Shown here in pieces: positions 1 through 64,000 of a stretch of DNA of 64,000 bases. The DNA lies in assembly GCF_000165425.1 (NCBI RefSeq), contig NW_001799619.1:252578-316577 (forward strand). The letters are read 5' to 3'. This DNA comes from Paramecium tetraurelia (taxonomy: Eukaryota > Ciliophora > Oligohymenophorea > Peniculida > Parameciidae). Position 1 is the first letter of the stretch, and every line of letters starts with the position of its first letter. Under the pieces are notes generated by a model. That model did no database searches. It was not told the DNA's origin and worked only from the letters and a program-made list of their open reading frames with translations. A program made the position numbers and the translations under genes.

Positions 1-1753
1 TGAACGTAACCTATAATTTTAAATAAACCAAAAAATTCACTCTAAATATTTGATGTATTATTGGTTGAAGATACTTTAATAAAATTCTTATTATTAAGAA
101 CTAGAATTTTATAAAAACTTTTAAAATTGAAGGTTTTAGATTTATCTTGGGTTTGTTGAAACGAAGTTTGATAATCATAAAAACGTGAGTTAATTAATAA
201 TTTATCTATATAACTAAATTTGATATAAATAGTATTATGATTAATAATATCTAAATTGTCAAATACAATTAATTCTATAAGCCAATTCTTGATCTGAAAG
301 TATGTCTATTTAAGCAATATCTATTAGTTAAAACAAATGTTTATTTGGATATTCATTTTCATACTTTATCATCTCAATAATATATTTTGACATTAGAATA
401 AAACACAATTTTGCATGATTCATCTAAGGTGATTGTGTAGTTATTTAAATGATTGCATATTCCAAAAACTTTTGTAATTCATTTAAATCAATTTGATTCA
501 AGGAAGAATTAAGTAGTTATATATTTTTTTCAAAGATCATTTACTTCAAAAATTGAAGCTACTGAAGGCAATATTATCCTTTTTCTGTTAAGATAAACTT
601 ATCGAATTCCTTAAATAATACAGATTGATCAATAAGATTGAGATGACAAAATGCACAACTTTGGAGATATTAAGCTAATTGCTAAGCATATTAATATTAT
701 CTTTATTATGCACTTACAAAAATGCTAAAATTATAAAGACTTCTTGTTGTATTGATGATGTTTAAGTACAACTTTTAGTTATTTTCAAATTCAATCTCAA
801 GATAGTTTCTTATCATAAGTCTTTAATATTCAAATAAATTTTGATTGCTTATCAATTAAGATTCGCTCAATTATTAGCCCTTTTCCTCTTCGATATTTTG
901 TATTTATTGCATATAATAATCATTTTTACAAAGCAACTCGTGATTATAAATTTCATCCCAATTGATGCGCTCATCCTCATTAACTTAAAGACACTTTTAT
1001 ATTAAATCCTAGAGAAGTGCATTGTCAATTTTAGGTACTACGATTGGCAATTTGATTTACTCTTGTAATTCTAATACATTCTAGGCTTTAATGGGGGGCT
1101 TTTGGAAAATGAGTTCATAAAGAATCATCCCAAGAGACCAAATATCACATTTAGAAGAATAAGGCTATCTTAGCACTGTTTATGGTGCCATATACAATGG
1201 AGTTCCTGCTACACTATTCATTAGATCATTTTCAAAGTTGATTCGTTTAGAAAACCCAAAATCTGCAATTTTAATAACGTTCTAATGAATTAAGATATTA
1301 GCTGGCTTTAAATCTCTATGGATTATAGATTTATTTTACAACTCTCGGTATCTAACAATAATGTTAGACTTTACCCATTTAATATTTGCTACAATATGCT
1401 TATTACTAAGTTGTCATCTTATTTACCTCTTTTAATCAAATCTCTTAAGTCTCCACCATCGCAAAATTCGGATATGATGTATATATTATTTTGTGTTTCG
1501 TAATAATCTAAAAATTTCACAATATTAGGATGATTTAAAGTCCTCATAGATTCTACTTCGTTTTTTAAGTGTTTCTCATTCTCCTTAAAATGATCAATTT
1601 TATTCAAATTACTTTATTAATCATTCTTTTGTCTATCACTTTGACTGCCACTGGTTATCCTTATTAGGTTTTACCTTTGAAAACAGAGCCATAAGCTCCC
1701 CTACCAATAAGATGATTCATATTAAATCTATAATGACCAATCAATTTATCCAT
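1..1753 (-). CDS. ULK/ATG1-like Ser/Thr protein kinase (3' end off left edge)
   Basis: The N-terminal half is a protein kinase: glycine loop GRGAYGSVFKGK at about residues 17-28, VAVKVID with the ATP lysine, HRDLKPAN catalytic loop, DFGFSKR, and AGTPLYMAP in the activation segment. The hinge YIISEFCDGGDLRDLI resembles ULK/ATG1 and CAMK-like kinases. A long lysine/glutamine-rich tail with no domain I recognise follows. An intron lies at 1352-1374. A second break, around 1584-1612, needs either a 29-nt intron ending AAG or a frameshift. The frame meets TGA at 259-261; removing 16 nt (251-266, GTA...TAG) reopens it to the window edge with coding-like sequence, so I extend the gene to base 1. If that tiny intron is false, the CDS stops at 259. 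Kinase call firm, left end uncertain. Confidence 0.75.
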
Positions 1754-1978
1754 TGATATTTAAAAAAATAATATAAAATATTCTCTTTTTTTATTTAGAA
1801 TTCATGAATACAACTTTACTATCTCATTCTCTAGTTCAATATAATCTCATTTCTTTTTTAAAGGCTTTTAAACTTATTCATAGTCAAATAAAAATGCCAT
1901 GCACTTTTTATAAGAGCAACTAAAAGAGTTTCCATACCCCATTTAGAATTCTCTGAGATTTGTCTGACTTTGAAGGAT

Positions 1979-4184
1979 ATGATGTGTAAAGATTTATATC
2001 AAAATATTGATATACAAAAATTAACTATAAATTATATTATGTAATAGTTTTCAACCCAAATTGAATTTTAGGAAGACTTTGATTTTAAAAATTCTATCTT
2101 ACTTGGTCAAGGAACATTTGGGAAGGTTTTCAAGGCTAAGGCTCTTAAATCTTTGCCTCAAGGATATTATGCTTTGAAGATAATTGAAACCTAAAGGTAT
2201 ACGAATTTAGAGCTTAGCGAATAGGCTTATGAGTTGGCTATTTAAGAATTAAATTTGTATTCAGCAATAACGTATCACTAGAACGTTATTAAGGTTTACA
2301 AAGTATATTCTTGGAAAGATGAAATGCCGTTTAGGAAATTTGTATTAGTGTTTGCAATGGAATTAGGAATAAATAGTCTTAGATAGGACATCGAGGAGAG
2401 AAGGAAAAATCTGAAAGAATATGGAGGTTCATTAAACTCAATTAAATAATAGACATGTTGATAATAGACATAATGAATTAATGTTTGAGAGCATTTCACT
2501 ATTTAGCCAAGAATAAGCATTTATTCCATAGGGATATAAAGCCAGAAAATATCTTAGTAACAAGTTTATAACCATACACTGTTAAACTAGTTGATTTTGG
2601 GGCTGGAAAGGAGAATTTTCATGGATAAGCAATGTTAAATACTTTGGTAGGGACACCTTTATTTTTGTCACCCAAATTATACGTTGCTTATTCAATGAAC
2701 TAACCTGGAAAAGTGAAGTATAATTTATTCTATTAAAGACATGACTTAGAAAAGAGCGATGTATTTTCTTTGGGTATAACATTCTTGCAAATGATTCTAC
2801 TACTTCATGATAGGGATTTGTCAAAGTTGAATGATCCTATCATTTATGACGATAAAACTGGAGATCCAATTGATACAAGTGAATAATTTGCTTTGAGAAA
2901 AGACTGTCAAGGGTGGAAAAAACTATAGAATCACATAAATATCATTAAGCATCCTTCGATCAAAGCTTGTATCTACGGAATGACAGAATTTAGTGAAAGG
3001 AACCGATTCACGTGGTTCTAAGCTTTAACAACATTAGATCCGGATTTCAAGGATGAGTAAATTAATTAACAAATTTAGTGAGAAACCATAGATCCAGAAA
3101 CCAATATAGTCTCATGAGTAAAAATAATAGGTTATTTAATCCTACTCGAATGAAAATACAACACTCAAATTTCTAGGAACTCTGAATGATGAAAATTATC
3201 ATGATAAGATCATTTCAGCTGGAAATCAAATTCTGTCCCATTCAAAGGAAGGTGTAAGACTTATCTCAATTGGAGGTACAGTAGAATGGATTTTTAACCA
3301 AAGTACTCATAGTCTATAAATGTAGATGTTAGCTTTTTATCATATCTTCCTTCCCTTGAGATTTGTGTAGGATTAACAAGTTTCGGGGAAATATTTGGAA
3401 TAAATCTAAAAAATAAATCATTTATTTGTGAAAGGATTATTCATTTTCAACATGATACAATTAGTGTATGAATGCCTTTCAAGCTTTAGGTTATGAAATA
3501 TATGAGGAAGGACCTCTGTATATTGGGAACAAAGTTTGGAGAAATCATGATATTAGCATTTGATACTTAACCTCCTTCTGTAATTAAAAAATACAAAGAA
3601 CTTGATAGGGCAGTTGTAGATCTAGTATATGATGATGAAGTCAAATATATAATATCAACACATGACAATTCAGCTATCTTTTGTAAATATTTAGCGTATG
3701 AATAAACGTAATTTTGCAATTCTAATAATATAGTGCTAAATATATTTATGAAACTTAATTGAATAATTTAATCTTGATCTCATCTGAATATTTCGCAGGA
3801 ACAACAAAAGACTAACCAGAAATTCCTATTTTTTAAATTCGAGATGGTAATAAATTAAAATTCACCTTAGGTGTAATAAACTTAGTTTAAATATATTAAA
3901 TACATAATAAAACAGTCCCTTTATCACTAGCGATGTCAGATATTTACCTTGTTTGGGTGAGTTAAAAATTCATAGGGTCAATTTAAGTGGATGGTGATCT
4001 TAGCAAATTAAATGAAGAAAAAGGTAAAGAGTTAATTGTTAATGCCTCAAAGCCAGCTCATTTAATAACAACAGTATAGAATGGAAAAATAATTGCTGCT
4101 AGTGATGGAAACAAATTACATTTATACTAAATAGGTATTCATAAGTTCATTACTTTAGTCTCTCAAAATTGTGAAATATTTTGA
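1979..4184 (+). CDS. protein kinase with C-terminal WD/beta-propeller-like region
   Basis: MMCKDLYQ opens the frame. The kinase domain shows GQGTFGKVFKAKA, HRDIKPENIL, VDFGAGK and a SDVFSLGITF block, so it should be catalytically active. After about residue 330 the protein becomes beta-rich with repeats such as KIISAGNQILSHSKEG, ILGTKFGEIMIL and GKIIAASDGNKLHLY, which look like WD/propeller blades. Four introns join the frame: 2427-2452 (GTT donor), 3057-3078 (which contains TGA, so the kinase does not end there), 3464-3489 (GTG donor) and 3708-3733. Kinase domains joined to propellers are common in ciliate kinomes. The propeller assignment is from pattern only. The substrate is unknown. Confidence 0.75.
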
Positions 4185-4259
4185 TGTAGTCTTAATTAAA
4201 TTTATAAGGATTGAATAGATTAATAATATTTATTACATAAAGTTAAAATTTCACTCTTA

Positions 4260-4672
4260 TCAAAAATTTTAAATTTGACACAAATGTTGATTTAGCGAGT
4301 TCTATCTCTTTTTTAATTAAGGTTCATCTGAAATTAAGCAGTTTTGGATAATTTAATATGAATTTATTATTACATTATTCCAATTAATAATGGATCCTAA
4401 TTCTTATTACGCTACCACTTTAAGTAAATTTCTTAACTTTATCATTTTCCATCTTTCTAGCATCATTTAACTTCAAACTAATTTCCTAATTTTATAAATA
4501 ATCGAAAGCCATCTTCTAAAATAGTATAAATTGAATTTTGATCTGAATTATATTGGTTTGAAAAAAATAAATTAATTTCTTATCCTATAGGATAGAATTA
4601 ATTGTCAGGCTTTTAAACAATTTCGAATTTAATGTAACCATTCGAATGTACTTATATTAAATTTTTGTCCAT
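4260..4672 (-). CDS. small hypothetical protein
   Basis: A reading frame of about 120 codons begins MDKNLIQVHSNGYIKFEIV and ends DEPQLKKRQNSL...NF at TGA. Two introns are needed to join it, at 4457-4478 (GTT donor) and 4397-4415 (19 nt, GTA...TAG); both restore one continuous frame with normal amino-acid composition. I recognise no domain. It is convergent with the upstream kinase gene, whose stop is 75 nt away. It could be an over-reading of AT-rich spacer, but the fact that two splice sites both restore the frame argues for a real gene. Confidence 0.4.
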
Positions 4673-5028
4673 ACTTATTAATTTTTTTTAAATAAATGTA
4701 ATCGAAATTATGAACTTATATTTAGGACTTAGCAATTATTTCAAAAATGGATAATATAAATTTTCTGCATTGTATTTATAAAACCAGATAAACTTTATCA
4801 TCCAAAATTATTGTGTGTAGTTTTTAAATCGCTGAAAAAGGAATTTATAATTTCTTAATAGGTAGTGTTGTTTATTAATTAATTAATAAAAGTTTTTTTT
4901 ATTTGTTATTCAAATAAAATTAATGACTTTGAAAATAGAATCTCATTAACTAATTTTTTAATACTTAACCATTTATTTATTTGCATTTATTGTAATCTTA
5001 AAATTTAAAAACTAAGAAATACGACATC

Positions 5029-6548
5029 ATGAACAGTAACTGGTAGAATGTATTTAATTGGATTCATGTTTCTGGAGCTTTGATAAGTTAAGACAACGAG
5101 AATATTTAGATTGATCTTGTACCCTAACGAAAAGATGTTTCTAATGAATTGCCTATGGAAATCAACCCTTCTGTTGTGATTAAGAAATAACTAAATTACG
5201 ATGACGAAGTTGGTTGGAGTTGGCACAAATCATGGAATTTACCTGAAATTGAATATAATATAAATGTACATATGCATTCTTAGGTTTATTAGTGGGTGCC
5301 TTGTTAAAGCCAATTGTATTAAGCAACTTTATTTGCATAAATCTTTGTAGTAAAAGCCTTGGAGAAGCAATGCCACTTTAAAAATTTAGGTATAAAAGGA
5401 GAATCAAAAAAATAAATAATAGAACAAGAGGCCAACTTCAGATGTTTAAAATTTACAACAACTTCCTATAATAACGAAGTATAAACTCATATAGTAATGT
5501 TAGCATAAGAAATTCCATTTAATGATTGTTTTGTTTTATTCCCCAGTAAATGGCGAAAAAGTGGTCCTCAGCTCTATAATATCTCCAGAAATTTATGTGG
5601 ATTCTAGAAAATTTGCTAGATTTCACAATATCCCTGTTCATTAGCCTTCCTTTACAGAATTATTTCCTTATGACTTACTTTATTCAATAATTACAAAAAG
5701 AGACACAAAAAATAGGTCTGTCAAGATGATTAAAATAGAAAACTCAATTGCGGGATTTATTAATTATTTTACTGCACCAAATATCAGAAATAAAATTAAA
5801 CATCCGATATTTTTGGCATTAAGATTCTCAAGTTTAATTAAATTATTTGTTGATTAATAATTATTTTATTAATAAACTAATATTGTGACATCGATTTAAA
5901 TTCATTTAAACAATATCATAAATAAAGTGGAAAGCCAAAAGAGAATAAAGCTATTAATTTCAACTTAAAGTGAAGATAATATACTCTAAAAAAAAGTAAA
6001 AGTCACCATTATTCTAGGCAATGGAACTAATTTAATAATTAGAAAATGGTTGCTACGAAATTTATACACAATAATGTTACTTACCCAATAATGTTGTCTT
6101 AATAGAAGATCAGCAATAGCTTCTTCTGTAATATGGTGAGCTTTTCTAAAAATCTTTGCAATCGAATTCTAAAAATGAAAATTCTACCCAAATACAAACA
6201 TAATCCATATCTTAAATTGAGGAAAATGTAGTTCAAAAGGTGAAGGTTGAGTAATGTCCTAATACACCCAATAATAATCCTGTATAAACATTTAGAGAGA
6301 TAATTCCAACACCAAAATGTGAATTTCAAAATTCAATTAAGAAAGAAGAGAATTCAAAAATTTAGGATTAAATCCAATACAACATTTATTAACAATACAA
6401 TATTAATTAGTCGCAATTATATTTATAATCGTATCTCAACCAATCTTATTAAAATTATGTGAAACTTCAAAATTAAAATTATTTAAACTAGTATTATCAT
6501 CCATATCCATATACTAGTCCGTAATATATTGTTTGGAAAAATATTTGA
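5029..6548 (+). CDS. unknown protein with possible beta-rich DNA-binding core
   Basis: The frame starts MNSNWQNVFNWIHVSG and reaches TGA at 6546-6548 after introns at 5479-5503 (25 nt) and 5996-6017 (22 nt). A central block of roughly 120 residues carries NFRCLKFTTTSYNN, HLMIVLFYSPVNGEKVVLSS and ISPEIYVDSRKFAR. This aromatic and basic beta-strand pattern reminds me of immunoglobulin-fold transcription factors (NDT80/PhoG, p53-like), but I cannot confirm it. The last 130 residues are rich in Q, N and Y with PYPYTSPQYIVW near the end, a low-complexity tail. No other family is recognised. The gene structure is well supported, the function is not. Confidence 0.55.
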
Positions 6549-6657
6549 AATATAAAAACTATGTATTGAATTATTAATTAAATATTAATTTAAATGTTGA
6601 AGCCTTCAGTGTGGTTTAAAAATTTATATGAAAAAAACAAAAATAAAAGCAAATGAA

Positions 6658-7706
6658 TCAATAAATTTCGGCATTTTTGAAACATGAATGTGTATGTTTG
6701 ACTCTTTTTCTTGAGTCCTTTTTAACTGGCATTTCACAGTTTTTACAATCGTCACATTTGCATAACTCAGAACATTTGACTCCCATTTAATAGCATTCAC
6801 AGTATTTTTTTAGACAATTGGACTTCTTGCAATTGCATCCCTTAAAATGTCTAGGCTTATGATCAATTTCATCTTCAGAATTACTCTACAATTAAAGATT
6901 AATAATACCCTAGAATCAACCTTTGGTCGAAATGCTTATGGATTCCTTTCCATAATCTATTGGATTATGTTTTCCCTTTCTTTAGTGTGATCATCATTAT
7001 TATGACAAGAACAGCAATTACAATCTTTTCCACAAGGAACTCCAGCAGCAAAACAATCACAATACAATTTTAGACATTTGGATTTCTTACAATTGCAAAC
7101 TATAATTTTGGGTTTCTGTTCTGTTAAAGGTTTTCTTCTTTTGGAGCTGGTCCTCTTTCTATTGTTAACTTAATCACTTGTAAATTTGAGAGGTTTCTTG
7201 AGGGTGACGAAATTTATGAATTTTAATTTAGTGGCTCTTTCCAATTTTCTATGAGGGGATTTGGGGGGACTTCTAAATTAGGAGTGAATATCTTAGTCGT
7301 CAGATAAAATTTCTTCTTCCTCGCATAATAGATCATCAGGAACTTTAAGAGAACTAAGAGGCGAGCTGATATTCACGAGTCGTTGTTCAGTCTTGGTATG
7401 ATCGAAATTTATCTATCTTGCTGGCGATATTACAAATATATTAGCCTTTTTAGTTGTTTAATGATTTAATGGAGAATAAGGTTGGAATCTAGAATTTATT
7501 GAGAAAATAGAGTACTAATTGGGAGACTTTAAGCAGGGGGTAAACTCTAATTTCTTACATACTTATTCAGGGGACTAGTCTTTTATATATATTTCATCTT
7601 GGTTGTGGACGCATTCTGCGTTAAAAACTGGGGATTTATGAATTTTTTCTAATCTTTAAAACAATTTAGTAAATGGAGTTCCATCCTATATAAATTCTGA
7701 GCTCAT
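6658..7706 (-). CDS. tesmin/LIN54-like CXC (CRC) domain protein
   Basis: Two cysteine-rich CXC repeats are plain. The first contains [20 protein letters not shown], the second [19 protein letters not shown] followed by [13 protein letters not shown], with the usual spacing and a conserved tyrosine in each. They are joined by a linker ending in PRHF. This paired arrangement defines the CRC domain of LIN54, tesmin and plant TSO1, which binds CHR promoter elements as part of the DREAM/MuvB cell-cycle complex. The 230-residue N-terminus ([16 protein letters not shown]...) has many SP/TP sites, suggesting CDK control. One 23-nt intron lies at 6886-6908 between the repeats. The start is the only ATG that opens the frame. 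The DREAM role is inferred from the family. Confidence 0.85.
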
Positions 7707-8238
7707 TTGTTATAAGAATTTTCCCTCTGAATTTAAATTCAAATTTTTATATATAAAATACCAAACAATTATTCCCCGCATTTAGAGTAAAGAATCTAAT
7801 AGAAAGCACCGCCATTAAAAGATAGTTTTGATTTGAATCGCTGAATTTAAATTATTCAAGTTTTTATAAGGACTTAATCATGATTAGTTAAAATAGTTGT
7901 TGGATAAAGCCATAATCATTTCCCGCATTAATTTAGGCAATTGTCGCATTATTAATTTGGTTATAATTTATTTCTAATTAAAATTATCTCAAACATAAAT
8001 AAAATTTAACAACTTTATTTTCTTTGATATTTAATATAGTAAAAGTAAGCAGAATCTTATTATTTCCTTACAAATAATTGTTTTAGTGTGAATATCTAGA
8101 TTCCCTTCATTCTCAATAGAGAATAGGGCAATGTTCGAGTGGAATGAACTGGGGAACTCGATTTTTTGATAATATATAGGCTCTGCATTGGTTAGTTATC
8201 AAATAAATTTATTTTAAATAATTTAAATAACCGAAGAT

Positions 8239-9772
8239 ATGGGTCATCTTTTTAGACATTAAGAAGGAGATGCAGGTAATTATGTACTCGAAGTTGTAGC
8301 ACCACCTCCTGCAATAGCAAATATTCCAGCACCTCAAGCATCAACTATTGATTATGATTGGATTCTAATTTCAGGGTTCATTATAGTGTTGACCTAAGTG
8401 GGATTTGCATTTATTGAAGCAGGATCAGTGAGATATAAGAATTCCTAATCAATAGTGATAAAAGTGATATTGGGTTTGTTCTTGACAATTTTAATATGGT
8501 GGTTGGTAATAAATGTAGTTAATAATAATAGTTTGGATATGGATTTTCATTTGGTTATGATTTCTAAACAAACTTTATGGGAGGCACTAAATTAGGAGGA
8601 TATAATTGGGAAGCAACTCAATTCGGAAATGATTATACAAATTTTGGTATTTCTGTTAATATTCAAATTTTGTTTAGTATTCAGAGCATCCGGTGCAGCA
8701 ATAGCCGTGTCAGTGTTATCTGGAGCAGCAGCAGAAAGAATGACATTCTTGGCATGGTCAATTTTAGCTATAGTATACGCAGGATTCATTTATGCTGGAT
8801 TAGCACATTGGACATTGGCATAAGGATGGTATAGATTCAATGAGAATATAAATAGGTTGACAACTTTGGGATACAAGGATTTCTCAGGAGCTGGTGTAGT
8901 ATTTTTCGCAGCAGGTGTTGCTGGATTAGTTGTGACAGTATTGTTGAAGCCAAGAAGATTCAGATTTGATCCAAACACAACCTTGTAATTCTAAAGACAT
9001 TCTCCAATTTATATTGCTTTCGGTTCAATTTTGGTCTTTGCAGGATGGTTATTCTACAATGGAGGTATTGTGGCCCAAGGAGCTAATTCCAAATACACCT
9101 TAAGGATTAGTAGCAGTCAATACTTTGGTTGCTGGAGCCACTGGTGGATTCTTTGCCTTCATCATCAGATATTTCTAATACGAAACCACAAGTTTGGTTG
9201 CCTTGTCTAGAGGTATTATCAGCGCTTTGGTGGCTGTAAGTGCTGCTACTGATGACATGAAACCATGGACTGCATTCATTTATGGTCTATTGGCTGCTGT
9301 CTTCTACAGTGTTTTGGCTAAAGTCATTCCAAAGGTACATATTGATGATCCCGTTGAAGTTGTACCTGTGTTTTTGGTATAATATTCTATTAAGTCATTT
9401 AGGGTAATGGATTTTTGGGAATCTTCTTGTCAGCCTTCTTTGACACTAAGGCCGGTATTATCTACGGATTCGGAGCTAAATTATTAGGAATGCAATTGTT
9501 GGGATTATTGATCATATTTGTATGGGTTGCCTTCTTCGTTTTAATTACATTGCTGATTTTAAAGGGATTCGGAGTTCTTAGAATTGATTCAGAAACTGAG
9601 AGTGTTGGTATTGATAAGGCACATTGTAATTAAATGCAACTTATTATTAGGTTTGGGTGAAGCCATTGTTTTTGCTAACTAAGTTGATGAGGCTCCACTT
9701 ATTTAAAAAACCGAATTGGTTCAATTAGGAAACAGCCAAATTGGATCAGGATTTAGACCTGGTTTCAGATGA
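8239..9772 (+). CDS. ammonium transporter (Amt/Mep/Rh superfamily), one frameshift
   Basis: A polytopic membrane protein of about 460 residues. Typical Amt blocks include DYDWILISGFIIVLTQVGFA, RASGAAIAVSVLSGAAAERM, AHWTLAQGW, DFSGAGVVFFAAG, GWLFYNGG, NTPQGLVAVNTLVAGATGG and DDPVEVVPVF. Introns are at 8506-8531, 8647-8677, 9377-9402 and 9626-9650. Between GWLFYNGG and NTPQGL the frame slips by one base (about 9088-9092, an extra C fits best); no intron of normal size repairs it. Both pore histidines of AmtB-type channels appear replaced by phenylalanine (VVF for VVH, PVF for the second), so ordinary ammonium conduction is uncertain. It should sit in the plasma or vacuolar membrane. Family certain, activity unsure. 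Confidence 0.85.
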
Positions 9773-9881
9773 TATTAAAATCATTCATATATATGAGCAG
9801 TTTTTATCAAAAACCTTTAATTTCTTTTTTGATACCATATAAAGTATATTTATATCCTAAAACACCAACTCCATAAATAAT

Positions 9882-11531
9882 ATGAATAATTAAAGAATTT
9901 GGAACAAGGTAGACTAAAACTATTCAAATTGTACTCATGGTTTACGTTTAAAGCTCTTGAAATCAGGTAAGAATTGCCACATTGTCTACATACTCTGCAC
10001 AGAAAAGCAGATAATGCTATTTAAAGTAACAAAAACTTTATATAATTAGGATGATGATTTAACAAAACCTTACAAATATTTACCCATAAACTTTGAATAT
10101 AGGTTTCAGGTTGTAAGAACTCCTCCGGTGTTAATAAACCCGTCTCTTTCTGAAAACAAGGGGGAAAATGTTATATCCCTGGGAGAAATACTTGCTATAC
10201 GATTTATCCGGGATAACGTAGAGAAGTGGAGTGAATTCAGGGGGTCAGTGAGTGATTTGGAGTATTTGAGACAGTTTTTGGGAAAGAAGATGAACTAAAC
10301 TGGATTTCATTAGTATTTTAAGGTGTACAAAAAAATAGGGAAAGGGAGCTTTGCTTCGGTGTATTTGGCACAGCGGATAGAGGATGGAACAAAGATGGCT
10401 GTGAAGGCGTTCTGTAAGAATGCAGTTTATAAGGAGGAGAATGGAAAGGTAAGTATGAAAATAAACAAGTTAGGAAGGGTTAATTAATGAAATTCAAATA
10501 ATGAGAATTCTGGATCATCCTAACTTAATGAAACTGTATGAAGTTTACGAAACACAAAATTCTATCTACATGTGTTTGGAGTTATTAGAAGGAGATCAAT
10601 TATACGGCTTGTTCAAGATGAAGAGATCCTTTAGTGCTCAGCAAATACACTCAATAATGAAAGGATTGTTGGAAGGCTTGAATTACATTCACAGTATGGG
10701 AATAATGCACAGAGATCTTAAGCTCGAAAATATCTTATTCAAAGAGCCAGAGTATGTTAATCATATAAAGTTTAGTAATTACGATTCCGTGGTGATAGCT
10801 GATTTCGGATTGGCAACCAGGGTCGATTAGAAGCCATTTCTGTACACCAAATGTGGAACTCCTGGATTTGTTGCTCCGGAAGTTATCAATTTGAAGGATG
10901 AGTAATTATGTTATGGCTCGGTTTGCGACATGTATTCGTTAGGAGTGATCCTATATATCTTGATTACAGGACAACCGGTGTTCAAGGGCAAGAGTTATAA
11001 TACCATAGTGAGGAGGAATCGAGAAGCCATTGTAGATTTTCAAACTGAAAAACTTAATTAAGTATCGGATAATTAGAGAAGCTTATTGATTAAGATGCTC
11101 CAGGCAGACCCAGATTTAAGGATCACTTCCAAACAGGCTTTGATGCATGAATACTTCTGCGCCTATTACGAAGAGGAATTTGCTCAGATGTACACTGATG
11201 ATGACCCACACTTGGGGGAGATGCTCGTTAAATTGAATGCCGAGTATATTCGATTGGATATGGAAAGGCTGAAGAGATCCAATGATGAGAATGACATTTG
11301 CAAGACTGAGGATCTGAAGGTTGACTAGAGTTAGGAAAAGAACGATTTCCTCAAAATCATCATGAGAACTCCAGTCATTACTGGAAGAACCAGATCTATT
11401 GAGAGTACTTTCCTTATCCATATTTAGATTCTCCCTTTAATGGGTTTTAATCGCCCAACCAAGATACTCATATCCCTCACATCTAATAAATTTAAGCCAA
11501 TTGGATCAAACCCTTGGCTTTATAACATTGA
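9882..11531 (+). CDS. PH-like domain plus CAMK-like Ser/Thr protein kinase
   Basis: Starts MNNQRIWNKVDQNYS. The first 110 residues (LRLKLLKSGKNCHIVYILCT...) have the strand pattern of a pleckstrin-homology domain seen in front of many Paramecium kinases. The kinase follows: IGKGSFASVYLAQ, KMAVKAF, HRDLKLENIL, IADFGLATRV, GTPGFVAPEVI and SVCDMYSLGVILY. All catalytic residues are present. Introns are at 10026-10049, 10449-10473 and 11405-11427; splicing the last gives a short proline/glutamine-rich tail ending LALQH and TGA at 11529-11531. Without that splice the frame would run into the next gene. Membrane recruitment by the PH-like region is inferred. Confidence 0.8.
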
Positions 11532-11611
11532 GAAAAGGTCATTTATAATTGAATTTAGATTGTACTAATATTCATTATATAAATATATTAATTATTATCT
11601 CTCAACAGGTC

Positions 11612-12354
11612 ATGCAGAACATCCTATCTTAATAATAACAATTTTTTGATTTGTTAGACAAATAAGTGGATGCCTATAAGACATTGCTTGATCAGTTGAG
11701 CCAGAGCTAAGACAAATTCAATCATCTCCTTTAGGACTATTTGCAAAGATTTCAAACCATCAATAACAAACTAGTCCAAGGCCGTCAAGATTTTTCGTGC
11801 TCATAAATTCAAATTAAAAGAAATGATGAATTGTACACGCATTCTTAATTACATATATAATTCAATTTAAGATCTGTAATTCTTATGTTTTAATGTTTTA
11901 GTTACTGGAGAAGCAATATAAATACAAACTTACCTTAGCAGACGCCCTCGAAACTCCCCTTTATCGAGATCGCATTTTCTAATTAAGAGTCGAACTCAAA
12001 AACAAGAGTGGAGATCTTGTTAAAAACCCCAATAAAATCGAACTTGTTGTTGCTATCTACTCACAAGAACAGTATCCCAAGGAAATCAAAGTTAATAATA
12101 AAGGAGAATAGATATTGAAAGGTCATCTTTGTGTGCCTCTCATCAAAGGAACCGCCTTCTTTACAAGAGTTCAAATTAGGGAAGTATCTTCCCATTATTA
12201 AAATGGCTCCATCATCTTAGCTATCCTCCCCTAATTCAAGTCTAATGATGAACCCATCAATAGTAGGGATGTTCAACCACTCATCGTCGAGAATATTAAA
12301 GTTAAAGCAAAGAAATTTTCAGAACGCCACATTCCTGTGTATGTAAATTAATGA
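11612..12354 (+). CDS. hypothetical protein: coiled coil plus beta-sandwich-like domain
   Basis: MQNILSQQQQFFDLLDKQVD opens about 80 residues of glutamine-rich amphipathic helix. After a 26-nt intron at 11876-11901 comes a beta-rich region: LYRDRIFQLRVELKNKSG, NKIELVVAIYSQEQYPKEI, LKGHLCVPLIKGTAFFTRVQI and GSIILAILPQF, ending SERHIPVYVN. I have the impression of an immunoglobulin-like or C2-like sandwich but cannot name the family. There is no signal peptide or membrane segment. The stop is only 10 bases upstream of the following pseudogene's apparent start. Confidence 0.55.
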
Positions 12355-12363
12355 TTAATTATA

Positions 12364-14828
12364 ATGTTTTGGAATCATAATTTCTATAGTTATTGCTGTC
12401 ATTCTATCTTTCATCATCTTTATTATCCAGAGTTTGCCAAACTATCATGGAAAGTGGACATCCAAACATATTAAAAATGATGTGAAGTAAAAAATAGTAG
12501 TGGACTCAATCTAGGATATTTAGAGATAAACTATATTGCATTCCCCACATTCATGCAAAATTCTTAAAAGAAGGATATTACTAATTAGGATTTGTACATG
12601 CTTAGGATAGATTTTGGTAATTACATTTAAGAAGGTAATCTGCGAATTTCAATATTCAGAATGACATCATAAGGTAGAATGAGTGAGATCTTTTGATAAA
12701 AAGCTTTCTATTGGGACAAATATATTAGGAATCTAGGATATCTTGAATCATGTAAGAGAATAGTTCAAAAACTCAGTGAAGAAGCAAGAATCCATTTGTA
12801 ATCATATGCTGATGGAATAAATGATGGAGTGAAATCATTATCTATTCTACCTATTGAATTTAAAATATTAGGAGTTTGATTTTAGGATTGGTAAATATAT
12901 GACACCGTTGCATTCATTAAGTTACTGTCCTTAATGAATATAAATCATGTGTTAATGAATTTATGAGAACTAAATTTGAAGAAATATATGGAAGAGAACT
13001 TGTAAATATACTTGGCTCAGTTGGACCAAGTAACTAATTTGATTCACTTGTTACAGAAATCTAAGAAAAAGAATGGATTTAATTTATACAAACCCATAAT
13101 GTGTCATAATAGCAATTTTAGAATCAATAACAGAATATTATTCCAATTATATATTCCCAACTCTAAAGGCTTCAAATTCTTGGGTCATTAGTGGGAATCG
13201 TGCAAAAGTGGGAAGCCTCATTTTGCAAATGATCTACATGTAGATAATAGTCTACCATCTTAATGGTATTAGGCAGAAATATACTATTAGATGGACAACC
13301 AAGAATATAATAATTATATCATAGGTGGAACACTACCTGGATTACCAATTACTCTGAGTGGAATGAGTGGAAGAAGTAAGTATTTGTATTTGGATTTGAA
13401 TACTTTGAATTTTGATGGAAGTGACGTATATGAAGAGGAGATAACTAAAAATGAGAAAGGAAATATATTCTATAAATTCAATAATTAATGGATTCCTATT
13501 CCTTTGTAATAAAACAGTCGAAATTATTAAAATAAAAGGGTAAAAAGATTTAATATCATTTTCATACTCATCATGGTCCAAAATGTTTTACAAAATTGAG
13601 AACGGTAATTTAAAAAATCATAACAGACTTTTTAATTCATTATGATCTATAGTTCATATAGATCATAATGAATCCTTTGATGGGTTAATTAAATTTGCTT
13701 AAGAAAAGGATTTAAAGTAAAGCATGGAACTATTGAAACATATCTGTTATCCTAGCAATGGAATGGTATTCATTATTCATGACAATCATATTGGTTATCT
13801 AGCAACAGGAAGATTAGTAATAAAAGAAGGACATCTAGATGATAATGCATATGTTAAGAAAAACAATAAAGAATGGATTAGATATGTGCCATATAAAGAA
13901 ATCCCTATGATTATTGATCCTGAGAAAGAATACATTGTGGTTGCAAATAATAAATTTATTCCTGATTATGAACTAAGTTGGAATTCACAACCAACAAGTA
14001 GAGCAAGAAGATTAAATGATTTAATTAATCAAAATCGCTATAGGAGAGAAGTTTACTATTACAAATCATATAAAACTTTAATCAGACACTTGATAGTTAA
14101 TACGAAAAATAAATTAATGGAGTTGCTTTATAAATATGATTAAAAACATGATTTATCAAATGAAATTTCAATATTAGAAAATTGGACATATATGGGAATA
14201 AGATTCCTAAGGTGCCTTATTATATGGATTATTTGAATATTTTTATTCACACGAATTTCATCCTTAATTAGAGTTAGCTGTAATCAATGAATGGATTAAT
14301 TCTTAAATTTTTGATTCATTCCATTTTAATAATCTGATTGATGTGTACCATGCAAACCCTAGTGACCAAATTTTGAATTAGCCATTATTGCAGTGGTTCA
14401 GCTCAAGATAAATGTGCTAAAAACTTGGTTGAGGCTTTAACATAAGCCATGTAATATGTACAGAAAAAATTTGGAAATCAGCCTACTGATTGGAAATGGG
14501 GATCATTACATAATTAATTGTTCCCTCAAGCACTTTCAGATACACCTTACGGATTTATTTTTGAAAGAAAGATACCTTATCACACAAACAGAAGATCTGT
14601 GGCAGTGTCATAATATGAATTAGATGGATCTTTTAATGGTAAAACAGGATTAAATTATAAATAAATTATATCTATGGATTCTGAGGAATCACTTTATTTG
14701 TAATTGATACAGGAATAAAAGGCAATCCCTTTATTAAATTTTACACTAATCAAATGAATATTTGGAAATAAAAAAAGTATGTCAATAGAACAGATTACAA
14801 ATTATTATTTATTATATATCCAAATTGA
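12364..14828 (+). pseudogene. penicillin amidase / acylase family (Ntn hydrolase) pseudogene
   Basis: Family blocks appear in the right order but in changing frames: an N-terminal membrane anchor (ISIVIAVILSFIIFII), RDKLYCIPHIHA, FVHAQDRFWQLHLRR, GRMSEIF, KASNSWVISG with the expected autocatalytic serine, PHFANDLHVDN, THHGP, PSNGMVFIIHDNHIGY, GIKGNPF and FYTNQMNIW. One 28-nt intron (12487-12514) and a 25-nt intron ending CAG (from about 12636) are recognisable. At least two in-frame TGAs (after EIF and after EFKILGV) and five or more one-base shifts separate the blocks, including one directly after the nucleophile region. Intact enzymes hydrolyse amides of acyl side chains or homoserine lactones. 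So many breaks make a dead gene more likely than sequencing error. Confidence 0.75.
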
Positions 14829-14887
14829 GTTAAATCGAGAAATATATATATATAGTTTGATGTAAATAATAATATATGAATATTACT

Positions 14888-16740
14888 TCACTCTTTTTTC
14901 TCTCCTTATTATGCTACTTATCTCTCAGCCTTTTTCTCAGCCTTCTTCTTTTCAGCTTCTAATTTCTTTTATTATTTTTTGCTTTCTGGATTTGGTTGTT
15001 CTTATTACTTTTATTATTTTGGTTATTCTTATTATTATTATTGCTATTATTCTTTCTTTTATTCATCTACAGTTCCAGTTTGAACTGATTTCAAATCTAA
15101 TTTGGTTTAAATACTGGCTGCTTTAGTTTTACCATCTGGAATATAAATCAATTCATATTTATCTCCAACAATTTTATCTATTCTGAAAAAGCCTCTTCTC
15201 TCAAATTACAATACGGATCCTACATAATATTTTATATTTTACCAACTTAGAGTGTCTTAATTCCAGCATCGGCCAATGCTTCAGTAACGTATTTACTATT
15301 TGAATTGTAATAGTCATCAAATTCGTGATGTTCTTCAATAGTTTTAACTTTAATGAGATGATCATATTCAACCAAATCTACATTGACAATAGGAGTATCC
15401 TTAGCAAGCCAAGTATATTTATTGGTTGTTTTGAAATCCTTATCATCTGGCAAGTTCTCACCAGTCAATAAGATTTAACCATCAACCTCCTTTTTGTCTG
15501 TTATTTTAACATTTCCCCACTTCATTAAAGTGATTTTCTCATCTGGCACATGATCTCTTAAGCATCCTAAGCTTCTAAGTATAATTGGCTACTTCTGAAT
15601 AAAGGTCTTGTGCCTAATTCAATCGTTTTTAGGATGTTAAGGCACAGTGACTACTTCAATACCTTAATCTCCATAATCTGAAATAGTCAAAATAGCAATT
15701 CCTTCCTTTCCTACAGCTGTATATCTTGGAGCAATGGGATCAATCTTTGTGAAATTGATAGCCCAAAGCTTATCCCAAGTTTGAAGATTGGCATTCTTTG
15801 ATGGTCCTTATTCCAACATAAAATCATGTAAGGCTTCAACTGTGATTCCTCTTCTTATGATACCTCTAAGAGTTGGGAAACGAGGATCCTACCATCCTTC
15901 TACAACCTCTTAATCTACAAATTCTTAAAGTTTTCTCTTGCTCAAACAAGTATTAACGAAGTTCAATCTTGAAAATTCATAAATCTCAACTGGTCTTAAT
16001 TCCAATGCTTATTATACCCATTGATATTATGTAATTCTATCAGAGTATTCATTTGTTCTCATTGCATGAGTAACTCCTTCAACACTATCCAAAATTGGGC
16101 ATACAAAATCATAAGTTGGGTACGCCTCATATTTAGTACCTGTTCTATGATGTGGTGTTTAATTTGTTCTGTAGAGAACTGGATCTCTCATGCATTTATT
16201 TAAAGCCTTCATGTCAATTTTAGCTCTCAAACAGTAATCAAAAGTCTTTCCAGCTAACACTTAATCAAATATCTCTAGATTCTCTTCGACAGATTCATTT
16301 CTATTAACACTCTCAATTCCATCAAATCTTTCCTTCTTCATAGTTTCTTTATCTGTATTGTCACAATAAGCCAATCCTCTCTTAATTAAGAATCTTGCTT
16401 TTTCTTCTGCAAGGTCGAAGTAATCACTTGAATGTGACAAGTTTGCCCACTCGATTTAAAGAGTTTTCAAGTCTTCTAAGATGGCCTCTTGATATTCAGC
16501 CTTCTCTTTCGATGGATTTGTATCATCAAAACGCACCAACATTTTGCCTTCATACATTTTGGAATATCTATAATTCAGTACTGATGCTTTAATATGACCA
16601 ATATGTAAATAACCAGATGGCTCAGGTGGAAATCTTGTACAAACCTATCCTAAAATTAAGAGATAAAAAAGATAACTACCTTTGATTGCTCCTTTCAATA
16701 CATCATATTGTGCTTATCCTTATTGCTTGCCTTGTTTCAT
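14888..16740 (-). CDS. glutamyl-tRNA synthetase (cytosolic class Ib), two compensating frameshifts
   Basis: Charges tRNA-Glu with glutamate. The start MKQGKQQGQAQYDVL lies 16 codons before a 30-nt intron (16650-16679); then [14 protein letters not shown] gives the HIGH motif at residues 36-39, LVRFDDTNP binds glutamate/ATP, and [15 protein letters not shown] is the KMSKS equivalent typical of eukaryotic/archaeal GluRS. GIIRRG and the beta-barrel anticodon domain follow. A second intron is at 15220-15242. The C-terminus is a K/Q/E-rich tail. Within the barrel the frame shifts near 15626-15630 and shifts back near 15549-15553; the family match ([18 protein letters not shown]) sits in the shifted frame. 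The lack of a GST-like N-terminal domain is notable. Confidence 0.85.
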
Positions 16741-16816
16741 CTCAAAATTTTTAAAAATAAATTTAAATAAAATTCATAAGTATTTCTTTCATAATTTAAA
16801 CACATGTATTAATTAA

Positions 16817-17085
16817 TCATCTTATTAACAACACATAAGCACCCATAATAAAACATAAGCCTGATACTAGTGGCGATAATCTATCCTAAATATTATGATA
16901 TTTTTCATATACTCCAATGACAGCGCTTCTTCTAAAGAATCCCCTAAATCCATGTCTATGTGAATTTATTAAATCAGGTTTCATCTGTCTGATATAAGTT
17001 GAAGTGCAAATAACAAGCAATAAAATCACTATCATTGTTGAGAAGTTGAAAATTCCAAACTAATTATCATGCATTAAATTACCAT
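16817..17085 (-). CDS. Kish / TMEM167 homolog
   Basis: A protein of about 72 residues matching the early-secretory-pathway membrane protein Kish (TMEM167). After splicing it reads MFGIFNFSTMIVILLLVIC, TSTYIRQMKPDL, GFRGFFRRSAVIG, DRLSPLVSGLCF and ends VLLIR, with two hydrophobic helices flanking a basic loop as in human TMEM167A. The first intron (17060-17082) begins immediately after the start ATG, and the second (16886-16912, 27 nt) is a 3n intron without TGA whose removal restores the conserved IG-DRLSP junction. Length agrees with the family. It acts in Golgi/secretory transport by analogy. It sits tail to head between the TMP gene and GluRS. Confidence 0.85.
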
Positions 17086-17242
17086 GCTTTTCTTTGATTC
17101 TCTGCTTATTTAATTATAATTTATATAATATGATCATAAAATACTGTTGATTAGATTGTCTAATAGTACATGATGTGCAAACGAATAAGTGAGTATAATA
17201 CAATCTTGAATTAGTTGATACAATTATAGATTTATTTCATAA

Positions 17243-18443
17243 TCATTAAAATTCATCTCCTCTTCTTTTGATGTAATGTTTAAGTTCCTTAACATTCTCT
17301 AAACACAACGATAGAATCCTTTGAATAGTTTCCCTTTCTCTCTAGCTATTAAATAATAAAAATTCCAATTACTTTTCTTATAACTTGAATTGATAGACAT
17401 TGTCTTCCTACTCACATTCAACTGCCCTGTCTCCTCTTTGCTTTAGTTTATTGTCCTATTTTTAGACAGCTTCGTCTCTATCCATGGTTAATACTTTGAT
17501 TTAGGCTTCCAACACATTTACATCTGAATCTAATTCCTCTATAATTGCATTAACATCCCTTAGATCTTGATTTAAGTTTTTGTATAATCTTTAGAAGTAT
17601 GCCTCTCTGATATCATCCACTGATCTTAATAGACTTCTGGCTATATCAATATAGTTTTCCAGATCATTGCAGGTCTCTACTAATTATCTTACAGTTTCCT
17701 CGTGCTTAGAAATTTGCCCTGTTTTCAACTATTCCATCACTGCAAACAATGAACTATAGCCTTGTAAATGTTTGAAATCGCCTTGGGATAGAGATCAAAG
17801 AATACCTGCTTTGAGACTTGCATAGCCTAATAAATTAGTAACTTTATCAACATCATCTTCTTGGAGTTGAATAAACGCTGTCTCTCCTTTGTCGTTTTCA
17901 TACAAAGCAGACTCGAATATCTCTCTCACTGCAACAACGGCAGATATGGCAGTTTAATGTTCTCTTTGATATACATGTATGTACTTACTCAAGTCTAGAA
18001 TCGAAGATGCACTTTTGTTTCTCTCTATTCTATTAGATCTCGTCTATTCTATTAAGTAACATAGTCTTTTCCTTCTTCTTGTTTTGAAGAGTGTTGACCT
18101 TTTTGGTTTTGTCGGGTATTTTATCATCCAAGGCCTATTACATATCCATGATACGAGCTTTCAATAAGGCTGCATAGTTATCAAAATCTCCGAGATCTTT
18201 AGTGCATTTGGATGAGAATGCCTTATGTTTTTCATCGATATTAAGGAATTCTGTTTCGTAAGACAATGCTTAATCTCTCAAAATTTGGAAGACTCTATCT
18301 AATGGCTCTTTGCTTCTCACAGCAATTTAGACTGTATCCAAGAACGTTTTGCCTAATTAAGTTTGCTCTAATTTAGTAATTTCCTCTTCAAATTTAAGTT
18401 CGATATTTACACTCAGACCTAAAAGTAGAAATAATATTAGCAT
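17243..18443 (-). CDS. trichocyst matrix protein (TMP)-like precursor
   Basis: Starts with a signal peptide (MLILFLLLGLSVNIELK), then about 350 residues of heptad-like, acidic, alpha-helical sequence with Paramecium TMP style: RSKEPLDRVFQIL, AISAVVAVREIFESALYEND, LQGYSSLFAVMEQLKTG and SLLRSVDDIREAYFQRL. TMPs are cleaved secretory proteins that crystallise into the trichocyst core. A 31-nt intron with a GTT donor is at 18030-18060. One in-frame TGA occurs in the segment 17782-17805; that segment is a possible 24-nt GTA...AAG intron that would remove it and keep the frame. Start codon lies 25 nt from the divergent gene's start. The family call rests on composition and pattern rather than a single motif. 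Confidence 0.65.
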
Positions 18444-18468
18444 GTTAATCGTTTTTATTTATATAATA

Positions 18469-19236
18469 ATGTTAATATTTATTTAATTGATAGCAGGAGT
18501 AGTTTCAAATGAAAAAGTAATCACATAACAAGTGGCATTACAAATGGCGTCACTAAGTTTAGTGGGAACAGACTCATCACCAGCCTTTTTGGAATTTATA
18601 AGTCTTCCTCATTCAACATCTCGCATAACAATAGATCGAGCTGTGAAATGGACATTCAATGAGGACATAGTATTATCTATATCACCTTTGGAATTCTATA
18701 CATCTGCAGAGAAGGCCTCCTTTCATTCATTGAGAATCCAAGGTAACTTTTACTATAAAAACCAACCATAATGGATGCTTTGGTGGTAAGAAAACTATTG
18801 GTAATAGCCAGTAGATTGGAGTGATAACTCAATATCCACATGTGGAGGTATCAGTATGTTGGGTGGTTATGGTAAATTTGCAGGAGGGGAGGTTCAGAAA
18901 ACCTTTGTTGAATTGCCTCAACACAGTAAAGTTAGGATTGTAGCCAATTATCATTTTATAGATGGGTGGGGAGGAGAAACAGGGTTCTTAAGAGCCAGTA
19001 TAGGTAGAATGGATGGAATGGAATATGTTTGGACTGAGAAATACGATTATTCTAAAGTCAAGAATGGCATTTCTGTGTGTGGCAGTAGATATCCTGAAGG
19101 AAAGTTGACTTCAGTAATTGATGTTTCATTTCCGCATACAAAGGATACTATTAAGTTGGGATTTGGAAGCACCTTAGACAATGATCCACTTGAGAATTCA
19201 TTCGGAATATCGAATTTGTAGATTTACCTGATCTGA
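18469..19236 (+). CDS. secreted or surface protein, ciliate-specific beta domain
   Basis: An intronless frame with hydrophobic start (MLIFIQLIAGVVS) as probable signal peptide. An upstream ATG at 18442 is in frame and would lengthen the hydrophobic stretch, but it would overlap the divergent TMP start codon. The body contains paired aromatic blocks (QWMLWWQENYW, VDWSDNSISTCGG) and a region GGYGKFAGGEVQKTF...LPQHSKVRIVANYHFIDGW...CGSRYPEG that I associate with ciliate cell-surface proteins carrying a galactose-binding-like fold. No transmembrane helix follows. Function unknown; extracellular or luminal location is inferred from the leader. Confidence 0.6.
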
Positions 19237-19275
19237 TCTGATAATTAATTTATTTATTTTGTGACATTTTCACAA

Positions 19276-19989
19276 ATGATAATTAGAAGATGTTCAATTT
19301 CTAATTCTACATCTCAAAGATCATAGTCTTAAAAGTAATAACTCAGTAAATAGTATTGTAGAATGTCAGAAAATGAATAATGCAGTAGTAATTCTCACTT
19401 CTCAACATGCTGTAGCAATACTTCTTCAGAAAACGACGAGGTCGATGATCCTTTGAATTATGCTTCCTTTAAAGATTTCCAAGTGGTCTTGCCACTCTTG
19501 ATTAATGGTGTCAGAATACAGAAGGTGACTTGGGATCTCTTCTCTGCTCCACCAAATTTATATTCTCAATGGAAGGCCCATTGCTATTGGACTGTTGGCT
19601 ATACATATGAGATAACAATGAAAAAAATGAAACAAAGCAATAAAATACGATATAGATTAACTGTTAATGCTTGGTGTTCTTTAAATAGCAAATCGTGGGT
19701 TAAAAATAAATGGGATCGCTTGTTGGAACATGAGACTGGACATTATCTCATTGGGTGTTTGTGTGCTTTGGAATTCAAAGCGAGGTAAAGTGGTCAAATC
19801 TATTGTAGAGCTGACCAAACTAAATTTACTAGGAACTATCGCCTTGAATCTACATAAATCTTCTAAGATACTTTCTAGGAGTATCTCTCCCTGGAAAGAA
19901 GGTACGACGAAGAGACCAATCACAGTCAAAATATTAGCAGATAAAAGGAGTGGAATGAATTCATCATTAAGGAATTACAAAAATACTGA
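19276..19989 (+). CDS. putative zinc metalloprotease, DUF922-like
   Basis: The centre reads SWVKNKWDRLLEHETGHYLIG, containing HExxH (HETGH), preceded by tryptophan-rich strands and VNAWCSLNSKSWVK. This spacing is that of the DUF922 family of predicted Zn-dependent proteases, mostly bacterial. The N-terminal 60 residues are serine/glutamine/cysteine-rich low complexity, and an internal ATG (MSENEQ, 19363) may be the true start. The C-terminus is charged and helical. There is no intron and no signal peptide. The two histidines and the glutamate of the active site are present, so it may be active. A bacterial origin is possible but unproven. Confidence 0.6.
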
Positions 19990-20024
19990 TTTTATTATTA
20001 TTAATAATATATCTACAAATATTA

Positions 20025-21287
<1,263 letters not shown>

Positions 21288-22073
21288 GTATAATAGTTTT
21301 TAATTTAAGTCACTACTTGGTTATTATTAATTTGTTTAATCGAAAATGTCTCTTATTATCTTATCTAATATTGTGAAATATTAGTATACAGATATGCATC
21401 TTTTTTTAAATTTCTCAAAATATAGAATAAATGTTAATTTAATTATATTACTTTCCAATTTATTTTATGAATATAATTTTTCACAATATGATATTTTAAA
21501 ACCTTCTTTATCTTGGTTATTTACTACTCTTCTAAATTATTATTTATGTAATTTTATTTTTATAATAATATGATTAATATATAATCTTTGAAATTTAATT
21601 TATTTGATTTGGAGATATCTTATTATTTTTCTCTTTTTATTTCTACTAGTAGTTTTCTTAATATCATTTCTTCTACCTCTATTTATAAATGTATCAATAA
21701 ATATTTTCTAACCACTTATTTTTTGAAAATTTTATTTTCTATAAATGATCTTAGTTTCCCTACAATATTATTCATCATAAATGAGTTTCAATTGATATCA
21801 CCCCTCAATCTATTGTTTTAGTATCATATTTTAATAACCTTAATTTTTTATAAAAAATTGATTTTTTTAGCTATTCTAAAATATGGTTAAGATTATTAAT
21901 AAATTCATGCTCTAGTTTTTCTCTAATTCATTTTTTATTAGATATTAACCTGATTGTATCATAGTTATTTTAAACTATTCCAATATAAATATAATGCTCC
22001 TTATTATTATGATTATTCATAAATATGTTAAAGAGGTGTATAAATTGTGATCATTAAGTAATACATCATCAGT
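21288..22073. other. AT-rich spacer, possible small ORF on minus strand
   Basis: This is roughly 790 bases between the kinase gene and the tRNA. The only feature is a TGA-free frame on the minus strand from 21778 down to 21270, starting MMNNIVGKLRSFIENK, lysine- and isoleucine-rich and overlapping the end of the kinase gene. In DNA this AT-rich, with only one stop codon, such a frame can arise by chance. I see no splice-supported gene. Confidence 0.35.
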
Positions 22074-22144
22074 GGCTTGTTAGTATATCGGTAGTACGCT
22101 TGCTTTGGGTGCAAGTAGGTCGGGTTCAATTCCCGAACGAGCCC
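22074..22144 (+). tRNA. tRNA-Pro (anticodon TGG)
   Basis: A complete cloverleaf. The acceptor stem GGCTTGT pairs with ACGAGCC, including one G-T pair. The anticodon stem CTTGC/GCAAG encloses loop TTTGGGT with anticodon TGG, reading CCA (proline). The T arm contains GGTTCAATTCC, which is also the internal B box. The yeast tRNA-Pro(TGG) has the same anticodon loop. There is no intron and the CCA tail is not encoded. A run of six T follows at 22148-22153. Confidence 0.93.
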
Positions 22145-22147
22145 AAC

Positions 22148-22153
22148 TTTTTT
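22148..22153 (+). terminator. RNA polymerase III terminator of tRNA-Pro
   Basis: Six T residues begin four bases after the discriminator base of the tRNA, the usual pol III stop signal. Confidence 0.75.
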
Positions 22154-22244
22154 ATTACTTATTTAGTAACAGATTTGATCAGAATTAATAGAATAGACTA
22201 ATTCTTTAATAATTATATATTTGATTGAAATAATAAAAAAGATA

Positions 22245-25200
22245 ATGAACAAGTTAATCCTCAATATTTAGTTCTCCCAGTAGGTCAAGTTCAAAATTGC
22301 TTTTGATGCTTCAAATTAGAAGACATTTGAATAATTAAAGCAAATCTGTGTGCAAAGATTAGAATCCTTCCATAAGGTAATCATAATATTTAAATTAGAT
22401 ATCCCCTGATAATGTTAAGGATACACTGCCAAACACATTTGATCCCTCATAATATCATCTAACAGATTAAACAAATTTTATCCTCAGCGATTAAGATGTA
22501 GTTGAAGATTTATGTTCGAACAATGAATTAATACATCTTGTGTTCAATTAATCTTTATCAGCCTCAATTTTGGATCCACTTAAAATGTCTAGTTCATTAG
22601 GGACTCAACTGAATACTCAATCAACCTTATAACCATAATAACAATAGCAAGTTTCTTCAATACCTCCTCCCCAACAGATTTAACCCCCTCCCCAACAGAT
22701 TTCACCCCCTCCTTAGTAATAATAAGTTCCAAACCCTGTATAACCTCAAATTAAGCCTTAGTAAATAGATGATGGCATGTTGGATGAAATTGGAAAGAGT
22801 GAACTTAAAAGGAAATTCTATTTAGATACATCAAAGTGGAATTTAGTTTAATAAATCCAAAGTGATATAGAGATTAGCATTAAATTTTTATAAGCAGAAA
22901 ACTAGACTACTTAATACAACATTGGATGTTCATTAGAAGACACTCTATACAATTTATCAATAAAGATTTGCAATTAACTCTAAATACCCTAAGAATAAAA
23001 TCATGCTGTTTTGTATAACTTAAGCGGATTGCCTTTGGTTAGCAATTTGAATTAGCTTCATCAAAAGACTGTAGAGGATACGATCAACAAACTTTAAAGC
23101 AAAGTCTTCTATGCCATAATCACTAAATGTTCAGCAGGAGATAAGTCTTTTCCTAAAATTGATTCTGATGAAGGAAAGGATCAGATCTTCATTATTCATC
23201 AAGGACCCAAAGTCATTAAGGTGGATATTGAAAACACAACTGTAATACAATTAAAATAAAAAATATACCATAAACTCAATATACCAACAAATGTCCAGAC
23301 TTTAAATTACGGAGGCAAATTATTAACAGATTCTTTACTCCTTAAGGATTACAATGTATAGAATAATTCAAATTTGAATCTTACATTTAAATTAAACCAA
23401 TTGGTTAGCCATGCTGATAGTTACAATTATAACTTCTATATGCCTTGGCTTAGCCATTTTGTAAAGTAGAGTGACGAGGGAATTAGACAATTTAGATGCA
23501 ATATGCTCGTTCTATTTGCAAAGGAAGATCACCTCAAGTGGTCTCATGCCATTAGATAATACTCAAATAATAACACTCCTCTTACTTTGGCATCTGTATC
23601 TTTGATCAGAAAATATAGACTTAATTAGAATGCTCGTATAGCTTTTGAAGAAGGGTTTCTTAGATTGTTTTTTGATTTGATTATCTAAAGTCCATAAGTA
23701 CCTGCTGCATTTGAAATTGGCTCAACCTTTGAGTATACAAGATAATGGATTCAATTTCTACATTCAGAAACTGCTAAGTACAAGGAAGCTGACATTAAAT
23801 TGATCGAATACTATAGGAATCTTGAATATACTTGTTAGGTCACTTTAAGTCCCATAGAAACTCCGGCTTTTCTATCCTTAAGTAAAGATGATGATATAAC
23901 AGCCTACTAAATAGTCGATTACAATATCCTAAAAGAAAAATAAGAAACACAAGAAAAGCATTCTAATGGCAAATTATTTTCAGAATTGAGTTTAATTTAG
24001 GATCCTAGATTAGAGGAACAGTTCAAGATAATCAAATTCTTAGAAAAGGAAGATCTCATATGGTTACCTCAAACAGATTTTAAAGACGGCAGAGATCTTA
24101 ATTCAATACCTGCAGAATGGCATAAGAATGAAGATTTAAAAATCAATGTTCTAAAGATTTATAGTTCAGTCGAATTGAAATAACACCCCACTGCTCCTGT
24201 TCTCACTAAGAACTCTTAAAAACATTTAGTCATCTACACATCCATGAACAAAGATGTAGCCAAACCTGTTAATTTGTTTGATCCAATTAGTGGCATTGAA
24301 TAACCTGAAAATCCAGATCAAATTGCCTATAATTAGGTCTTACCAAATGCAAAGATTGCTCCTGGAAAAGTTGATGATGATGATGATGAGGATTCTTCAA
24401 TTTAATTGGTAACTCAAATAACTGTTGAGCCAGAGGAAGCTATTATTGTATTAATTGATATTTCTGGTTCCATGGAAGAGGAATTCTATAACAGTGAGGA
24501 TCTGACAAGATTGGGTGTAGTTAAAGCTTTCTTCAATGCTTTTGCAGACAGAACAATGGCATACAATCTCAAAAATGTCATCTCTCTAGCTTATTTTGAT
24601 GATCGATACATTTTGAAATGCGGCTATACTGAACTTTTCATGTAATTTAAGGATTTGGTAAATAAGGCTAAACCTTAAGGTATGACAGCTTTATATGTGG
24701 CTCTCAAGAATGCTATTGATTCTCTTTTATAATTTAAAAAGAAATATCCAAATTGTATATTGAGAATTATTGCACTCACTGATGGGGAAGATAATAAAGG
24801 AAGATATAGTCCTGAATTTATTGCACAAACAATTCTTCAAAATTAAATCATCCTTGATTCTTTTGTTGTCTATGATAAATGTGATGGCTTAAAATAAATC
24901 ACCAAGGCTGCAGGTGGACAGTGTTTCTGCCCTAAAACTATATAAGAGGGTTTGAAATTATTTGAATATGAAACCATCTTATCAGCTAAAATAAGGAAAT
25001 AATCAGAATCATTAACACCAGCCAAGGTAACTGCAATTTTCCAATAAGATCCAAAAACGATCTAATTTGATGTTTAACCAAGAGAATTCGAGTTACCTTT
25101 AGAATTAAAAAAACAATCTATTAACCCAAAATAATTGGTTAGTAAAATTAGTTCTGATTCATAATAACTTAATTTAATTGCTCCTCACAATTATCTCAAA

Positions 25201-25797
25201 AGAGTGATGAAAGAATTGATGATTTATGAATAAAAACCTCATCCCTTTGTCAAAGTGTTCCCATGCTCTCATGATGTGTCCTTCTGGAAGATTATTATGG
25301 TTGGTCCTGAGTAAACCCCATATTCAAACGGAATTTATATTTTGTATATGAAGTTCCCTTAGGAATTCCCATTACAACCACCTGATCTTAGATTTTTGAC
25401 TTCCATCTACCACTGCAATATCAATAGCCAAGGAAGAATATGTCATAGTATCTTAGGCAGAAACTACACTCCTGATACAAAAGTAATTTAGATCTTTGAG
25501 GCAGTTTATGGTATTTGTTAATATTGAAATTATTAGGTCTTCTCATGACTCCTGAACCTGACGATCCTTTAGATACAACCATAGCCTCTGAGTACATGCA
25601 AGATTTGAAGTTGTACTTAGAAAAAGCAACCAATCACACTCTTAAATTTGCCAAAAGACCTATGGATGAAGTGTTGAAAGAAATACTTGGTTCGGTAGGG
25701 GAGGAAAAAGACTTAAGTGATGTTGAGTTGTAAGAGAAGACTAACGAAATTCTTAGTTGGGTAAGTAACGCCAGTAAACCATAATGATTTATGTAGT
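22245..25797 (+). CDS. ubiquitin-like / von Willebrand A / E2 ubiquitin-conjugating fusion protein
   Basis: One protein of about 1,165 residues with introns at 22377-22398 and 25511-25536. Order of parts: a ubiquitin-fold-like N-terminus; a P/Q-rich linker (IPPPQQIQPPPQQ); a ubiquitin-like domain near residues 300-380 (IIHQGPKVIKVDIENT, NVQTLNYGGKLLTD); a helical region; a VWA domain with intact MIDAS start DISGSM, and TDGEDN; and a C-terminal UBC fold: PQEFPLQPPDLRFLTSIYHCN, QGRICHSIL with the active cysteine, then TPEPDDPLD. The usual E2 HPN is HCN and the residue after the active cysteine is histidine. It probably transfers ubiquitin or a relative to a partner chosen by the VWA domain. Domain identities are firm, the role is inferred. 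Confidence 0.85.
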
Positions 25798-25956
25798 TCA
25801 TTTAATATATTAATATTATTTAGTGATATACATTTAAAATTGAGAAATCTCAGTACAAGGTTGGATTTTGGTCTAAAATGTAATTAAAAAAAAATACATT
25901 TGCCATCCATCTTGAAATAATAAATTATTAATAACCCTAAAATATTAAATTATTAT

Positions 25957-26700
25957 ATGGGAGTAGCATAAACTTGTCTAAAGTAAAGGAACTCTGCTCC
26001 CTAAATAGAGTACAAAGTTCCGACAATCCTAAGAAGAAAGCAAATTGTAAAGCACCCGCACAAGTAAAATATTTTGATTCCTCCTCTTTCTTAATTGGGT
26101 GAATATCATGAATCCCTTGAACAATTAGAACTGGCATTATAAGAAAATAACATTAATCTTAGCATCCATAAAACAGCTACTTTTAACAGCAGCAGTGCAA
26201 ATCGTTAATCTATTTCAATCAACCCCAGCTTAAATCTATCTCTTAATACTACCATCCCCAATATGATTTAACCACAAATCAATTAGAATTTATCCATTTA
26301 AGAGTAACCATAACCGTAGCATAAAAATGAATAAATAGTTTAAAGAAGATAAACATATAAGGATTCTTAATTTAAGATTCGCGCAGAGGTCTAATGTGAC
26401 AAAAATAGCAGCTATGCTCGAAGTCTCAGTAGTAACTCAAGAGCTTAAAAAGCATAAAATGCTAATAATGAGGAATCCTCGATCTCGTTAAAAAGAGACT
26501 CGGAAACCAACACCAAAAAAAGCATTTTGAAAAACAAACAGCAAATTATTACAAACTAACTAAAAAGAGGAATAAGTCTAAGGCAATAGTAATAAATAAT
26601 AAATGAGGATACTCAATCTTAAAGAACCTCAAAGAGTTAAAAAAGAGTTAAATTCGATCCTAAAATATTTAGACCCAAAAACACTCATTTCTTCTAATGA
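25957..26700 (+). CDS. hypothetical basic low-complexity protein
   Basis: A single-exon frame of 247 codons starting MGVAQTCLKQRNSAP; the MG start with a nearby cysteine could be lipidated. The middle is Q/N/S-rich (SINPSLNLSLNTTIPN), and the C-terminal 70 residues are strongly basic with KRDSETNTKKSILK and RVKFDPKIFRPK, resembling nuclear or microtubule-binding regions. The motif KRVKFDPK recalls the RVxF docking motif of protein phosphatase 1 (KVKF). No domain is recognised. It lies 160 nt after the E2 fusion and ends 77 nt before the SAXO gene start. Confidence 0.5.
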
Positions 26701-26776
26701 AATTAAAATCTTGTTTTTGTTATTTTTTTATTTATGTTTTTAAGTTTATAAATAAATATTGATATTATAAAATTTT

Positions 26777-28018
26777 ATGAGTAAAACTACCTAATATAGT
26801 CGCAACAGTAAATACAAAATGAAAGAAGCTATGTATTTCATGGTTTTAATATGATAGTTAATAAATATCTTAATGTATCAGCACTAAGAGTTACTAATCT
26901 GCCAACAAATTGTATTCGAATTTATTATTATAGATTGGAAGAAAAGAAGAGAAGTGCATCCTTAGCCAACCATTCATATTAAAACATTCCTAAATCTGCT
27001 ACAAAAGAGAACAAAAGGTGTTTTTCAGTTAGCTTGGATTTTCTGGAAACTTTAACGATAGAAAATCCAACTGTTTAGGAATTATTAAAATAACTTAACA
27101 TAGATGATTAAAATATTGATATCAAACAAATAATTAGGGAGAATCAAGATTATTTTCACCATCTCTAACGTAATCTTTTATCTTATTAAGAAAATTGCGC
27201 TTGTTTCAGATGTTCATGTTGTAATTGTAAATGCAATTATGCAAACAATGCAAAATTGGTTTACAAATCAGGATATAACACTTCCTATAAGAAGAGCTAT
27301 AAGTTCGGGTTAAGCACCTCCTCTTTTTACACTCCAGAACTGAATTTACGATATTATGAGTAAAGGCCCATCCAGACCCCATTTCTTGAAATGCAAACTT
27401 AACAACGCAAGGCTTTCACTGCACATCCCGTTCAGTAAAGATACAAACGATAATACAAGAAGAATTCAGCATCAAGATAGTTTTTGTCTACCACCACATA
27501 TCAAGTATTAAGACAGAACAAGAATTATAGAAAATGTATCCTGATTGGAAAGATCATGATCCAAATAGGAAGATTGATGCTCCTCAACATATAAGCACCC
27601 ATTCAGGAATCCCTATCTTGACAGTTACCAGCTATAATAAAGATTATACAAAGACTCGCCCCAAGACCTCCATTCCCTCAGCTTCGGATGTTAAGCAAAT
27701 GCAACATCAGTAACCCTTCATATATTAAATAGTTAAACATATGCTCATATCACTCCAAACTATTTTGAAACAACCTACAATTCTGATTTTTAAAAACATC
27801 ATCAGAATACTTACATTAATTCAAAAACTGAACCCAACATTGAGGTCTACGTACCTTTACGAGGCTTGTCTTATGATACAGTCAATAAAAAGGCATTTTA
27901 GAATGGACACATCATCACAGAATGCTAAGGAACTAAAATGAAAAAAATCTTAAAGTTAAGAAATCAAAGTGCTTCCGTCCTCAATGCTTATCTCAATGAA
28001 ATATATCAAAAACAATGA
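26777..28018 (+). CDS. SAXO/FAM154-like stabiliser of axonemal microtubules
   Basis: The N-terminal region ends in a cysteine cluster CACFRCSCCNCKCNY, like the Cys-rich head of SAXO proteins. It is followed by repeated tyrosine/basic Mn-like modules: NTSYKKSYKFG, TTYQ-KMYPDWKDHDPNRK, SYNKDYTKTRP, and HITPNYFETTYNSDFQ. SAXO proteins bind microtubules of cilia and basal bodies through these modules. Introns: a 25-nt one starting around 26831, a 22-nt one before LLEEKKRSAS, a 26-nt one after TTTYQ and a 23-nt one before TYAHITPN; each restores the frame. Start MSKTTQYSRN is the first ATG that opens the frame. Ciliary location is inferred from the family. Confidence 0.65.
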
Positions 28019-28141
28019 AATTATTGAAGTGAAGAGATTCATTATTTATTGCTTATATTAAATATTAATTTTAATCAAATATATTTTAATACAGAATAAT
28101 ATATAGAATATATAGAATTATAAGCTTTTCATTAAATTTTA

Positions 28142-29797
28142 TCAAAATTTTGAGATCATTTACTCGCTTATTTAACGAAATGTTTCTAAATGAGGTTCTT
28201 CAGTTGGATAATATTTTTATTTTTCTATTCTATTAACATATGAGGACTTCTTAAAAAGTTTTTAATTTGTTATCAAATTATCTGAAGGATGCAATGATAT
28301 TATTGGAATCAAATGAAAATCTTCAAGAGATTTAAATACATAAAATGAGAGCATATTTTATTTCTAAACAGCATTCTATTTAAATTACATCTACTTATAA
28401 GGTCCAATTTGTCTGATTATCATTAAAGCAATAGGAATTTCTAAATTTAATTACTAATAACTATTGTGTCGCAATTCTTCTAAGCTTTAGGGATTTAAAA
28501 TAGGTAATTTGCTTATCTTTTCAGCAGTAAAAATTGATCCAGAGTAAATAATGTCAAATTTTATGAATTTTTAACTTAAATCATCTTTGCTTTCCTCATC
28601 CTTTAGTTCAATTGTAATATGTTCTGTACTTTAGAAAATGAAGAACAAGCAATTAAAAAGTAACTGCTTAAGTTTCTTTTAATCAGTATATATTCGATTG
28701 TCCGTCAAATGAGAAATAAATTTGATTTTTTTTTCATGAGTTTTAGGGAAAAGCACATTGAAGATTGATATACATTCTTAAATACAATTGGATAAATCGA
28801 AGTGATTTAGAACAACTTTGGTGAATTTAGAATTCAAGTTTGCAAAATCTTAAATATTATTAATGTCAGTGTAGGTTTTTGTAATTTAACTATTCAAAAA
28901 TAATATAATTTTTTTATTATCAGACATTAATTATGCATTCTTCAACATCTCTGATGATAAAATTTATTTGAGGTAAATTAAGCATACCCTGATTCTAGAT
29001 TAAATGCTTTCTTGAACCTAATTCAACAATTTATTGGATATTTTCAATTTATACTTTAAGGATTTGTTTTATGATTCTTTTCTATTTTCTTTGATTAAAA
29101 TTATTAAACATGGCTTAGTATCTTCAGTGCGAATTATTTTAATATGATGTACATCTAATCCAATTAATCCTATCAACTCATAAGTTTAATTATCTACAGT
29201 ACAATTCTTTGTTATTTCTTGCATCTTCTCATGATTCATAAACAAATAAAATAGGAACTATTCTAAATTAAGCTTATTAGTTGGATTAAGCATTTACGAA
29301 GATTGTATGATAGACTTTCTTCTCCGTTAGCTGAATAAAATCACTTTCATACTCCGAATTAAATTAATGAAATTTTGTTGTTTATTTTCAGTTATTTAGG
29401 AGACTCTATTCTATCTGATTAAATCAAATTGATTTTGCCTCAGATTGAAATGGACAATATATGATTAAATTTCAATCTATTTATAAAGGTTTTCTTCAAT
29501 AATGTCTTTATTGTTCATTATAATAAAGGAAATTCTAGTTTACTATTCATTAGTGTAAAAGCTGTATATTGCTATTATGCTAGAAAAAGTAAATATTAAG
29601 ACTTGTCTCCAATGGTCAGAATCTTAGCAAATACTCGTGATATTCAGAATGAGTACAACGATTGTAATAAAGGTTTTAATTAAATAACTCCATTGGGAGA
29701 TTATACTAAAATATTTCATAGTTATACCCTAGAGTTCCTAAACAAATGAAATAGCCTTGTAGTATTTCCTTGTCACTGGATTGTTTTAAGAATCCAT
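28142..29797 (-). CDS. degenerate membrane histidine-kinase-like protein
   Basis: An intronless 551-codon frame from MDSQNNPVTRKYYK. Two or three hydrophobic helices follow (YLIKTFITIVVLILNI, ILTFSSIIAIYSF-like). The C-terminal half follows the outline of a histidine kinase: INNIQDFANLNSKF resembles the end of the dimerisation domain, and TDQKKLKQLLFNCLFF resembles the start of the HATPase N box. The phospho-accepting histidine in an SHELRTP-type motif, the N-box NA-KF residues and the glycine boxes are not visible, so it is likely catalytically dead, a pseudokinase. The intact relative in this window is at 59848-62368. Coding-like sequence continues upstream of 29797, so earlier exons are possible. 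Confidence 0.6.
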
Positions 29798-30139
29798 ATT
29801 TAATTGGATGTTGAATATTATAAATTAAAATGGCTATTAATGTTAAAGTATTATTTAAGGAGGCCAATTATTACTTAAAAATATAGCCAAGCAACATAAT
29901 CAAAAGGGCGAACAAATTTAAAATAGTTTCAAACCATAATTTTTATACAATATTCCCAAGGATTTCTAACGATATCAAAATTATGAGAAAAAGCCTGTAA
30001 ACAGTTTAGCTTTATTTTTAAAGACTCTTTCTTTATGAGGAATATCGATGCTCAAATTCTGAATTATTGAATCTTAAAGTGATAAAATTCATTATTAAAT
30101 TTAATTTATACAAAAAAATTGATAAGTGATTATTGAATT

Positions 30140-31568
30140 TCAAGTATTTTGAGTATAAGCCTTCTCAAATTCTTAAACAAACGTATCAATTTCTTGCTTT
30201 GTTAAACCTATCGCACATGCAACTGTGATATAAGGTGTAAAATAATTATCTAAAATATTATAAGAAATACTCGTTACCACAATGACTTCCGTAATTTTTG
30301 AATTCAATACCGCAAACTACCTTATTTTTTTTATTTGTAATAACCCTTGATCCCATCACTTTTTTAGAATATAATATGGCTCCTAATTTAGTAATTTAAT
30401 TTTTTTCTTCTTAATTATTCTAATCAATTTTTAAGTTCTACAAGCTTATGCCAATAGAGATGCTATTTTTAGGAGTATTAAGTATTTGTTCAGAAATTTT
30501 CTATGTCATGATTTAAAGTTTCTCTTTAAAATATGCGTAATTTTCTACTCTTTCCTTTTGTAATTGCAAATAACCTGATTTGCCCATAGACAAAAAGGTA
30601 ATAAATAAATCTAAAATTGGAGCAGCACTTGCTCTGCCTGGATACAATTCACTAATTTATTTAATGAGCTTTTTATCATTGCCATATATCAAAGCCCCGC
30701 CAACAGGAACCATAAAGTTTTTATCAGTGCTTGAAACAATCAAGTTGACTGTTCCTTAAGCTAATCCTAAATTAATGGAGTTGGCTATTTTATTACATTA
30801 AAGGCCATACGCATTGTTAACAACATGGTATATTGAGAATTACTTACAGATTTTAGCAATTTCCCCAATGTTATCTGGAATTCTGGGTGCGAAACAACTT
30901 GTAGTGCTTAAAACACATACAATATTGTCTGGTCCAATTTCATTAACTTTTTAGATTAACATATCTAAATTAGTTGTTACGACATGGTCTTGGATCACAG
31001 AGTCAATTACTATGGGAATAAGGTTGGCTGTTTAAATGCATTTTAAGCATGTTTTTTAATCTATTCTTGGCCATAGAACGTATTTTGCTTATGGCTTTAA
31101 AGATTTCAATGCCAATAAACAAAGTGATATTGCCATTCCTGTAGCAACAGGTACAAGAAGCAATTCATTAATTTGATAATTGCTCAACTTTAAAGCGTCT
31201 TTAGCTAAATGCTTAGTTAATTTGGCTATTAAAGAGGATCCTGCAGCTTTTGGTTGGCTGGCAATTAGATCTCCTGATCTTCCAATTCCATGTCCCATGT
31301 AATAATTTCTTTTTTAAACAAGTGCTGAGAAAATTCTGCTTTCTCTTTCTCCCACACCCACTTTATTACTAAAATTGTTGGTATCCATAGTTGCAAATAT
31401 GTTGAGCAAATATTCAATTGTAAGATCATCGAAACCTTCTTCAGGTAATTGTCTTTAGGATAGCAATAATTTAAACAGCTTCTCTTTAGCATTTAGAGAA
31501 TTTGAAGCTATTTTGACATATTTATCATCAATTATTTCAGAGCAGAGTTTAAGATTTTACTAATTCAT
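30140..31568 (-). CDS. SEPSECS: O-phosphoseryl-tRNA(Sec) selenium transferase (SepSecS/SLA)
   Basis: PLP enzyme that converts phosphoseryl-tRNA(Sec) to selenocysteinyl-tRNA(Sec). The match to animal SepSecS runs end to end: [85 protein letters not shown] with the PLP lysine in DKNF, and [10 protein letters not shown] single 28-nt intron at 30250-30277 gives SHC-DNYFTPY, matching human SH-NNY. The C-terminus is shorter than in human. Start [15 protein letters not shown] lies 27 nt from the divergent MSH6 start, so both share one tiny promoter. No frameshift is seen. The organism therefore makes selenocysteine even though TGA is its only stop codon. Confidence 0.93.
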
Positions 31569-31595
31569 TAGTTATTAAAAATAATTCGCGGTATA

Positions 31596-34500
31596 ATGAA
31601 GTAAACAACACTTTAAAGGTTCTTGACTTCTTCATAGAAAAAGAATCAACCTACAGGCTTAAATAACACTAAAGTCTCTAATGATAATAGTTTGATCGAA
31701 GAAAAAAAGATTGAAATCTAATATATCAAGCCAGCCGCTTCATTTTAAAAGGAGGAGGGAGTTAAAGTAATTAAAGAGCAAGTAGTTGAAAATGTTCAAG
31801 AGAAGCCACAACAATTAAGCAGATTAAAAAGAAATAGCATTGTAGATAGTGAAGATGAATAAGAAAAAAAAGAAGTGGATCAAAACGAACTCAAAATTGA
31901 TAAATTCACTTTTGTGGGTTCTTAAGAAAAGAATAAGGAGAAAAAGTCATTGGCTGTCTTTATTAAATAGGATAATACAAAAAATAACACAAAAACTTCT
32001 TAAAAGCAAAAAAAATCAGAATGTGATAAATCTGGCAAACCTTTGAAATAATCTGCAAAATTAGAGGATGAGGAAATTGACTATTCTTAAGAAAATAAAT
32101 AAGGAAATCTAGATTTCAGACATCCCACAGACAAGATCAATGTATATGAAGAGTTTGATGATGTGACTCCGAAATGGGCAAGTATTGGCCTATCTAGAGA
32201 TAAAAGTGGTAAATTACATGGGACTTCAGATGCAGATCCAACAACCCTCTTAATTCCTTAAAGTGATTTCAATAAACTAACCAAATGTATGCAATAATAT
32301 TGGAAATATAAGAGTGAAAACTTTGATAAAATCATCTTTTTCAAATTAGGAAAATTCTATGAATTATTCTATGAAGATGCCTACATTGGAAATAAATATT
32401 TAGATTTGAATTGGATGGGAAGAAAGATGTAATTAATTCAATATATATGATAATAGGCATACAGGATTCCCAGAAAAAGCAGTCCACAAATATAAGGCTC
32501 TTTTATTGGAGTATGGATACAAGGTTGTAATAGTAGATCAAACAGAAACTCCAGAATAAATGAATCAAAGAGTAACCTAAAATAAGAAGACTGGATAGGG
32601 GAATACTGATAAAATAGTCCAAAGATAAATAAGTGAGATCTTGACGAAAGGGACGTATTTGTATGAAGAGGGAGAATCATAAATGAATCTAGATGAAAAG
32701 GTTTTACTAGTGATAAGAAAGAAAATCATATCGAACGCAATAGAAGAATATGGAATAGCCATTTTAGAAAGATAAACAAATACGATATCACTTGCATTTA
32801 TTGAAAATCGAGATAAGAACTATGAGTCTCTCAAGACTTTATTACTTCACATGAGACCTGTGGAAACAGTCATTGATTAGCATAATCTACCCTCGCATGA
32901 TCCAATTACCAAAATGATAGGGGGATCTGTTATTTAAAGTGTGATTTCACATCTTACAGCATCTTAAGATAATTGGGATGAAAAGAAGGCCTTATTTAGA
33001 CTTGAACAGTATTATTAAAATGAATTTCCGCCAGCCATTAAATTCTATAAGAACAATTAAGTTGTCCTTTAAGCTTTAAATGGATTGTTTACTTATTTGA
33101 ATTATATCCTAATTTTAGATAAAGTTCTGGGATGTGCAAGATTCAAAATATATAATGAAGTATTTTCACTACAACAATGTATGATTTTAGATAGTCAAGC
33201 AATTGTATAATATTACATTATTATTCTAGTATCATTTAGAGATTCTGTAAACTACTAATTCAGTAGACAAAAAAGACTATTCCTTGTTTGGTGTCTTAAA
33301 TAAAACAGTTACTCCTGGTGGACATCGATTATTAAGAAGGTGGGTTTGTGCTCCCCTTTATTAAGTTGATCAGATTAGAGAGAGATAGGCAATGGTGTGT
33401 GATATCAGCAACTTTAGAAAGGAGAGAGATTTGTTTAGATAGAGTATTAAGCAATTTCCAGATTTTGAAAGAAGATGCAGTAGAATTTATGAATACTCCA
33501 TCAAATCTGAAAGTAAAGCCGTATTTTATGAAAACCTCTCTGAATAACGACTAAAAGAATTTAAGAGTTTGACCTCAACTTTGAAACTTGCTTAGGAAGA
33601 GATAACCTTATTCGGTTAATTGTAAATCAACTTCAAAAGTGAAAGGTTAAGAAAAATGATGACTTTTGAAGCTAATGGAGGTTTATTGCCCAATGTTTAG
33701 GAATAATTAAACGAATTTGAATAATATATCATTTGGGAAAAGGAAAAAGATAAAGAAATCCCTAAACCAGTTCCTGGAGTCTTAGATACTTATGATCAAT
33801 CAATTGCTGGAGTTCAATTAGTTTAATAGAAACTTGATAATTATCTCTAGCAAATTAAAAAAATATTATTTAAGAATAATGGTAATATTCAGTTTGTGCA
33901 TACAAAATTTAGATACGAGATTGAAATTCCAGATGAGTTAGTGGAAAAGTCAAAACCTGAAGATTTTGAATTTACATCTTCAAGACAGGGATACAAGAGA
34001 TATATCACTAAAGAAATTAAGGATATGGTTACTGAGTTAGAATAAGCAGAGGAATTGAAAAAGTAGTAATTAAATGCTTTTGGGAATTTCATATTCAAGC
34101 ATTTTTAATCTAATTAAAGTGTTTGGGATACTCTTATTAAAATATTAAATGAATTGGATGCATTATGTTCCTTGAGTGTCTTTGGAGATACTTCAGAAGG
34201 GAAGATGACTATGCCCACATTCAATACTGAAAAAACAAAGTTAGTTATTAAAGAAGGGAAACATCCATGTTTGTCCAACATCAATTTTGTATCTAATTCA
34301 ATTGATATGGGAGAAAAGCTGTGTAAATTTTAATTATTGACCGGTCCTAATATGGGAGGAAAAAGCACTACTCTAAGAATGGTCTGTGTTCTAGCCATTT
34401 TAGCCTAACTTGGATGCTCAGTTCCATGTGAGGAAATGGAACTCTCTCCTATAGATAGGATATTTACTAGAATAGGTGCAAAAGACTATCTAATGGAAGG

Positions 34501-34969
34501 GAAATCAACATTTTATGTGGAATTAGAAGAAACATTAATACCATTAAAATATGGAACCAAAAATTCTTTGTTTATCACCGATGAATTAGGAAGAGGAACT
34601 TCCACATATGACGGAGTAGCTATTGCTTCTGCTGTTATGCATTATCTTATTAAGACTATTTAATGTAGAGTCTTATTTGCAACTCATTTCAGAATTCTGG
34701 TTGAAGAGGCCAAACTAATTAGTGAAGTTACAAATGTTCATATGGCTTGTTATATTTAAGATGGGAAAGTCATCTTTCTATATCGATTAAAGGAAGGAGC
34801 ATGCGAAGCATCTTTTGGGATTAATGTGGCTAAAGTGGTAGGAATCGAGAATTCCATAATTACTCGAGCTGAAGATATGGCAAATTTCTTTGAAAATAAG
34901 GTTCAAAAGAACACAGAACAAACTCTGCAAAAGTTTAATTAAATTATGAAGGAATATGGGATTGTGTGA
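31596..34969 (+). CDS. MSH6: MutS homolog MSH6 (mismatch recognition)
   Basis: With MSH2 it forms MutS-alpha, which recognises base mismatches. The N-terminus MKQTTLQRFLTSS is a PCNA-interacting (PIP) box as in other MSH6 proteins, followed by a charged linker. Domain I has IIFFKLGKFYELFYEDA, containing the Phe-x-Glu mismatch wedge (FYE). Then come the connector, lever (LRRWVCAPL) and clamp. The ATPase has Walker A GPNMGGKST, DELGRGTSTYDG (Walker B) and ATHFRIL, then EGACEASFGINVAKV. Two introns are seen: 28 nt at 32429-32456 and 25 nt starting at 33208. The frame is otherwise unbroken over about 1,100 codons. Shares a 27-nt intergenic gap with SepSecS. Confidence 0.93.
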
Positions 34970-35788
34970 TTATTGAATGAGATTGATTTTATTTTTCTAT
35001 AGCCATAAATTAATATATAACTTGATTGTGTTTTATCAATATATAATTTATATAATGTAGTTATATTGTATTCATATTTATTTCCAGTTTTTTTGCATGA
35101 TATAATACATTGTGTTTTATCAATATATTTGCTTAAATAAATTAAGTCATTTTGTATTCTTTTAGGTAATAATTAAAAAAATATTTGTATATAAGAAATG
35201 ATTCATCACTATTAACAATAATAGATACAATTTCTTGATTCTAAGGGGATTGTTGATAAAAATTTTAATAAATACTATTATATTGAATATAATAGCAATT
35301 TAATAGAAGATGATGCCCATTCAACAATAATAACACCCATATATGTTACAATATTTAATAATTAAAATAATTCCACCAAAATATCGTTCAATTGAGTTTA
35401 AAGAATATTAATCATAATATATTATTTTATTGTAATTAATTGAAATAAGTTTATTTGAAATGATACTTTGAGTCTTCCACATAACTAAAATAGAATAGAA
35501 AAGGAACTAATTCATAACTTTAAATTTCAGAGGTAAAATAATCACAATACATAATATTGATTGATTTATAATTTTGTAACAAAAAATTCAAAATTAAATT
35601 CATTCAAAATATATATATTTTTGATATATTTTAATACATTAATTAATGTTATGTAAAATATTTATCTTTCTTTTGAGTCAATTCTAGTTTATCAGATTAT
35701 ATATAGATTATGCTTCTGATATATTATATTTAATTATCTATATTATAAAATCTAATTTTGCATTAAAAATGAATAACAAAATAAAATA
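34970..35788. other. AT-rich spacer with a short ORF and a 20-bp direct repeat
   Basis: Convergent spacer of about 820 bases between MSH6 and the first exporter gene. It contains a 65-codon frame on the plus strand at 35198-35395, starting MIHHYQQQQIQFLDSKG, with protein-like composition but no recognised family. A 20-base direct repeat (ATTGTGTTTTATCAATATAT) occurs at 35025-35044 and 35109-35128. I see nothing else. Confidence 0.4.
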
Positions 35789-37330
35789 TCATTGCACTGA
35801 GCTTTTGCTTAAAATCTAAGCGGTACAACTCTGTGGATTGTATACCAAAGAATGATATGAAAATCTTTCAGATTACTCAATACCCCAAGCAACATTGCCA
35901 ATCATATTGAGTAAAACCAAAGCAAAATCAACATAGAATACTATGTGTTCTATATTGTACTTTTTAATCATATAAAATCCTAAATTAGTAAAAATTAAAA
36001 CTCCAATAGCCTTAAATATAAACATAAATAAATACTCCTATTCCATAAAAGAAAAATTGATAACCAATTTAAAATGTCAAATCCTAAGTCTCTTTGACTA
36101 TAAATGAAATAAAGACTTATAAACATATAATAAAATATCCATAATTTGCTGTTGCTCCAGCAGCTGCAGCAACTAGATTGAATTCCATTAGGGTCACTAA
36201 CATAGTCAATCCAGCTGCCATTCCTAGAAATCCAGCTATGAATCCTGTTGCCCAACCAGCTCCATATATCATGAAGAATCTTGTCCTTGGAGTGAAATAG
36301 CGCTCGTTCACGTTAAATTACACAGTGTTCTTAAGAAGTTCTTGTTTGCGCATGTAAAAGAATACCAAAAGCGTAAAGACAAAGTTTACCCCAAACAAGA
36401 GTAACATTACATAGAAATTCCATGGTTCGCAAGCAGAGAATTAATCACCGAAATCTTTATCGTTTGGATAGAAATAAGGTGACGTTTAGTAAGATGTTGT
36501 CCTGAGTAAAATGATTGATTCATTCAAAGCAAAATTGCCAAATGCTAAGAGGATTGGCAATATAGGGAATCTTGAGGTGGATTCCTCCTAAAACTATTTA
36601 AAAATCTTGGAAATTCTTTATTCGTCATTCATATTGGTTTCAACATTAAAATCATCAGTATTGATTTGGGTTGGTTGAACTTCAATCTTCTTATCTTTTT
36701 TGTTTTCAAGAATTTCTTCTGACTTAGCAAAATACAGAAGCACTGGGCAACTAGCTACGAAAAATATCATTTGTATAGTCAACAAAGGCAAAAGAGGTAG
36801 GTAGTTTGCCAAGTCCATTCCTATTTGCATAGATATAGGTATCCCTAAGGCATAGACTAATCCTATCTCAAAATTAACTAAAGGACGTTCAGGATGGTCA
36901 GGATGGCTATAAACATTTCAAGATCTATATTTACCTTTAAAAAAAAATTATAACTTGATTCACTAATTGTGCACTAAACATAAGGCAAGCAGTGATGTCC
37001 CCTGAAGTAGATGAATTTATATTTAGAATGGCTTCTAAAATGGGTCTTTTAAAAACACCACCTAATGAACTTAATAATATTCTCACCTCCAAGTGCTCCA
37101 AGGCTGCATACTCCAATAACTGGAATAATAAGAATATACATAATAATTGAGACTGCATTAGGATAAAGGATTCCCTCTCTGCAGCAGCCTATCTCACTAA
37201 TTGGTTAGCCCTTAAAAGCTAGGCTACTGCAAACAGAAAACTATCCACAAGTCGAGCTATGACAATTTATTGTACCAACTCCTTAAAATAAGGAGTATTA
37301 GTCATCCTAGCATGAAAAAAATGATGACAT
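35789..37330 (-). CDS. TauE/SafE family membrane exporter, copy A
   Basis: Starts MSSFFSCQDDQYSLFQG with a cysteine-rich luminal segment (NCHSSTCGQFSVCSS, GCCREG), then two blocks of hydrophobic helices joined by a charged loop. Family signatures are SIIMYILIIPVIGVCSLGALGG in the first half and GWATGFIAGFLGMAAGLTM plus AAAAGATANYGYFI in the second. Bacterial and plant TauE/SafE proteins export sulfite, sulfoacetate and similar anions. Introns: 37062-37086 (GTG donor), 36907-36934 and 36011-36035. The last ends AAG, while the equivalent introns of the two neighbouring copies end CAG and TAG. The C-terminus NMIGNVAWGIEQSERF is shared with copies B and C. Substrate unknown. Confidence 0.82.
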
Positions 37331-38120
37331 TATTAAAATAAATCAGATTGTTCATTAATAAGAATAGGCTTTAAACAATATATATTTTTAGTTCATTAAT
37401 AAGAATCGGCATTTAAAAAATATATTTTTAACTCCCTAGAAAATTACTATTGCTTGAAAGAATGACAAAATAAAAAATTCATTTCTCACCATGAAATAAG
37501 CATTTTGTTTTGAATTTGAATTTTATTAACCATTCTATAAAAGAATTTTTATATCCACTATTAAATTATTTCAATTAAATCAATAAATATAATTTTGTTA
37601 AAGTGATATGATATAAGGCAAATTTTTCGCTTATAATATAAAGTAAATACTATAAGAAATCGTCTCAATCATCATTTTTTAATGAAATTGCAATTTAGTT
37701 TTTTTGATTAAATTAATGATGCCCCTTGAATTGAACATCGGCAACTACTTATTATGATAATTTATGAAATTCCTTTGAGAATCATTTCATTAGAGAACTT
37801 CATAAGAGAATTTCTAAATTTCATTACATTCAACAAATTATAATTTATTTAATTCATTATAAAATTATTTTAATTAAAATAATTAAATGAACTAGATTCA
37901 AGAAATGCTCGATTAATAAGCTCATTATCATGGTACTATTTTGAATGTCTTTGAATTAATGGGGTATCAACCCAAGAGAAGTCAAATATTCAATTTCATA
38001 TTATTTAACATTTTCTATAATATGAATGGCCATTGATTTTATTATACATTAACAAATTTTGAACAAAATTATATATTATCTTGGGTTTCTTGCATAAAAA
38101 ATAAATAAATAAATAAAATA
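37331..38120. other. AT-rich spacer between exporter copies A and B
   Basis: This 790-base gap holds one TGA-free plus-strand frame of 49 codons at 37887-38036 (MNQIQEMLDQQAHYHGTIL...), possibly a small gene or a relic, and otherwise only homopolymeric AT sequence. A repeated phrase GTTCATTAATAAGAAT(A/C)GGC occurs near 37351 and 37391. Confidence 0.35.
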
Positions 38121-39660
38121 TCACTGCACTGAGCTTTTGCTTAAAATCTAAGCGGCACAACTCTGTGGATTGTACACTAAAGAATGATATGAATATCTTT
38201 CGGATTACTCAATACCCCAAGCAACATTGCCAATCATATTGAGTAAAACCAAAGCAAAGTCAATGTAAAATAATATATGACCTACATTGTACTTCTTAAT
38301 CACATAGTATCCTAAATTAGTAAAGATTAAAACTCCAATAGCCTGAAGAAATATACATGATAAATACCCCAATTCCATAAAAGAAAAATTGATAGCCCAC
38401 TGTTAAAGTCAAATCCTAATATTCTCCTACTACGAAAGAAATAAAGACTTGCAAGCATATAATAAAATATCCGTAATTTGCTGTGGCTCCAGCAGCTGCA
38501 GCTACCAAGCCAAATTCCATCATAGTTACAAACATTGTCAATCCAGCTGCCATTCCTAAGAATCCAGCTATAAACCCTGTAGCCCAACCAGCACCATAAA
38601 TAGTAAAGAATCTAGAGATTGGTGTGAAATATCGCTCATTCATATTAAAATTTGCAGTATTTTTTAGTAGTTCTTTTTTTCTCATATAGAAGAGTACCCA
38701 GAGTGTGATTATTAAATTCACTCCAAACAAGAGTAACATCATATAAAAATTCCATGGTTCACAAGCAGAATATTTATTATCAAAATCTTAATCATTGGGA
38801 TAAAAGTAAGGGGATGTTTAATAAGTCGTAGTCCTAAGCAAAATGATTAGTTCATTCACTGCAAAATTTCCAAATGCCAAGAGGATTGGGACCAAAGGGA
38901 ATCTAGAATTAGATTCCTCCTGTAGCTGTTTGAATAACTCAGCCATTCTTTGCTCTTCAATAATGTTGCCTTTGATCTACTATTCTATAGTAATGATGGA
39001 GGATTGCTACATCTCATTGCTAACCTCTTTATTATTTTCACTTTTTTGTTCAGATTTTGCGAAATATAAAAGTACTGGGCAAATAATCAAAAAAAAGAGC
39101 ATTTATAGTGTCAACAAAGGCAAAAGAGGTAAGTAATTTGCTAATTCCATTCCAATCTACATTGAAATTGGTATCCCCAAGGCGTAGACTAATCCTATCT
39201 CGAAATTAACCAAAGGGCGTTCAGGGTTGTCAGGATGGCTATAAACATAGAATATTCTAATTACCTTTAAAAAAAGATTATGACTTGATTCACTAATTGT
39301 GCCCCAATCATAAGACAAGCAGTAATATCGCCAGAAGTAGACGAATTAAAATTTAGTAAAGCCTCTAAAAAGGGTCTTTTGACAACGCCACCTAATGAAC
39401 TTAATAATATTCTCACCTCCCAGTGCTCCAAGACTGCCGATTCCAATAATGGGAATGATTAGAATATATACTATAATAGAAACTGCGTTCGGATACAAAA
39501 CTCCTTCTCTACAACAGCCTACCTAGCCAGTTGGTTTGCCAGATAACATTAAACTATTGCATGCAGAGAACTACCCACATGAAGAGCTTTGACAATTTAT
39601 GGTTCCAGAGCCTTGAAATAAAGAGTATTGGTCATTTTGGCATGACAATAATGAAGACAT
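38121..39660 (-). CDS. TauE/SafE family membrane exporter, copy B
   Basis: Nearly the same protein as copy A: MSSLLSCQNDQYSLFQG, NCQSSSCGQFSACNS, SIIVYILIIPIIGIGSLGALGG, GWATGFIAGFLGMAAGLTM and NMIGNVAWGIEQSERF. Introns occupy the same three sites: 39392-39416, 39239-39264 and 38343-38367, the last ending CAG. The high similarity of the non-coding ends around the stop codons of A and B shows a recent duplication. The predicted topology is two bundles of about four helices with a cytosolic loop near residues 170-260. Substrate is probably a small anion by family, unproven. Confidence 0.82.
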
Positions 39661-39899
39661 TATAAAAATATTTATAGAATATTTTCTAATTTCGAAGAAC
39701 ATTAGAACTTACTAACTTAACTGCTAATCAAAGTAATGATTTAATAATATTGCATTTCACTGTATTATACCTCAACTTTAACAATATCAATAGTAGTCTT
39801 TCTAAAAAATTCAATTTTGAAGAAACTACCCATTTTGAACATTTTGGTATGCAAAATGAAACTTATTTCAAATAAATTAAAATAAATAAATATAATTCT

Positions 39900-41459
39900 T
39901 CAGTTATCGAGGACAAAATTTCCGCATGTTGAAGGCTGTTACTCCAATGAATGAAAACCATCCCGATAACCATTCTCAATTCCCCAAGCTATGTTTCCCA
40001 TAATGTTCAAAATAACTATTGCAAAGTCAATATAAAAAATAATATGGCCAATATTATATTTCTTCAGTAATCTATAACCATAATTCGTGAATGTCAACAC
40101 AGCTAACACCTATAATATCTTTATAAATTAATTACTCCTAAGGCGTAAAAAAAGAATTGCTCTCCAACAGGCAAGCCTTAACTTTAAGAAGCACCCACCA
40201 GAAAACTTGTAAATACTTAAATGCAAATTAAGAAATAACAATAGTTGGCTGTTGCTCCTGCAACTGCAGCAATCAATTTAAATCGAACCATAGTTACAAC
40301 CATTGTTAATCCTGCTGCCATTCCTACAAACCCAGCAACAAATCCTGTTAAAAATCCTGCTGCATACACATAAAAGAATCTTCTAGGAGGGGTGAAGAAG
40401 CGTTCATGAGGATAGAAATTCACTGTATTTTTTAACAATTCCTTCTTTCTCATAAAAAAGTAAACTGAACCTGTTATCATAAAGTTTACTCCAGTTAATA
40501 AAAGAACCATATAAAAATTCCAAGGTTCACAAGGACCTTTGTCTTTATTTTGATTGTTTATATCTCCTTCTGGAAAGAAATATGGAGAATATTGATATGG
40601 TGAAGATCTTAATAGCAATAAAAGCTAAGAATAATTAATAGTAGCTAATACTTCATTGATTGCAAAATTTCCCAAAGTTATCAAAATTGGTACTAGGGGA
40701 AATCTTTGACATTATTCAGCATAAAGTTATTTGTAAAGCTTAGCTTGATTTTCAGTATAGTCATTATTATTTTAAATCTACTATTAAGACATAGTCAGAA
40801 GTGCTGATTCCTTTACTACATCACTGTTTTGATCCTTTATATCTTCTAATTCATTCTGCCTTCTAGCATAATAAATTAAAACAGGGGAAATTGCTAAGAA
40901 AAATAATATTTGAAATGATAGTAAAGGTAGTAACGGTAGAAAGTTTGCTAAATCACTACCTAAACACAAACTGACTGGAATGGCTAAGGTGTAAATAATA
41001 GCTATGTCATAATTAATGACTGGTCGTTCTGGCACATCAGGATGGCTATTGTTCTTAATCTGCATTATTACTTTTAGAGAAATATGAACACCATATTCAC
41101 TATTTGAGCACTAATCATTAAGCATGCTGTAATGTCTCCAGCTATGCTTGCATCAAAATTCAGAATAGATTACAGAAAGGGTCGCTTTACTATTCCTCCT
41201 AAACAAATTATAAAATGTATATACCTCCTAAAGCTCCCAAACTAGCTATCCCTATAACTGGGACAATCAACATATACACGAAGACTGTTACGAAGTTTGG
41301 CTCTAAAATCTTCATACGGCAACATCCAGTTGTCTCAATAAATTTGTCATTTAGAATTGAAAGACACTTGTTGTATTGACCACATCCATCTATTGAGCAT
41401 CCTAAACCCCCATTAAACAAATTGAATTTAGGATCTGAACAAGAAAATGATCTACTCAT
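39900..41459 (-). CDS. TauE/SafE family membrane exporter, copy C
   Basis: A more diverged paralog: MSRSFSCSDPKFNLFNG, a cysteine-rich luminal stretch (GCSIDGCGQYNKC, TTGCCRM), YMLIVPVIGIASLGALGG, ERPVINYDIAIIYTLAIPV, GFLTGFVAGFVGMAAGLTM, AAVAGATANYCYFLI and NIMGNIAWGIENGYRD. Introns: 41199-41224, 41046-41071 and 40110-40135, all ending TAG, at the positions used in copies A and B. The C-terminal tail after GYRDGFHS differs from the others. It is probably the older member from which the A/B pair arose or diverged. Confidence 0.82.
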
Positions 41460-41599
41460 TGCAAATAATTAAATTATAGAATCAAACTCTAACCTAATTT
41501 ACTTTATTCCAATTAGAATTTACATTATAAAACATTATATTTCAAAGGAATTTTTTAAATATTATAAAATTTATAATATTCTAGAAAAATTTTATTGTT

Positions 41600-42553
41600 C
41601 TCAAAAGCTTAAAAAATATTCTTTTTGGAATGAATCTAGGTCCAAAGACCAAGGACAAAATTGTCAAACAGATATCAATTAGAATTTGAAGGGTTCAATA
41701 TTTTAGTTTCAAAAGAATAAGAATTACTTGTGTTCACATTACTGCAGGCAAGTAGATAATATCTGAATATGAAATTGCATAACCATTTAAACAGAATAGA
41801 AGAGATTATATGCTTCACTTAAATAGGTTCCAAGTAATCAGAAATTTATAAACTTTGATCAGAAATTGGATAATACTGAAATAGTTACAAGTGTGTTTCT
41901 ATTAATCTAAGACGATATTTTTATTAATTTCAACATCAAAGAGGGTAAGTAATATCCTATTTTGGAAGTATAAAGTTGCAATGCATATGTCTACTTTTAA
42001 TAAAATAATTATGCTTTTTACAATATTTTTCATTCAATTAGAATCGAAAGGGATGATATGCTTAATATCAAAACAAAAGATTTTAGGGGTTTGATACATA
42101 AATGATTTCCATCAATATCGTTAGACTGTAAGGAATAAGAAGGAATGTATCTAATTAAAGTTGAATAGCAAGAGAATTAATAAATTAGAGTTCCATTAAT
42201 ATTTGCTATATTATTGTATATAAGAAATTGAACTCTAAATTCAGGTGGAATACTTATAATTATGGTAGCTTGGCTATGTTAAGGTTTCAATCGTTAAAAT
42301 TATAAAGAGATTGGAAAAAAGCAATAAAGATTAATTAATCATAGTATAGTATTGAAAATTAAAAGATATGAAAAGAATTGTTAATTTTAAAAAAGATATA
42401 GTTTTTGCTAAAATACTTAATGTAAACCCTAAGGCTATACTAAAAGATAAAATTGAGACATATTAAATAAATAGTATTTTTATCCATCTTCATTTCCCCA
42501 GGGAAGTGTTAATAAATGAATAAGATGAAGGAACACCTTAACCTTTAACTTGA
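41600..42553 (+). pseudogene. probable decayed gene, family unknown
   Basis: Stretches of good coding character lie in one frame after another: SKDQGQNCQTDINQNLKGS, LDNTEIVTSVFLLIQDDIF, NYAFYNIFHSIRIERDDML, SLDCKEQEGMYLIKVEQQE, VKVSIVKIIKRLEKSNKDQ and DIVFAKILNVNPKAILKD, ending at TGA 42551-42553. In-frame TGAs (after GLIHK and after IIVQY) and at least two frame changes separate them, and I found no introns of normal size that repair these. It ends one base from the stop of the next gene on the other strand. It might instead be a gene with unusual introns. Confidence 0.4.
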
Positions 42554-42554
42554 T

Positions 42555-43603
42555 TCAGATTTATTGCTACTATCTAATAAAAATGATACCACTAGTGTTA
42601 GTTGGCTTTTGAAATAAATAGTTAAAGTCTTTTCCAGGAAATTTGTGATGAATATCTTTTCTTTCTTCATCCTTCCTATTCAAGGCTTTTATTAAAATAA
42701 TTAATACGCAATTTAAGCAATGCAGCCAATTAATTAGCATTAAATAGTTGGACCTGAGGTATGTATGGCTTATTATAATAACTTTTGGAGCTATTAATAA
42801 GAAACGTAGTTTATTGTTATGATAGTTGATTTTCACTTGATTTTATAGGAGATCCATTGCTATTGGTTTGCTTTTATTTTTGCTTAGACTAATATTCTTG
42901 ACTATCAATTAGATCTTTGCTTAATTCAACTGTTGTTTTGGATCTTTTGTTCTAGATTTAACTTGGATTATCATAGCGATTTAGTTATTTCTCTTAGATC
43001 AGTAATTACAATAAATGTTAGACTTTTTAAAATTCATTTTGATAATTTAACAACTATCGTCTAATCTCTATGTTATCTTTCTTATAATTCTCATTTTCAA
43101 TTTTTAATTGTTGTAATTCTTCTTTTGTTGAATTAAAATTGTCTAAATTTTATTAATTTATTACATTGAATTTCTTTGATTTCATTTTCTTAACTTTCAA
43201 ATTTTATCTCTAGTTGTTGAAGTTTTTCCTTCATGTTCCTCAAATGTTCTTAGGTCTCTTCCTCTCCCGAACACAGAGGATTGCCAATATTGGAGTCCAC
43301 ACATTAAACAGAAATTTTGTATTATTATGATTCAAGCTATTAAGAAGTCAAAAATGATCCTAACTAACTTTTCTTATTTCTCTAATTAGAAGATTCTTAG
43401 ATTATATCAATTTTACATGAATTTTAGATTAGCTTATTAAATACAACGGACTTTTCATTATTTTCTTCCTCAGTTAACATAGGGTTTTATGAACATTCGA
43501 ATTCACAATCTGATTCTTCTTATCTTATCAATTATTCTTAGTCGGAATTCGAGACGTGGCTATTACTTAAGGGATTGTTAATTTGAGAATCAGAGTCGTT
43601 CAT
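42555..43603 (-). CDS. coiled-coil hypothetical protein
   Basis: Starts MNDSDSQINNPLSNSHVS, acidic and serine-rich for about 120 residues, then a coiled coil of about 120 residues (RNMKEKLQQLEIKFESQ, STKEELQQLKIENENYKKD, QNEFQKVQHLLQLLIQEK) and a Q/S-rich tail. Introns: 43143-43164 and, near the C-terminus, either a 22-nt one ending AAG (42686-42707), giving NRKDEERKDIHHKFPGKDF and a stop at 42555-42557, or a 32-nt TAG-ended one that would lead to another frame. I prefer the first. A structural or scaffold protein is likely; no family is recognised. Confidence 0.55.
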
Positions 43604-43882
43604 AGAAAATAACAATTAATTATTGAAACTAAAATATTAATTATTGAATATTATTGATAAATACTTATAATTATGCTTGTTTTTCATTTTTCATAATGAT
43701 CAACCAAAGAAATGTATGTCATATGAGTTACCATTCTTATGAATATATTATTATTAATAATCCTTACATGTTTTTTTTAGTGAATCTTGTGATAAGCACA
43801 TTAAAATTCTATTTTTTATTAATTTTGTGCAATCATTATTACTTTAATGGTAAGTTTTTTATGAAATAAACAATAAAATAAC

Positions 43883-44955
43883 TCATTCTTCAATATGAAA
43901 TTCAATCAAATCATCTAATCTCAATTTCTTTGTATTATATTCTCTAAGGTCAGGGTACTTGACTGCATCCATCAAATAATCTATTAGATATTTTAATTCT
44001 TAATCGTTTTAATCACAATACCATTCTAAGATTGGAATACCATTTTCAATTTAAAATCCGAAAGAGTGAGCTAAATTATCAACAATAAGTATGTCTTTCA
44101 ACTCCTTATTGCCTATTAACCTTAAGTCTTTGATGAAAAATCCATTTTTTGTTTCCATACAATTGTTTCTAGTCATTATACCAGAAATGTATTGCTTTGT
44201 TGGATCTAAGTAATTAATAATTGCTAATGCATATGCTGAAGACGAGGCTGTGTATATGTATATAGTATAATGTTAAGATAACTACTACAAGAATAGTGTT
44301 GTATATGGACGAATATTGATACCGATCTAATACTATTTAAATAACTTACTTTGGCCTCCTCTCCAAAATCACCGACAGCAGTTACGTACACTTAAGGATT
44401 TTCCCTTTAAGAGCATGAATGAATTAGAGTTTCATCTAAATCAAGTACTAAGGTTTTATCTTTTTTTGGATTGGCTTCTGAGAGTTGGATTTTTTTTGAT
44501 TATATGAATTTATCAGAAGGTCCTTTAAGACATTTCCTTGCGTAAATCAGTCCTCTCTATGTCAATATAAGATGTTTCTTAAATGTTTATTCATTGATTG
44601 TAGGACCAAAAATAAGATGTCTAAAAGGATGGTTGCTCAACTTATCTTTGGCATTATTTTACGAATTCTTTTTGCTTTGCTCATTGTCTGAATTCACATT
44701 CAGATTTTGCATAGAGACTGCTTATCTAAAATAGATTTCATCTCAGTACTTAGTTTTGCTCAGCTTGGTTTATTGTTGGGGTTGTTAACTTAATTTTTAC
44801 TATATCCTTTGCGCTTGTTCTTCAATATTGTAATTTCCTTCTTGTTATTAAACTTATACTAGTTTTTGTTTTTTCTCTTAGTCACTAAAATCTGGTTCCT
44901 ACTCAACATCTCCTTCAACCTTTTTTGTATTGACTAGATTGCTGAATCTCGACAT
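43883..44955 (-). CDS. SCP/FCP1-type (NIF) HAD phosphatase
   Basis: The catalytic domain carries TLVLDLDETLIHSC with the DxDxT nucleophile motif, then NIRPYTTLFLQQLS, IYTASSSAYALAIINYLD (motif II) and ILIVDNLAHSFGFQIENGIP (motif III), the layout of SCP1/Dullard/FCP1 phosphatases that act on phosphoserine. The 190-residue N-terminus (MSRFSNLVNTKKVEGD...) is Q/K-rich and probably regulatory. Introns: 44726-44749 and 44327-44349, the latter directly before the IGINIRP segment. It ends RLDDLIEFHIEE. Targets could be the RNA polymerase II tail or other phosphoproteins; not decidable here. Confidence 0.87.
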
Positions 44956-45262
44956 CTTAGCAGCTAAATAGAAATCTGCAATACCCTAAGGCTATTTAGA
45001 TTGAGGCTTTTAGTTTTTAGGGGTCCCTGAATCCGAATCGTCAGTCTGATATCCATTTTGAATGGGTGGTTTCGCCTTAGGCTTTTGATTAGTTTTAGGA
45101 GTATTATCTTTCGATGTCGTGCTGTCTCCTTCCTCTTCGCTATAAAACTGAAGCTTTTGCTCTTGATTGATAACCTACTTGATATGGCCAACTTAGCCTT
45201 TTGCTTTAAAACTGTAAACCTTATCCATCTTATAATATTAATATATTTAATAATAAAAAAGC

Positions 45263-46940
45263 TCAAATTCTCCCTTTTGATCTTAAGGGAGGCAATTTAG
45301 GTTGGCTTTCAGATTTATGCTTTAATTTGTAGATTGTTGAGCTTGGTTGTGCTATTTCTTTTTCATCAGTGTAACCCCATCTTGGATTTTACAATTTCGA
45401 ATCAAATTCATTCAATGCTTTGTGTAATTTACTAGCTTTAAGATTTTGAGGCTTTTTCATATCATCAACTAAATGATTAGCAAACTAATACAATTCTTAT
45501 AAGCATTTATTCTATCAAATTATGACTTTATTTTCTTGGGACTTATCTTTTCTTTATCTTGAGTGTACTTTTTGGATTGCTTCTTGCTTTCATAAACACT
45601 CTTTGCATTAGCTGAATCTGCTGAAGATGAATGATATGACTTTTTGATATCCTCATCCTCCATCATCCATTTAAAATATTATTCATTTGAAATTTTGATA
45701 TTCCTATCACCTTCACGATTGATGGCATCGTATATTTTCTAGTCATACGAATCCATTTTCTCAACAACTCCATCTTCTTCATCCTCGTACTACTTCTTAT
45801 TTTTCTATTGTAAACCATCAACAATAGTTTGATAATCTTTCTTACTCATTCTATCAGGAATCCTATATTCTCCTCCTTCCTTTATGTAGCCATTATCAAA
45901 AATGATATTTGTACCTAATTTAGACTAGAATAACTATTCATAAAACCTTCATGGCTTCAATTAAAGGAGGCTATTTTGGGTATTCAATAGCTGCTGCCTT
46001 TTCAAGTCTCTTATTGTCCTCGTCTCCTTTGGCAAATGCTTCCTTAACTGGTTTAATTTCAGGCTACGAATTTACTTCCTTCATGATCCTCTGGGGTTAA
46101 TTAGTTTTTGTCTCAGGTTAAAGAATTTCATTGATCTGTAAATCTATAGGCCTAACATATTTTAGAGATATGTACTTCGTTGTTAGAAACACCACTTAAC
46201 CATCATAATCATATGTGTATTGCTTATTTTTCAATTATTTTATCTGTTCCTTCTTTTTCTCCTCTTATTCGATTTACTCTTCCTTGATTTTACGCATTCT
46301 CTCATTCTCCTTCTATTTGTCTAGTTCTTAATATTCTCTCTATTCGCGAAGTCGTTCTATTATAGCATCTGGAGTTGGAGGCTTTTTGGTCTCGGGCATT
46401 TTTATTAGATTGGGTTTGTATTCTTCTTGGATTACCGATTAAATAGTCGTAATCTATTAAGAAGATCCACCAATTTTGTTTAGAAGCTTCATTTTGCTGA
46501 CAGAATGTTAAAACTTTGACATTGAATTTCTAGAGAATCTTGATGAAGATTGGCTTTTTGAGGATCTAGCATCATCATAAGTTTCTTATCCTGTTTATGG
46601 CTACTATAACTTAACTATTTTAACTCCCTTGGCAGTCAAATTATCAATTGTTTTAAAATGCTATGAGATTATAAATAATTGAATACAGGTTCATCTTCAT
46701 CTATCCATTTATTCAAAATAGCATATTTAGATTCACCATGATCAAATGGCTTTTATTATTAAATATTTTACATACTAAGAATTCCTATTATACAACTCCA
46801 CACTGCCAATTAGCTATTACTTCACAATTATATCCAGGTTCTTTGTCACATAAGTAATGCTCATAAAGATTTTGTCCACATTTTATTATTAAATAATCAA
46901 TAGTTGGATTTACAACCTCTACAGTCTCAAAATTTTGCAT
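45263..46940 (-). CDS. conserved hypothetical protein with YDYDG motif, possibly ciliary
   Basis: Four introns (46750-46775 ending AAG, 46661-46686, 45925-45946 with GTT donor, 45469-45491) join a frame of about 525 codons starting MQNFETVEVVNPTID. Early part: CGQNLYEHYLCDKEPGYNC, ESKYAILNKWIDEDEP. Middle: a charged helix (RLREQREYQELDKQKENER) then KQYTYDYDGQVVFL, a pattern I have seen in uncharacterised proteins of flagellated eukaryotes. The C-terminus ends PRWGYTDEKEIAQPSS and LPPLRSKGRI. No enzyme motif is visible. The conservation is from memory of pattern only and needs a search. Confidence 0.6.
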
Positions 46941-47720
46941 TTTATTGTTAAAGTATTAAATATTTTTAATATTTATTATAATCTAATCCAAAATTTTTAA
47001 TTCTCTTGGTGCTCTTTATTAAAAGGGAATTAGTACTTTTCAATGAAATAACTTTTATTCTATTTTCATTACTCAAAATAAGGTTGAGATATTATAATTT
47101 TATTGAAATCCAGTAGGAACTGTCTTTATTATATTTTAATTTAAAGTTGTCATTATATCAATTATTAAGATCAATTTTATTTTTGCTTAAAATCAGTTTG
47201 ATACGAGAAGGACTTCATATTCATCAATTACAATAAGGAAGAAACTCATAGTAAATAAATAAAATAATTATGGATATATAATGATAAGTTTACTATGTAA
47301 ACTAAGTGTAATTTTATGAGGATATAATTTTCTTTACAGAATTTAATACATTCAGAATGCTTCTCCTTTATTTTTTCTTTGTATTATTTTGCCCAGAATT
47401 TCCAGATGATCTTAACGGATTATGTTTGAAATATACTTACAGTATTAATTTATAAATATTTGAATTATTAAATTTTATTATCTTTTAGAATGTTACTTTT
47501 ATTATGTCTATTGTTATACTGATAAGTGGAATAAAGATTTGTTTATAATTCAGAAAATACGAAAAAAGATCATTTTAAATTCCATAAGAATTGTTGATGT
47601 AATTGATTATATTTAGGTTGAAGTTTATTTAATTATTGTGTAATGATAATCTAAGTATATAAGATTTAGTAGCAACTAAATATTTGATTAATTTTATTTT
47701 AAATCTCAACTAGAAATTAG
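46941..47720. other. AT-rich spacer with one long TGA-free frame
   Basis: Divergent promoter space between the YDYDG protein and the BAH-PHD gene. A plus-strand frame beginning MLLLYFFFVLFCPEFPDDL at 47358 runs without TGA into the BAH-PHD gene in another frame. Its hydrophobic start could be a signal peptide, but I find no supporting intron or motif and do not call a gene. Confidence 0.3.
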
Positions 47721-48473
47721 ATGTCAGTGTCTTAAGAACAAAAAATTTCCTCTACTTCCACTCTAAAGGATGATTAAACTCCGTAAAAAAGACAGTTCTA
47801 AATATAAAATTTACTCAAAAGAAAAGATTTTAAATCAGTCGTAAGAATTTTACAAACTGATAAAAAGTCAAGGTTAGGGAATTTTTGTTTACTTTAGAAC
47901 AAATTATTAAAAGCTTAAATACTAAAACTAAGAATATCACGTTGGTTAAAATTTATGCATCAGAGGAGACAATGGATCTGAGTACGTCGCCAAACTCATC
48001 AAGGTTGTCAAACTGATTGATAATGAAGATAATTGCTTACCGTTTATTAAAGTATAGTGGTATTATAGGAAAACTGAGTTGACGGGTTTACCTAAGGATT
48101 ATCTAGAATGTATTTCTGAAAATGAAGTTTTTAAAACTAATGAATTAGATTATATAGAAATTGAAAGCATAATTGGCTTGGCCATCATTTTAAGCTATGA
48201 AGAATACGATAAAATAGAAGAATTAAATGAAAATGTATACTTTATGAGAGCTACATATTTTGATTAAAAGCTATTCCCTTCTTTTGAATAATGGAATAAG
48301 GTTTGCTTGTGTAGAAAACCTCCAAATCCAGACCTAAAGTATCTATATATTAAGAAAATAGGTATGTCTTTTGTGAAATTTGCTAAAAATGGTTTCATCT
48401 GAAATGTGTTGGACTTAGTTAGGATCAAGCTAGCAAATTAAAAAAATATATATGTCCTGATTGTAAGAACTGA
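47721..48473 (+). CDS. BAH-PHD chromatin reader (SHL/EBS-like)
   Basis: A short chromatin protein: a basic N-terminus (KRQFQIQNLLKRKDFKSV), a BAH domain (VGQNLCIRGDNGSEYVAKLI, VQWYYRKTELTG, NEVFKTNELDYIEIESIIG) and a C-terminal PHD finger CLCRKPPNPDLKYVFCEICQKWFHLKCVGL...YICPDC with the Cys4-His-Cys3 ligands. This BAH-PHD pair is the layout of plant SHL/EBS, which read methylated histone H3. A 23-nt intron within the PHD (starting about 48339) restores the zinc ligands. Near 47838 a 37-nt intron ending TAG, longer than usual, best joins the N-terminus to the BAH domain. In ciliates such proteins could serve nuclear development; this is inference. Confidence 0.82.
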
Positions 48474-49276
48474 AATTTTAATTGATATATTGTATATATA
48501 CACATATTCAATCAACTGATCTGCTAAATATTAATATTGAATATCTTAATTCATTTTCTAATTTTTATAATTAATTGAGTTTTCATGTCTTTCAATTAAT
48601 ATTCTTTATATTAATATTTACAAACATAATAATAATAAAGATTTACTAAATTCCTGCTTGCAATAATGAATAAAGTTGCTAGAAATGCTGGATAAATCAA
48701 TTAATCTTTTCTTCTAAGCTGTCAAGAAAGAAATATAATATGTAAAAAAATTAATTTATCAATTCTAATCAAAACCTCATTTTCATACTGGCCATCTTTT
48801 CAAGATGTGCAAATACTCCTTTATAAAATTGGCAAGTTTGAATAATTAAAAAATTATTTTTAGAGATGAGGCTCTTCTAATATTGAGAGATATTTTGGAT
48901 CTATAGATATTAATTTATTTATAGATTTGTGATATTAATAAGGATTCTATAAATTTAACCATGTGTATATATATATTTTTTACTTTTTTGAAAACTTATA
49001 AAGTATGTTTTAGAATAGAATAACTATATATAAATAATTTATTAAAAATATATCCTCAAAAAGTAAAATTAAGGTTACTTAAAAATCCTTTTTTTAATAA
49101 AAATCTAACGATAAGTTAGAGTTCATCTAAAGCAACAGCCTTAAGCAGCAAAGAAATAAAAACTCTCTAATTTTATTATAAATAAATATTTTATTATTAA
49201 ATGGAAGGAAATAATAAATAAATTTCAAAACTGAAAAATAAAAACAAAAATGATTAAAATATCAACGCCTTTGGCA
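48474..49276. other. AT-rich convergent spacer
   Basis: About 800 bases between two convergent genes. A fragment at 48667-48960 reads MNKVARNAGQINQSF in one frame and HFHTGHLFKMCKYSF, DEALLILRDILDLQ in another and may be a relic, but no start-to-stop gene can be assembled. The plus strand happens to lack TGA for over 200 codons across this region; I treat that as chance. Confidence 0.3.
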
Positions 49277-50090
49277 TCATTCATCCATTTAGTTCATCAA
49301 ATCTCTTCGACCCTGTAATTTAGCATACTTCAATTAACAAATTTGCTTTTATAATTAATATCTTAGTCTACTTTATCATTTATACTCCATTTATTATTAT
49401 TGTATTTTTTGAAAAACCTCAATACAATTTCTGGGGAAATAAAATTGACAAATGCATAACCTAGATTTCCTTCATTCTTATCTGATTAATTAATAATTAC
49501 ATTGTTGTCTGATGGAAGGTATAGAAAATCAAATTATGATTTGAAGTCTTTGTTGAGAAGGTTTCTTAAATCACTTGGTCTCATGTATTTAGGTATATTC
49601 TTTAACATTAGGGTGGTTCTGTCATCATAAAGAATCTGAAGTAAGAATTAATTATTACATTCTCCTCACAAATGTCAAGGTTGTAATACAGCGTATTCAT
49701 TTTTTAATACAATAGCTTTTCATCACAATCAAACAAGAACTTCATTTCTATGAGTTCTTAAAAAAGTAATTTTTGGTTTTAAAGACTCCCTTCATCTGGC
49801 ATAAGCAGTTTAAAGTCTCATGATATAAAAGTGATACCAAATGCACATAAAGAAGCTTCAAACCTCTCTTCTGAACTCAGCTATGGTCTGGGTATTTATA
49901 ATTTAGGCATGTATTTGGAGTCGAAGGAGGAATCACTTGAACTTGCAGGCGAAGCTGTTGTATTACGTTAGGATATCCTTCCTTTTTATGGAGTTGAGCT
50001 GAATGCAATGTCTATAATATTACAAATCATTATTAAATATTAATAAAATAGAGGACATACATATTTTATTTAGTGTAACACTTAAGACAT
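49277..50090 (-). CDS. Mei2-like RNA-binding protein (RRM_2)
   Basis: The C-terminal RRM of the Mei2 family is clear: RTTLMLKNIPKYMRPSDL, FDFLYLPSDN, NEGNLGYAFVNFISPEI and, after a 26-nt intron ending AAG (49346-49371), KYAKLQGRRDLMNQ, the hallmark YA-x-LQG end. Another intron of 23 nt ending CAG precedes ILYDDRTT. Mei2 proteins bind RNA and control meiosis in yeast and plants. The stop is at 49277-49279. The upstream part, from an ATG at 50090, is open except for one TGA at 49818-49820 between ITFIS and DFKLLMPDEG; if that is a true stop, the protein starts at 49802 (MPDEGS). Family firm, N-terminus not. Confidence 0.7.
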
Positions 50091-50549
50091 AATATTTCCT
50101 AAGTTAAGTATTTTTACATTTCCAAATTTATCAAATAAAAATATATATTTTAAAGTAAGAAGGCCGATGGAAATATGTTTGATTATATAAATAAATAATA
50201 TAGGAAATAAACTTTAACTTCCATTACTTGAGAACTTTCATAAATCTACTTATAGATGTAGGAAAAGAGTTTATTCGTCCTATTAAATACTTCTATGAAT
50301 CCTGTTGCTCAGTTTGAAAGCGGTAGTGCAAGGAGATTATAACTTAGAATTTAATTGATATAAGTTTTTAATTGTTATTTATTTATTTATTTAATGCTTA
50401 TAATTTATGATATTAGCCTTATGATTATTTTTATTCTGTTAAAAATAAGAATTTAGTTTTTTTACAAATACTTATTGATAATTAGCATGTTATAATAATT
50501 TAAGAATATTATTGTATTTTTATATGTAAATGTACAACCAAATTGATCA

Positions 50550-53804
<3,255 letters not shown>

Positions 53805-53898
53805 AAAATAAATATCTTTTTTTATAAACAATATATTCCTATTTATACAATTAATTCAAAAGAAATCTTTGCTATATAATTTATTTTAAATATTTGTT

Positions 53899-55400
53899 AT
53901 GAGAACTGCAAATTCAAATTAAGGGTAATCGACTCTCCCAGATTCTAATGAAATTAATGAGTACATCAGGGAGTACTTGAGATACTCAAACTATTCCAAT
54001 ACCCTGGAATGCTTTGATGCAGAAATAAAGAGTAAATAGGTCTCCAATAAAGTAGATAATTAAATTACTATTCTAGATGCTAAACAAATAATAAGTTATC
54101 AAATAAACAGGGGAGGATATGCCTCGCATATTTTAATTGCTAAAAAGCGATAATAACAAAACAAAAAGAGAAATCAACTTGGAGAAGGAGTAAAAGTAAT
54201 TTAATAAAAAATACCAATAAATTCTGTAAGCAGGCAGACAAATATTTTCAGTTAGCATAAATTTGTTACAATTATTGCATTCATTAAAAGAGACAGCTAA
54301 AAATGAAAATCTAAGCGAAACTTTAGAAAACTATAAAATATAATTGGGAAAATACCATAAAGTTATTATAAATGAAGGGAAGCCAGAAGGCACAGAATTG
54401 ATTACTGAATAAGTCATGCATGAACATAAAACTAAGCTATTTAAAAACTACTAGGATAAACATGTAGATGGAATGATAGAGGTTTTGTTATCATTGAGAG
54501 TAAATGCGTTATAAATTGCACCAGAATTAAGAAAAAACTTAGTCTATGAATTGATAAGAAATGATGTATTTAACATTGAAGCCACAGACAAATTTGATTT
54601 CGTTGTTCATTTGTTGGATATCAATAATCAAAGTCTCAGACATGCAATAACTAGTTTAATCAGTGTGATTAGCAGCACATTGAGAGGCGTTGAGTACTTA
54701 ACTTATAATGGAAATATGATAATCATTGAAAAGATTATAAAAATCTTAAAAGAACAGGAAAACGGTTCAGTAACACAGAGATTCTGTTTAGCCATTTTAT
54801 AGAAAGCAAGTATTAAAGATACAGTTATTCCAACTTACGTTCAAAATGAGATGATCTAATGGATTATTAATCTCATTCAAAAGTCAGTTAATAGCAAAAT
54901 TCACGTATTTTGTCTTGATTTTGCTTCAGCTACATTAGCTAATATCATTCATACTCCTTATACCTTGCAATATTTAGAACATCAACCACGATTTGCTCAT
55001 TAAGTAATGGAGTAATTGTTAAAGTTTATAAAAGATTAGATATAAGTGTCAGTACTTATGCATGTTTTGATTTGTTTATCTTATTTAAGTAAGGAGAACT
55101 TTGCTAAATAAATGGAAGAATGTAGATTCGTGGATAGAATAAGCTAATTTGTTGAATTTTATAGTGTCATTAATACTGGTATAAATAGAAATGATATTTT
55201 TCATAGAAAATGAAGCAGCAGAAATTGATAAAAAAACAGTTTTAGATTTATGTGCTCATATGTTTCATCCGAAAGATACTTCTTTAGATAATTCTGAAAC
55301 TCTAGAGTTAAATGAACTAAAAACTGAGGATAGAATCAGAGAATACGAGAATGAGTAAGGGGAATTAATCTTTGAATGTTTTCAAGATGAAGTTAGTTGA
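53899..55400 (+). CDS. LisH / armadillo protein, ARMC9-like
   Basis: The N-terminus INEYIREYLRYSNYSNTLECF is a LisH motif in the position and style of ARMC9, a basal-body protein linked to Joubert syndrome in humans. The C-terminal half is armadillo-like: LRHAITSLISVISSTLRGVEYL, SVTQRFCLAILQKASI, VFCLDFASATLANIIH, VLMHVLICLSYLS, matching ARMC9 block by block. A 28-nt intron near 55173-55200 leads to ENEAAEIDKKTVLDLC and TGA at 55398-55400. Between about 54030 and 54110 the frame must change, by an intron or indel I could not fix. Ciliary function is inferred. Confidence 0.75.
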
Positions 55401-55647
55401 ATATTTATTTTTATATATTTATTTAAAATTGGATTATATTTTTGATAAAATTATTATTTGGTTTTTTATCTTATACATTTATTACTCTAATCGATATTTC
55501 ATTTTGGAAGCATTTGAGCTTTCTTGCAAAAATTCAAAATTATTTTTCCTAAAATATATCACTCCAGGAAATTTATTTTTCTCAATTATTAAACACGACT
55601 GATGCTAAATTTTACACTAATTTTTATTTTACCTAATTGTCTTATCT

Positions 55648-56234
55648 ATGCAATTTCCGTAATCAGACAAGGATTGCCAATCAGAGCTACCTTCGAGCTT
55701 AAAAACTGCTGACTTCAAAAAGAGAAAACCCATTGATTCAGATACGAAAACTAACTTGATACTTAGTGTAGTCAAAGATCATTTGCCAATATATTAGGTA
55801 TTATAGTATCTCCATATTTTTAGGCAGCGATTATACATAAAGTTAAATATTCATCAGCTAAACACATTTTAAGAAATTACTACAGTGATACTGCTAATTA
55901 CTTTTCTCTTCAAAAAAAGAGAAGAAGAAAGATACTTTGCTGTGGTGTCTCCGCTTTAATAGAAATTAACAGTGGAAACATTGCTTTAACTTACCAAGGG
56001 GGTTCTACAATCCCCTTTATTAAAAATGGAGTTAATGCACAAATCAAATAAAAGGTAATTGATCATTTGAGTGTTTCAATACACAAAAATATATGTAACT
56101 TGAATTTCAAGAGGTTAAATAAGAAAGCGAGAATAGACCCAATTAAACACTTGAATAGTATAGAAAAAATAGAAAACAAAGTTAAATTTCTCATCTAGAC
56201 ACTTGAAAAATAACATCAAGAAATGATATAATGA
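55648..56234 (+). CDS. hypothetical basic protein
   Basis: A frame of about 185 codons starting MQFPQSDKDCQSELPSSLK, interrupted by one clean 26-nt intron at 55798-55823. Parts include KVKYSSAKHILRNYYSD, KKRRRKILCCGVSALIE and ALTYQGGSTIPFIKNG. Arginine/lysine clusters suggest nucleic-acid or nuclear association. No family is recognised. It follows the ARMC9-like gene by 250 bases on the same strand. Confidence 0.5.
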
Positions 56235-56745
56235 TAAATTACAAATTATCTTTCATCAATTACACATTTTCTCTCCCTCTCGAATTTCTTAATACCTTTT
56301 AAATATTTGACAAAAAGATTTTCAAAAAATGTATAAAAAATGATTTATTTTTAAATACTAATTAATGTATACATGTATAACTATTTTTAAATTTTTTGTA
56401 AAAGAATTTAGGTTTGAAGGCATCTTTTAGTTTCATGCTGGTTTACAAATTATAATAAAATTTAACCCTTAAAACTCACTAAGCATATTTAAAAATCGTT
56501 ATTTGAGCCTAGTTAAAACATATTAATATTGATACTTATGAATATTACGATTCCACCACAATTGCCATAAACATTTATAAATATCTTTTATGTATAAGTT
56601 TGTAACTTATTTTTCGAATTAATCTGTAATTAAAAGTTTACGAACAAAGCATAAAAGAAATTTATACTTATGTTATTTTTTAATAATTAAATACAATTTT
56701 AACACATACTTCTTAAAAAGAAATTAATTTTAGATAAAATAATAA
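56235..56745. other. AT-rich convergent spacer
   Basis: About 510 bases between the convergent stop codons of two genes; nothing but AT-rich sequence and short T or A runs is seen. Confidence 0.4.
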
Positions 56746-58557
56746 TCATTATGATTGTTTAGTCTTGAGTCTATAATAGTTATTTTACAATACTAGAGGT
56801 AAGCATGTTGTAAAATAAAATTTTGATTTTTGGGTATTATCCAAGTCGAATTTGCTAGATGGACTTGTTTAAAATCTTTAATTAGAAGACGTTTAAGTGG
56901 GATACCTTCTTATATGATAACTAATATTTTCTAAAGCAGTTCCTAATGCTCCAGGAGTTGATGTATGTTTCTTCATTTGTTGCCTATTTTTATTTTTCTA
57001 TTTTAATGATTGTTATATGATTAATTCTTCTGTTTTTTATCTGGAATGTTTAACAGATTAAGCTGATATTAAAAGTTTATTTAAGTAGGCTTACTCAGAT
57101 TCGGCAGGGTTATCTAATGTTAACGTTTGTTCTCTTAATCTATTGTCGTCTAATTTGATTCTGCTACTAATTTTTAAAATTTAACTAGTGCTATTGAATA
57201 AAATCCTTTATTAGTTTTCTTAAATTTGAAGTAGATTTTGTGGTTTCAAGAATGATTTATTTTAAGTTCTTTCAAGTAAATTTATTTTTTCAGTTTGATC
57301 AATAAAATTTTTTTCATAAACCCTTATTTACTATAGGATCTATTTTAATTTTCTGTCATTTAGAGATATTAAACTTTTATTTAAATCAGGGTCGCAATTT
57401 AGGACCCTCATGAAATCTCTCTTAGAAACTGAATAAACATTGTTACTTTCAAAAGTGGAAACTAAACTAAACTGTCTACATAAATCTGGAGCTTTTAGGA
57501 TCTCCAATTCTCCAAACATTTCTCCTGCTCCCAAGAATTTCAATGTCATAATTAACTTTTTATCACTGGCAATAAGATTTCCATACTTTTTTTTCTGGTA
57601 TAATTTATCAATTTTTTCTTGATTTGTTAATGAAGGTTTATTGTATGCAAATTATTGTTTCAGAAATTCTACATCATCATCAATTTATTCATAATTATTA
57701 GAGTGTTCCTTATTCGTTCTTAAACATTTGATAACCTAAAGATTTTTGGAAGTAGTTACTTTAAATTCACCTGTTTGTATAAAATAAACTTCATTGGCTG
57801 GATCACCTTCTTTATAAACTGTGTGATTTAATCTAAATTTATTCAATTTCATAACATCAAATAAAGATTTGATACTCATAAACTTCCAGTCCTTGAAAAT
57901 AGAGAGTTTTGCAAATTCTTCAAAATACAACTGTCTTTATTAATTTATCTTTTGGATAAGTAAAATATGTTACCACTGTTTTTTTGATTACCATATAATC
58001 CTCTGCATCTAACACTGCTAAGTGAGTAGGAATTACAGCAGTAATAGAAGCTGATCTGGGTTCATTATTCTCTAAAGCAAGTTCACCAAAGGCTTAACCA
58101 TCGTTCATTTGGATTAACTCTTTTTCTTAATAGCAATCTCCAACAAACATTCTTTTATGAATTGACACTCTACCTTACAATATGATATAGAATGTAGTTC
58201 CCACGTCCCCTTAAATATATTTAACATTAGCTAACCTTCTCTAAATAGAGTTTCTCCCTTTTTTAGAGATGTGTAACTCATTTTTCTCAGACATCTCTCC
58301 CATAACAGTACTCCTTAATCTTTCTCAAGCAATTTCTAAAAATAAACGATATGTTTTGTTGCTTTCTTCAAAATCTCAATCTCATATTATGTTCTATGAT
58401 ATGAAGATTTAGTAAGTATTATAACGACTATTCCAAATATTTAATCCTGATTCAGATTCTCATAAATTTATGGTTCTTATTCCATTTATAAGATATACTG
58501 CTTTAATTCTTTAATCTCATCTTCTTTTAATAAATGAACATTTTATGAGTTTTTCAT
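56746..58557 (-). CDS. cyclic-nucleotide-binding domain protein (two cNBDs)
   Basis: Two cNBDs are visible. The first: KKGETLFREG-DVGTTFYIILQGRVSI, GQAFGELALENNEPRSASI and LAVLDAEDYM. The second: LFDVMKLNKFRLNHTVYKEGD, VYFIQTGEFKVTT, GEMFGELEILKAPDLCRQFS, SVSKRDFMRVL. The phosphate-binding FGELAL...PRSASI of the first is complete, so cAMP or cGMP binding is likely; in the second the arginine is shifted and binding is doubtful. No kinase domain or channel is attached. It differs from PKA regulatory subunits by lacking a dimerisation/inhibitor region. Introns: 58210-58235 (GTT...AAG) and 57949-57973 (AAG), both fixed by cNBD motifs. The C-terminal 150 residues are Q/S-rich. Confidence 0.82.
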
Positions 58558-59250
58558 TAAATTAATTATATTATAATTATAAATGCAATTAAACTATAAT
58601 CTATCATTTTGATGCAACACTTTCTTTTTATATTCTCCTAAGTAAGATTAACATATTATTACAGTCATATATAAATTATAGGAAATTTAAATTACTAACC
58701 AAATAATTTATCAATTATTTTGATTAAAATTGATTATTAATTGAATTTCAATGAACAACCTCTTTCTTCTTAAAATAATTTATTGAATATGTTTGTATTT
58801 TATTCTGACACGTTTTCAAATTCAAATTATTAAATTAGATATTAGATCTTATGCAAACACAAATAATTTATTAAAGTATCTTTTGAGTAATTATTACACA
58901 TATGATGGGCGCGGTTTAGAGATTTGAATTATTGGGTAAATTATTTACTAATACTAGATTTAATTTAGAATAATATTTAATTTTGCAAAAAATGGTTTCA
59001 AAATTTTAGATATATTATTAATACCAAATCATGGCTTTATTCTAAATTATCTACTCCACACTCTAAAATAACCATTTACTTTTACAACTCATCATGACTA
59101 AAAGAATAAGAAAAGCATTATAATAGACTTATCAAAAGATATCAAGTGAATGGGGGGATATAATTTATTTCATGCTACACAGAAGAGAATAATCTATTCT
59201 GATTAAAATGATAATTATAAAATATTAATCAACTAATTGATTTTATGGGA
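58558..59250. other. AT-rich spacer
   Basis: About 690 bases without a supported gene. A 48-codon plus-strand frame at 59094-59240 (MTKRIRKALQQTYQKISSE...) is the only candidate, and I judge it too short to call. Confidence 0.35.
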
Positions 59251-59747
59251 TCAAAAATATGGAATAGAAGTTTTACTTTATTCCCAAGGTTGTAGTTCTT
59301 CTGTTATAGTTGGTTCTGTAATATTAATTTTAGAAGTGAATTATTTATTCATTTTTAAAGGATTTGACAATTAAGGGAGTACGACATTTTAATATGCTTT
59401 ATAAGGTTTCGACTGTGTTTTAAATAGATTAGAATTAGTTAGTGAGTTATCGAAATTAAATTTCTTTGGGCTTTTCCTTTTTGTGATTTCATCAATATGA
59501 TAGTGATACGAAGAATCTTTTTTGGGAAGATTTTTGGCAATAATCAAATCAGGATTTATAGAATGAGATTTGGTGGTTTAGATCATCTTAGGAGTGTGTT
59601 GCAAATTGAAATGGTGATTTTATATTCGAGGTGATTATAGGTTAATTTTACATCCAAAAACAGGTAACACTTTCTGGTTGTTGATTTATCTTGTTAATGA
59701 TCGCTTAATGAATAATTAATATGTTGCAATTGGACTGTTTTACGCAT
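59251..59747 (-). CDS. small basic hypothetical protein
   Basis: A single-exon frame of 165 codons from MRKTVQLQHINYSLSDH to TGA at 59251-59253. It is rich in S, N, K and T with a possible bipartite nuclear localisation signal (TKRKSPKKFNF) and an SP/TP-rich middle (HTPKMIQTTKSHSINPD). It lies 100 nt downstream of the hybrid histidine kinase on the same strand. No family recognised; the composition and its length without TGA make it a reasonable gene. Confidence 0.5.
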
Positions 59748-59847
59748 TTTACAGATTGTCCATGTGAATACAGAAATCTTAATCTAAGATATAATTATTT
59801 TTAAAGAAATATCTAACTTTTGATAATACAAAACTTTATTTCAGAAT

Positions 59848-62368
59848 TCAATGTTAGATTTATAGTGCATCCTTAAGAATTGAAGAGAACACTGGTTTAA
59901 CAACTATTTATTCGACTCCAGCTTCATAACATTATTATTTAGTCTCTTCATCCTCATGGGCAGTACAAGCAATAATTTAAAATGGGTTAATTTTCTCTTG
60001 CTCCATTAAATTAGAAAGAATTGAAGTGGCAGTTATACCATCCATAACAGGCATATCAACATCCATCAAAACTGTTCTTATTCTGATATTCTTTTATCTC
60101 TTTACAAAATCCACAACCTCTTAACCATTATAACAATGAACTATTCTATTGTATCCTAAACTATTGAGAACCATCTCTAAAGAAATATGATTGAATGGTT
60201 CATCATCAACTACCACAATTGCTCCAGATTCTTCAACTAAATTTTATTTGCTCCTTTTCTACGTCTATCGAATTTACGTTGTTCCTTGAATTAATTTTGT
60301 ATTTCTTTGAGTAACCCTAGCATTTTAACGAAAATAATTAGAGTTTAGACTTTTAAGCATACTTGGCTTCACCCGATCTATTTTTCTTATTTGTCCAACT
60401 ACTGTTTTTTCATCCTCAACCCCACAATTAGTTTCTGATTACAATGTGAGGAAATCTGCTATAATCCTATTAGATCTCATGGATATATTTTTAATTCTTC
60501 TAGCAGATTAAGGATGCAAACCACTTGGTAAATCTAAATCTCCTATGCAAAATGAAAATTTTGATCCTTAGCCAGGTAAGCTCTCTATTTTGAATGGGGA
60601 TGTTCCATTTAATTAGTAGATAAGTTTTGTAGTAATTTTTAAACTAATGCCTAAAACCTCATTTTTTGGATTTAAATTTTATTAGCATTTGCCTTTATCA
60701 ATTGATTAGGTTTACAATTGGCTTTGCTATTATATTTTATTTCATAATTTACTTTTCTCGATCTCTATTGTTGTTAATATTGATGCATTTACATCTGCTT
60801 AGCAATTTCTTCTTGAGCTTATTGACTTAAACCAACACCACTATCAGAGATAGTAAATTAAATTAATCTGGAATCACCTTTTCTTACTTCATCAACATCC
60901 AGTTCTATAAATCCACCTTAGGGTGTAAATCTGTAAGCATTATTTAAGAGGTTCACCAAGATTCTCATCAACTTATTGAGGTCTGACTGTACAAAGCAAA
61001 ATCTGCAATAATCATTTTAAATATTACATATCCTGTTTGGACTCCTAAATCTTATCGAAATCTTCATTATTGTAATTGATCCTAAATTAAATACTCTTCT
61101 AACTACATTAAGTAATAATTAGGTCCTTAATTTCTGATATTAATTTCATTATGTTTATGGTCTTTACGTTCAAATTTTGTCTCTAATAAGAATAATAAGA
61201 AACATAATCTAAAATATCCTAGATAGTATAGAGCAATATCTTTGAATTCCAATAACAAGGTTTAATATAAGTATCTATCAATTACTTAGTCAAGTTCTAA
61301 TCGTTTAGACAGATTTCTAAATAAGTGATGACGGCATGCAAAGGAGTTTTCAACTTATGGCTAAATGAACTTATAAGATTGTTCCTGAACTTTTGATCTT
61401 TTTTTATATCCACATAGTTCTCATTAATCAACTAAAAAATATTATAAAATACATTTACTTAAAAAGAAAATATAAATATGGTTTAATTTTTCTTGATCAT
61501 TTATGAGAATTTCAAATAGTATCTCAATTTTTCCTGGTTAGGTCCTATAATTTTGAATTTGTAATAATTGCATTCAAAATCAATATTTTAAGCATTTTCA
61601 ATTATTTGCTTTAAGGTGAGAATTTTTTTAGTGATACTCTCATTTTAACTATAACCACTGACTTTAATATCTTCTAAAAAGGAGATATTATCGGTTTATT
61701 TTTGAGTCAATAATTTGAGATTGGCTATATTTTAGGATTCTGATCTATTGGGGTTGTATGTTATATTTTCAGTTTGATTTTGAAATTCTAAGAAAGATTC
61801 GATTTTATCCATATGCTGAGTTCTATAAATCAATTTGTAATTTTGATCAAATACTAAAATGCCTATGTTTAAATAGTTAACCATTCCATTCAAGTAGTCT
61901 AGTTAACAGGCCATTTCCTCTTGACAATTGATTTAATGAGTCTTTGCTTGAATGTTGAATACTTGGATGTGAATTTCATTGAACAACGCAATTATTAAAA
62001 ACAAAATCTAAAATACGAAGGATATTGAAGGCTAATTTTCATTCATTTCATCTGTGATTTAATATACGATGTATGAGAATAAAATTAAGGGTAGGATTAT
62101 TTTAAAAATTTGTTGTTTTAATGTTCCTTAAAAGAGATGAAAAAATATGAGTAAATAAATAATCCCAAAATAAGTTTAGGGCTGTACATAAATTGCTTAA
62201 TATAAGCATTTTGAAATGAAGTAAAGGAAGAACAGCATATCCAATAAGAAGGTTTGGTTTCTCTTTCTTGTTCTAAATCTAAAATATACACAAACATACA
62301 AAGCTAATAAAATATGAGCGCAATGATTTACTTAAAAGTATTATATATATGGAAAAATTGATCCACAT
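59848..62368 (-). CDS. membrane hybrid histidine kinase with receiver domain
   Basis: Starts MWINFSIYIILL with several hydrophobic helices, a PAS-like sensor region (LNIGILVFDQNYKLIYR) and a full kinase core: H box SFSHKLKTPLHAVITYLEI with the phospho-histidine, N box RILVNLLNNAYRFTPQGG, G1 ISDSGVGLS and G2 LPGQGSKFSF. A C-terminal receiver follows: AIVVVDDEPFN, VLMDVDMPVMDG with the phospho-aspartate, IIACTAH and VVKPVFS with the conserved lysine. Introns: 62304-62331, 61432-61458, 61003-61027 (ends CAG) and 60727-60752. A His-to-Asp relay within one protein is expected, then transfer to an HPt partner. The signal sensed is unknown. Confidence 0.9.
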
Positions 62369-62575
62369 TGTTTATTTTGAATTGATTTGATCCTTCAAAG
62401 TGTCTATCATAAGAAATAACAGATCAATAGTGCATGTGAGTAGTAATACAAGATATCTAAAATCAATTATATTTTAGTCTCTAAACATTTATTAATATTT
62501 ATCTTTATAATATAATTAATGTAGCATAAATAGATAAAAGCAACTACCTCATAAAATATTCGTTAAAAGCTGGCG

Positions 62576-63477
62576 ATGAAAGACTCTTTTACTAATATTA
62601 ATTAAATCTACAGTCAACCTCATTCTTCAAAAGGAGCTGAAACTAGAAAAAAGGAAGTAAATTCTTATTTATTTAGAATGTATAAGATTGCAATACTATG
62701 AAGAAAAAATTGTTTAATATGTTGGGATAAAACTACAATTCAAGCAAAGCATTCTCTATATCCCCTACTAATTCCCTTAAGCAGAATTATTTTGTTTCCA
62801 CATCAACTCAATAAAAATCAAAATAAATTATACAAAAACAAAATCACACCCTCGATTGCCATACATCACTTACTCAAAATCTCTAAGGAAATCTAGCCAG
62901 GAATGTATAGTCATAGCAATCATTAAATTAATTTGAAAAATATACTTCTTTCTTGGAGAATCAAAATTTTGAAAACCAGAATCCTTCAGTTAATCCATCA
63001 AAAAAAGTTGGCATTGCCAAACCTAACTCTATTCAATCTAAAAATCATAAAACTGACAGAAGTTCATTAATTGCATTATTTGAAAAATTGCATGAAAAGG
63101 ACAGTTCTAATATGCATCGTAAGTAAACATCCCAAAATTCCAATTATATTATTAATGTTTAAAAATAATAGCTTCCAGAGTGCTTTTACACAGAATTAAA
63201 GTTGAGACAAAAGATTAAAGGATCCTTATCCAATAATTCCTCTGGCTAACTTTGCTCCCATCTTAACCCTAATTCATCATCTACTCAAATTCAACAAAAC
63301 CTTTAAAATACCATTGAGGATAATTTACAATAAATTATTGAAAGGATGTCATATATACTCAAAAATTATTAATAAAAGTTAAAACAGGTAGACTTTGAAA
63401 AGGAAGTATTAATATAAGAAATTCAGTATTGGAAATCGAAATACCAAAAATGTCAATAAAAATCATCGATTTCTTGA
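62576..63477 (+). CDS. hypothetical Q/N/S-rich protein with C-terminal coiled coil
   Basis: Starts MKDSFTNINQIYSQPHSSK; a 20-nt intron at 62657-62676 leads to NVQDCNTMKKKLFNMLG. About 293 residues in all, mostly low-complexity S/N/Q with KKVGIAKPNSIQSKN and SSLIALFEKLHEKDSSN, and a helical C-terminus (QVDFEKEVLIQEIQYWKSKY). It begins 208 nt from the start of the divergent hybrid kinase. No family recognised. Confidence 0.55.
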
Positions 63478-63544
63478 TTCAGATAAGATTAAAAATTGAT
63501 AATATAATCTTTTTAAAATGATAAATTAAAATTGAATTGAGCAA

Positions 63545-64000
63545 TCATTTTCTCTTTAGAAAATAAACAGGTATCACTTAATTTCCTTCCTATAAGTTAA
63601 TCCTTTCTTTACATTTATAATTAACATATTTACACAGCTTATTTGCTTTGAATACTATTAAAATTTATTGTGGATTTGTGAGAAATTTTTCGATTGCCAA
63701 TTTTGGTTTCATCCAATACAACATTTTCTATGAGAATTATTTTTCATAAACTTTGTCTTCTTTTTATACAACATAAAGTTCAACTATGTCAGATGTCAAT
63801 CTCTAAAAATATTCCTTATAATTCTAATCTACATATGGCTAAAAGGCTAAAATGTTTAGATTTTAGAAATTAGCTCTTAAAATCTGGGCTAATTAAGAAT
63901 CGACAGGGAAATCTATTTATTGTACACCTTTTTGAAAGTCAGCCAAGATATCATATTCTTAATTTCCTAATGAGGATAGATTTAAATTAGAATCCTAATC
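63545..64000 (-). CDS. 3' part of an unknown gene (start beyond window)
   Basis: An open minus-strand frame enters from the right edge (DQDSNLNLSSLGNQEYDIL) and continues through QLAQILRANFQNLNILAF, LTSDIVELYVVQKEDKVYE and YWMKPKLAIEKFL to TGA at 63545-63547. The composition is normal for a protein and no intron is required. No domain can be named from this C-terminal piece. Convergent with the gene ending at 63477. Confidence 0.55.

Follow-up and report, generated by a model that had tools for sequence, protein, structure and literature searches.

A Paramecium tetraurelia gene joining ubiquitin-like, VWA, and E2 domains encodes a putative multidomain E2 of a widespread eukaryotic family

Gene structure and neighboring genes

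We analyzed a 64,000-nucleotide stretch of Paramecium tetraurelia DNA (the window), which carries a gene that joins a ubiquitin-like domain (UBL), a VWA domain, and an E2 domain. The ciliate code (table 6) applies, in which TAA and TAG encode Gln, and removal of two GTA...TAG introns gives a product of 1164 aa. The features of the gene are listed below, where P0001 is the P. octaurelia homologue (1157 aa) and AF2 denotes predicted models.

22245..25787, +, whole gene; exons 22245-22376, 22399-25510, and 25537-25787; stop codon TGA at 25785-25787
22245..22551, +, N-terminal beta-grasp-like region, residues 1-95 (secondary structure in the AF2 model of P0001)
22377..22398, +, intron 1, 22 nt, GTA...TAG; the spliced junction matches P0001
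22867..23124, +, second beta-grasp-like region, residues about 201-286 (AF2 model of P0001)
23221..23391, +, ubiquitin-like domain proper, residues 319-375 (Pfam PF00240, E 8.4e-12)
23410..23805, +, helical domain, residues about 382-513 (AF2 models)
23812..24042, +, probable degenerate U-box/RING-like domain, residues about 516-592
24166..24339, +, small beta domain preceding the VWA domain, residues about 634-691 (AF2 model)
24427..25011, +, VWA domain, residues about 721-915; the MIDAS motif DISGSM starts at 24457
25201..25634, +, UBC/E2 domain, residues 979-1114 (Pfam UQ_con, E 1.1e-35)
25411-25419, +, HCN, within the E2 domain
25441-25443, +, codon of the catalytic Cys (Cys1059), followed by His (His1060)
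25511..25536, +, intron 2, 26 nt, GTA...TAG, within the E2 domain; splicing yields AVYGLLMTPEPDDPLD, as in P0001

Both splice junctions are present in P0001, which is 97% identical over the searched region and is annotated as one protein; P0002 (P. sonneborni, 85%) is another single joined homologue. The reading frame stays open for 1092 codons (22249 to 25524), a stretch that covers the UBL, the VWA domain, and most of the E2. Because the same joined protein is annotated in P. octaurelia and P. sonneborni, and the copies resembling a second gene of this genome (on contig C22) share its layout, separate genes for the domains are very unlikely. A preliminary description of this DNA had placed all three folds in one frame and the end of the gene at 25797. 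The folds do belong to one gene, with Pfam matches to all three far above chance, but introns break the N-terminus and the E2, so the parts are not strictly in-frame, and the stop codon puts the end at 25787.

A tRNA-Pro (TGG) lies just upstream of the gene (22074-22144, +), as does a protein kinase open frame (19631-21373, +; Pkinase E 3.5e-62). Elsewhere in the window are a MutS-like open frame with domains III, IV, and V (33185-34966, +) and an NAD(P) transhydrogenase with alpha-type and beta-type matches in a single open frame (51744-53453, -). A homologue of SepSecS, an enzyme of selenocysteine synthesis (30189-31631, -; E 8e-113), suggests that this ciliate makes selenoproteins.

A link to bacterial ubiquitin-like operons had also been raised, and it gained no support. 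The gene is eukaryotic and intron-bearing, a Pfam scan of 10 of the window's long open frames found no operon partner (Ubl, E1, or deubiquitinase), and a motif-limited scan of prokaryote genomes gave no relative. Like that scan, scans of viral contigs returned pattern matches and no relative, with short motifs that may miss divergent relatives such as those hinted at by the Hokovirus fold match described below.

Domain organization

The E2 carries its own ubiquitin-like domain, as first proposed, but the detected beta-grasp ubiquitin fold is internal (residues 319 to 375) rather than N-terminal. Two other regions are beta-grasp-like in the predicted models: residues about 201 to 286, with a profile match to the Pfam-detected UBL of 61.7%, and residues 1 to 95, the weakest of the three, with a match of only 5.4%. 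Alignment with ubiquitin showed that the internal UBL lacks a C-terminal GG and that the sites corresponding to Ile44 and Val70 of ubiquitin are not conserved as such. These three features make a docking role for the UBL more likely than a role as substrate or mimic, and we set aside a conjugatable or patch-mimicking role.

No named family was found for the helical domain (residues about 382 to 513), and a Foldseek search with the middle piece of the protein gave no match at E 0.001. The VWA domain (VWA_2 Pfam match at residues 726 to 841, E 3.6e-6) has the intact MIDAS that had been read from DISGSM; all five residues (DxSxS, Thr, and Asp) are present in the alignment and the family census. 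The chain stops 50 aa past the Pfam E2 match.

Family members and paralogues

Three protein searches yielded 267 proteins, of which 169 have both VWA and E2 domains according to family-built profiles, with the VWA domain ahead of the E2 in 169/169. Two of the searches contributed the best 120 of 212 matches, a set that includes many ordinary E2s, and the best 120 of 293; the missing tetrapods are therefore uninformative. Among the matches listed, the named records come from Paramecium, Tetrahymena, Saccoglossus, Glandiceps, Amphiura, Lampetra, many ray-finned fishes, the sponges Oscarella and Oopsacas, the fungi Elaphomyces, Ciborinia, and Sclerotinia, and a Trimastix transcriptome. The layout had been thought undescribed in eukaryotes, yet at least 169 proteins have a VWA domain and then an E2, most of them named "uncharacterized" or unnamed. 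One fish entry bears the name "putative bifunctional E2/E3 enzyme R795," which is known from Mimivirus. Precomputed Pfam annotation adds RING or OTU domains in the fish proteins P0208, P0218, P0232, P0234, and P0237, suggesting further domain gain.

Each MIDAS residue is kept in 167 of the 169 proteins, and the remainder are gaps except for one Lys in place of Thr. The residue right after the catalytic Cys divides the set into class 1, with His (146/169), and class 2, with Leu (21) or Ile (2) (23/169). The set is skewed toward relatives of the queries, so these counts do not represent population frequencies. The window protein, with a VWA domain followed by an E2 bearing the GRICH motif, falls in class 1. 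An E2 tree built from 60 chosen rows contains a branch that splits class 1 from class 2 (support 82/31; 98% of 200 bootstraps), while the deeper order relative to ordinary E2s was left unsettled.

The P. tetraurelia genome (69 Mb, 231 contigs, with the window on C200) holds two class 1 genes, the window gene and the one on C22, and two short class 2 genes on C88 and C91. The joined VWA-E2 module of these short genes aligns to the window protein with E values of 1.1e-77 and 1.9e-76. P. octaurelia and P. sonneborni have counterparts of both Cys-His copies, and P0004 and P0005 (P. primaurelia and P. pentaurelia; 56%) group with the C22 paralogue and have an identical layout. When the best candidates were scored, no VWA-alone stretch was among the genome matches listed at E 0.001, which favors one origin of the joined module.

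E2 active site and docking surface

Residue numbers 62, 75, 77, 85, 93, 95, 96, and 117 follow UBE2D numbering. The active Cys named in the preliminary description is present, with His-X-Asn upstream of it, in a UBE2D-like fold that keeps the equivalents of His75, Asn77, Cys85, and Asp117; its top matches, in sequence as well as in structure, are E2s for ubiquitin, chiefly from the D and E groups. Among the 169 proteins, His75, Asn77, and Cys85 occur in all and Asp117 in 165. Two papers state that the motif Asn supports isopeptide formation (PMC10971424) and that Asp117 orients the incoming lysine (PMC5095918).

The catalytic Cys has a changed neighbor, and positions 87, 90, and 93 are altered too; Trp93 is replaced by Tyr in 141/146 class 1 proteins. 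HCN replaces HPN in 140/146 class 1 proteins, 13/23 class 2 proteins, and 1/94 ordinary E2 matches. The preliminary description took HCN and Cys-His as hints of a special E2 class. Their combination does mark a distinct class, but HCN by itself was rejected as a class mark, since over half of class 2 has it and the canonical motif given in a 2024 paper is histidine-proline/cysteine-asparagine (PMC10971424).

A further difference concerns partner docking. RING ligases usually contact an E2 through F62 and the SPA loop. These occur together in 94/94 ordinary E2 matches, 20/23 class 2 proteins, and 2/146 class 1 proteins, and F62 alone occurs in 94/94, 23/23, and 2/146; the usual RING/U-box docking residues are thus lost in 144/146 fetched class 1 members. 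The window E2 has Leu for F62 and TPD for SPA and so lacks UBE2D-type docking residues. The docking surface is complete in C91, and C88 has Leu for Ala96. Thinning to <70% identity left 24 class 1 and 17 class 2 representatives, in which His75, Asn77, and Cys85 are found in 41/41, F62 in 1/24 class 1 and 17/17 class 2, and SPA in 1/24 class 1. P0043 (502 aa) and P0044 (448 aa), both unnamed and short, combine Cys-His with F62 and SPA and look for that reason like possible intermediates between the classes.

U-box domains

We built a U-box profile from 60 of the 63 C-terminal U-boxes that a simple pattern found among the 267 proteins. With this profile, 128 of the 146 class 1 proteins have a C-terminal U-box behind the E2, and 23 of those 128 have a further U-box before the VWA domain. 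The 18 proteins without a C-terminal U-box are P0001 to P0007 (six Paramecium proteins and one unnamed), three from fungi, three EukProt entries, and five unnamed. The ciliate protein lacking it could be either a loss form or an older form.

In the predicted model, residues 516 to 592 match folds of the U-box and RING types, and this region fits the family profile at 96.7%. The further U-box of the 23 members occupies the same site. A U-box test restricted to ciliate sequences failed. From the model and profile matches, residues about 516 to 592 are a probable degenerate U-box/RING-like domain. The domains first listed (UBL, VWA, and E2) hold, but that list omitted this probable internal domain and the loss of the E3-docking surface.

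Possible mechanism and alternatives

Our preferred reading, which we consider to have about an even chance of being correct, is that the gene product is a multidomain E2 competent for catalysis, belongs to a widespread eukaryotic VWA-E2 family, and works like an E2/E3 hybrid. An E1 would load ubiquitin on Cys1059, the metal site of the VWA domain would hold a partner or substrate, and ordinary RING ligases would have little part in ubiquitin transfer, which the in-cis U-box-like fold or a dedicated partner may aid.

More tentatively, the family may be an ancient line of eukaryotic E2/E3 proteins that are self-contained, gave up the general RING docking surface, and rebuilt the active site around Cys-His. 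U-boxes would drive them in cis, with one hidden before the VWA domain and one absent in ciliates, the VWA metal site would grip the substrate, and P0043 and P0044 would be intermediates.

An equally tentative proposal is that the E2 still needs separate E3s, that the VWA domain and UBL serve only to position it within a complex, and that its altered loop fits other RING or HECT ligases. The E2 fold is very near that of UBE2D, the window protein retains Pro at position 95 (TPD), the Paramecium proteins lack the C-terminal U-box of most class members, and the class 2 proteins of the same genome keep the docking surface, fully in C91; this proposal must nevertheless accommodate the missing F62 and SPA in 144/146 and the U-box that most class members have of their own. 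It is improbable that the E2 handles another ubiquitin-like modifier or uses its own UBL as a built-in donor mimic: the UBL does lie in the same chain and the neighborhood of the catalytic Cys is changed (positions 87, 90, and 93 included), but the best matches are ubiquitin E2s and the UBL is internal, has no GG, and does not keep Ile44 and Val70 as such. The unusual neighbors of the active site might also point to a dead scaffold whose E2 fold only binds partners, which we discarded as highly improbable given a catalytic Cys, His75, and Asn77 universal among the 169 proteins. Although short introns make ciliate gene models error-prone, we see almost no chance that two or more adjacent genes were read as one, as the open stretch bridges UBL, VWA, and most of the E2 and joined homologues occur in other Paramecium species, with VWA before E2 throughout the fetched set.

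The family spans ciliates to fishes, and if its members work without separate ligases, as in the hybrid-like reading, they would represent another route to E2 and E3 in one chain. A natural paired test is offered by this single Paramecium genome, which has one VWA-E2 class that keeps the docking surface and one that lacks it.

Comparison with known systems

We found no study of a VWA-E2 protein in the open-licence full-text literature, which covers few subscription journals and makes this absence weak evidence; the family is in databases without a published study found, and large multidomain E2s are already known. A Foldseek search of viral proteins matched Hokovirus HKV1 A0A1V0SEK3 (1329 aa) over 1359 columns at E 1e-38, with 16% identity, TM 0.35, and rmsd 23 A.

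The VWA-UBC-U-box proteins of fishes, sponges, and hemichordates share the VWA-to-E2 core, the HCNIN..GRICH signature, and the MIDAS with the Paramecium protein, and aligned fish, echinoderm, and hemichordate members are 25 to 29% identical to P0001 overall. They add a C-terminal U-box that the Paramecium protein lacks, and 11 of 28 aligned members have a SAM-like N-terminus, whereas the Paramecium N-terminus is beta-grasp-like, with no SAM seen. The short ciliate VWA-E2 proteins (C88, C91, and Tetrahymena P0039 to P0042) have a homologous VWA-to-E2 module (35 to 39% identity), but at mostly about 556 to 600 aa they have no room for the helical and U-box-like parts, and they have Cys-Leu or Cys-Ile, keep F62, and mostly keep SPA. 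UBE2D and UBE2E (UbcH5-type), unlike the window protein, are single-domain E2s with HPN, Cys-Leu-Asp, F62, and SPA.

UBE2O and BIRC6 (class IV) resemble the window protein as large multidomain E2s that possibly work without a separate E3, and their accessory domains differ from its own. Both are known large multidomain E2s (PMC5095918, PMC2964712), UBE2O is termed a hybrid E2/E3, and a paper on PARP evolution calls E2s with several functional domains unusual (PMC2964712). UBE2Q is similar in its altered active site with an important His and Tyr, but it is described in PMC10971424 as having no HPN, and the window protein keeps His-X-Asn.
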